Assembly: GCF_000177675.1 (NCBI RefSeq)
Contig: NZ_ADGX01000081.1
Coordinates: 1-38,674, forward strand
Direction of reading: 5' to 3'
Length of the DNA stretch: 38,674 bases
DNA from: Parafrankia sp. EUN1f
Lineage (GTDB): Bacteria > Actinomycetota > Actinomycetes > Frankiales > Frankiaceae
Part shown: positions 1 through 38,674 of the stretch, piece after piece
Position numbering within the stretch: the first letter of the stretch is position 1
Layout of the letters: each line of letters starts with the position of its first letter
The notes under the pieces: model-generated
What the model was told of the DNA's origin: nothing
Seen by the model: the letters and a program-made list of their open reading frames with translations, nothing else
The model's database searches: none
Made by a program: the position numbers and the translations under genes

Positions 1-146
1 CCGGTGGCGAGATGGGCGTTCGAGATCCGCTCCGCGTGCAGCGCGCCGCGGCCGAGGAGCCGGCTGGTCAGTGACCGCAGGCGCGCGGGTACGGCGGCGG
101 GGTTGATCGGCGCGTGGTGGTCGTCGTGCTCCGGCATGGACAGCAT
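1..146 (-). CDS. MarR-family transcriptional regulator, N-terminal fragment cut by the window edge
   Basis: Reading leftward from the ATG at 146 (or the in-frame ATG at 137), the frame stays open to the window edge. The translation begins MLSMPEHDDHH and continues through LTSRLLGRGALHAERISNAH, which resembles the first helix region of MarR proteins. The His/Asp-rich start is unusual. It is divergent from the epoxide hydrolase at 215, and the 68 bp between them hold two inverted repeats, the usual arrangement for a MarR repressor controlling itself and its neighbour. The DNA-binding wing lies outside the window, so the family call rests on about 45 residues plus context. Confidence 0.55.
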   Translation of the reverse strand, partial: MLSMPEHDDHHAPINPAAVPARLRSLTSRLLGRGALHAERISNAHLAT

Positions 147-165
147 CCTAGGCCCTTGCGTTGGT

Positions 166-203
166 GTTCCCAACGAATTATCGTTCGGAACACTAACGTT
201 AGT
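166..203. promoter_or_regulatory. Putative MarR operator pair in the divergent promoter
   Basis: Two inverted repeats sit side by side. The arms GTTCCCAACGA (166-176) and TCGTTCGGAAC (181-191) pair with one mismatch across a 4-base spacer. ACTAACGTTAGT (192-203) is a perfect 12-bp palindrome ending 11 bases before the epoxide hydrolase start. Their position between a regulator and its divergent enzyme suggests binding by the MarR product; this is inference. Confidence 0.55.
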
Positions 204-214
204 TAGGCGAACGG

Positions 215-1312
215 ATGTGGACGATGAAGATCGAGCCTTTTCGGATCGACGTACCCCAGAGCGACCTCGACGACCTACACGCCCGCCTCGACCGCACCCG
301 CTGGCCCGACGAGCTGCCAGGCGTCGGCGACGAGTTCGGCGTGGCGCTGGGCAGGGTCAGGGAGCTGGCCGACCACTGGCGCCACCGGTACGACTGGCGT
401 GCCGCGGAAGCCGAGCTGAACAGCTACCCGCAGTTCGTCACCGAGATCGATGGCCAGCGAATCCACTTCCTGCACGTGCGCAGCCCGCGGCCGGATGCGC
501 TCGGCCTGGTGCTCACGCACGGCTGGCCCGGGTCGATCGTGGAGTTCCTCGACGTGATCGGGCCGCTGTCGGCCGACTTCCACGTGGTCGTCCCGTCGAT
601 TCCAGGCTGGGGCTTCTCCGGCCCCACCCACGAGCGCGGCTGGGATGTCGACCGGGTGGCGCGGGCCTGGGCGGAGCTGATGCGCCGGCTGGGATATCAG
701 TGCTATGGCGCCCACGGTGGTGACTGGGGCTCTGCGATCTCCCGGGCGCTGTCCGCCTACGACGCCGAGCACGTCGTCGGCATTCACCTCAACTACCTGC
801 CGACCCCGGCGGTTCCCGGCGACCCGGACCGTGTCGAGCTCACCCCACAGGACCAGGAGCGGCTCAGGCAGACCGAGGCCTACATGCACGCCCAGCCCGG
901 CGTCCGTCAGATCAACGGCACCCGGCCGCAGACCGTGGCCTACGCGATCAACGACTCGCCGGTCGGTCTGCTCGCCTGGCTGCTCGACGTGATGACGATG
1001 TGGGCGGCGGACGATTTCCCGATCAGTGATGACCGGGTGCTCACCAACGTGACGCTGTTCTGGCTGACCGGCACCGGCGGCACCGCGCCGCGCCTGCACC
1101 GGGAGACCAGCGGCCCGCCGTCGTGGAAGACCGTCCAACCGGTGGGTGTCCTCGTCCTGCCCGAAGACATCACCCGATCGATCCGGCCGTACGCCGAGCG
1201 CCGGCTGCCGATCACCCACTGGACGGAGGCCGACCGCGGCGGCCACTTCCCCGGGCTCGAAGTGCCTGAACTGCTCGCGGCCGACATCCGGGACTTCTTC
1301 CTGAGCCTGTGA
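215..1312 (+). CDS. Epoxide hydrolase, microsomal-type alpha/beta-hydrolase with EHN domain
   Basis: Predicted to hydrolyse epoxides to vicinal diols through a covalent ester intermediate. The N-terminal EHN region (about residues 3-105, with the R-W-P and YDWR motifs) precedes an alpha/beta-hydrolase core. HGWPGS at 102-107 supplies the oxyanion region, the nucleophile is Asp170 in GGDWGS, and the catalytic His is His344 in GGHFPG. Length (365 aa) is normal. The ATG at 215 has a weak AGGCG upstream; the ATG at 224 (MKIEPF) is a credible alternative. It is likely controlled by the divergent MarR gene. A second, more distant epoxide hydrolase lies at 36768-38015. Confidence 0.9.
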
Positions 1313-1357
1313 ACGCCGCCGTCGTCAGGCGGGTACCTGGTCAGGCGGGCATCCTGA

Positions 1358-2047
1358 TCAGGCAGTCACGGTCCTCGACGGGACGTGGGGGATGGCCGAG
1401 GCGGGATCAACGCCCGCGAACGCCAGCCCGATGACGAAACCGGCGACCTCCTCGAGCTGACGCGCCCGACTGAGCGGCCCCAGCACCGCCGGCACGCCGC
1501 CGACATCCCGGACGAGATCGCTGGTGATCCGCAGCGCCGTCTCGTCGTCGCCGCAGATCGCCACCGTCGGCCCCGGGGCGCCGTCGCCGTCGCCGTTGCC
1601 GTCGCTGTTGTCGCCGCCGTTGCCGGGAGGGCGCGTCCACTGGTCGGCTGGGAAGAGATGGAACGCCTTCACGACGTGCGCTCCGGGGGCCGCCGCGGCG
1701 ATCTGGCCGGCCGCGCCGCCAGGGTGTTCGGGAAGCAGCACACCGACGCCGTGCTCGACCGCGTTGGTCGGGTCGATCAGCGGGGTTCCCGCAAGCTGGC
1801 CGTCGGCGGCGCCGGCGCTGCGCAGGACGTCCTCGACGCCCTCCCACAGCACGGCGAGCAGCACCGCGTCCCGTCCCGTGGCGGCCTCCCGCGGGGTGCC
1901 CGCCCGGGTCGGCCCGCCCAGGCGCTCGGCGAGCGCGTCCGCCTTCGCGCGGGACCGACCGCCGATCACCAGCTCGTGCCCGGCCCGGACCCAGCCTCGC
2001 CCCAGGCCCTCGGCCAGGCTGCCCGTTCCCAGAATCCCGATTCGCAT
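1358..2047 (-). CDS. NADP/F420-dependent oxidoreductase-like protein (F420_oxidored fold)
   Basis: The protein opens with MRIGILGTGSLAEG, a GxGxxA Rossmann motif, followed by an IGGRS stretch that would contact the NADP phosphate. This matches the NADPH:F420 reductase-like family; the true substrate is unknown. The start at 2047 is chosen because it begins exactly at the beta strand and is preceded by AAGGAGG; the frame extends upstream to 2080 without homology. A Gly/Asp/Asn-rich insert (about residues 140-156), encoded by a GCC/GTC-type triplet repeat, breaks the fold in a probable loop. It is divergent from an HxlR regulator, which probably controls it. Confidence 0.8.
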   Translation of the reverse strand: MRIGILGTGSLAEGLGRGWVRAGHELVIGGRSRAKADALAERLGGPTRAGTPREAATGRDAVLLAVLWEGVEDVLRSAGAADGQLAGTPLIDPTNAVEHGVGVLLPEHPGGAAGQIAAAAPGAHVVKAFHLFPADQWTRPPGNGGDNSDGNGDGDGAPGPTVAICGDDETALRITSDLVRDVGGVPAVLGPLSRARQLEEVAGFVIGLAFAGVDPASAIPHVPSRTVTA

Positions 2048-2118
2048 GGTTCCTGATGCCTCCTTGTGCGGCCCCGTCATCGGGGGTTCGCGTCGACAGG
2101 AACCGTAGGAGAACCGTT

Positions 2119-2136
2119 ACGCACCAATCGGTGCGT
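2119..2136. promoter_or_regulatory. Putative HxlR operator
   Basis: The inverted repeat ACGCACC (2119-2125) / GGTGCGT (2130-2136) has perfect 7-bp arms and a 4-base spacer. It lies in the 103-bp gap between the divergent reductase and HxlR genes and would overlap both promoters. Confidence 0.55.
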
Positions 2137-2150
2137 GCGCGCCTGCGACG

Positions 2151-2546
2151 ATGACGAGGATGAGTGAACACGGAGGCCACTGCGAGATGCTGGTCGTGGA
2201 CTGCCGCCTGCGGGCAGCGACCGATCTGTTCGCTCACACCTGGGACCCGGTCGTGCTCGCGGCTCTTCGCTCGGGCGCCTGCCGGCGCCTTGAGCTGCGC
2301 GCCGCGATCGGTGGCGTGAGCGACAAGGCTCTGACTGAGGCGTTGCGCCGGCTGTGCGCTCACGGCCTCGTGGAGCGCCGGGCCTTCGCGCAGGCCCCGC
2401 CGCGGGTCGAGTACACGCTGACCCCGCTGGGGCAGAGCCTGGTGGACGGCCCGATGCGGGCGCTCGGTGACTGGATAACCGAACACGGCGACCAGCTGCT
2501 GGAGGCTCAGGAAGGCACTGGTGAAATCTGGTCCAGCGGGAGCTGA
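2151..2546 (+). CDS. HxlR-family winged-helix transcriptional regulator
   Basis: A small single-domain regulator of 131 aa. The HxlR pattern is clear: a Cys near the N-terminus (VVDCRLR), a W-D-P-V-V-L-A-A-L helix, the recognition region VSDKALTEALRRL, and the wing VEYTLTPLGQSL. Members with an N-terminal Cys often sense electrophiles or redox state; whether this one does is inference. ATG at 2151 or 2160 could be used; neither has a strong ribosome site. It is divergent from the reductase at 1358-2047. Confidence 0.85.
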   Translation: MTRMSEHGGHCEMLVVDCRLRAATDLFAHTWDPVVLAALRSGACRRLELRAAIGGVSDKALTEALRRLCAHGLVERRAFAQAPPRVEYTLTPLGQSLVDGPMRALGDWITEHGDQLLEAQEGTGEIWSSGS

Positions 2547-2849
2547 TGCCGTGTTCCCGCGAGGCTTCACCGCGGGTGCCGCGTGGCGCACTGCCGGGGC
2601 GGGGCCACCGGCGTGGCAAGCGGTCCTTCGACCCTGGTGGCTCTGATCAACGGTTGGATACTGTTCAGATCCGCCAGGGAGACGTCCCGATCGAGGTGGC
2701 CTGTGACCACATCCATGAAGCTTCCGATCGACAGCCTTTCCGAGGCTCTGCGCCGCACGGTGGATCCGGCTCGGATCGTTGTCTCCGGCTCCGGGCCTTC
2801 CGCGCCACGCCACTTCCGGCCAGTTCTGACCACTGACGAGGGGTTTGTG
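2547..2849. other. Intergenic region without a supported gene
   Basis: About 300 bp separate the HxlR gene from the Clp-N gene. Open frames run through it on both strands, as is normal at this GC content, but none has a recognisable motif or a convincing ribosome site. The frame upstream of the Clp-N start is also open, yet similarity to Clp N-domains begins only at 2850. The promoter of the Clp-N gene must lie here; I cannot place it. Confidence 0.4.
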
Positions 2850-3524
2850 ATGTTCGAGCGGTTCACGGAAGGTGCGCGGCGGGTCGTCGTACTCGCGCAC
2901 GAGGAAGCCAGGGCGCTCGGTCACGAATGGATCCGCGCGGAACATCTCCTGATCGGCGTGGCCCGAGACGAGGATGGGCTGGGAGGCACTGTCCTGCTCT
3001 CGTCCGGCGTCACAGCGGGCGACCTACGGTCGGCGGTCGTGGGTCTGGCCGGCCGGGGCGAAGCACGCTGGGGCGGGCACCTTGCCTTCACTCCGAACGC
3101 GCGAGACGCCCTGGCGAACGCGCATGGCGCGGCTATCCAGCACGGTGACTTCGTCAGTTCTGGGCACATTCTGCTCAGTCTTCTGGCGGAGAAGGAGGGT
3201 GCCCCGGCGGAGATCCTCTCGCGCGCTGGAATCGACGTCGAGGAGATCGGCCGTCGAACCGCCGCCGTCACCGGCTCGCCGGAGACGGTGCCGGTGACGG
3301 CGAGGACCACATCGGCGTCGGATGCGGCCCTCGCCGTCGCCAATCAGAAGGCTCAGGTGATCGCCCAGCGACTCGGCGTCGCGACCAGGGCGAAAGACGC
3401 CGCCCTCGACGCCGGGGATTTGGCCGGCGCGACCGCCGCGCGCGCCGAGGAGAAGGAGCTACTCGCCGAACGGGCCGCGCTCATCGAGGATCTTCGTGCC
3501 CCAGAAGACGGGCCTCACCAGTGA
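2850..3524 (+). CDS. Clp N-terminal domain protein without an ATPase module
   Basis: The protein starts MFERFTEGARRVVVLAHEEA, the typical ClpC N-domain opening, and carries two Clp-N repeats (about residues 1-70 and 75-140, the second containing FVSSGHILLSLL). A helical tail has a UVR-like motif around KDAALDAGDLAGATAAR. No AAA+ domain follows, so it may be an adaptor or a stand-alone N-domain protein rather than a chaperone. The start at 2850 follows GAGGGG at a 6-base distance; a GTG at 2847 is in frame. The gene is convergent with the PhyH gene, with only 16 bp between stops. Confidence 0.8.
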   Translation: MFERFTEGARRVVVLAHEEARALGHEWIRAEHLLIGVARDEDGLGGTVLLSSGVTAGDLRSAVVGLAGRGEARWGGHLAFTPNARDALANAHGAAIQHGDFVSSGHILLSLLAEKEGAPAEILSRAGIDVEEIGRRTAAVTGSPETVPVTARTTSASDAALAVANQKAQVIAQRLGVATRAKDAALDAGDLAGATAARAEEKELLAERAALIEDLRAPEDGPHQ

Positions 3525-3540
3525 TGACGTGTGGGATGTG

Positions 3541-4353
3541 TCAGACCTTTCGGGTGGTGGCGCCGAGGCCGCGGCGGACGGCGAGCTCCACCGGGGAGTA
3601 GGCGCCGTCGGTGCGGTCCAGGTCGAGCAGGCCTGCCGGGTCGAGCGGCGGCTGGGCGAGGAAACGCGGAACGGCCCCGCGATGCCGTTGCGAGGCGTGG
3701 ATGAGGAACGGATGGCACAGGTAGACATCGCCGGCCTGACCTGTCGCGAGAGCCGTCGGGCGGTCAGGACTGTCGAGCTTGCCGGCCGCGTCCATCTCCC
3801 GGCACAGCTCCAGGCCGTCCCGGCCCGGGTCGCCGGAGGGCGCGAGGAAGGGCGGGACGTCGAGATGGGATCCGACCTTGATGCGGGTCGGGGCGTCGTC
3901 GGGGCCGACGTCGGAGAACAGGAACAACATCAGCAGCGCGCGGCCACGTGACCTGATGTTCAGCCAGGCCCAGGTCGCGCCGTGCGGGAAGAAGCCGCCG
4001 TCCATGTGCCAGCCGGCGTCACCAGGGTCGTCGGGGTGGGGGAACCGGATCGGGAAGGTACCCAGGCCGGTGCGCGGCAGCCACCGCCCGACCCCCACGA
4101 GCTGGTCGTAGGCGCCGCGCAGCCGTGCTGTGTTGGCTGCCTCGTGGAACGGCCTCTCGGCGCTTCCACCGAGGCGGATGACAGGGCTCGTCCAGGTCGC
4201 AGGGTCGTCCGGGTCAAGACCGGTCATCCGCCACAGCATCGACCGACCCTCGTCGGCCAACGTTCGTGGGAACGCCTCGGGCACCCGGACGAACCCGTCG
4301 TCGACGAAGCTCCTGACCTGGTCCTCCGTCAGCGTCGGCGCCGCGGTCGCCAT
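3541..4353 (-). CDS. Phytanoyl-CoA dioxygenase (PhyH) family Fe(II)/2-oxoglutarate oxygenase
   Basis: A 270-aa non-haem iron oxygenase. The HxD iron ligands are His116 and Asp118 in WHMDGG; the distal His lies in CHPFLIHAS (His214 or His219), and the 2-oxoglutarate-binding Arg is probably in AVPR just after it. The family hydroxylates diverse lipids and natural products; the substrate cannot be read from sequence. The start has a good GGAGG. Its neighbours (Clp-N gene, TetR gene) give no pathway. Upstream it is transcribed in the same direction as the TetR gene but separated by 120 bp. Confidence 0.85.
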   Translation of the reverse strand: MATAAPTLTEDQVRSFVDDGFVRVPEAFPRTLADEGRSMLWRMTGLDPDDPATWTSPVIRLGGSAERPFHEAANTARLRGAYDQLVGVGRWLPRTGLGTFPIRFPHPDDPGDAGWHMDGGFFPHGATWAWLNIRSRGRALLMLFLFSDVGPDDAPTRIKVGSHLDVPPFLAPSGDPGRDGLELCREMDAAGKLDSPDRPTALATGQAGDVYLCHPFLIHASQRHRGAVPRFLAQPPLDPAGLLDLDRTDGAYSPVELAVRRGLGATTRKV

Positions 4354-4473
4354 GCACCACCTCCGCCCGAGAGGATCGCCGACCGATCTCGATCACTCAA
4401 ACGAATTTCGCCACCGAGCTTCTCGTGGCTCTTCGCGCCCGAAGGCCGACGGATCCGCGTCATCGGATCCGCG

Positions 4474-5082
4474 TCATCGGATCCCGGGCGGACGCAGACC
4501 GTCGAACACGACGGTGAGCGTTCGAGTGCGCAGGTCCTGATCCCAGTCACCGCGCAGGGCCGCCTGACAGACGGCGGTGAGGAGCGCAAGCACCTCCGGT
4601 ATGCGGACGTCGGCCCGCACGGCGCCGACCTGCTGGGAGCGGGTGAGAAGCGCCTCGATCGGCTGCCTCAGCGCGTGGACGGGCTTGGCCACCGGCAGGT
4701 CGATTCCGGAGGTGGCGAGGAGGTCGACGACGGTCTTCTTCGCCGCCGCCTGCTCGACCATGCCCGTGAAGAAGGTGAACAGACTGGTGGCCGGATCACC
4801 TTCGGCGACCAGGACCTGGACCTCGTCGCCCAGCCGCTCCACAAGATCGCCGACGAGTGCCCCCAGCAGGGCTTCCTTGGTCGGGAAGTGCCGGAAGACG
4901 GTCCCGATGGCGACCCCGGCCCGTCGGGCCACCTCCTCGGTCGACGCCGAGGCGCCCTTTTCGGCGAAGACGGCCTCGGCGGCCTCCAGGATGCGTGCTC
5001 GGTTGCGCCGGGCGTCCGCACGCAGGCCCTGGCTCGCCGGCCGGGCGTCTCGGGGGGCCGACGGGGGCCTGTCTGTGGTCAT
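4474..5082 (-). CDS. TetR/AcrR-family transcriptional regulator
   Basis: The N-terminal helix-turn-helix is clear: RILEAAEAVFAEKG, then VARRAGVAIGTVFRHFPTKE. The ligand domain resembles TetR proteins with a TetR_C-like tail. The start is set at the ATG at 5082 (MTTDRPP); the frame continues to 5127, but that part runs through the operator palindrome and is unlikely to be coding. It is divergent from the SnoaL-like gene at 5216, with several matching half-sites in between. Confidence 0.88.
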   Translation of the reverse strand: MTTDRPPSAPRDARPASQGLRADARRNRARILEAAEAVFAEKGASASTEEVARRAGVAIGTVFRHFPTKEALLGALVGDLVERLGDEVQVLVAEGDPATSLFTFFTGMVEQAAAKKTVVDLLATSGIDLPVAKPVHALRQPIEALLTRSQQVGAVRADVRIPEVLALLTAVCQAALRGDWDQDLRTRTLTVVFDGLRPPGIR

Positions 5083-5103
5083 GGGTGACGTCCTGGGTTC
5101 GCG

Positions 5104-5133
5104 TTGACAACATGAGTCATGACTCACTATATT
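5104..5133 (+). promoter_or_regulatory. Consensus-like sigma-70 promoter for the SnoaL-like gene
   Basis: TTGACA at 5104-5109 and TATATT at 5128-5133 are 18 bp apart, close to the housekeeping consensus and unusually strong for this GC-rich window. It reads toward the gene at 5216 and is buried in the TetR operator. Confidence 0.7.
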
Positions 5134-5152
5134 CTGAGTCTCTACTCATGTT
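5109..5152. promoter_or_regulatory. TetR operator array with four TGAGT/ACTCA half-sites
   Basis: TGAGTCATGACTCA (5113-5126) is a perfect 14-bp palindrome. TGAGTC recurs at 5135-5140. An outer repeat AACATGAGT (5109-5117) / ACTCATGTT (5144-5152) pairs perfectly over 44 bp. The spacing fits two TetR dimers covering the -35 to -10 region, so repression by the divergent regulator is likely (inference). Confidence 0.7.
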
Positions 5153-5215
5153 AGCTCGGCGGCTGCCCCGCGCTGCCGGCGCTCGCCCATCGTCGAGCTG
5201 GAGGGATCGCAAGTT

Positions 5216-5686
5216 GTGTCGCCTTCCGTTGTCCGGAACCCCGGTCCGCGTGACGCTTATGCTCGATTTCAGGAGATCCTGCTCGGAGGTGCTCCTGAAA
5301 TCGCCGATGAGCTGTATGCCGATGACGTAATCATCGAGTTTCCGTTCGCCCGCCCGGGCATGGCGAAGCGCTTCGAAGGGCGCGAATCGTTCAAGGCGTT
5401 CGTCTCGGCGCAGGGCGCGGCATTGCCGGTGCGTTTCGAGGAGTTCCGGAACGTTGTCATCCACGACACCGCCGACCCGGAGGTGATAGTTGTGGAGTAC
5501 GACCTGGCCGGGACGGTGACAACTACCGGCCAGCGAGGGTCACAGTCGTTTCTTCTGGTGCTCAGGGTCCGCGGCGGGCGGATTGTTCACCTCCGCGAGT
5601 ACCAGAATGTTCTCGGTATGGCCGCCGCGCTGGGGCAGCTCCCGGCCCTGTTGGCCAGTATTCGCCCCGAGTCGGTCAACCCCTAG
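5216..5686 (+). CDS. SnoaL-like / NTF2-fold protein
   Basis: A 156-aa single-domain protein with the SnoaL-like pattern: a helix near YARFQEILL, the YADDVIIEFPFARPG strand-turn, a GRESFKAF helix, and an EYDLAGTV...GGRIVHLREYQN beta sheet. Relatives act as small-molecule isomerases, cyclases or binding proteins. The GTG start at 5216 follows GGAGGG at about 10 bases. Its stop overlaps the stop of the convergent LLM oxidoreductase (5683-5686), so the two transcripts must run into each other. Confidence 0.8.
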   Translation: MSPSVVRNPGPRDAYARFQEILLGGAPEIADELYADDVIIEFPFARPGMAKRFEGRESFKAFVSAQGAALPVRFEEFRNVVIHDTADPEVIVVEYDLAGTVTTTGQRGSQSFLLVLRVRGGRIVHLREYQNVLGMAAALGQLPALLASIRPESVNP

Positions 5687-6531
5687 GCCGGGACTGCCCG
5701 TTGGGCCAGAGCGCCCAGGCGGTCCAGGGAGCGCATCGTCGTCTCGGCGTCGGTGACGGGAAGCAGGCTGAACAGGATGCGACGGACCCCGAGGACCGCG
5801 ACCTTCTCGACGGTCGCCTCGTCGGGGTCGGCCAGGGTCGCGATCACCGGCGGTGTGGGCACTCCGGCCCGGTCCGCCACCTCGGCCAGCTCCGCGACCC
5901 CTCGGGCCAGCAGGTCGACCGAGATGCCGGGAGCGAGCCAGCCGTCGCCGTCGGAAACGATCCGGTCGAAGGTGGTCGGGCCCCAACCTCCGATCCACAC
6001 GGGTGGGTGCGGTCGCTGCACCGGCTTCGGCCATTGGAAGATCGGATCGAAGTCGACGAAACGACCGTGGAACTCCGCCTGCTCGGTGGTCCAGATGGCT
6101 TTCGCCGCGGCCAGCCGTTCCCGCAGCAGTGGTACCCGGGTCGCCGGGCTGGTGCCGTGGTTGAGCATCTCCTCACGCAGCCAGCCGGCGCCCACGCCCA
6201 GCTCGAACCGCCCGTCGCTGATCAGGTCGAGGCTGGCGGCCTCCTTCGCGAGCAGGATCGGGTCGCGCTGGGCCACCAGCGCCACCGCGGTGCCCAGCCG
6301 CAGCCGGGTCGTCACGGCCGCGGCGGCTGCCAGGCTCACGAACGGATCGAGGTTGCGGTAGTAGTCGCGGGGGATCTCCGACCCGTCCGGGTACGGCGTA
6401 TCCCGCCGGGCCGGGATATGGGTGTGCTCGGCGACGAACAGTGACTCGAAGCCCCGCTCTTCGACCGCCCGAGCCAGCGCGGCCGGCCTGATCTGCTCGT
6501 CGGTGATTCCGGTGAAGATCCCGATGTCCAT
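5683..6531 (-). CDS. LLM-class (luciferase-like) F420- or flavin-dependent oxidoreductase
   Basis: A 282-aa TIM-barrel protein starting MDIGIFTGITDEQ. Features seen are FESLFVAEHTHIP, LRLGTAVALVAQRDP, the signature RFELGVGAGWLREEM and PVWIGGWGP. These match the actinobacterial F420-dependent LLM group (TIGR03619-like), which oxidises or reduces small organics. The frame extends far upstream, but similarity begins at the ATG at 6531, and the divergent MerR-type promoter would start transcription almost on that codon. Likely activated by the divergent MerR gene. Confidence 0.87.
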   Translation of the reverse strand: MDIGIFTGITDEQIRPAALARAVEERGFESLFVAEHTHIPARRDTPYPDGSEIPRDYYRNLDPFVSLAAAAAVTTRLRLGTAVALVAQRDPILLAKEAASLDLISDGRFELGVGAGWLREEMLNHGTSPATRVPLLRERLAAAKAIWTTEQAEFHGRFVDFDPIFQWPKPVQRPHPPVWIGGWGPTTFDRIVSDGDGWLAPGISVDLLARGVAELAEVADRAGVPTPPVIATLADPDEATVEKVAVLGVRRILFSLLPVTDAETTMRSLDRLGALAQRAVPA

Positions 6532-6539
6532 GACTCGTA

Positions 6540-6570
6540 CCGTAAAGTCTGACACTGGTGTGAGGGTCAA
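6540..6570 (-). promoter_or_regulatory. MerR-type promoter with 19-bp spacer, probably giving a leaderless LLM transcript
   Basis: On the minus strand TTGACC (6570-6565) and TTACGG (6545-6540) are 19 bp apart, the overlong spacing typical of MerR-activated promoters. The spacer carries an imperfect dyad, CTCACAC/GTGTCAG. The -10 box ends only 9 bases before the ATG at 6531, so the mRNA would be leaderless or nearly so. Confidence 0.6.
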
Positions 6571-6594
6571 GCGTGACGGTGGAGGCGGTGCCGG

Positions 6595-6936
6595 ATGCGG
6601 ATCGGTGAGCTGTCGGCGCGATCCGGCGCGAGCGTGCGCTCGCTGCGCCACTACGAGCAGCACGGCCTGCTCGTAGCCGACCGCGGCACGAACGGCTACC
6701 GGCATTTCCCGGAGTCCGCGGTGGAGACAGTTGCGCGGATCCAGGCACTGCTCGGCGCCGGGCTGTCGGTGGCGACGATCCGCCGGGTGCTTCCCTGCAC
6801 CCTTGACGCGACGCCGAGGATCGTCCCGTGCGCCGAGCTGTCGGCGACACTGCGCCGCGAGCTGGCTCGGCTCGACAAGCAGGCCGCGCAGCTCGAACAC
6901 GCCCGCGGCCTGATCTCGACGATGCTCACAGCCTGA
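6595..6936 (+). CDS. MerR-family transcriptional regulator
   Basis: A 113-aa protein starting MRIGELSARSGASVRSLRHYE, the canonical MerR DNA-binding domain, with GYRHFPE and a LLGAGLSVATIRRVLP helix. The C-terminal coiled coil (RRELARLDKQAAQLEHARGLI) would form the antiparallel dimer. The effector-binding end is short, and the two Cys (in LPCTL and VPCAEL) are candidate sensing residues, though this is not established. It is divergent from the LLM oxidoreductase. Confidence 0.88.
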   Translation: MRIGELSARSGASVRSLRHYEQHGLLVADRGTNGYRHFPESAVETVARIQALLGAGLSVATIRRVLPCTLDATPRIVPCAELSATLRRELARLDKQAAQLEHARGLISTMLTA

Positions 6937-7052
6937 CGCCCAGCGGTCCCGGGCGGCGGTGCACCGGTGCGGCACCAGGAAAGCCGGACAGGAAAGCCAG
7001 AGGCGGTCGGCTAGGATCGAGGGACGCATCGCGTGTCGGTCACCGGCAGGGT

Positions 7053-7092
7053 GAGGCATGGAGGTGCTGAGATGCCTCTGGAGGCACTCCAG
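7053..7092 (+). promoter_or_regulatory. Mutually exclusive hairpins covering the VOC gene ribosome site
   Basis: GAGGCAT (7053-7059) can pair with ATGCCTC (7072-7078). TGCCTC (7073-7078) can instead pair with GAGGCA (7081-7086), and CTGGAG (7078-7083) with CTCCAG (7087-7092). The last two bury the GGAGG at 7080-7084 that serves the ATG at 7095; the first leaves it free. This is a plausible translation switch read from base pairing alone. Confidence 0.4.
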
Positions 7093-7094
7093 CC

Positions 7095-7481
7095 ATGTCA
7101 GTCGAGCTGAACCACACCATCGTTCATTCGCGGAGCAACCGCGAGTCGGCGGAATTTCTCGCGCAAATCCTGGGGCTTGCGGTCGGAGCTGAATGGGGCC
7201 CGTTCATCCCGGTTTCCACCAGTAACGGCGTGACTCTCGATTTCGCCACCATTCCCGACGGCTCCATCACCATGCAGCACTACGCCTTCCTCGTCTCGGA
7301 CGAGGAGTTCGACGCCGCCTTCGCCCGGATCCAGCGGGCCGGTATCACCTACTATGCGGATCCGCATATGAAGCAGGTGGGTGAGATCAACCATCATCAC
7401 GGTGGGCGTGGTCTGTACTTCTCCGATCCGTCCGGGCACGGGATGGAGATCATCACCCGCCCCTACGGCTTCGCGTCCTGA
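7095..7481 (+). CDS. VOC-family (glyoxalase / extradiol dioxygenase fold) protein
   Basis: A 128-aa protein with two beta-alpha-beta-beta-beta modules. LNHTIVHSRSNRESAEFLAQ gives the first metal-ligand position, MQHYAFLVSDEEFDAAF the second, and LYFSDPSGHGMEIITRPYG the C-terminal Glu ligand. The family includes dioxygenases, lyases and resistance proteins; the HHHGGRGLYF segment resembles glyoxalase-like dioxygenase homologues. It stands alone in its transcription unit between the MerR gene and the ECF42 module, with a candidate switch on its leader and a stem-loop after its stop. Confidence 0.82.
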   Translation: MSVELNHTIVHSRSNRESAEFLAQILGLAVGAEWGPFIPVSTSNGVTLDFATIPDGSITMQHYAFLVSDEEFDAAFARIQRAGITYYADPHMKQVGEINHHHGGRGLYFSDPSGHGMEIITRPYGFAS

Positions 7482-7514
7482 GGCGGGGGTCGCCGGGCTC
7501 GTAGCCTCGCCGGG

Positions 7515-7545
7515 GCTGTGGGAGGGCGTCCGTCCCTCCCGCAGC
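7515..7545 (+). terminator. Stem-loop after the VOC gene
   Basis: GCTGTGGGAGGG (7515-7526) pairs with CCCTCCCGCAGC (7534-7545), 12 bp with one G-U, and a 7-base loop. No T-run follows, so it is a GC-rich terminator candidate or RNA end-protector. Confidence 0.5.
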
Positions 7546-7579
7546 TCTGTGATCGAGCGGCAGAAATTTTCTGGCGGGG

Positions 7580-7606
7580 TGTCGAGAAGTCGGTGCCGGC
7601 TCCGTC
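7580..7606 (+). promoter_or_regulatory. ECF42-type promoter of module 1
   Basis: TGTCGA (7580-7585) and CGTC (7603-7606) are 17 bp apart. This is the -35/-10 pair I recall being described for ECF42 sigma factors in Streptomyces. It lies 52 bp upstream of the DGPF gene start, so the sigma factor of this module probably transcribes its own cluster. Confidence 0.75.
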
Positions 7607-7658
7607 CCAGGGGCATGAGTGGCCAGAGCAGGCCACATGACGTACCAGGAGGACGAGA

Positions 7659-8069
7659 GTGAAGTACCTGCTGCTCAAGCACTACCGTGGCGGCCCGGCC
7701 CCCACCTGGGACTGGGCGCCGATGGACCAGTGGACGCCGCAGGAGGTCGACGCGCACATCCAGTACATGCGCGACTTCGCGGACCGGCTGAAGGAGTCGG
7801 GCGAGTTCGTCGGTGAGGCGGCGCTGGCACCCGAAGGCGCCTTCGTGCGGTACGACGGTGAGGGGCGTCCGCCGGTGACCGACGGACCGTTCGCCGAGAC
7901 GAAGGATCTCATCGCCGGCTGGATGATCATCGACGTCGAGTCCTGGGATCGTGCGCTCCAGCTGGCCGGGGAGCTCTCCGCTGCTCCCGGGCCGGGCGGG
8001 AAGCCGATCCACGAGTGGCTCGAGGTCCGCCCGTTCCTCACCGAGCCGCCGAAGACGGTCACCGAATGA
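7659..8069 (+). CDS. YCII-related (DGPF) protein of ECF42 module 1
   Basis: A 136-aa YCII-domain protein with the hallmark DGPF at residues 75-78 (VTDGPFAETKDL) and the flanking strand GWMIIDVESWDRAL. DGPF proteins are conserved partners and targets of ECF42 sigma factors; their biochemical role is not established. The GTG start at 7659 follows AGGAGG at 6 bases. The sigma factor gene is 343 bp downstream, an unusually wide gap caused by a dispersed repeat; the second module in this window has the same pair overlapping. Confidence 0.88.
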   Translation: MKYLLLKHYRGGPAPTWDWAPMDQWTPQEVDAHIQYMRDFADRLKESGEFVGEAALAPEGAFVRYDGEGRPPVTDGPFAETKDLIAGWMIIDVESWDRALQLAGELSAAPGPGGKPIHEWLEVRPFLTEPPKTVTE

Positions 8070-8148
8070 TCCTTGTCCATCGTCGATCCTGACCCGCGGT
8101 TTACCTGACCGTCCACCGCCATCGCCTACCACCACCACTGCTGGCCGC

Positions 8149-8253
8149 GAGCAAGAAGTGAGGATTTGGGCTGCTAAAGAAACCAAAATCCTCACTTCTT
8201 GCGGATTGCCAAGTGGCTCTCCGCCCCGTTTGTCGCTATTGGCATGAATTGCT
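8149..8253 (+). repeat. Dispersed hairpin element, copy A
   Basis: Core of about 105 bp shared with 21672-21777 and, inverted, 32556-32662. It opens with a hairpin whose 17-bp arms match perfectly (8151-8167 with 8186-8202; outer arm GCAAGAAGTGAGGATTT), followed by a conserved tail containing GGATTGCCAAGTGG and TATTGGCATGAATTG. Weaker similarity to copy C continues to about 8350 (GATCC-CGGTGG, CCGCCAGGCGG, CCGCCACTTCT). It fills most of the gap between the DGPF and sigma genes. No ORF or transposase is inside. Confidence 0.85.
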
Positions 8254-8412
8254 GGTGCTGTGCGGCGGCGCGGGATCCTCGGTGGGCTGCTGTGCGGCGG
8301 GTGGCGCGGACCGCCAGGCGGAGATCGGGGCGCGGATCCGCCACTTCTCGGATCTTTTTCTATACGCTCGTAGGCCGTTAGATGGAAAAGGTTCGAGGAA
8401 CTTGGTTGCCGG

Positions 8413-9618
8413 GTGAACGAGCAGCTGCTGCGAGAGCTCGTGCCCGCGGTGATCGGTGTCCTCGTCCGGCGCGGAGCGGACTTCGCGTCGGCCGAGGACG
8501 CCGTGCAGGAGGCCCTGATCAGGGCGCTCGGAAGTTGGCCGGACGATCCGCCGCGCGATCCGTTGGCCTGGCTGGTCACGGTCGCCTGGCACCGGTTCCT
8601 CGACGCCGCCCGCGCCGAGGCGTCGCGGCGAGGGCGCGAGCTTGCCGTCGACGCCGAACCACCCGCCGGCCCGGTGCCCGCCGAGGACGACACGCTGCGG
8701 CTCTTCTTCCTGTGCGCGCATCCCACCCTGCCGCCGGCCTCGGCCGTCGCCCTGACGCTGCGCGCGGTCGGTGGCCTGACCACCCAGCAGATCGCGGCGG
8801 CGTACCTCATCCCGGAATCGACCATGGCGCAGCGGATCAGCCGGGCCAAGCGGCGGATCGCCGGGCTGCCGCTCGACCGGCCCGGCGATCTCGCCACCGT
8901 GCTGCGGGTGCTCTACCTGGTCTTCAACGAGGGATACGGCGGCGATGTGGACCTCGCTGCCGAAGCGATCCGGTTGACCCGCCAGCTCGCCGCCCTGACC
9001 ACGACCACGACAACGACAACGACAACGGCCCCGAGCCGGGGCCAGTTCCAGGTCCGGGCGGCCGATCCCGAGGTCGCGGGGCTGCTCGCGCTGATGTTGC
9101 TGCACCACGCGCGCCGGGCGTCGCGCACCGGCCCGGGAGGCCGCCTCGTGCCGCTCGCCGAACAGGACCGATCGCGCTGGGAAACCGGCCTGATCGCCGA
9201 GGGGGTGCGGATCCTGCAGGCCGCGCTGGCCAGCGACCAGCTGGGCGAGTACCAGGCGCAGGCCGCGATCGCCGCCCTGCACGCGGACGCCCCCAGCACC
9301 GCCGAGACGGACTGGGTGCAGATCGTCGAGTGGTACGACGAACTGCTGCGCCTCACCGGCAGCCCGGTGGTGCGGCTCAACCGCGCGGTGGCCGTCGGCG
9401 AGGCCGACGGGCCGCGGGCCGGGCTGGCGGCGCTGGCCGACCTGCACCCGGACCTGCCCCGCTACGCCGCGGTGACGGCCTACCTGCACGAACGGGCCGG
9501 TGACCTGGCCCGCGCCGCCGAGCTGTACGCCGACGCGTCCCGCACCGCCGTCAGCGTGCCGGAGCGCGACCATCTCATCCGCGAGGCCGCCCGGGTACGG
9601 CAACAGCTGCGGCGATGA
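8413..9618 (+). CDS. ECF42-group RNA polymerase sigma factor with C-terminal TPR-like domain (module 1)
   Basis: A 401-aa sigma factor. Sigma-2 lies at about residues 10-75 (DAVQEALIRALGSWP, PLAWLVTVAWHRFLD), sigma-4 at 110-155 (ALTLRAVGGLTTQQIAAAYLIPESTMAQRISRAKRRI), then a DUF6596-like region (VLYLVFNEGYGG) and helical TPR-like repeats. The long C-terminus replaces an anti-sigma factor in this group. A run of ten threonines (196-205, bases 8998-9027) interrupts the linker. The GTG start at 8413 has only weak ribosome-site support. Its paralogue is at 23246-24526. Confidence 0.9.
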   Translation: MNEQLLRELVPAVIGVLVRRGADFASAEDAVQEALIRALGSWPDDPPRDPLAWLVTVAWHRFLDAARAEASRRGRELAVDAEPPAGPVPAEDDTLRLFFLCAHPTLPPASAVALTLRAVGGLTTQQIAAAYLIPESTMAQRISRAKRRIAGLPLDRPGDLATVLRVLYLVFNEGYGGDVDLAAEAIRLTRQLAALTTTTTTTTTTAPSRGQFQVRAADPEVAGLLALMLLHHARRASRTGPGGRLVPLAEQDRSRWETGLIAEGVRILQAALASDQLGEYQAQAAIAALHADAPSTAETDWVQIVEWYDELLRLTGSPVVRLNRAVAVGEADGPRAGLAALADLHPDLPRYAAVTAYLHERAGDLARAAELYADASRTAVSVPERDHLIREAARVRQQLRR

Positions 9619-9620
9619 GC

Positions 9621-9639
9621 GCCGGAGATGTTCTCCGGC
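9621..9639. terminator. Bidirectional stem-loop between convergent genes
   Basis: GCCGGAG (9621-9627) and CTCCGGC (9633-9639) pair perfectly with a 5-base loop, in the 44 bp between the sigma factor stop and the SRPBCC stop. No T-tract is visible on either side. Confidence 0.5.
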
Positions 9640-9662
9640 TACCTCGCCCGGCCGCGTGTTCT

Positions 9663-10139
9663 TTACCGGGGCAGCTGACTTTCCGCGACTTCGGCGAGCT
9701 GTTTGGTGACCGTGCCCCAGCCGTCGAAGAAACCGAGCTCCTCGTGATGGGCTCGAGCGGCCGGGTCGCCGTGGCGGACGACAGCCCGGTAGGTCGTGCC
9801 GTCTGGATGGTCCGCCAGGATGATCTCCGCGGTCATGGCGACGGGAGCGGGGCTTGTGGGCCGCCAGGCGCTGTCGATCGCGTTCGTGAAGACGATGCGC
9901 TCGAGCTCGTCGACGACGAGGAAGGTCGCGTCCATGTGCGGGACGAACTCCACCCCGTCGTCGCTGAGCAGGGTCACGAGCCCACCGCCGGGCCGGACGT
10001 CCAGACGCTCGACCCGGCACAGGGTCGGCGCCGGTAGCCACCACTTCTCGAAGCGGGCCGGGTCCGTCCACGCGCCCCACACGGCGGCACGAGGGGCGCG
10101 GATGACCCGCTCCAGGGCGAGATCCAGGTCGGGGTTCAT
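9663..10139 (-). CDS. SRPBCC / AHSA1-family protein
   Basis: A 158-aa helix-grip protein. The pattern LERVIRAPRAAVWGAWTDPARFEKWW is the typical start of Aha1-like SRPBCC proteins, and EELGFFDGWGTVTKQLAEV is the typical closing helix. They bind hydrophobic ligands; the ligand is unknown. It overlaps the upstream ArsR gene by 4 bases (10136-10139), so the pair is translationally coupled. ArsR/SRPBCC operons of this type are widespread in actinomycetes. Confidence 0.87.
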   Translation of the reverse strand: MNPDLDLALERVIRAPRAAVWGAWTDPARFEKWWLPAPTLCRVERLDVRPGGGLVTLLSDDGVEFVPHMDATFLVVDELERIVFTNAIDSAWRPTSPAPVAMTAEIILADHPDGTTYRAVVRHGDPAARAHHEELGFFDGWGTVTKQLAEVAESQLPR

Positions 10140-10591
10140 CGGTTCTCCTCCGGGTCGTCGATGAGGCGTTCGGTAACGGGGCGTTCGGTAACGGGGTGTT
10201 CGGTGACGAGGCGTTCGGTAACGGGGTGTTCGGTGACGAGGCGTTCGGTAACGGGGTGTTCGGTGACGGGGTGTTCGGTGACGAGGCGTTCGAGGCGGTC
10301 GGTGCGTGCTTCCCAGAGCCGGCGCTGTTCGCCGAGCCAGTCGTCGACGAGGGCGAGGCGCTCACGGTTGAGCACGCAGGTGCGTACCCGGCCCGACTTG
10401 ACCGTGTGGATCAACCCGTTCGACTCGAGCGTTCGGACGTGCTTCATGAACGAGGGAAGGGTCATCGGGAACTCGCGGGCGAGGTCGCCGACGGTGGTCG
10501 GACCGCGGCCGAGGCGCCGGATGACGCCGCGGCGGGTCGGGTCGGCGAGGGCGACGAAGACGCCGTCGAGCTCCGCCGAATACTGTGCCAT
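10136..10591 (-). CDS. ArsR-family transcriptional regulator with a C-terminal VTE repeat tail
   Basis: The first ~105 residues form a standard ArsR winged helix: FVALADPTRRGVIRRL, TTVGDLAREFPMTLPSFMKHVRTLE and GLIHTVKSGRVRT. No CxC metal site is present, so it is not a classical arsenic sensor. The C-terminus then runs into repeated pentapeptides of the form VTEHP/VTERL, encoded by eight 15-bp units (10166-10285). That tail is not part of the family and probably varies between strains. First gene of the operon with the SRPBCC protein. Confidence 0.88.
   Translation of the reverse strand: MAQYSAELDGVFVALADPTRRGVIRRLGRGPTTVGDLAREFPMTLPSFMKHVRTLESNGLIHTVKSGRVRTCVLNRERLALVDDWLGEQRRLWEARTDRLERLVTEHPVTEHPVTERLVTEHPVTERLVTEHPVTERPVTERLIDDPEENR
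10166..10285. repeat. 15-bp tandem repeat, 8 units, inside the ArsR gene
   Basis: Units alternate between GCGTTCGGTAACGGG and GTGTTCGGTGACGAG with few differences, and a ninth degenerate unit follows. All units keep the reading frame of the ArsR gene on the minus strand. Confidence 0.9.
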
Positions 10592-10595
10592 GAGG

Positions 10596-10623
10596 CTAAG
10601 TATTGCCGCGTCGAGACACTTAG
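10596..10623. promoter_or_regulatory. Putative ArsR operator
   Basis: CTAAGT (10596-10601) and ACTTAG (10618-10623) form a 6-bp inverted repeat with a 16-base spacer just upstream of the ArsR start. Autoregulation is inferred. Confidence 0.4.
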
Positions 10624-10696
10624 CGCAAGGGCAAAGTATCCGGTCGGCGTGTCACTGTGGGTCCCCGTGCCGGTGCCGGCCGCGTAACCTCGATCC

Positions 10697-11473
10697 GTGT
10701 CCGAGTCCGTGAACTTTGACCGTATGGCGGACCGTTACGACCAGACGCGCGGCGGCGAGGAGCGCGGCCGCCGGGTGGCCGGTGCGCTCGTGCCGCACCT
10801 GGGCGGCCACCCGCGCGGCGGCACGCTGCTGGAGATCGGCGTGGGCACCGGCCTGATCTCCGCCGGGTTCGCCGGGCTCGGATGGTCCGTGGCCGGTGTG
10901 GACGTTTCCGAGCGGATGCTCGCCCACGCCGCCCGGCGGCTGCCCGGCCGGGTCCTGCGCGCCGACGCGACCGCGATCCCCTTCCGGGCCGCGGTCGTCG
11001 ATGTCTGCGTGGCGGTGCACGTGATCCACCTGGTCGGTGATCCGGGTGCGGCGCTGGCGGAGGTGGCGCGGGTGCTGCGTCCCGGCGGCCGGTTCGCGTT
11101 CGTCGGGGGCGGGAAGCACGGCGGATCCGACGTGGCCGAGATCGTCGGCGCGATGCAGGCCGAGCTGAGCGGCGGGGCGCCGCGCCGGGACGACCCCGAA
11201 GCCGTCACCCGCCTCGCCGAGCGCGCCGGCCTGCGCCACGCGGCCGACCTCACCATCGTCGACTCGGGACATCCCTCGACCCCGCTGGAGTCCGCCCGCC
11301 AGATCGAGCTGCGGACCTGGTCGCATCTCTGGAGCATTCCCGCGGCCCGGTGGACGTCGGTCGTCGAGCCGGCGCTGGACGCGCTGCGTGGCCTTCCGAA
11401 CCCCACCGAGCCGCGGTCGGACCGGATCAGCACCCCGTCACTCGTCTTCGAGAAGCCCGCCGCCGCTGGCTGA
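10697..11473 (+). CDS. Class I SAM-dependent methyltransferase
   Basis: A 258-aa enzyme. Motif I is LLEIGVGTGLIS, the SAM-ribose acidic residue is in VAGVDVSERML, motif II is VLRADATAIPF, and motif III is VLRPGGRFAFV. This is the UbiE/methyltransf_11 style; the substrate is not predictable. The GTG start at 10697 follows TAACCT at 10685-10690 by only 6 bases, so a leaderless transcript is possible. Neighbours on both sides face away or toward it and are not obviously linked. Confidence 0.85.
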   Translation: MSESVNFDRMADRYDQTRGGEERGRRVAGALVPHLGGHPRGGTLLEIGVGTGLISAGFAGLGWSVAGVDVSERMLAHAARRLPGRVLRADATAIPFRAAVVDVCVAVHVIHLVGDPGAALAEVARVLRPGGRFAFVGGGKHGGSDVAEIVGAMQAELSGGAPRRDDPEAVTRLAERAGLRHAADLTIVDSGHPSTPLESARQIELRTWSHLWSIPAARWTSVVEPALDALRGLPNPTEPRSDRISTPSLVFEKPAAAG

Positions 11474-11557
11474 CGTGGCCCGTTCCGTCTCATCCGGCCC
11501 GTAGATCGGTCGGGGCCGTCCACTGCGGGTAATTGCTTGGCCCTGTGGCCGGGGCGG

Positions 11558-12013
11558 TCAGCGCGGTGTGTGTTCCTGCGCTGCGGGTCGGCGCACGGCG
11601 CTGTCGAGTGCCTGCCTCAGGAGCTGGGTCAGGGTGGCCCGCTCCTGCGGGGTGAGCCCGGCGAGGATCTCGTCCTCGATCGTTTCCTGGGCCTGCTCGG
11701 CCTGCTCGAGGGCACGGCGGCCGGCCTCGGTCATGGTCACGAGGTGGCGGCGGCGGTCGGCAGGGTCGCGGCGCCGCTCGGCCAGACCGGCGGCCTCCAG
11801 CTCGTTCAGGAGCAGGACGCAGTAGTTGGCGTCGACGCAGAGGCCCCGGGTCAGGGCCCGCTGCGTGGTCCGGTCGTGATCGCGCAGGTAGGCCAGGGCT
11901 GCCAGCTCCTTGAGGCTGATGCCCAGCAGCTCCGGCGTGCTGGCCCGGTGGACCAGCCGGGACAGGCGGGTGAGCAACACGATCGGACCCGAGGTGATGG
12001 CTGTGTCCGACAC
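11558..12013 (-). CDS. MarR-family transcriptional regulator
   Basis: A 151-aa winged-helix protein: LKELAALAYLRDHDRTTQRALTR, then LLLNELEAAGLAERRRDPADRRRHLVTMTEAG, the signature MarR recognition helix and wing. The start is the GTG at 12013; TACTCT on the minus strand (12025-12020) would place transcription nearly at the start codon. Divergent from the MFS transporter and likely its repressor. A Cys in GLCVDANYCVLL sits before the recognition helix. Confidence 0.88.
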   Translation of the reverse strand: MSDTAITSGPIVLLTRLSRLVHRASTPELLGISLKELAALAYLRDHDRTTQRALTRGLCVDANYCVLLLNELEAAGLAERRRDPADRRRHLVTMTEAGRRALEQAEQAQETIEDEILAGLTPQERATLTQLLRQALDSAVRRPAAQEHTPR

Positions 12014-12038
12014 CGTTCTAGAGTAGCGTGAGCGAGAC

Positions 12039-12056
12039 CATCACTCTTTCGTGATG
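12039..12056. promoter_or_regulatory. Putative MarR operator upstream of the MFS transporter
   Basis: CATCAC (12039-12044) and GTGATG (12051-12056) pair perfectly around a 6-base centre, in the gap between the MarR and MFS genes. Confidence 0.5.
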
Positions 12057-12125
12057 ATTGAAAAATCTTGATTGTCGCGGCGCATCCACGATCGCGACCT
12101 CGACCGGCCCGGAGGAGATCCTCAG

Positions 12126-12149
12126 ATGGCCCACGCAGCCGATGTCTGA
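12126..12149 (+). CDS. Possible 7-codon leader peptide overlapping the MFS start
   Basis: An ATG at 12126 follows GGAGGAG (12111-12117) at 8 bases and encodes MAHAADV before a TGA at 12147-12149. The MFS start ATG (12142-12144) lies inside its last codons in another frame, so ribosomes ending here could reinitiate on the MFS gene. The MFS ATG itself has no good ribosome site, which makes coupling attractive. Confidence 0.35.
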   Translation: MAHAADV

Positions 12150-13713
12150 CCCCGTGACGGCTCCCGCGACCGCTCCCGTCGCGGCTCCCGTGACGGCACC
12201 CGCGACCGCTCCCGTCGCGGCTCCCGCTCCGGGCGGGGCCGATCGTCGCCGCTGGATCGCGCTGGTAGTCGTGTGTATGGCGATGCTGATGAACGCGCTC
12301 GACTCGTCGATCGTCAACGTGGCATTGCCGTCGATCCAGAAGGATCTCGACTTCACCCAGTCCGACCTCACCTGGGTCGTCGATGCCTATCTGATCTCCT
12401 TCGGGAGCTTTCTGCTGCTCGCCGGGCGCCTCGGCGATCTCGTCGGGCGCAAGAAGGTGTTCCTGGCAGGGGTGCTCCTGTTCACCGTCGCCTCCGTGCT
12501 GTGCGCCGTCTCGCCCGATCAGGGCACGCTGATCGCCGCGCGTTTCGCCCAGGGGCTCGGCGGCGCGGTCTCGTCGTCGGTCATCATCGCGATCATCGTC
12601 ACCGAGTTTCCGGACCAGGCCGAGCGGGCCAGGGCGATGAGCGCGTACATCCTGGTGACGGTGGGCGGCGGGTCGCTCGGCCTGTTGGCCGGCGGGGTCC
12701 TCACCCAGGCTGTCAGCTGGCACTGGATCTTCCTGATCAATCTTCCGATCGGGATTCTCACGTTCGGCCTCGGCGTGTATCTGATCGAGGAGAACAACGG
12801 TCTCGGCCTCGGTCGAGGTGTGGACGTCACCGGGTCACTGCTCGTCACCAGCTCGCTGCTGGTCGGGATCTACGCCATCGTCACCGCGGCCACCCACGGC
12901 TGGGCCTCGGTCCACACCGTCGGCTACGGCGGGGCCGCCGTGATCCTGCTGGTGATGTTCTTCGTCGTCGAGGCCCGGCGGAGCAACCCGATCATGCCGC
13001 TGCGCATCCTGCGGATCCGCAGCCTGGTCGGCTCCAGCGTCGTGCGCGGCTGCCTGTTCATCGGGATGCAGGTCCTGTTCTTCTTCGGGGCGCTCTATCT
13101 GCAGCAGATCCGTGGCTACAGCCCGCTGCGCACCGGTCTCGCGTTCCTGCCCACGACGATCGTCGTCGCGGCTCTGTCGATGGGCATCGTGAGCCGGCTG
13201 CTCCTTCGGTTCGGGCCGCTGCCGGTCGTTGTCCCAGGCCTGCTCGCGGCCCTGGCCGGGCTGCTCATGCTGGCCCGGGCGGATGAGCACACCAGCTACG
13301 CCGCCGGCCTGCTGCCGCCGCTGCTGATCCTCGCGGTCGGCATCGCCTGCGCCACGGTCCCGCTGCTGTCGCTGGCCATGGCCGACGTCCCGGCGGCCGA
13401 CGCCGGGCTCGCCTCCGGGCTCGTCAACGTCTCGATCTGGCTCAGCTCGTCGGTCGGCCTCGCCGTGGTCTCCTCGGTGGCCGCCAGCCGGACGAAGGGC
13501 CTGGTCCAGGACGGGCATTCCGCCGCGAGCGCGGTGGTGAGCGGCTACCAGCTGGGCTATCTGATCGGCGCCGGATGCGTGGCGGTGGGCCTGCTGATCG
13601 TGCTGACCGTACTGCTGGGGCCGGCCCGGGCGGTGGCGACGGCGATGGCCAGCCCGGCGGGTGGCGGCGCCCCCGCGGGCGAACCGGCCCCCGCCGACCC
13701 CGCCGCAGCGTAG
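12142..13713 (+). CDS. MFS multidrug exporter, DHA2 (EmrB/QacA) family
   Basis: A 523-aa integral membrane exporter with about 14 predicted membrane segments, starting at IALVVVCMAMLMNALDSSIV; the motif LDSSIVNVALPSIQKDL marks DHA2 helix 1 and LAGRLGDLVGRKKVF is motif A. Likely a proton-driven drug efflux pump. The N-terminus carries a Pro/Ala/Thr tail from a 36-bp direct repeat (12154-12189, 12190-12225; VTAPATAPVAAP twice). The frame is open further upstream to 12058 but lacks any start with a ribosome site. Probably repressed by the divergent MarR gene. Confidence 0.9.
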   Translation: MSDPVTAPATAPVAAPVTAPATAPVAAPAPGGADRRRWIALVVVCMAMLMNALDSSIVNVALPSIQKDLDFTQSDLTWVVDAYLISFGSFLLLAGRLGDLVGRKKVFLAGVLLFTVASVLCAVSPDQGTLIAARFAQGLGGAVSSSVIIAIIVTEFPDQAERARAMSAYILVTVGGGSLGLLAGGVLTQAVSWHWIFLINLPIGILTFGLGVYLIEENNGLGLGRGVDVTGSLLVTSSLLVGIYAIVTAATHGWASVHTVGYGGAAVILLVMFFVVEARRSNPIMPLRILRIRSLVGSSVVRGCLFIGMQVLFFFGALYLQQIRGYSPLRTGLAFLPTTIVVAALSMGIVSRLLLRFGPLPVVVPGLLAALAGLLMLARADEHTSYAAGLLPPLLILAVGIACATVPLLSLAMADVPAADAGLASGLVNVSIWLSSSVGLAVVSSVAASRTKGLVQDGHSAASAVVSGYQLGYLIGAGCVAVGLLIVLTVLLGPARAVATAMASPAGGGAPAGEPAPADPAAA

Positions 13714-13808
13714 TGCGTGGACGTACGGCGCCACCTGGCCTGCATCGTGACGCTGGCGGTGCGGCTGCCTGCCGCGGTCATGTCGCCACGGTGCCCGGTG
13801 GATGTCGG

Positions 13809-14462
13809 CTACGGTGCCCGGTGCTGCTCGACCCGTGTGCCCGACGAGCGGAACAGGTCCGGAGCGGGAAGGGGCAAGGGCTGCGTGCCTGGCGAGCGCA
13901 GCCCTTCGAACACCACCGCAAGGTAGCGGCGCCACAGGGTCGGCTGATGGTCGGAGAGCGGCGCGGCGGCCTGATAGATGCCCCGCAGGAGCAGGATGAC
14001 GTCCTGCCCGGTCACATCGTCCCGGATGCCCTTCTGCGTCTGGGCGCGCCCGGTGAGCACCTCGGCGATCTCGGTCAGCCGGTCGGCGGCGGCCTGGACC
14101 GCCCGGTTGTCGGCGAAGACCTCGGCGGAGGCCTGGCAGAGGGAACGATCGCGGGACTGTAGATCGACCGCCGTGGTCATGAACTCGAACAGGGCCGCGG
14201 TGGGGTCGGCGGCCTCGGACAACCGCGTGCCGACCGCCGCGAGATGGTCGAGCTGATCGCAGACGATCGCGGCGACCAGATCGTCCTTGGTGGGGAAGTG
14301 GCGAAAGACCGTGCCCTTGGCGACGCCGGCCTGCTGGGCGATCTGCGCGATCGACGCCTGCGTGCCGTGCTCGGCGAAGACCGTGGCCGCCGCGTCGAGC
14401 AGCAGCCGCCGGTTGCGTGCGGCATCGGCCCGCAACCCGGGTGGTTCTGACGCGGCCGACAT
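13809..14462 (-). CDS. TetR/AcrR-family transcriptional regulator
   Basis: A 217-aa regulator. The DNA-binding domain runs from RRLLLDAAATVFAEHG to IAQQAGVAKGTVFRHFPTKDD, and the rest is a typical all-helical ligand domain. The ATG at 14462 follows GGTGAGG. It is divergent from the quinone-reductase-like gene, and two TGACC/GGTCA operators lie between them. Related in style to the TetR protein at 4474-5082 (shared GTVFRHFPTK) but with a different operator. Confidence 0.9.
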   Translation of the reverse strand: MSAASEPPGLRADAARNRRLLLDAAATVFAEHGTQASIAQIAQQAGVAKGTVFRHFPTKDDLVAAIVCDQLDHLAAVGTRLSEAADPTAALFEFMTTAVDLQSRDRSLCQASAEVFADNRAVQAAADRLTEIAEVLTGRAQTQKGIRDDVTGQDVILLLRGIYQAAAPLSDHQPTLWRRYLAVVFEGLRSPGTQPLPLPAPDLFRSSGTRVEQHRAP

Positions 14463-14527
14463 GCCTCACCCGTCCGTGTGCTTCCGCTGAACCAACACAG
14501 CTTATGAGCCGACACGGCCAACCAAGA

Positions 14528-14541
14528 TGACCGCTCGGTCA
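14528..14541. promoter_or_regulatory. TetR operator O1
   Basis: TGACCGCTCGGTCA has perfect 6-bp arms (TGACCG/CGGTCA) around a 2-base centre, a frequent TetR operator form. It lies between the TetR and oxidoreductase genes. Confidence 0.65.
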
Positions 14542-14567
14542 GGTTCTCTGCTACGCTCTCTCGAAAA

Positions 14568-14583
14568 ATGACCGATGGGTCAT
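14568..14583. promoter_or_regulatory. TetR operator O2
   Basis: ATGACC (14568-14573) and GGTCAT (14578-14583) flank GATG. It repeats the O1 half-site about 41 bp away, roughly four helical turns, just downstream of a TACGCT -10 candidate (14552-14557). Confidence 0.6.
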
Positions 14584-14616
14584 CTTCTGCTTCTGGTGCG
14601 GGTGGGCGACGAGGAA

Positions 14617-15681
14617 ATGAGGACGCCGGTGACTACCACGATGCGTGCGGTTGTCGCAGACGACTACGGTCCGGTGGAAGGGCTGGAAGTCAGATCACTA
14701 CCCGTTCCCCTGCCAGGACCCGGGCAGATTCAGGTGCGTGTGCGCGCCTCGACGCTCAACCCCGCCGAGGTCCGGGTGCTCGACGGCTCGATGCGCGACC
14801 TCGCCCCACTGAGCTTTCCGCATGTGGTCGGCCGCGACTTCGCCGGCGTCGTGACCGAGACCGGAGACGGTGTGCGCCGGTTCGCCGTCGGAGACGAGGT
14901 CTTCGGCTTCGGATTTCCCGAGACCATGGCCAACCTCGCCGTGATGGTCGGGTCGCCGCCCTCACTGGCGACGGGCACGCTGGCCGAATACGCGGTCTTC
15001 GAAGCCGATACCCCGGGCCTCGCGCTTCGTCCCGCCGGTCTGACGGCCGAGCATGCCTCGACGCTGCCCACCGCCGGCCTGACCGCGCTGGCGCTGGTCC
15101 GGGCGGGAGAGTTCCAGCCCGGTGACGTCGTCGCGGTGATCGGGGCCACGGGCGGCGTCGGCAGTGTGCTGCTGCCGCTTCTGTCTACGGCGAAGGTGCA
15201 CGTCATCGCCACCGCGAGTCCCGTGGACGACGGCTACGTGCGCGATCTGGGAGCGGCGGAGGTCATCGATCATCGCGCCGTCGATGTCGTCGATGAGATC
15301 CTTCGGCGCCACCCCGACGGCGTCGACGCCGTTGTCAACCTGGCGCTTCCCGGTGACGGGCTCGCCGGCGCGGCCACTGCGATCCGGCCCGGCGGCCGAC
15401 TGCTCAACATCGTCTTCCCCACTCCGGACACCGCCGCGTTCAAAGGCAGGGACCTCACCGTGGCGACCGTCATCACCAGTGCGCGGCCTGGCGATCTGGA
15501 CCTGTTGGCCGCGCGGGCGCTGGACGGATCGCTGCCCGTCGCGATCAGCAGACGGTACCCGCTCACGGACGGCGTCCGTGCCTGCGTCGAGTTCCTGAAC
15601 GAGCACACTCGCGGGAAGGTTGTCGTCGTGGCGGAGGACGAGACAGGGCGGCCGGCGGTCGCCTTCGCGCGGGCGGAGTGA
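14617..15681 (+). CDS. MDR-superfamily NADPH:quinone oxidoreductase-like protein
   Basis: A 354-aa medium-chain reductase. The GroES-like domain opens with MRAVVADDYGPVEGLEV and has GRDFAGVVTETG; the nucleotide-binding loop is AVIGATGGVGSVLLPLL, an AxxGxxG quinone-reductase type. Zinc ligands of true alcohol dehydrogenases are absent. Starts at 14617, 14629 (GTG) and 14641 are all possible; GAGGAA abuts the first and GAGGA precedes the second. Likely repressed by the divergent TetR. Its distant relative at 22355-23260 is paired with an HxlR regulator. Confidence 0.87.
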   Translation: MRTPVTTTMRAVVADDYGPVEGLEVRSLPVPLPGPGQIQVRVRASTLNPAEVRVLDGSMRDLAPLSFPHVVGRDFAGVVTETGDGVRRFAVGDEVFGFGFPETMANLAVMVGSPPSLATGTLAEYAVFEADTPGLALRPAGLTAEHASTLPTAGLTALALVRAGEFQPGDVVAVIGATGGVGSVLLPLLSTAKVHVIATASPVDDGYVRDLGAAEVIDHRAVDVVDEILRRHPDGVDAVVNLALPGDGLAGAATAIRPGGRLLNIVFPTPDTAAFKGRDLTVATVITSARPGDLDLLAARALDGSLPVAISRRYPLTDGVRACVEFLNEHTRGKVVVVAEDETGRPAVAFARAE

Positions 15682-15697
15682 TCCGGCGTGCGGGCGG

Positions 15698-16273
15698 TCA
15701 GATCCGGCCGGCCACCGTTCGCGCCAGGTTCTCCAGGGGCCCGCGGTTCTCGGCCGGATTGTTGTTGCGGGCCAGCACGATCGACACCCAGAAGTCGTTC
15801 ACGTTGACGAAGACCGCGTAGTCCTCGATGTAGGCTTCCTTGCCGATACCCGGCAACGGGGTGAGTGTGTGGCCGATGCCGCGCTCAGCGGTGAGATAGT
15901 CCTGTGCCGTCTTCCCGGAGAAGATCTCCACCTGGGTGGCCGGCCCGTCGGGCGGTGCTGTGTAGACGCACCTCTCCGGGGTGGACTCGGGGCTGCCCAG
16001 CGCGGTGCCGGCGAGTTGCTCAGCCTCCTGCCGGGACACGAGTTTGCAGGGATCCGGAACGCCCGCCGCGTTTCCCCCCGGCCTCGCCGATTTCTCGCTG
16101 CCGGTTCCCGCTGCGGTTGTCGCCGCCGTCGCCGGCTGGCTGCCGTCCGCTGGGGGAGCCGAGGCCTCGTCCGAGGAACCGCATCCTGACAGGCTGATCG
16201 TCATGACGACCGCGAGCGCGGGCAGCATCCCGCGAGCCGCGCGGCGAATCCGATCCATCGCAGAACAAGCCAT
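15698..16273 (-). CDS. DUF3558-like lipoprotein
   Basis: A secreted lipoprotein of about 191 aa. A basic n-region (DRIRRAARG), a hydrophobic stretch (MLPALAVVMTISL) and the lipobox LSGC give a type II signal peptide, followed by an Ala/Pro/Thr linker and the DUF3558 signature CKLVSRQEAEQLAG with a second Cys at RCVYTAPP. Function of the family is unknown; members are common in mycobacteria and related genera. The ATG at 16273 follows GGGGGA; 16258 is an alternative. Convergent with the oxidoreductase, 16 bp apart. Confidence 0.8.
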   Translation of the reverse strand: MACSAMDRIRRAARGMLPALAVVMTISLSGCGSSDEASAPPADGSQPATAATTAAGTGSEKSARPGGNAAGVPDPCKLVSRQEAEQLAGTALGSPESTPERCVYTAPPDGPATQVEIFSGKTAQDYLTAERGIGHTLTPLPGIGKEAYIEDYAVFVNVNDFWVSIVLARNNNPAENRGPLENLARTVAGRI

Positions 16274-16444
16274 AAGAATCCCCCACCCGCCGGCCGCTGC
16301 CGACATCCCCATGCTGGGCAAACAGGGCGAACCTATTGCCCGTCGGCGGTGGTGACGGGCAAAAGTCGTCTGCCTGACGATCCGGCGTCGGGCGGGCTCG
16401 CCGCGCTCCGGACCTGCAGGATCGATGAACCAGGGGGCCGCCGA

Positions 16445-17065
16445 TCAAGGTCTGTGGGGCACGCGGCGGAAGTCGAGTGCTTCTGTTTCTACTTCTGCAT
16501 CGGTTTCTACTTCTGCATCGGTGGCGATCGGCCGGTCCGCGGCGGGTGCGACGGTAGCGGCGGCCCACGTGGCCCACTGGGCAAGTGCCTCGTAGAGGCG
16601 AACACCCGCCTCGACCGTCACCCGCATGGACCGCATCTGGGGGCTGTCACCGTAATCGCCCCGGTCCTTGGCCTCGGCGAAGGCGCGATAGCGCGCGGCG
16701 GACTCGGCGAAGAACCGGGCCTCCTCATCGAGGTGCCGTCGTAGGTCGTCGGGTTCCATGAGCCAGAAGAACAGTGACCGCAGCAGCGGCTGCACCCGGA
16801 TGGTGTGGTCGACCTCGCCCGTGGTCAGCCAGCGCCGGATCTCTGTGAGGCCGGCATCGGTGACCCGATAGGCCTTTCGCCGCCGTGGCCCCTCGTTGTC
16901 CACCTCGATCAGGCCTTCGTCGGCCAGGCGGCGCAACTCCGCGTAGATCTTCGGGTGCTGGGCCGGCCAGACCTGGCCGAGCACCTCCTGGAAACGCCGG
17001 GCCAGGTCGTAGCCGCTTGCCGGGCCTTCGGCCAGCAGACCGAGCAGGCCGTGGCGCAGCGACAT
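16445..17065 (-). CDS. PadR-family transcriptional regulator
   Basis: A 206-aa PadR protein with the winged helix MSLRHGLLGLLAEGPASGYD, HPKIYAELRRLADEGLIEV and the PadR C-terminal helical domain. The ATG at 17065 follows GAGGAG and matches the family start; the frame continues to 17167 through the operator. The C-terminus carries a duplicated TDAEVE unit from an 18-bp direct repeat (16485-16502, 16503-16520). Divergent from the atypical SDR gene, with an 8-bp-arm palindrome between them. Confidence 0.88.
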   Translation of the reverse strand: MSLRHGLLGLLAEGPASGYDLARRFQEVLGQVWPAQHPKIYAELRRLADEGLIEVDNEGPRRRKAYRVTDAGLTEIRRWLTTGEVDHTIRVQPLLRSLFFWLMEPDDLRRHLDEEARFFAESAARYRAFAEAKDRGDYGDSPQMRSMRVTVEAGVRLYEALAQWATWAAATVAPAADRPIATDAEVETDAEVETEALDFRRVPHRP

Positions 17066-17135
17066 CCGGGTCTCCTCATCAGGTCTGCCAGCGATCCATC
17101 TTGACATGCCTGATGAGCCTCCAAGATCCTGCGTC

Positions 17136-17155
17136 ACATGTACCGTAGTACATGT
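17136..17155. promoter_or_regulatory. PadR operator
   Basis: ACATGTAC (17136-17143) and GTACATGT (17148-17155) form a perfect inverted repeat with a CGTA spacer; a further GTACAT half-site follows at 17162. PadR proteins commonly bind ATGTAC-type dyads, so this is very probably the operator for the PadR/SDR pair. Confidence 0.75.
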
Positions 17156-17187
17156 TCTAGGGTACATCTCAACCAGGAGGAGTGGTC

Positions 17188-18051
17188 ATGGCTGACAGTG
17201 GGTCACCGCGAGGGGTGCTGGTGACGGGGGCCGCCGGCGGTATCGGAACCGCAACCGTGCGCGCTCTGTCGGAGCGGGGATACTGGGTGTTCGCCGCGGT
17301 GCACACGGACAGCGGCGCCAGCCGGGACCTGGCGAAACTGCCCGGCGTAGCGGTCCTGCCGATGGACGTCGCCGACCCCGACAGCGTCGCGGCGGCTGCA
17401 AACCGAATCAGTGTTGAGACGGGCGGGGAAGGCCTGCGGGCGGTGGTGAACAACGCCGGGGTCATCGTGCAGGGTCCGTTGGAGCTCATCCCGGTTGGTG
17501 AGCTGCGCCGCCAGTTCGAGGTCAACACCTACGGCCCGGTCTACGTGACCCAGGCGTTTCTCCCGCTGTTGCGGGCCGGCCACGGCCGGGTCGTCAATGT
17601 CACCGCCCCCTCGGCGCGCGTCCCGATACCGTTCATGGCGTCGCTGTCGGCGAGCAAGGCGGCGCTGGACGCGCTGTCCAGCGCGTTGCGACTGGAACTC
17701 GCGGCGTGGCGGATGCCAGTGGTGCTGGTCGAGCCGGGAAGCACCGAGACACCCATCTTCGGCAAGGCCGCAGTCGCCGCGCAACGGGCGCTGGACACGC
17801 TCTCGCCGCACCAGCTGTCGCTCTACCGCGATCACCTCGCCGCGGTGGGCGAGGCACAGGCGAAGATGCGCCTGCGTCCGGCCGCGCCCGTGGCCGCCGC
17901 GATCGTCTCCGCGGTGTCGGCACGCAGCCCACGGCGGCGGTACGTCGTCGGCGACGCCCGTGCGGTCGGCCTGGTCGCCCGCCTGCCCGCGCGCCTGCGC
18001 GAACGGATGATCATCGGCATGCTCGGCCTGCGTGGATTGACGGCGCGGTGA
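17188..18051 (+). CDS. Short-chain dehydrogenase/reductase homologue lacking catalytic Ser and Tyr
   Basis: A 287-aa classical-SDR fold: TGAAGGIG nucleotide motif, MDVADPDS, NNAG and EPGSTETPIF are all present. In the active site the usual YxxxK reads LSASK (Leu at the Tyr position, CTG codon) and the position 13 residues upstream, normally Ser, is Ala in VTAPSARVP; only Lys remains. It therefore may not be a conventional oxidoreductase. The ATG at 17188 follows AGGAGG at 7 bases. Controlled, by context, by the divergent PadR. The normal SDR at 25024-25761 has an intact YRSSK. Confidence 0.85.
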   Translation: MADSGSPRGVLVTGAAGGIGTATVRALSERGYWVFAAVHTDSGASRDLAKLPGVAVLPMDVADPDSVAAAANRISVETGGEGLRAVVNNAGVIVQGPLELIPVGELRRQFEVNTYGPVYVTQAFLPLLRAGHGRVVNVTAPSARVPIPFMASLSASKAALDALSSALRLELAAWRMPVVLVEPGSTETPIFGKAAVAAQRALDTLSPHQLSLYRDHLAAVGEAQAKMRLRPAAPVAAAIVSAVSARSPRRRYVVGDARAVGLVARLPARLRERMIIGMLGLRGLTAR

Positions 18052-18096
18052 ACACGGGCGGGTATTCATCCGGTAGCAGGCTGGAGCCCGCGCCGT

Positions 18097-18588
18097 TCAC
18101 GTCGGCGAGTCGCCGGAAATGGGTCCCGGCACCGGGCGCTGCGTTGCCAGCCGGGCCGTTTCCTCGTCGGTGAGCAGGCGGGAGCGGGTGAGGAAGCGGT
18201 AGCCCTCGGGTGCTTCCAGGCTGAAGCCGGCGCCGCGGCCGGGCACCAGGTCGATGGTCAGGTGGGTGTGCGACCAGTACTCGAACTGCGCCGCGCCGAT
18301 GTAGACGGGCACACCCTCGCCCGGCACAGCGTCCTCCGGGGCGACGTCCTCCGGGGCGATGTCCTCCCCGGCGCCGATCACGCCGAGGAGGACGTCGCTG
18401 TCACCGACCAGGAACTCCCCGCGCGGAAAGCACATCGGCGACGAGCCGTCGCAGCACCCACCGGACTGGTGGATCATCAACGGCCCGTGCTCCTGGGCGA
18501 GGCGGCGCAGCATGGCGAGCGCGGCAGGCGTGGCGTCGACCCGTGTCACGTCTGCGCCGTCTGCGCTTTCTGTGCTCTCCTGGTGCAT
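18097..18588 (-). CDS. DUF779-family protein, aldehyde dehydrogenase partner
   Basis: A 163-aa protein with the DUF779 signature HGPLMIHQSGGCCDGSSPMC and the C-terminal WSHTHLTIDLVPGRGAGFSLE. Three Cys in the first motif suggest metal or redox chemistry, but no function is established. It lies 79 bp downstream of the aldehyde dehydrogenase, the same neighbour pair found in mycobacteria (Rv0458-Rv0459). A loop contains 15-bp repeats (18331-18375) giving EDVAPEDVAPED, outside the conserved core. Confidence 0.85.
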   Translation of the reverse strand: MHQESTESADGADVTRVDATPAALAMLRRLAQEHGPLMIHQSGGCCDGSSPMCFPRGEFLVGDSDVLLGVIGAGEDIAPEDVAPEDAVPGEGVPVYIGAAQFEYWSHTHLTIDLVPGRGAGFSLEAPEGYRFLTRSRLLTDEETARLATQRPVPGPISGDSPT

Positions 18589-18667
18589 CGCCGTCTCCTG
18601 TCGGCTGCGGGTGGGATGGCAGCCCAGGGCGCTCCGAGGCGCCCCGGCGGCGCGGCGGCCCGGCGGC

Positions 18668-20191
18668 CTAGAAGAAGCCCATCGCCTTGGGGGAGTAGCT
18701 GACCAGCAGGTTCTTCGTCTGCTGGTAGTGGTCGAGCATCATGCTGTGGTTCTCCCGGCCGATCCCGGACTGCTTGTACCCGCCGAACGCCGCGTGCGCA
18801 GGGTAGAGGTGGTAGCAGTTCGTCCAGACCCGGCCAGCCTGGATGTCCCGCCCGGCCCGGTAGGCGAGGTTGCCGTTGCGGGTCCACACGCCCGCGCCGA
18901 GGCCGTAGAGGGAGTCGTTGGCCTGGGCGATCGCGTCGTCGTATCCGTCGAAGGAGGTCACCGACACCACCGGCCCGAAGATCTCCTCCTGGAAGATCCG
19001 CATCCGGTTGGTGCCCTGGAAGATCGTCGGCTGGACGTAGTAGCCGCCCGAAAGGTCGCCGCCCAGCTCGGCGCGCTCGCCACCCAGGACGAGGCGGGCG
19101 CCCTCCTTCTTCCCGATGTCGATGTAGGAGAGGATCTTCTCGAGCTGGTCGGAGCTGGCCTGCGCGCCGATCATCGTCTCGGTGTCGAGCGGGTTGCCCT
19201 GTCGGACCGCCTTCGTGCGGACGGCCGCCGCGTCCAGGAAATCGTCGAAGATCGACCGGTCGATGAGCGCGCGGGACGGGCAGGTGCAGACCTCGCCCTG
19301 GTTGAGGGCGAACATGGTGAATCCCTCCAGGCACTTGTCCTGGAAGTCGTCATGCTCGGCGAGGACGTCCTTGAAGAAGATGTTCGGGCTCTTCCCGCCG
19401 AGCTCCAGCGTCACCGGGATCAGGTTCTGGCTCGCGTACTGCATGATCAGGCGTCCGGTCGTCGTCTCACCGGTGAAGGCGATCTTCGCGATCCGGGGTG
19501 AGGACGCCAGCGGCTTGCCGGCCTCGACACCGAAGCCCTGCACCACGTTGAGAACACCCGGCGGCAGCAGGTCCCCGATCAGCTCCCACAGCAGGTTGAT
19601 GGACGCCGGGGTCTGCTCGGCGGGTTTGAGCACGACGGCGTTGCCGGCCGCGAGCGCCGGCGCGAGCTTCCACGTCGCCATCAGCAGCGGGAAGTTCCAC
19701 GGGATGATCTGCCCGACGACACCGAGCGGCTCGCGGAAGTGGTAGGCGACGGTGTCCTCGTCGAGCTGCGACAGGGTGCCTTCCTGCGCTCGGATGGCAC
19801 CGGCGAAATACCGGAAGTGGTCGACGGCCAGCGGAATGTCCGCCGCCAGCGTCTCGCGGACCGGCTTGCCGTTGTCCCAGGTCTCACCGACCGCCAGCAG
19901 TTCGAGATTCGCCTCCATCCGGTCGGCGATCTTGTTGAGGATGTCGGCCCGAGCAGCCACCGACGTCTTCCCCCACGCGGGTGCGGCCGCATGGGCGGCG
20001 TCGAGGGCCTTCTCGACATCCTCGGCGCTGGAGCGGGCGATCTCGGTGAAGGCCTGGCCGGTGACCGGGCTCGGATTCTCGAAATACCGACCCTTCACCG
20101 GCGGGACGTACTCGCCGCCGATGATGTTGTCGTAGCGCGACGCGTAGCGGACTGGCGAGCCCGGTTCGCCAGGGCGGGCGTAGATGGTCAT
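18668..20191 (-). CDS. NAD-dependent aldehyde dehydrogenase (acetaldehyde / ExaC-like group)
   Basis: A full-length 507-aa [25 protein letters not shown] starts the cofactor site, FTGETTTGR is the NAD loop, the general base Glu is in LELGGKSPN, and the catalytic Cys is Cys302 in [10 protein letters not shown]. The short [17 protein letters not shown] signatures place it with the acetaldehyde/chloroacetaldehyde group (ExaC, Rv0458). The ATG at 20191 follows GAGGGAG on the minus strand. It is transcribed toward DUF779 and is divergent from a GAF-domain regulator. Confidence 0.93.
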
Positions 20192-20262
20192 CTCGAGCGC
20201 TCCCTCTGCGATGTGAGGCCGGTCACCGTGACGCCGGCTGCGTGCACGCTAGATCGGTGAAC

Positions 20263-20281
20263 GTTGCAACACCGTTGCAAC
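20263..20281. promoter_or_regulatory. Twin GTTGCAAC palindromes, likely operator or enhancer of the regulator/ALDH pair
   Basis: GTTGCAAC, itself a perfect palindrome, occurs at 20263-20270 and 20274-20281, 11 bp apart (one helical turn). It sits in the divergent gap between ALDH and the GAF regulator and is most likely its binding site. Confidence 0.65.
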
Positions 20282-20350
20282 ACAACGGGGGTGCCAGCGG
20301 CCCCTTGCCCACTGATCCGGTTCACGCCACCCTGTCGGGGGGAGGTCTCC

Positions 20351-21631
20351 ATGACCAACGGGTGCGACAGGCGCCGGGTCGCGCAGGAGCAGCTGCTCAC
20401 CGGGGTCCGCACCGCCGCCGCCGACGACGGTCGTGCACCTGGCGGTGGCGAGCAGGCGCTCGGCCAGGTGCGCCCCGAGGTACTGGAATCCTGGACACGC
20501 TCCCGCACCTTCGGGGTGGACCCGGAAGCCACCGTCCCGCCCGTCGATCTCGTCGACGACGCGCTGGACGACTACCGGGCGTCGCACCCGCTGGGGCAGG
20601 CGATGCCGGTGGTGCGCGACCTGCTGGTCGAGCATGCCGCGTCCGACGAGATGATCGTCGCGGTGAGTGACGCCGCCGGCATGCTGCTCTGGGTGGAAGG
20701 CGACCCGGCCGCATGCCGCCGGGCCGAGCGGATGCGGTTCGTCGCCGGGGCCCGTTGGGACGAGCGGCACGCCGGCACGAACGCCCCCGGCCTGGCGTTG
20801 GCGCTCGGGGTCGGCATGCGGGTGGTGGCCGCCGAGCACTGGGCCCGTCCCGTGCAGCCGTGGAGCTGCTCGGCGATGCCGGTCCGCGACCCGGTCGGCG
20901 GTGCGCTGCTGGGCGCACTCGACGTGACCGGCGACGAGCGGGCCGCCTCCCCCGGGGCGCTGGCGCTCGTCCGGGCCACCGCCGCCGCGGTGGAACGTGA
21001 GCTGCTGCTGCGGCAGCACCGAGACGGGGGCGTGCGTCGTCCAGTCGAGCAGCCGCTGCGTTTGTCCGTTCTCGACCCGGGTGGGCCGACGCTGTCCCAG
21101 CACGGGCGCACCAGGCGGGTCAGCCTGCGCCATGCGGAGCTGATGCTCCTGCTCGCCGAGCATCCGCAGGGATGCAGCGCCGGCCGGCTCGCCGTCCTGC
21201 TCGACGAGCGGGACCTCGACGAGGTGACGGTCCGCGCCGAGCTCTCGCGGCTACGGCGGGTCCTCGGGCCCGAGGTGCTGCGTTCGCGTCCGTACCGGCT
21301 CGCCCCAGGGGCGCTCACCACCGACGTGGACGACGTGCGGCGGGCGCTGGCCGCCGGCGACCCCGCGGCGGCCATCACCCTGTGGCGCGCACCGTTGCTC
21401 GCGCGCTCCGGCTCCCCGGGGGTCGCCACCGTCCGCCTGCGGATGGCGCAGGAGGTGCGGGCGGCCCTGGAGCGCAACGGCGATCCGCTGTTGCTGCTGC
21501 GCTGGGTCGAGGGCCCGGTCGCCGCGGATGACCTCGCCCTCTGGCGCCGATGCCGGGACCTGCTGCCCGCTGGCCCGGAGCGGGACCGCGCGATCGCCCG
21601 GGTGCGTGTCCTCGACCACGAGGGCCGCTGA
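20351..21631 (+). CDS. AcoR-like GAF-domain transcriptional regulator without an AAA+ domain
   Basis: A 426-aa regulator. The N-terminal part (LESWTRSRTFGVDPE, then a GAF-like domain with VSDAAGMLLWVEGD and RWDERHAGTNAPGLAL) resembles the sensory half of AcoR activators. Instead of a sigma-54 ATPase, the C-terminus has a winged-helix region (LRHAELMLLLAEHPQG, VRAELSRLRRVLGPEVL, RSRPYRL). Such actinobacterial proteins flank ALDH genes and probably sense aldehydes or alcohols. The ATG at 20351 follows GGGGGGAGG. Confidence 0.85.
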   Translation: MTNGCDRRRVAQEQLLTGVRTAAADDGRAPGGGEQALGQVRPEVLESWTRSRTFGVDPEATVPPVDLVDDALDDYRASHPLGQAMPVVRDLLVEHAASDEMIVAVSDAAGMLLWVEGDPAACRRAERMRFVAGARWDERHAGTNAPGLALALGVGMRVVAAEHWARPVQPWSCSAMPVRDPVGGALLGALDVTGDERAASPGALALVRATAAAVERELLLRQHRDGGVRRPVEQPLRLSVLDPGGPTLSQHGRTRRVSLRHAELMLLLAEHPQGCSAGRLAVLLDERDLDEVTVRAELSRLRRVLGPEVLRSRPYRLAPGALTTDVDDVRRALAAGDPAAAITLWRAPLLARSGSPGVATVRLRMAQEVRAALERNGDPLLLLRWVEGPVAADDLALWRRCRDLLPAGPERDRAIARVRVLDHEGR

Positions 21632-21671
21632 GCGACGAACACCGGACGCTTCCGCTGTCGCCGCTGCTTCA

Positions 21672-21777
21672 GAGCAAGAAGTGAGGATTGTGGCTGCTGT
21701 AGCAACCGAAATGCTCACTTCTTGCGGATTGTCAAGTGACTCTATGTTCCTTTCGTTCCTATTGGCGTGAATTGTTG
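21672..21777 (+). repeat. Dispersed hairpin element, copy B
   Basis: Same orientation as copy A. The stem arms GCAAGAAGTGAG (21674-21685) and CTCACTTCTTGC (21714-21725) are perfect for 12 bp, then continue with one mismatch. The inner segment GGCTGCTGTAGCAACC forms a further small hairpin. The conserved tail (GGATTGTCAAGTGACTC, CTATTGGCGTGAATTG) follows. It lies between convergent genes, 40 bp after the regulator stop and just before the HxlR stop. Confidence 0.85.
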
Positions 21778-21804
21778 GCTGGCCGAGATCGCGGTGGTCG
21801 GCTG

Positions 21805-22245
21805 TCAAGGGTGGGCTCGGTTCTGGTCGTAGGTGGCTCGCGCGGCGTCCACCTCGGGCATGTGGGCCTCGGCCCAGTCCTTGAGATGGCGCAGGGTTTC
21901 CAGGAGCGACAGTCCCAGCGGGGTGAGCTCGTAGTCGACGCGGACGGGCACCGACGGGGTCACGGTGCGGGTCAGCATGCCGTCGCGCTCGAGCCCTCGC
22001 AGGGTCTGGGTCAGCATCTTCTGGCTCACCCCGGCGATCCGGACGGACAGCTCGCTGTAGCGCATCCGGCCCTGCAGGCCCAGCGCCACGATCACGAGGC
22101 TCGCCCACTTGTCGCCGATCGTGTCGAGCAGTCGGCGGCTGGGGCAGGACGCGTCGAACACGTCAAACCCCGCCGTCGGCGGTGCTGTCGGCACGGTCGG
22201 CACCGTCGGCACCGTTGTCGGCCTGGCTGCGGTGACGACGTCCAT
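21805..22245 (-). CDS. HxlR-family transcriptional regulator
   Basis: A 146-aa winged-helix protein with the HxlR Cys in DASCPSRRLLDTIGDKWASLVI, recognition helix VSQKMLTQTLRGLERDGM and wing VRVDYELTPLG. The N-terminus has a TVPTVPTVPT run from 9-bp repeats (22187-22213). It is divergent from the MDR oxidoreductase, the arrangement of QorR/YodB-type redox sensors in which the Cys reacts with quinones or diamide; that mechanism is inferred here. Confidence 0.88.
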   Translation of the reverse strand: MDVVTAARPTTVPTVPTVPTAPPTAGFDVFDASCPSRRLLDTIGDKWASLVIVALGLQGRMRYSELSVRIAGVSQKMLTQTLRGLERDGMLTRTVTPSVPVRVDYELTPLGLSLLETLRHLKDWAEAHMPEVDAARATYDQNRAHP

Positions 22246-22268
22246 GGCTTACCTCCGGGTGCCCACGC

Positions 22269-22280
22269 CACTTCAAAGTG
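22269..22280. promoter_or_regulatory. Putative HxlR operator
   Basis: CACTT (22269-22273) and AAGTG (22276-22280) form a short inverted repeat between the HxlR and MDR genes. A weaker candidate than the other operators here. Confidence 0.35.
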
Positions 22281-22354
22281 CCTTCTTCCCAGAAGAGAGT
22301 AGGTCTCCGATGGTTGTGCCGACAGCACGTGGCAGCAGCCGGAAGGAAGACCTC

Positions 22355-23260
22355 GTGGCACTCGCACTCCTGTCCAGGCACGACACCGCGTCCCCCGTCC
22401 TCGAGCAGGTGACGCTTCCCCCGCTGGGGCCAGGCGACCTTCGGATCCGCGTCGTCGCGGCATCCGTCGACCCCGTCGACACCCTGTTCGACGGCGGCCC
22501 GACCCGGATGATCTTCGGACTTGACGGTACGGTCGGGCTCGGCTGGTCGTTTTCCGGTGTGATCACCGAGACGGGAGCCGAGGTCACCGGATTCGCCGTC
22601 GGTGACAAGGTCGCCGCGATCCACCGTGACGTCACGGCTCCCGTTCGCGCGCACGCCGAGGAGACCGTCGTGCCGGCGGCGAGCGCGGCGTTGCTGCCGG
22701 CCGGGCTCGACCTCGCCGATGCCGCGACCCTGCCGCTCAACGCCCTGACCGCGGCGCAGATGGTCGACCGGCTCGGCCCCGCGGACGGGCGGAACCTCCT
22801 GGTCACCGGCGCCGCCGGCGCCGTCGGTGGGTACGCCGTCGCGCTGGCCGCGCAGGCGGGCTTCGCCGTCACCGGGCTCGCCCGTGAGACCGACCACGAC
22901 TTCGTGCGGCGGGCCGGGGCGCGCGCGCTGGTCACGGAGCTGCCGGAGCTGCCGGAACGGTCGTTTGACGCCGTCGTCGACGGCGCGGTCCTGCACGCGG
23001 GAGCCCTGGGCGCGCTCCGCGACGGCGGGACGTTCGTCGGTGTGGTCTCGGCGTCTCCCGCGACGTCCGAGCGGGGCATCGAGGTCGTCATCGTCAACGT
23101 CGAGCCGGACGGCGCCCAGCTCGCCGGTCTGCTCGCCCTCGCCGCCGCCGGAGTCCTGGAACCGCGGGTGGCCGGCCAGGTCCCGCTGGCCGACGCGGCC
23201 ACGGCGTACTCCAAGGTCGCCGGCGGCGGCCAGCGTGGCCGCTGGCTACTGGTCCCCTGA
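22355..23260 (+). CDS. MDR-superfamily zinc-free NADP oxidoreductase
   Basis: A 301-aa quinone-reductase-like protein: GroES-like N-domain (GDLRIRVVAASVDPVD, GWSFSGVITETG) and Rossmann motif LLVTGAAGAVGGYAVALA. No structural zinc cysteines. The GTG at 22355 is chosen because GGAAGG precedes it and the family start aligns there; the ATG at 22310 is in frame with a poorer site. Probably controlled by the divergent HxlR. Its stop overlaps the convergent sigma factor gene (23246-23260). Confidence 0.85.
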   Translation: MALALLSRHDTASPVLEQVTLPPLGPGDLRIRVVAASVDPVDTLFDGGPTRMIFGLDGTVGLGWSFSGVITETGAEVTGFAVGDKVAAIHRDVTAPVRAHAEETVVPAASAALLPAGLDLADAATLPLNALTAAQMVDRLGPADGRNLLVTGAAGAVGGYAVALAAQAGFAVTGLARETDHDFVRRAGARALVTELPELPERSFDAVVDGAVLHAGALGALRDGGTFVGVVSASPATSERGIEVVIVNVEPDGAQLAGLLALAAAGVLEPRVAGQVPLADAATAYSKVAGGGQRGRWLLVP

Positions 23261-24526
23261 CCCGTCCTCTGGTGGGAGCGCCGACCCCGCGCCCGCCGCG
23301 AGGTCCCGCGGTGGCCGCACCCGCACTCGGCTGGCCCGGGCTTCGAGGTAGCGCTGCTCGGCGATGCTGGCGGTGGCCCGCGCGGCCCGCCGGAAGTGCT
23401 CGTACGCCCCGGCCGGGTCGCCGTTCTTCTCCAGCAGATGCGCCCGGACGGACAGCAGGCGGTGATGCCCGGCCATCCGCTCGTCGCCGTCCAGGGTCGC
23501 CAGCAGCTCCAGCCCGGCCGGCGGGCCCTTGGTCTCGGCGAGCGCGATCGCCCGGTTGAGGGTGACCATCGGGTTGGGTGCGAGCCGTTCCAGGATCAGG
23601 TAGAGGGCGTGCACCTGCGGCCAGTTGGTCTCGGCGGCCGTGGCGGCGTCGGCGTGCGTGGCGGCGATGGCGGCCTGCAGCTGGTAGGGCCCCAACACCG
23701 GCCCGGCCAGCGACGCCGCGGCCAGCTCGATGCCCTCGTCGATCAGCCCGCGATCCCACCTCGCGCGGTCCTGCTCGTCCAGCGGCACCAGGTCGCCGGC
23801 CGCCGTCGCCCGGGCCTGGCGGCGGGAGTGGGTCAGCAGCATCAGGGCGAGCAGCCCCGTCACCTCGCTGTCGTCGGGCAGCTGGGCGTGCACCATCCTG
23901 GTCAGCCGGATCGCCTCGCGCGCGAGGTCGGCGCGGTGCAGCTCGCTGCCCGAGGAGGCGACGTAGCCCTCGTTGAAGATCAGGTAGAGCACGTGCAGGA
24001 CGACCCGAAGTCGCTCGGCGTGCTCCGCGCCGCCCGGCAGGCTGAACGAGCTGCCGGCGGCCCTGATGCGCTGCTTGGCGCGGCTGATCCTGGCCGCCAT
24101 CGTGGCCTCGGGCACCAGGAACGCGCGGGCGATCTCGGCGGTGGTCAGGCCGCCGACCGCCCGGAGCGTCAGCGCCGTCTGGGAGGCGGGTGTCAGCGTC
24201 GGATGGCAGCACAGGAACAGCAGGACGAGCGTGTCGTCGGTATCCGGAACGCCGTCGGGCACCGGCTCGGTGGCGGTCGCGCACTCCCGCTCGCGGCGGG
24301 CGTGGTCACTGCGCATCTGGTCGATGAGCCGCCGGGACGCAACAGTCATCAGCCAGCCACGCGGGTTGTCCGGCACCCCCTCGGCCGGCCACTGCACGGT
24401 GGCGGCGAGGGAGGCCTCCTGCACGGCGTCCTCGCATCCCTCGAACTGCCCGTGCCGACGTGCCAGGGTGCCGAGGACCTGCGGCGTGATCTCACGCAGC
24501 AGGTCCTCGATCACTGGTGCGGTCAT
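23246..24526 (-). CDS. ECF42-group RNA polymerase sigma factor (module 2)
   Basis: A 426-aa paralogue of the sigma factor at 8413. Sigma-2 contains CEDAVQEASLAATVQWP and RGWLMTVASRRLIDQM; sigma-4 contains LTLRAVGGLTTAEIARAFLVPEATMAARISRAKQRI; then VLYLIFNEGY and a TPR-like C-terminus. Its ATG overlaps the DGPF stop (ATGA, 24523-24526), so the pair is translationally coupled. Its last 15 bases overlap the end of the convergent MDR gene. Confidence 0.93.
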   Translation of the reverse strand: MTAPVIEDLLREITPQVLGTLARRHGQFEGCEDAVQEASLAATVQWPAEGVPDNPRGWLMTVASRRLIDQMRSDHARRERECATATEPVPDGVPDTDDTLVLLFLCCHPTLTPASQTALTLRAVGGLTTAEIARAFLVPEATMAARISRAKQRIRAAGSSFSLPGGAEHAERLRVVLHVLYLIFNEGYVASSGSELHRADLAREAIRLTRMVHAQLPDDSEVTGLLALMLLTHSRRQARATAAGDLVPLDEQDRARWDRGLIDEGIELAAASLAGPVLGPYQLQAAIAATHADAATAAETNWPQVHALYLILERLAPNPMVTLNRAIALAETKGPPAGLELLATLDGDERMAGHHRLLSVRAHLLEKNGDPAGAYEHFRRAARATASIAEQRYLEARASRVRVRPPRDLAAGAGSALPPEDGSGDQ

Positions 24527-24894
24527 ACGTCCAATTGTCCGTCGGCGAACATCACCTGCCGCACCTCGACACCCAGGCCCTCGATCGCGGCGTCCGGGAT
24601 CTGCGCCGCCAGCTCGATCGCCCGCTCCTTGCTCTCGACATCGATCAGGTAGAAGCCGCCCAGATACTCCTTGGACTCGACGAAGGGCCCGTCGGTCACC
24701 ACCCGCTGGCTGTCGCGCACGGCCACCACGGCGGCCTGCGCCGGGTCGACCAGCGCCAGCCCGGTGATCAGCTCGCCGGACTTCTTCATCGCCTCGATGA
24801 GCCTGCTGTGGCCGTCGCCGACCGCGGCCTTCTCCTCCTCGGTCAGGACGTCCAGCAGGGCTGGGTTGATAACCAGGCTGATCACGAACTTCAT
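24523..24894 (-). CDS. YCII-related (DGPF) protein of ECF42 module 2
   Basis: A 123-aa YCII-domain protein starting MKFVISLVINPALL, with DGPF at residues 68-71 (VVTDGPFVESKEYLGGF) and the closing strand FYLIDVESKERAIELA. The ATG at 24894 follows GAGGAG at 6 bases. First gene of module 2 and directly downstream of an ECF42-type promoter. Shorter than, and clearly diverged from, its module 1 counterpart. Confidence 0.9.
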   Translation of the reverse strand: MKFVISLVINPALLDVLTEEEKAAVGDGHSRLIEAMKKSGELITGLALVDPAQAAVVAVRDSQRVVTDGPFVESKEYLGGFYLIDVESKERAIELAAQIPDAAIEGLGVEVRQVMFADGQLDV

Positions 24895-24944
24895 GGGTTG
24901 CTCCTCGTGGTTCGCGAGCCCCGGCCGGGCCCGCGCACCACCTG

Positions 24945-24971
24945 GTCGGAGCCGACCGGACCGTCTTGACA
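24945..24971 (-). promoter_or_regulatory. ECF42-type promoter of module 2
   Basis: On the minus strand TGTCAA (24971-24966) and CGAC (24948-24945) are 17 bp apart, one base off the TGTCGA -35 found for module 1 and with the same spacing. The -10 ends 51 bp before the DGPF start, mirroring module 1. Confidence 0.65.
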
Positions 24972-25023
24972 TGCCCGCCCGAACATCTTCCGTCCGAACA
25001 ACGCTCGACGAGGAATCCGCTGT

Positions 25024-25761
25024 CTACCAGGCAACGGGGCCGCCGGCGTCGACGAAGGTGCCCGTCTCGGCGTCGGCGGGCAGTGTCGCGGCGCTGACCA
25101 CGACGTGCGCGGCTTCGTCGGCGGTCAGCGGCGCCAGCTGGCGGTTCATCGGGGTCAACTCCGTCTGGACGAAGCCCGGGCACACGGTCGTGACCTTGAT
25201 GGCGGTGTCCTTGAGATGCTTCGCCAGCTCGATCGTGAGGCTGTTGAGTGCGGCCTTCGAACTCCTGTACGCGGGCAGGAACATCGGATAGTACGGAGAC
25301 TGCGAGTTGTTCTGATCGGCGAGCGAGCCCATCGTCGAAGACACGTTGACAATCCGACCCGCGTCACTTCGTCGCAGTAGCGGAAGAAATGTCTCGGTTA
25401 CCGTTACCACGCCGAAAACATTTGTTTCGAACGTTTGCCGGAACGTGTCCGGGTCCGCGAGATCGTGGGCGCTGGTGTCGGTGGCCTCGGGGAGAACGCC
25501 CGCGTTGTTGACCAGGACGTCGAGACGGCCGTATCGCTCCTGGATGGCGGCTGCGGCGGATCTTACGGTTGCCGGCCTGGTGACGTCGAGTTCTACCCAG
25601 TCCACGGTTCCGTGGTTTGCACCCAGGGCCTCGACGGCCGTGCGTGCTGCTGTCTCCCGCCGCGCTCCAATGATTACAGTGGATCCTGATCGGCTCAGAT
25701 GTGCGGCGGCCGCGTACCCCAGGCCTCGGCTGCCGCCAGTGATGAGAACGATGGTGGGCAT
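25024..25761 (-). CDS. Short-chain dehydrogenase/reductase with intact catalytic residues
   Basis: A 245-aa classical SDR: TGGSRGLG cofactor motif, ELDVTRP, NNAG, catalytic Ser in NVSSTMG and Tyr/Lys in AYRSSKAALNS, then CPGFVQTELT. The lack of a strong acidic residue after strand 2 and the GARRETA motif suggest NADP preference. Substrate unknown. It has a GGAGATCC upstream. Useful comparison for the defective SDR at 17188. Confidence 0.9.
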   Translation of the reverse strand: MPTIVLITGGSRGLGYAAAAHLSRSGSTVIIGARRETAARTAVEALGANHGTVDWVELDVTRPATVRSAAAAIQERYGRLDVLVNNAGVLPEATDTSAHDLADPDTFRQTFETNVFGVVTVTETFLPLLRRSDAGRIVNVSSTMGSLADQNNSQSPYYPMFLPAYRSSKAALNSLTIELAKHLKDTAIKVTTVCPGFVQTELTPMNRQLAPLTADEAAHVVVSAATLPADAETGTFVDAGGPVAW

Positions 25762-25914
25762 TCGGATCTCCAGGATCTCCGGCGTATTTCCTGCAGGCTA
25801 GTTCCTGCGTGCCGAACAATGCTGGCGAGAATCCGACGTGGCATTCCCTGGTCAGGCACGGGGTGGTGACGCCGTTCCCTCCGTGGCAGTCTCGGCCATG
25901 AGGCGAAACGTGAG

Positions 25915-27357
25915 CTAGCCACTCAGGGCGATGAACCGCTTGAGCTTGCCTGTCGAGGCGTGCCGCGGGATCTGCGCAACGGAGGTCACGCTTATGTCGG
26001 CATCCGGGAGGCCATAGGGCCGTAGCGAGAAGGCCAGCGCCGTGGCCACCGCGGTGGTGTCGGGTGACCCGACCACCAGCACGTTCGCCCCACCTGCGGT
26101 CTGGTGCACCTGGTACTCCGAGATCAGCGGGTCGGTGCCCAGCACATGCCGGAACGCGCTCGCCGGGACCGTTCGCCGCCCGTAGCGGAAGTCGTCGTCA
26201 CACCGACCGACGATGTCGGCCACGCGTGGCATCGAGCTCCCGCACGCGCAGCGGCCGGGCAGCAGCGTGATCTCGTCGCCCAGGTCGTATCGAACAAACG
26301 GGAAGGTTCGCCCTGCCAGCCCCGTCGCGAGCGTGCGCGCCGCCGGCTCGTCGGGGGCGACCGGGCGCCCGGCCGCATCAACCCGCTCGAGGATCACCTC
26401 GTCGGCGCAGATGTGCAGGCCGTCGCCGTCACGGTGGCCGCAGCCGACCGCCTGGACGCCGATCTCCGTCGAGCCCCACAGGTTGTGGACGGGGACTCCC
26501 CAGGCGGTGTCGATGGCGTCGCGGTCCTGGGCGCTGAGCGGCTCGGAGTTGGTGCTCACCCGGACCGGCCGGATCTCGAGCTCTCCCGCGTTCGCGGCCC
26601 GGGCGAGACGGCCGATCACCGAGGCGTAGCCGACGAGATGAGTCGGCCGTGCGTCCGCCACCGCGCGCAGAATCTGATCGAACGGGGCCGTCGTCGGGAT
26701 CACGAAGGTCTGCGTCAACGGCCCGGTCGCGATGTCGAACAGCGGCGTGCTGGCGTGCGGCGGCTCGCCGGCCTCCAGCACGGCCAGTCGCGCCGGCCGA
26801 CCGGCCGAGCCCGCCGGGCCCGCAGAGTGGGCCGAGTCGGCAGAGCGGCCCGAGTCGGCTGATGCGTGCTCGCCCCGCACCTGCCATCGCCAGGCGAGAC
26901 ACGCGAGCGTGACGAACTGCTCCCAGTCCCAGATGTAGACGCCGCGTACACCGCTTGAGCCGCCCGAGCTGAAAACCTGCAGTCCGGTGGGCGTGTAGGA
27001 GAACCAGCCCTGCTGGGCCAGCACCCGCTCCGCGCCCGCCCGGTCGATATCAGGCGTGGTTACTATCGCGTCCCATTCCCTCTGGACGTCCTGCTTGGTC
27101 ATTGGGGGCAGCCGCGCGAGGTCGTCAACCGTCGCCGTGGCCGGGTCGAGGTCGGCCATCCGGGCTGCGTGGAACGGTGAGCGCTCGCGCGCGAATCCCA
27201 GCAGCGCACGCAGTCGCTCGGTGCGGTAGTGCTCGATGCGCTGGTGAGACCAGGCCAGCCGCGCGACATGGTCCTCAAGCGCCGCCCGCGCAGCGCTCAG
27301 ATGCGCTGCACGCAGACGCCGGTAGCCCACCGCGGGGTCCTCGCGGGACACGCACAC
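25915..27357 (-). CDS. PaaK/CapK-like adenylate-forming enzyme (phenylacetate-CoA ligase family)
   Basis: A 480-aa protein of the adenylate-forming superfamily. The core motif FSSGGSSGVRG is the phosphate loop, NLWGSTEIG the A5-like motif, and FVRYDLGDEITLLPGRCACG with two Cys is typical of PaaK relatives; the C-terminus HASTGKLKRFIALSG holds the catalytic Lys. It probably activates an aromatic or other carboxylate; substrate unknown. A Ser/Ala/Gly repeat (SADSGRSADSAHSAG) interrupts the middle. No ATG exists near the front; GTG at 27357 or 27351 is assumed. The stop lies 153 bp before the SDR start. Confidence 0.8.
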   Translation of the reverse strand: MCVSREDPAVGYRRLRAAHLSAARAALEDHVARLAWSHQRIEHYRTERLRALLGFARERSPFHAARMADLDPATATVDDLARLPPMTKQDVQREWDAIVTTPDIDRAGAERVLAQQGWFSYTPTGLQVFSSGGSSGVRGVYIWDWEQFVTLACLAWRWQVRGEHASADSGRSADSAHSAGPAGSAGRPARLAVLEAGEPPHASTPLFDIATGPLTQTFVIPTTAPFDQILRAVADARPTHLVGYASVIGRLARAANAGELEIRPVRVSTNSEPLSAQDRDAIDTAWGVPVHNLWGSTEIGVQAVGCGHRDGDGLHICADEVILERVDAAGRPVAPDEPAARTLATGLAGRTFPFVRYDLGDEITLLPGRCACGSSMPRVADIVGRCDDDFRYGRRTVPASAFRHVLGTDPLISEYQVHQTAGGANVLVVGSPDTTAVATALAFSLRPYGLPDADISVTSVAQIPRHASTGKLKRFIALSG

Positions 27358-27451
27358 AGTGTCGGCCGCGACCGGCGATCACGCGAACTGTGGCTGCGCA
27401 GGCAGCCGGCAGGTTCGGCGGATCGCCGCCACAACTGGCCGGATTCTCCTG

Positions 27452-27811
27452 TCACCCGCGCTGAAGACCGACCGTTCCTCGGTGTCCCTTCAGTCTGCGC
27501 AGCAGGGCCAGGCCGGTGAGGAAAAGAGCCAGGGCACCGGGGCCGGCGTGCACGATGATGAAACCGGAATAGTGCGGCCCGCCCCAGGCGTGTCGATAGG
27601 TCGCCGGATCATCGGGATGCTCGGTGGCGAGGAGGTATCCGGCCCGGGCGACAAGAACGGCGCCGACGGCCAGCAGGAGGAGACGGCCCGCCGCGCGCCG
27701 TAGCCGTGCTGCCAGGCCGGTGGCTGGTGGCGGCGCCGGCCGGCGTGCGGCGATCACGCCCACCGCGATCAGGCCCCCTGCGACCACGGCGGCTACCGCG
27801 AGCCCGGTCAT
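27452..27811 (-). CDS. Small membrane protein, third gene of the PadR operon
   Basis: A 119-aa hydrophobic protein with three likely membrane segments (GLAVAAVVAGGLIAVGVIAA, LLLLAVGAVLVARAGYLL, GFIIVHAGPGALALFLTGLA). No known domain recognised. Its ATG overlaps the stop of the preceding gene (27808-27811), so it belongs to the padR-membrane-membrane operon. Function cannot be assigned. Confidence 0.7.
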   Translation of the reverse strand: MTGLAVAAVVAGGLIAVGVIAARRPAPPPATGLAARLRRAAGRLLLLAVGAVLVARAGYLLATEHPDDPATYRHAWGGPHYSGFIIVHAGPGALALFLTGLALLRRLKGHRGTVGLQRG

Positions 27812-28167
27812 GCCGCCCTGGCTTCCTGGCGTCGGATGCGGCGCATGGCCGCGGAGTGGAGCAGCAACGCGGTCGGTGTCAGGGTCGCGACCAGGGCCAG
27901 CGCCCGCAGCGGGGTGGTCGGAGCCCACAGGATGTTGTCGGTCAGCTCTGCTCGTACGGCAGCTGCCTCCATGGCCGCGGTGGCGAGCACCGCCGCGGCG
28001 ATGTGGGTGAGCCGCGGCCTGGCCCGGAGATGGAGCCCGACGGCCAGGCGAAGGACGTCGATGACGACGGCGAAGGTCAGCGGGGTGTCCTGGAGGAGCG
28101 CGGCGAACTCGTCGCCGTAGCGCTCCCGCCACCGCCTGGGGCACAGGGCGAGAAGGGAACGTTTCAT
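27808..28167 (-). CDS. Membrane protein of the PadR-associated type, second gene of the operon
   Basis: A 119-aa protein beginning MKRSLLALCPRRWRERYGDEF, a start commonly seen in small membrane proteins next to PadR regulators in actinomycetes, followed by three likely membrane helices. Its ATG overlaps the PadR stop by 4 bases (28164-28167). These proteins are probably the regulated cargo of the PadR; their role is unknown. The frame extends to 28680, but that part has no homology. Confidence 0.75.
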   Translation of the reverse strand: MKRSLLALCPRRWRERYGDEFAALLQDTPLTFAVVIDVLRLAVGLHLRARPRLTHIAAAVLATAAMEAAAVRAELTDNILWAPTTPLRALALVATLTPTALLLHSAAMRRIRRQEARAA

Positions 28168-28496
28168 GCCTGGGCCAGCCTTGTCTGCCCGGTGTGGACG
28201 ACCCGGGACCAGGTCGCCAGCTGGGCGGCGAGGGCAGCTCTTCCCGCTGCCGTGATCTCGTAGGGGCGGCGGCGGTCGTCGCTGGGCAGTGCGGCGATCA
28301 GGCCGCGTTCGACCAGCTTGGTCAGTGAGCCGTACAGGGTGCCGGGCCCGAGCCGGACCCCGGTCTGTTCCAGCACATCGGTGGTGATCGCGTAGCCGTG
28401 CTTGGGGCCGTCGCTCAGTGAGAGCAGGACGAGTACGCCTGGCTCGCCGAAGCGGGCCAGGCCCTCGTCCCGCCCGAATCTCGCCATGCGATGCAT
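28164..28496 (-). CDS. PadR-family transcriptional regulator, first gene of a three-gene operon
   Basis: A 110-aa single-domain PadR: GEPGVLVLLSLSDGPKHGYA, LGPGTLYGSLTKLVERGLI and RRRPYEITAAGR. It lacks the C-terminal dimerisation domain, like the LmrR-type short PadRs. Either ATG at 28496 or 28487 could start it; both are inside a palindrome, so binding there would directly block transcription start or a short leader. Followed by two coupled membrane-protein genes. Confidence 0.88.
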   Translation of the reverse strand: MHRMARFGRDEGLARFGEPGVLVLLSLSDGPKHGYAITTDVLEQTGVRLGPGTLYGSLTKLVERGLIAALPSDDRRRPYEITAAGRAALAAQLATWSRVVHTGQTRLAQA

Positions 28497-28505
28497 CGTA
28501 TGGCG
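28482..28505. promoter_or_regulatory. Palindrome over the PadR start codons
   Basis: A 24-bp dyad: CGCCAT (28482-28487) and ATGGCG (28500-28505) flank CGATGCATCG (28489-28498), with one mismatched pair (G28488/T28499). It overlaps the two candidate start codons of the PadR gene. Autoregulation is inferred. Confidence 0.6.
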
Positions 28506-28898
28506 TAGTAGTTGGGCGTGACAACACCCGGTGATCTCCGCTCAGGCGTGGGCGCGCAGCGCCCGGGCGTACCCGTCGCGCCGCAAGCTCGCCGATCATC
28601 ATGAACCCGATCGTCAGGTCTCCACCAACTGGAGAGTCAACCGCGCCACAGCCGTCCTGCCACCCGCGAGCGGGGAACACATGGTCCGGGAGACTGCCCG
28701 AAAGGACATTGACGGCCGGATCGGCGCCCGTGATGCTGATTCTGAATCAGAATCGGAATCGGAGACAAAGCGGCGACTGCGCAGGCGGACCGGAATCCCG
28801 AGAAATTCGGGCGTCGCGGGTCGCAGGGCCGCGCTATCCGGGGGAATCTCCCACGGCGGTAGGCACGCCACGGGCTGACAGCTTGCTGCGGGGCCAAG
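28506..28898. other. Intergenic region upstream of the PKD-domain protein
   Basis: About 390 bp without a supported gene. The open frames here have no domain or ribosome-site support. The region holds an exact 17-bp palindrome at 28738-28754 and must contain the promoter of the exported protein. Confidence 0.5.
28738..28754. promoter_or_regulatory. Exact palindrome upstream of the PKD protein gene
   Basis: GATTCTGA (28738-28745) and TCAGAATC (28747-28754) pair perfectly around a single A. AT-rich for this region and 145 bp before the GTG at 28899; it may be an operator, but no regulator is adjacent except the PadR gene. Confidence 0.4.
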
Positions 28899-31505
28899 GT
28901 GAACACGAGCGCGGGGATGAGACGGTCGGCGGATCGGGGCATGCGGCTGGCGGTGACCTGCGCCATTCTCGTGGCCGCCGCGGTGGCGGTGGTGGTCGTG
29001 TCGAGCCGGGACGACCCAGCGCTGCGGGTGTCGCTGGACAGCGGTTCGGCGTGGCTGGTGTCCTCCGCGGTCGGCCAGGCCGCGCTGGTGGACGGCTCGT
29101 CCGGGCAGCTGATCACCCAGGTCAGGGTCGCCGACCCGGGCTCGGATCTGTCCGCCGCCTCGACCAGTGCCCAGACGCTGGTCGCCGACACGGCCACGGG
29201 CACGGTGGTGCGGGTCGACAGCGCCTCGTACGAGGTCTCCAGGCCGGTGCGTTTCGCCCGGCCGGGGCAGCGGCTACGGGTCTTCCCCGGCCCGCGTCGC
29301 GCGTACGTCTTCGCCGAGCAGGCCGGGCTGGTGACCAGCGTCGACTCCCGGACGCTGAGCGCGGGCCAGCCGCAGTCCGTCGTGTCACGGATCGGGCCCG
29401 GCGGCGGCGTGGTGGACGCGACCGGCCGGCTGTGGCTGGTGGACGCCGACTCGGGCCGGATCGTCTCCCTGGACAGCACAGGCACGGGCCCGGCGGTACC
29501 CCGGACGGGGGCCGTCGCGTCACCGGCGGCCCGGCTGCTCGAAGTGGGCGGGCGCGCCGTCGTCGTAGACGGGGATGCCGTGCGTCCGCTGCATGACGAC
29601 GGCACCTTCGGGGCGCCGACCTGCCTGGCCGGCGGCGCGCGGGACGACACCGCTGTTCTGACCGGATCCGCGGCCGCGTCCCGGGTATACGCGGCCTCCG
29701 GGCAGCGTGGGGTCCTCCTCGTCAGCGACCTGGACCGCAACCGGTGCGACACCGCGATCGACCTCGACGCCGCGGGCCACACCCTCGGCGAACCCGCGGA
29801 GGCCGCGGGCCGGGTCTTCATCCCCGACTTCACCACCGGCGAGGTCCATATCGCGGACCTGGCCCACCCCGGCACCGTGACCCACGCCGACATCCTCGAC
29901 CCGGACACGCCGTTCGACCTTGTTCCCAGCGGGCCGTTCGTGTTCTACAACGACCCCGCCAGCGCCCGCGCCGGAGTCCTGTCTCTCACCGGCCAGACCA
30001 TCCCCATCCAGAAGTACAACCCGGACCGGCCCGGAGACGACCTGTTCTCCGGAGGGAGCGGCGGCGGCGCGGAAGACACCCAGGGCTCTGGCGGTTCCGG
30101 TGGCTCCGGCGACTCCTCGAAGCCCACCACCCCACCGACCGGCACAGCGTCGCCACGGCCACCGACGCCGACCGGCACCGGCAGCCGCACGCCGGATCGT
30201 GACCGGCCCGCCGTGCAGATCCAGATGTCGATGAATCCGGCGGCGGCCGGCCGCCCGGTGGTACTGCGTGCGCTGGCCTCCGGCGGGTCGAAACTGGCCT
30301 CGGTGCGGTGGTCGTTCGGGGACGACACGGGCACCGCTGCCGGGGTGGAGGTGTCACACACCTGGGCACGACCGGGCAGCTACCCGGTGACCATTCGGGC
30401 AGCGCTCGCCAGCGGCGAACAGGCCCAGGTCGCCAGCACGATCAACGTGACGGACCAGGAACCCCCCACGAGACCCGACCCGTCGCGCACCCCACCTCCC
30501 TCCACACACACCCAGCCACCGCCAGGCCCCAACCCCAACCCCAACCCTGGCCCCACCCGAACCCAGACGCAGACCGATCAGCCCGTCAACCCGGCCACAC
30601 CCACCCTCACCGTCGCGCAGACGTCCCCCACCTCGCTGAACGTCACGGTCCGTCCCGGTACCGGCGCGGGCGCCGCGGTGACCCGTTTCGCGCTTGATGC
30701 GTCACCAGCGGCGGGGACAACGGTCAACGCCCGCGGCGGCGGCGCGTTCCAGGTCGACGTCACGGGATGCGACGCCTTCACGTTGGTGGGCACGGTGTCC
30801 GCGGCAACCGGGGCGACCGCGCGATCCCAGCCGCACCAGGTCGCGGCACGTACAGACGGCGACTGCAGCCTGCCAACTCTGTCGCTGTCGGTGACCCCCA
30901 CGTCAGGCCAGGCGCCGCTGACCGTGACCGCCGAGGACGAGATCCGGTACGTCATGGATCCGCACCAGAGCTACCGCATTTCGTTCGGTGATGGAAGCGC
31001 TGAGATCGCTGGCTCCGGGGCCACCCACACCTACACGGCCCCGGGCACCTACACCGTCACCCTGACCGCGATCAAGGACGGTACTGGGGTGACCGCGACG
31101 GATACCGCCACCGTCACCGTCGGGGCCCCGTTCAAGGCCACCGCCGGACGCGCCTCCGTCAGCCCGGGCTCGGGCACCTACGCCTGCCCGTTGACGCTCA
31201 CCTTCACCGGCACGGTGACCGCGAACGGTGCGGGCACCGCCACGTGGGCCTGGCGAAACCATGGGCCCGGGGCGCAGTCGCTGACCTTCGGCGGCGCCGG
31301 GACACAGACCGTCAGCTTCACGACGACCGTGGACGGCGCGCCCGGGGAGACCGTCACGAGCACGGACGAGATCGAGATCTACGAGAACGGGCAGATCACC
31401 TTCGTATCCCCGGCGTACCGCGCCAGCGCCACGATCACCTGCGCGTCACCCGCGACGCCTTCGACGACCTCGGGCGCGATCGGGGGAGGCTCCAGCGGAG
31501 GCTGA
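28899..31505 (+). CDS. Large exported PKD-domain protein with beta-propeller-like N-terminus
   Basis: An 868-aa probable surface protein. A basic start and hydrophobic helix (LAVTCAILVAAAVAVVVV, about residues 17-35) give a signal anchor. Residues 45-370 are repeated strands with VDSASYEVS, VDADSGRIVSLDSTG-type blades, suggesting a beta-propeller. A Gly/Ser then Pro/Thr linker follows, a PKD domain at about 445-515 (VRWSFGDDTGTA, HTWARPGSYPVTI), a Pro/Asn-rich linker, a second PKD at 661-745 (ISFGDGSAEI, THTYTAPGTYTVTL) and a last Ig-like region. No LPxTG motif or C-terminal anchor is seen. Start GTG at 28899 or ATG at 28917. Confidence 0.8.
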   Translation: MNTSAGMRRSADRGMRLAVTCAILVAAAVAVVVVSSRDDPALRVSLDSGSAWLVSSAVGQAALVDGSSGQLITQVRVADPGSDLSAASTSAQTLVADTATGTVVRVDSASYEVSRPVRFARPGQRLRVFPGPRRAYVFAEQAGLVTSVDSRTLSAGQPQSVVSRIGPGGGVVDATGRLWLVDADSGRIVSLDSTGTGPAVPRTGAVASPAARLLEVGGRAVVVDGDAVRPLHDDGTFGAPTCLAGGARDDTAVLTGSAAASRVYAASGQRGVLLVSDLDRNRCDTAIDLDAAGHTLGEPAEAAGRVFIPDFTTGEVHIADLAHPGTVTHADILDPDTPFDLVPSGPFVFYNDPASARAGVLSLTGQTIPIQKYNPDRPGDDLFSGGSGGGAEDTQGSGGSGGSGDSSKPTTPPTGTASPRPPTPTGTGSRTPDRDRPAVQIQMSMNPAAAGRPVVLRALASGGSKLASVRWSFGDDTGTAAGVEVSHTWARPGSYPVTIRAALASGEQAQVASTINVTDQEPPTRPDPSRTPPPSTHTQPPPGPNPNPNPGPTRTQTQTDQPVNPATPTLTVAQTSPTSLNVTVRPGTGAGAAVTRFALDASPAAGTTVNARGGGAFQVDVTGCDAFTLVGTVSAATGATARSQPHQVAARTDGDCSLPTLSLSVTPTSGQAPLTVTAEDEIRYVMDPHQSYRISFGDGSAEIAGSGATHTYTAPGTYTVTLTAIKDGTGVTATDTATVTVGAPFKATAGRASVSPGSGTYACPLTLTFTGTVTANGAGTATWAWRNHGPGAQSLTFGGAGTQTVSFTTTVDGAPGETVTSTDEIEIYENGQITFVSPAYRASATITCASPATPSTTSGAIGGGSSGG

Positions 31506-31513
31506 CCCGGCGG

Positions 31514-31537
31514 GCCCGGGCGGAGGGTGGCCCGGGC
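31514..31537. terminator. GC stem-loop after the PKD gene
   Basis: GCCCGGGC at 31514-31521 and 31530-31537 (each self-complementary) can form an 8-bp stem with an 8-base loop, between the convergent PKD gene and the lipid-gene remnant. No T-tract. Confidence 0.45.
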
Positions 31538-31589
31538 GGGCATGTGCGGTGATGCACGGCGGGTAAATGGTTGGCACGCGCCGCGGCCG

Positions 31590-32215
31590 TCAGAGTGTCG
31601 AGCCGTCGAGTTGCGCGGCGAGTGCCTGGCTCGCGGCGCGAGCCCCGGGGGACCAGGCGGGAAAGCCTCCGTCCTGGTAGCGGGCGCGGGCGGCGGTTCG
31701 CATGATCTTCCCGCTGCTGGTCGTCGCGAGCTCGGACGCCCCGGTGAGCACCAGATCGCCGATCGACACCTCGTGCTCGCGAACCACCGCGGCCCGGATC
31801 GACGCCGCGACGTCGTCGGGGACGACATCCAGCGTCTCGCGGACCTCCGCGACGACGACCAGACGCTCGCCGGCAGCCGGGTCGGGAACCGCGAAGGCGG
31901 CCACCCGGCCGGCGCGCGCCGCGGGATGTGCCTGCTCCGTGGTCCTCTCGATGTCCTGCGGGTAGAGGTTGCGCCCCCTGATGATGATCATGTCTTTGAG
32001 GCGGCCGGCCACAGCAGCAGGAGTGCCACCGTGGTCCCGAGGATCGGCGCGATGTCGAACAGCAGGAAATGCCGTCGCTGCAGACGGTGCACGTTGGGAT
32101 TGCTGATGGTCTTCCGGCGTGGTTCGGTGCCGGCCCGGGCGGGCCCGGCGGCGGGCTGAGGTGCCAGCAGGGCGTTGTCGGCGCGCGCGACGGGCCTGGT
32201 GCCCTCGTCGACCAT
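31590..32215 (-). pseudogene. Decayed fusion: N-terminus of a membrane (desaturase-like) gene joined out of frame to the C-terminus of a fatty-acyl-AMP ligase
   Basis: From the ATG at 32215 a frame encodes about 68 aa with NPNVHRLQRRHFLLFD and a membrane helix (GTTVALLLLW), resembling the start of a fatty-acid desaturase-type protein (uncertain). It ends at a stop at 31990-31988. From about 32012 another frame carries the last ~140 residues of a fatty-acyl-AMP ligase: GRLKDMIIIRGRNLYPQDIE and the catalytic-Lys region ELATTSSGKIMRTAARARYQ, ending at 31590. The first ~440 residues of the ligase and the rest of the membrane protein are missing. A deletion joining two neighbouring lipid genes explains this best. 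Confidence 0.7.
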
Positions 32216-32555
32216 TCAGCTCACCAGTCCTCCGCTGGATAGACAAGAACCTGCTGGTCAGGTCAGCTATTTATAACCAGCAAACACTCGTGATGGTGTT
32301 CGCGAGCGGAGATCTTTCGTTTTTCTATCAGGGGAGTGGTGTCGCTTCTCGATGGCCGTGGAACCGGCTGGATCTGGTATCGGTGCACGACGGCGCGAGT
32401 CGTGTGACCCCGTCGCGCGAGCGGGTTACCGACTCGGAGGCTTGCTCCGGCGGACCGCAAGAAGTGGCGGCTCCAGGGCCACCGATATTGGCCTTGAGTT
32501 CCGTGCTCACCCACCGCCTGGCGATCCACCGGGGATCTCGCGCCGCGCCATGGCA

Positions 32556-32662
32556 CCATCAGTTCATGCTAATAGGGGCAGACGGGGCATAAATCCGCTT
32601 GGTAATCCGCAAGAAGTAAGGATTTCGGTTGCTGTAGCAGCCAAAATCCTCATCTCTTGCTC
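32556..32662 (-). repeat. Dispersed hairpin element, copy C (inverted)
   Basis: Reverse complement matches copies A and B across the whole core. Stem arms are 32609-32625 and 32644-32660; three stem positions are mismatched, but the inner hairpin GGTTGCT/AGCAGCC is fully paired allowing one G-U. The tail reads CCAAGCGG and CTATTAGCATGAACTG on the minus strand. Similarity to copy A continues leftward to about 32440. Confidence 0.85.
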
Positions 32663-32694
32663 GGAAGCAATGAATCCACCCGGGTCGTGATCGG

Positions 32695-32741
32695 CGTCGT
32701 GGTACTCATCAGGGTAGCTACCCTGATGAGTACTCACGACG
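32695..32741. other. 32-bp perfect palindrome within a 23-bp stem
   Basis: The arm GTACTCATCAGGGTAG (32702-32717) is exactly complementary to 32718-32733. Outside it, CGTCGTG (32695-32701) pairs with CACGACG (32735-32741), with one bulged T at 32734. Two related GGCATCCTGAYGGG repeats follow immediately (from 32741). It lies 40 bp after the stop of the minus-strand membrane gene. No T-tract follows, so it may be a terminator, an operator or a mobile-element end. Confidence 0.8.
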
Positions 32742-32780
32742 GCATCCTGATGGGTCGACGGGCATCCTGACGGGGAGTCG

Positions 32781-33485
32781 TCAGGGCCGAGAGGTGCCCA
32801 GGATCGGGTGCTTGCCGAGGCTGAGCCCGGCGAACGCGACGATCAGCCAGATCGGGCCGACGATGCCCGGGAAGCCGGCGATCGACAGCGCACCCGACAT
32901 GAACAGCACCGCGACCGGCGGGATCAGGCTGACCAGGCCCAGCCACCGCGACACCAGCCGGTCACGCAGGCCCAGCCAGGCGACCGCACCCGCGGCGACG
33001 ACGACTCCGAGGTAGCCGATGAACGGCCCGAAGTCGTTGAGCATGAAGTAGACGAACTGACCATCCGTGTTGAAGCCGTTCTCGTTGAGCCCGCCCGGCA
33101 GGTACAGCGCCAGCGCCAGCTTCCAGCCGTAGCCGAGGCTCAGCGCCGCGGCGGAAGCGGTCAGCCCGTCGGCGACCACCCGGGCGGCCACGGCGCCGCG
33201 CGCCGCGGTCACCGCCTTCGCGCGCCAGGAAGCGGCCAGAACCAGCAGGAGCGCGACGGTCGCGTAGCCGAGCGCGCCACCGAGCTGGAGCTGCCCGCGG
33301 GAGAGCTTGGCCAACGCGTCCGGCCCGACCCGGTCCGTGCCGACGTTCGGACTGGTGAACATCGTCGCGACGATGCCGAGCACCCCGGCGCCGACACCGA
33401 GCCACGTCCACCGGGCTCGGGTGGGCGTACCGGCGGCGACATCGTCGCGGTAGCCGCGGGTGACCTGCGCTGTCGTGGTTGTCAT
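32781..33485 (-). CDS. Integral membrane protein of unknown function
   Basis: A 234-aa protein with about six likely membrane segments (for example WLGVGAGVLGIVATMF, GYATVALLLVLAASW, FIGYLGVVVAAGAVAWLGL, PPVAVLFMSGALSIAG). The loop KLALALYLPGGLNENGFNTD between helices is distinctive, but I recognise no family. The ATG at 33485 has GAGGGGACGGG upstream. It is divergent from the histidine kinase, which suggests it is a target or partner of that two-component system (inference). The frame is open much further upstream without support. Confidence 0.75.
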   Translation of the reverse strand: MTTTTAQVTRGYRDDVAAGTPTRARWTWLGVGAGVLGIVATMFTSPNVGTDRVGPDALAKLSRGQLQLGGALGYATVALLLVLAASWRAKAVTAARGAVAARVVADGLTASAAALSLGYGWKLALALYLPGGLNENGFNTDGQFVYFMLNDFGPFIGYLGVVVAAGAVAWLGLRDRLVSRWLGLVSLIPPVAVLFMSGALSIAGFPGIVGPIWLIVAFAGLSLGKHPILGTSRP

Positions 33486-33592
33486 GGTGTCCCGTCCCCT
33501 CCTCGCACCGGCGGCCCGATCGCCGCCGGCGTTGTGAGGACCAGCCTCGGGCGCCCGGCGTCCCGCAAACGAGGGACAGCCGCCCCGTGCCC

Positions 33593-33684
33593 GGGACGTG
33601 CGTACGACACCGGGGACGTGCGCGCGACACCGCGCTGATCGGGCTCGCGACAGTGCGCTGACCAGGCGCGACATCGCGCCGATC
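33593..33684. repeat. Direct repeats spaced about two helical turns upstream of the histidine kinase
   Basis: A 20-bp unit (GGGACGTGCGYRCGACACCG) is tandemly duplicated at 33593-33612 and 33613-33632. A second motif, CGCGACANYGCGCYGAYC, occurs at 33623-33640, 33646-33663 and 33667-33684. The last copy ends 18 bp before the kinase ATG. Candidate binding sites for the response regulator or another protein. Confidence 0.55.
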
Positions 33685-33702
33685 TGGCGTGATGCTGGGT
33701 GC

Positions 33703-36051
33703 ATGGGGGCATCTGCGCCGGTATCCGGCACCTGGGACGGCGCGGCACCGCACCCGGTGGCGCCCCCGCTTGCGCTATCGGTCCCGCCCCGGCCTTCGTC
33801 CCCGCCCGCTCTCACGGTCCCGGCCGCTCTCACGGTCCCGGCCGCGCTCACGGTCCCGGCCGCGCTCACGGTCCCGGCCGCGCTCACGGTCCCGGCCGCG
33901 CCCGCGGTTCCGGCCGCGCCGGCGGCCACGATGACGTCCGGAGCCGTCGTGGCCTCGGTGCTCGCGGTCGGGCTGGCGCTGCAGTCCGTCCTCTGCTCGG
34001 TCGGCGCCGTGCTGCTGCACCGGTACGTCACGGCCCGGACGGCCGAGCATGTCGCGCTGGACCGGGCGGATCTGGTCCTCGCCATCGCGTTCCCGCTGGT
34101 CGCGGCCCTGGTGCTGGTCTACCAGCCGCGTAACCGGGTCGGCTGGCTGCTGCTGACGACCGCGCTGACCGGCCCGTACCTGCTGGCCACCCAGTACGCG
34201 GCGCTCGCCCTGCTGCCTGGTGCGCAGGGCATCTCCGGTGAGCAGGGGCTGCCCGCCCAGGAGGCGGCCACCTGGTTCGCGACCTGGGGCTACGTTCCGT
34301 ACCTGGTGCTGTGGGGGCTGGTGCCGGTGCTGTTCCCCGACGGCCGGCTGCCCTCCCGGCGGTGGCGGGCTCCCGTCGCCGCCACCGCCGCGGCCATCGG
34401 ATGCCATCTGATCGCCCGGATGTTCTGCCCGACCCAGCTGGACGTGTCCTCGCTGCTGAGCAACCCGTACGGTCTGGAGTCCGCGACCGGGCTGCGCTAC
34501 GTCACGATGATCACCTCCCTGGCGGTCATCTTCGGCGGCGGGCTGCTCGGGCTGCTGGCGGTCGTGACGCGGCTGCGCCGGTCCACCGGCGTCGAGCGGG
34601 CCCGGCTGCAGTGGCTGGTGCTCGGGGTCGCCTGCCTGCTCGGCGCGACCCTGCTGGGCGCGCTCCCGCACGGCCCGGACGGGCAGGCCACCGGCATGGA
34701 TGTCGGGATGGTGCTGCTGGTCGCCGCCATCGGCGTCGGCGCCGTCCGCCATCGGCTGTTCGACATCGGGACGGCGCTCAGCCGGATGCTGGTGTACGGC
34801 CTGCTCACCGCGTTCCTGCTGCTGGCCTATGCGGCGACGGTCGCCGGCGCGGGCGCGCTGGTGCCGGGGCGGCGGATCGCCTACGGCGTGCTCGCGGTCG
34901 CGGCGCTCGTCGCGGCGGCGGCCCGCGACCAGCTGCAGCGCCTCGTCGACCGGCTGCTGTTCGGCGCGGCCCGTGACCCGTACGCGGTGCTCGCCGTCCT
35001 GCGTGGCCGGCTCGACCTGGCCACCGGTCCGGTGGACGCGCTCTCCCAGCTCACGGACGGGGTGCGGGAGGCTCTGAAGGTGCCTTACGCGGCAATCGAG
35101 GGCAGCGACGAACGGCTGCCGACGATCGAGTCCGGAACGCCGGTCGGCTGGCTTGAGCGGATGCCTGTGCCCGCCAGGACCGGACGCGGGCGGGCCGGCA
35201 CCCTGCTGGTGGGCCGCCGCCACCCGGCCGACCAGTTCACCGAGACGGAACGGGCGATGCTCGACGACATCGCCCGGAGGGCCGGCGACCTGCTCGACGC
35301 GGCGAGCACGCAGCATGACCTGCGGCGCAGCCGGGAGCGGCTGGTCACCGCGCGCGAGGAGGAGCGCCGCAGGCTGCGCCGAGACCTGCATGACGGCGTC
35401 GGCCCCCAGCTCGCCGCGATGGCGATGCAGCTGGACGTCATCGTCGCGGGCCTGGCGGAGCGGGCCGACCCCGCGGCTGACCGCGCCGCCCTGGTCCGTG
35501 ACCGGCTGCGCGGCACCGTGCGCGAGATCCGGCACATCGTCGAGGATCTGCGCCCGCCCGCGCTCGACGAGGGCGGGCTGGCGGTCGCCCTGACGCAGGC
35601 CGTCGCGCCGTTCGCGCCGGTCGTGACCCTGGACGCACCGGCCGAGCTGGCGGCGCTCGTTCTGCCGGCCGCGACCGAGGTCGCCGCGTACCGGATCGTG
35701 GCGGAGGCGGCGACGAACGCGGTCCGTCACTCGGGCTGCGAGCGGTGCGTCGTCCGGGTCCGGGCCGAGCCGCCGTGGCTGCTGGTCGAGGTGAGCGACG
35801 ACGGCGGTGGCCTGGCTGCCGACGCGGTCCCGGGAATCGGGCTGCGCAGCATCCGGGAGCGGGCGAGCGAGGTGGGCGGCCGCCTGGAGGTCCTCGACGC
35901 CCGATCCGTCCGCCCCACCGGCGGGATCGAGCCCAGCGCGATCGAGCCCAGCGCGATCGAGCGGGCCGGGATTGAGCGCGGCGGGACCGGCGCGGGCAGC
36001 GGCACGCTGGTTCGGGCGCGGCTACCGCTGCGGGAAGGCGGCCCGGCGTGA
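33703..36051 (+). CDS. NarL-type sensor histidine kinase (HisKA_3) with repeat-rich N-terminus
   Basis: A membrane sensor kinase of about 782 aa. The N-terminus carries five 18-bp units giving ALTVPA (33808-33897), then several membrane helices starting at VVASVLAVGLALQSVL, a GAF-like region, and the HisKA_3 domain with His563 in RRDLHDGVGPQLAAMA. The HATPase has AYRIVAEAATNAVRHSG (N box) and VSDDGGGL (G1). A 15-bp repeat (35926-35985; IEPSA units) sits inside the ATPase G2 loop before GTLVRARLPL. The start at 33703 is uncertain; 33931 (MTSGAVV) would remove the repeat tail. It overlaps the response regulator by 4 bases. Confidence 0.88.
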   Translation: MGASAPVSGTWDGAAPHPVAPPLALSVPPRPSSPPALTVPAALTVPAALTVPAALTVPAALTVPAAPAVPAAPAATMTSGAVVASVLAVGLALQSVLCSVGAVLLHRYVTARTAEHVALDRADLVLAIAFPLVAALVLVYQPRNRVGWLLLTTALTGPYLLATQYAALALLPGAQGISGEQGLPAQEAATWFATWGYVPYLVLWGLVPVLFPDGRLPSRRWRAPVAATAAAIGCHLIARMFCPTQLDVSSLLSNPYGLESATGLRYVTMITSLAVIFGGGLLGLLAVVTRLRRSTGVERARLQWLVLGVACLLGATLLGALPHGPDGQATGMDVGMVLLVAAIGVGAVRHRLFDIGTALSRMLVYGLLTAFLLLAYAATVAGAGALVPGRRIAYGVLAVAALVAAAARDQLQRLVDRLLFGAARDPYAVLAVLRGRLDLATGPVDALSQLTDGVREALKVPYAAIEGSDERLPTIESGTPVGWLERMPVPARTGRGRAGTLLVGRRHPADQFTETERAMLDDIARRAGDLLDAASTQHDLRRSRERLVTAREEERRRLRRDLHDGVGPQLAAMAMQLDVIVAGLAERADPAADRAALVRDRLRGTVREIRHIVEDLRPPALDEGGLAVALTQAVAPFAPVVTLDAPAELAALVLPAATEVAAYRIVAEAATNAVRHSGCERCVVRVRAEPPWLLVEVSDDGGGLAADAVPGIGLRSIRERASEVGGRLEVLDARSVRPTGGIEPSAIEPSAIERAGIERGGTGAGSGTLVRARLPLREGGPA

Positions 36052-36692
36052 CATCCCTGCGCGTCGTGATCGCCGATGATCACGAGCTGTTCCGGGACGG
36101 GCTGCGCGGCCTGCTGGCCGACCTGGGCGCGACCGTGGTCGCTGAGACGGCGGACGGCAACGCCGCGCTGGCGGCGGTGCTGCTGCACCGGCCCGACGTG
36201 GTGCTCATGGACCTGCGCATGCCGGGCCTGGGTGGCATCGAGGCCACCGCGCGCATCGGCGAGCAGGTGCCCGGGACGTCCGTCCTGGTCCTGACGATGA
36301 GCGAGGACACCGCCTCCCTGCAGGCGGCCCTGCAGGCGGGGGCGCGCGGCTACCTGCTGAAGGAGTCGTCGAAGGCGGACGTCGCGCGAGCGTTGGAGGC
36401 GGTGGCACGCGGTGAGCTGGTCATCGGACCGGGGATCGCCGACAAGGTGCGCCACGCCGTCGGCGGGCTCTCACCGCGGATCTTCCCCCAGCTGACGGAC
36501 GCCGAGATCCGGGTGCTGGACCTCGTCGCGGACGGCCTCGCCAACGGGCAGATCGCCGCCCGGCTGTCCCTCTCCGAGAAGACGGTGCGCAACCGGATCT
36601 CGACGATCCTCACCAAGCTCGAGGCGGCGACCCGCACCGAGGTGATCCTGCGGGCCCGCGACGCCGGCTTCGGATCCGGTACCGCCGAGTAG
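36048..36692 (+). CDS. NarL/FixJ-family response regulator
   Basis: A 214-aa regulator. The receiver has the acidic pocket DDHE (10-13), phosphoacceptor Asp55 in VLMDLRMPG, Thr in VLTMSED and Lys in GYLLKESS. The LuxR-type helix-turn-helix is LTDAEIRVLDLVADGLANGQIAARL followed by SEKTVRNRISTILTKL. The GTG start (GTGA) overlaps the kinase stop, so the pair is coupled. Targets may include the divergent membrane gene or its own promoter. Confidence 0.95.
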   Translation: MTSLRVVIADDHELFRDGLRGLLADLGATVVAETADGNAALAAVLLHRPDVVLMDLRMPGLGGIEATARIGEQVPGTSVLVLTMSEDTASLQAALQAGARGYLLKESSKADVARALEAVARGELVIGPGIADKVRHAVGGLSPRIFPQLTDAEIRVLDLVADGLANGQIAARLSLSEKTVRNRISTILTKLEAATRTEVILRARDAGFGSGTAE

Positions 36693-36744
36693 CGGCCCGA
36701 TACGTCGGCATCGACGGGAGCACCGCATCCCGCATCCTGGATCA

Positions 36745-36762
36745 CTCGCCGGGGCGGGCGAG
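36745..36762. terminator. Stem-loop between convergent response regulator and epoxide hydrolase
   Basis: CTCGCC (36745-36750) and GGCGAG (36757-36762) pair with a 6-base loop in the 75-bp gap. No T-tract on either side. Confidence 0.4.
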
Positions 36763-36767
36763 GCAGA

Positions 36768-38015
36768 TCACCTCGTCGTGCTTGTGCGTTCCGTCTGCCG
36801 GACGAACTCGGCCAGGTCCACCGCGAAGATGTCGGGGACCTCGATGGCCGGGAAGTGCCCCCCGCGTGGGGGCTCGGTGAATCGCACCAGGTTCCGTGAA
36901 CGCGCGACGAAGCTCGCCGGTGGGGTCACGACCCGCGGGTCCGGGAAAGCCGCGAACGCGGAGGGCACCTCGATGGCGCGGCCGGGCGGGAGCGTGATCG
37001 GGTCGGTGAAGAGCTCCGAGTAGGCCACCAGCGAGCTGGTGACGCTGCCCGATACGAGATAGATCATCATTTCGGTGATGATGTCGTCAGTGGTCAGCGC
37101 CGGTCCGCTGCCGGTGGCGGCGGGGTCGCTCCACAGGTGGAACTTCTCCAGCACCCACGCGGCGAAACCGGCCGGGCTGTCCGCCAGGGCTGGTGCCAGC
37201 GTGAGCGGCGCCGTCAGCTGCAGCAGGAAGTAGGCGCCCAGGGGACCGGTGTTCAGGTCACGTTCCCGTTGGGTGAACGCGGTCTCGTCGGCTGACGGGT
37301 CCGCGACGCCGGTCAGGCCGCTTCCCAGGGGCGCACCGTCGTGGCGAACGCCGAGGAGGGTGGTGTGCAGCCCGGCGCAGTGGCCCGGATGATCGAAGGC
37401 CATCCATTCGGCGATCGGCGCACCCTGATCCCCGCCGTGGACGTAGTACCTGGTCTCCCCGAGAACCTCGGTGAGCAGCCGGTGGAGGAGATGCCCGGCT
37501 GACCGGACACCGAGCGGGGCTGCGGCGAGCGTGGAGAAGCCGTATCCGGGCAGTGACGGGACAACGACGGTCAGCCCGTCCTCTGGATCACCGCCAACGG
37601 TTTCCGGATGGGCGAGCCTGCGGATCACCGCGCGGAAGGTCGCGAACGAGCTGGGCCATCCGTGCAGCAGCAGCACTGTCGGGGGAGCCGTTCCGGAACC
37701 GGGCTCCCGCAGGACATGCAGCTCGAGACCGTCCACGGCGGCGGTGAACTGCTCGAAGGCGTTGAGCTCGTGTTCGTGCTGTCGCCAGTCGTAGTCGGTG
37801 AGCCAGTACCGGATTAGCGCCTCGAGCGTCGTCGGGTCGGTTCCGGACCGCCAGCCGGGCTGCCAGCCGGGCCGTTTCGAGGAGGCCGTCGGGTCGAACT
37901 CGGCGAGGCGCTGCCGGATCCGCTCCAGCGAGTCCTCCGGTGTGTTGATCCGGAACGGCGTCACCCGTCCCGGCGGCACTTCCGGTTCCCGTCCAGCCCG
38001 CTCGCCTGTCCGCAT
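36768..38015 (-). CDS. Epoxide hydrolase, EHN-domain alpha/beta-hydrolase (second copy)
   Basis: A 415-aa enzyme. The EHN domain starts at RVTPFRINTPEDSLERIRQRL and has YDWRQHEHELN; HGWPSS gives the oxyanion region, the nucleophile is Asp196 in HGGDQGAP, and the catalytic His is in RGGHFPAIEVPD. Longer than the copy at 215 by a loop after the nucleophile and by an N-terminal extension, so it belongs to a different subgroup with different substrates. The ATG at 38015 follows GGAAGGGG. It is divergent from the CGNR regulator. Confidence 0.92.
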   Translation of the reverse strand: MRTGERAGREPEVPPGRVTPFRINTPEDSLERIRQRLAEFDPTASSKRPGWQPGWRSGTDPTTLEALIRYWLTDYDWRQHEHELNAFEQFTAAVDGLELHVLREPGSGTAPPTVLLLHGWPSSFATFRAVIRRLAHPETVGGDPEDGLTVVVPSLPGYGFSTLAAAPLGVRSAGHLLHRLLTEVLGETRYYVHGGDQGAPIAEWMAFDHPGHCAGLHTTLLGVRHDGAPLGSGLTGVADPSADETAFTQRERDLNTGPLGAYFLLQLTAPLTLAPALADSPAGFAAWVLEKFHLWSDPAATGSGPALTTDDIITEMMIYLVSGSVTSSLVAYSELFTDPITLPPGRAIEVPSAFAAFPDPRVVTPPASFVARSRNLVRFTEPPRGGHFPAIEVPDIFAVDLAEFVRQTERTSTTR

Positions 38016-38059
38016 CCCTGCCCCTTCCGTCGGGCGATCTCCAGGTCATCGCCACCTTC

Positions 38060-38093
38060 ATCGACACCACTTATAGCATTTAATAGTGTCGAT
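38060..38093. promoter_or_regulatory. Operator-like inverted repeat between epoxide hydrolase and CGNR gene
   Basis: ATCGACAC (38060-38067) and GTGTCGAT (38086-38093) pair perfectly across an AT-rich 18-base centre containing TATAG and TTTAAT, which can supply -10 boxes in both directions. Probably the binding site of the CGNR regulator. Confidence 0.6.
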
Positions 38094-38121
38094 GGGTGCT
38101 GGGTGGTTCACTGGTGGGGAC

Positions 38122-38674
38122 ATGGACCCCTCGGACCCCTCGAACCCCTCGGACGCCTGGTCGTCGCACTGCGGTGCGCCGCCGTCGCTGCAGGCCCTGG
38201 GCGCGTTCCTCAACTCTGTGGACGAGCGGACGTTCGGCGTCTACCAGCCGCGCGAGGAGCTTGCGGATCCCGAGGCCCTGAGCCGTTGGCTCGCGGCTCG
38301 CGGTCTGGCGCCCGAGGGAGCGCCCACGGGCGAGACCGAGCTCGCGGACGCACTGCGCCTGCGCGCGGCGCTTCGGGGTGCCGCCGCGGCCAACCAGCGG
38401 ACCCCGCAACCACCGCCGCGGGACGCCGTTCTGGGCGACGTGGCCGATCGCCTCGCGCTGCGGGTCCGGGTGAGTCCCGACGGCGTCGATCTCGAACCCG
38501 CCGGAGGCGGCGAGGTCGCTCAGGCGCTGGCGCGCCTCGCGGCCGCCGCGGTCCTGGCGACCGCGAACGGCACCTGGCAGCGAGTGAAGATGTGCGCGGC
38601 GCCGGACTGCCGGGTTGTCTTCTATGACGGATCGAAGCCCCGGACCGGGCGCTGGTGCGCGACCGCCGTCTGCG
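38122..38674 (+). CDS. CGNR zinc-finger regulator (ABATE domain), truncated by the window edge
   Basis: The frame from the ATG at 38122 (preceded by GGTGGGGA) runs off the window. An N-terminal DPSDPSNPSD repeat (9-bp units) precedes the ABATE-like helical domain (LQALGAFLNSVDERTFG, LADALRLRAALRGAAAANQRTP), and the C-terminus reads MCAAPDCRVVFYDGSKPRTG then RWCATAVC, the zinc-finger motif cut just before CGNR. An in-frame ATG at 38092 would extend it over the palindrome. Family members are putative stress-type transcription regulators; this one likely controls the divergent epoxide hydrolase. Confidence 0.85.
   Translation, partial: MDPSDPSNPSDAWSSHCGAPPSLQALGAFLNSVDERTFGVYQPREELADPEALSRWLAARGLAPEGAPTGETELADALRLRAALRGAAAANQRTPQPPPRDAVLGDVADRLALRVRVSPDGVDLEPAGGGEVAQALARLAAAAVLATANGTWQRVKMCAAPDCRVVFYDGSKPRTGRWCATAVC

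Follow-up and report, generated by a model that had tools for sequence, protein, structure and literature searches.

The window, a stretch of 38,674 nucleotides representing one contig of the 9.35-Mb genome of Parafrankia sp. EUN1f (the host genome, G000), contains three copies of a palindromic repeat, all of which lie outside the genes predicted by codon usage, in keeping with the intergenic position proposed in the initial annotation. Copy 1 (plus strand) is placed in the 343-bp spacer (8070-8412) that separates a YCII-domain gene (7659-8069) from an ECF sigma gene (8413-9618; Sigma70_r2/r4 and DUF6596), both assigned with Pfam, and is composed of a 52-bp imperfect palindrome at 8151-8202, defined by profile match and folding, followed by a conserved tail (GGATTGCCAAG...TATTGGCATGAATTGCTGG) at 8203-8264. 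Copy 2 (plus strand) is situated between convergent genes with its palindrome at 21674-21725 and its tail at 21726-21787, and copy 3 (minus strand) has its palindrome at 32609-32660 and its tail at 32547-32608, both palindromes being defined in the same way. These placements agree with the positions and strands first given for the three copies, 8149-8253 (+), 21672-21777 (+) and 32556-32662 (-). The size of 105 bp first assigned to the element was too small, as the family-profile matches extend further, covering 8112-8377 for copy 1, 21605-21912 for copy 2 (the outer part overlaps the adjoining gene and is doubtful) and 32407-32672 for copy 3. With copy 1 as the BLAST query, copies 2 and 3 are matched at 83% identity (E 2.4e-23). 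A 343-position profile built from 29 copies matches exactly three places in the window with E-values of 4e-68 to 3e-53, which are inflated because the window's three copies are in the profile seed. The proposed hairpins were borne out by folding, with all six strands of the three copies scoring better than every one of 200 shuffles (z -3.55 to -5.80). A separate feature of the window is a perfect 32-bp palindrome, GTACTCATCAGGGTAGCTACCCTGATGAGTAC, at 32702-32733, located ~40 bp from copy 3 and adjoined by two CAGGATGCC repeats, which looks like an operator.

The conserved unit of the family is the 52-bp imperfect palindrome together with a tail of ~60-75 nt. Conservation is strongest in the palindrome, GCAAGAAGTGAGGATTTTGGCTGCT..AGCAACCGAAATCCTCACTTCTTGC, followed by the tail GGATTGCCAAGCGACTC..GCCCCGTTTG..CTATTGGTGTGAATTGCTGGCGC, and a weaker conservation reaches out to ~335 bp, fading outwards. 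The stem usually carries one T.G and one C.A mismatch, and other subfamilies have the same design with a different stem. The longest copies (e.g. on contig C288) have the palindrome arm CGAAGAGTTGAGGATTCTGGTCGTTCC at the start and its inverse GCGGCCAAAATCCTCAACTTTTTC at the end, the arm being present four times per unit; terminal arms at both ends are seen only in these longest copies. Some copies are arranged in tandem ~95 bp apart, and tandem arm sites spaced exactly 95 bp apart occur at five places in G000 (C339 4601/4696, C380 473/568, C186 12397/12492, C353 45493/45588 and C369 24166/24261). A comparison of 60 long copies gives 83% identity for the closest pair and a median of 59%, and with the closest pair only 83% identical no recent burst is seen. 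Two further copies, L021 and L023 (G000 contigs C266 and C236), are identical with identical flanks and are probably an assembly duplicate; one of the two was omitted from several alignments.

The host genome holds far more than three copies. The BLAST check of copy 1 against the host genome yields 40 scored matches among 183 candidates, and a covariance model (R1, built from 61 rows with one copy entered twice) recognizes all 95 scored candidates in G000 and likewise all 95 in the congeneric carrier G019, which amounts to at least 95 per genome among the matches listed, possibly including strand duplicates. Within the 35 genomes of the host's taxonomic family R1 finds none among the scored candidates of four other congeners, six matches in G014 and none in the remaining genomes. 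A core-palindrome pattern allowing up to three mismatches, applied to 393 genomes of the class, identifies 170 sites in G000, 200 in G019 and 5 in G014, with a single match each in G090, G177, G250 and G345, numbers too small to interpret, whereas the other 386 genomes have none; the four other congeners are at 0 for this pattern, and the reversed pattern used as a control gives 0 throughout. A hairpin profile run over 400 kb per genome detects 16 copies in G000 and 21 in G019, with 0 in the reversed sequence. Scaled up, these densities correspond to about 370 and 500 copies per genome, the G000 sample being not strictly random because it was taken from long contigs, several of them already known to carry copies. 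The two carrier genomes are congeneric and probably belong to Parafrankia, the genus being judged from one host protein whose closest named relatives are in Parafrankia colletiae (85%), P. soli (89% over part of the length) and Frankia sp. AgB1.9 (83%), with Pseudofrankia more distant. Exact-pattern searches gave no match in genome contigs outside the near genomes or, with an exact degenerate pattern that makes a narrow test, in viral contigs; plasmids likewise gave none. Weak short matches in G001, G020, G022, G023, G026 and G029 were treated as chance, the G001 match alone having been inspected. The initial annotation knew of no named family for the element and it remains unmatched, with no Rfam hit in the window at gathering scores and, at permissive settings, miRNA models only (E 0.13-0.27). 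Two outcomes named beforehand as refuting the element, a total of three copies or an Rfam match, did not occur.

The exception beyond the two carriers is G014, a 3-Mb genome from another genus of the family, which has five hairpins (L227-L231) with the core GAGGATTNNGGTCG-N6-CGACCNNAATCCTC at the same spacing, two of them exact and three with 2-3 mismatches. None of the five has a visible tail, and each is placed 18-75 nt past the end of an ORF that has a coding-like composition by a rough filter. Tailless hairpins behind ORFs fit the core being the older, functional part of the element, although the number is small.

Pairing of the stem is maintained across the copies, with 87.8% of the stem cells paired over 61 rows compared with 32-50% when one arm is slid. 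In the same rows double-changed paired cells number 65 against 35.5 after shuffling, a value reached in 0 of 500 shuffles, and the covariation score is above all 500 shuffles; there is no excess of pairs changed on both sides (9 versus 8.2 shuffled) or of pair types (30 versus 28.6). Three of the five co-variation measures are thus above the shuffles, and the two failing are those least misled by relatedness, which inflates double-change counts; one copy was entered twice in the alignment. RNAalifold on this 61-row alignment did not recover the stem, returning four other pairs at -1.9 kcal/mol. Fitting of the subfamilies gap-free was possible for 165 of 191 copies, with 26 left out; the main subfamily (144 copies) has 222 double-changed pairs compared with a shuffled mean of 133 and maximum of 158, and the second subfamily (21 copies) has 27 compared with 23, no excess. 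The earlier statement that stem changes are partly compensated therefore holds for the cell counts and the covariation score and fails for the number of pairs and the pair types.

The history of individual copies was followed at 18 sites, made up of the 16 of 24 flank pairs that are syntenic in G019 and two window copies, the copies having been selected because their profile scores were high and their matches long. G019 carries a family member at 14 of the 18. The YCII-ECF sigma spacer occupied by copy 1, 343 bp in the host, measures 30 nt in G019, and in four further congeners the two genes are separated by roughly 0-100 nt; because the gene pair is close together in these five congeners, copy 1 represents an insertion acquired by the host lineage. 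Site 4, with a flank-to-flank gap of 725 nt in G000, 472 nt in G019 and 428 nt in G021, is probably a second such insertion, judged by spacer length. The tail is partly deleted in G019's same copy at sites 1 and 5 and at window copy 2, where the orthologous site keeps the hairpin and the tail is scored as absent. Elements run in opposite directions in G000 and G019 at sites 3, 13 and 23 (L154, L161 and L167), as if by replacement, inversion or a double hit, and a different stem is found at the same place in G019 at sites 9 and 10. Short GC-rich tandem repeats directly adjoin the copies at sites 11 and 13 (G000 C375 and C366; L161). No target-site duplication, exact boundary or clean pre-insertion site was seen at the 18 compared sites.

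The hairpin and the tail diverge at different rates between the two species. Across seven ortholog pairs the hairpin has 47 differences in 364 sites (13%) and the tail 94 in 349 (27%; p 3.4e-6), with 146 in 696 (21%) for the upstream part and 156 in 668 (23%) for the outer part. The hairpin is the slower in six of the seven pairs, site 11 being the opposite, and at site 1 the species differ by one compensatory A-T to G-C exchange. The pair from window copy 2 was dropped as its hairpin alignment failed, and with it included the figures are 58/394 and 137/411; the tail figure could be inflated by misaligned, partly deleted tails. The proposal that the tail is as conserved as the stem is accordingly true among paralogous copies and not among orthologous ones, where the tail changes at about double the rate of the stem, and the claim that both parts matter is half right, as equal constraint on tail and stem fails at orthologous sites. 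Conservation of the tail among the copies seems to arise because it is part of the spreading unit and not because each copy needs it. Slower change in the hairpin is, from these comparisons, attributable to selection or to conversion between the arms, and arm-to-arm conversion could keep up the palindrome without selection.

Most copies follow stop codons or lie between convergent genes. None of 97 hairpins in 63 stretches (1.27 Mb) lies inside a predicted gene; the codon-usage predictions give a coding fraction of 0.74, which is low, so that some regions counted as intergenic may contain missed genes. The 91 hairpins with neighbors on both sides (six were dropped because a neighbor is missing) are distributed as 43 convergent, 40 co-directional and 8 divergent. 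Counted as distinct regions these become 31, 31 and 5, compared with 62, 271 and 132 in a background of 465 regions, each 150 bp or longer (Fisher p 1.8e-13 for the convergent excess and 1.4e-5 for the divergent deficit), the background including the copy-bearing regions and many of the stretches having been chosen because copies were present. Stretches L168-L207 alone contain 15 co-directional, 15 convergent and 3 divergent. In co-directional regions 33 of 40 hairpins have the upstream stop nearer to them than the following start, as counted by eye with tandem copies counted more than once, and the 27 of these 40 with a recognized tail point in the direction of the genes in 16 cases and against it in 11. 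Stable stem-loops in bacteria generally show the same behind-gene placement in the excerpted text of PMC1590033, so the placement alone is no proof of function, and it can be explained by selection against disrupting promoters.

These observations are in line with the proposal of a MITE- or REP-like element without its own gene, given the hundreds of copies, the avoidance of predicted genes, the derived insertion at copy 1 and the negative Rfam search. The reading that we consider probable is a REP/MITE-type non-autonomous intergenic family that multiplied in the ancestry of the two carriers, moved in trans and was retained behind genes. In a first step, shown in part, the non-autonomous repeat would have spread in the two-carrier lineage with occasional insertions since, an enzyme that targets the palindrome arms presumably mobilizing its copies in trans. 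In a second step a strong, strand-symmetric hairpin would be tolerated or useful behind genes, allowing copies to persist as the tail decays. The copies may have retained a role at 3'-ends; the simplest such roles would be a bidirectional terminator without a U-tract or an mRNA 3'-end stabilizer. The U-tract scan covered copy 1 and found no T-run after its stem, the terminator scan giving only another site at 8334-8355. A more specific proposal is that the hairpin would be a mobile bidirectional terminator spreading into gene ends, in which the core and not the tail is selected and the core is older than the Parafrankia expansion, and this we regard as rather unlikely.

The main alternative, to which we give a small although not negligible chance, treats the ~335-bp unit as a dead MITE, a deleted insertion sequence moved by a lost or unrecognized DDE transposase, without function and placed where it is harmless. 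The palindrome arms found at either end of the longest units, the derived insertion of copy 1, the loss of parts at orthologous sites and the avoidance of coding and divergent regions all agree with such an origin, as do the two co-variation measures that are not above the shuffles. Against this alternative no target duplication is seen, no inverted arm pair 0.7-5 kb apart occurs among 88 arm sites inspected by eye (wider pairs, at 6.7 and 7.0 kb, do occur), and no ORF recurs at three or more places in 603 kb around the copies except for frames running through the elements. The change of the hairpin at half the rate of the tail in the same copies also argues against a unit devoid of function. 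ORF pieces beside the copies on G000 contigs C149 and C371 near 77 kb look like ends of transposase genes.

The initial annotation also raised a structured RNA, and a strand-specific RNA encoded by each copy is a highly improbable reading. The strong folding, the conserved tail on one side and the stem co-variation by three of five measures would suit it, but in 144 copies the G.T mismatches (245) and A.C mismatches (257) are about equally frequent, as would be expected if the palindrome functions as DNA or is transcribed in both directions, and gives no support to an RNA from one strand. Its orientation relative to co-directional genes is also mixed (16 same, 11 opposite), the tail is lost or diverged at orthologous sites and no Rfam model matches at gathering scores.

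In proteobacteria, palindromic repeats of the dispersed kind are well documented; RU-1 is the same repeat as ERIC. A REP proper moved by a RAYT (Y1 transposase) is the least credible reading. The family is palindromic, intergenic, present in hundreds of copies and sometimes in tandem ~95 bp apart, all of which would suit it, but Y1_Tnp (PF01797) has 0 matches in the host genome compared with matches in 5 of 14 control genomes, and the 52-bp palindrome is longer than the 20-40 bp of REPs given in PMC3733652. The genome-wide transposase search was for the Y1 family, and as the host genome has no Y1 transposase and the 88 arm sites include no inverted pair at 0.7-5 kb, the suggested link to IS200/IS605 elements is not supported; an ancestral RAYT, since lost, may have been the mover.

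The preferred reading, a non-autonomous REP/MITE-type family, shares features with several known systems. In common with REP, BIME and REPIN sequences (PMC3733652; see also PMC3116915 and PMC2817692), it comprises high-copy intergenic palindromes without their own genes, sometimes in tandem, and differs in the length of the palindrome, the conserved tail and a host genome without a Y1 transposase. It resembles MITEs in its short non-coding dispersed units, the inverted arm at both ends of the longest copies and the derived insertion, whereas the Parafrankia family has an extra internal palindrome copy, and no target duplication, parent insertion sequence or recent copies were seen for it. The ERIC/RU repeats of enterobacteria, at ~100-170 bp, are likewise intergenic and present in many copies according to extracts of PMC2759123, but they belong to another host phylum, and the likeness is drawn from size, location and copy number. 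Bidirectional terminators between convergent genes, as presented in part of PMC1590033, are stable hairpins soon after stop codons that prefer convergent over divergent regions, whereas the Parafrankia hairpins are mutually homologous and copy 1 has no U-tract after the stem. Among the open-access matches listed, with subscription papers mostly outside them, no paper describes a family of this sort from Frankia or Parafrankia. A survey of Frankia insertion sequences (PMC2770080, in its accessible part) deals with IS elements and their inverted repeats, the main text of the GTAG/CGTC REP survey (PMC3733652) does not contain Frankia, Streptomyces or actinobacter-, and the accessible text of PMC4447401 points to a supplementary table of palindromic repeats in four Frankia strains.

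The repeat adds a new family to the dispersed palindromic repeats already known, without being a system of a new kind. About 400 such hairpins placed behind genes of symbiotic actinobacteria would have consequences for transcript ends, annotation and typing, and the close relatives with and without the family form a natural experiment. Were the hairpin a mobile terminator, transcription units would be rewired genome-wide, for example by copy 1 between the YCII-domain and ECF sigma genes, and the separation of this regulator gene pair by a copy is directly testable.
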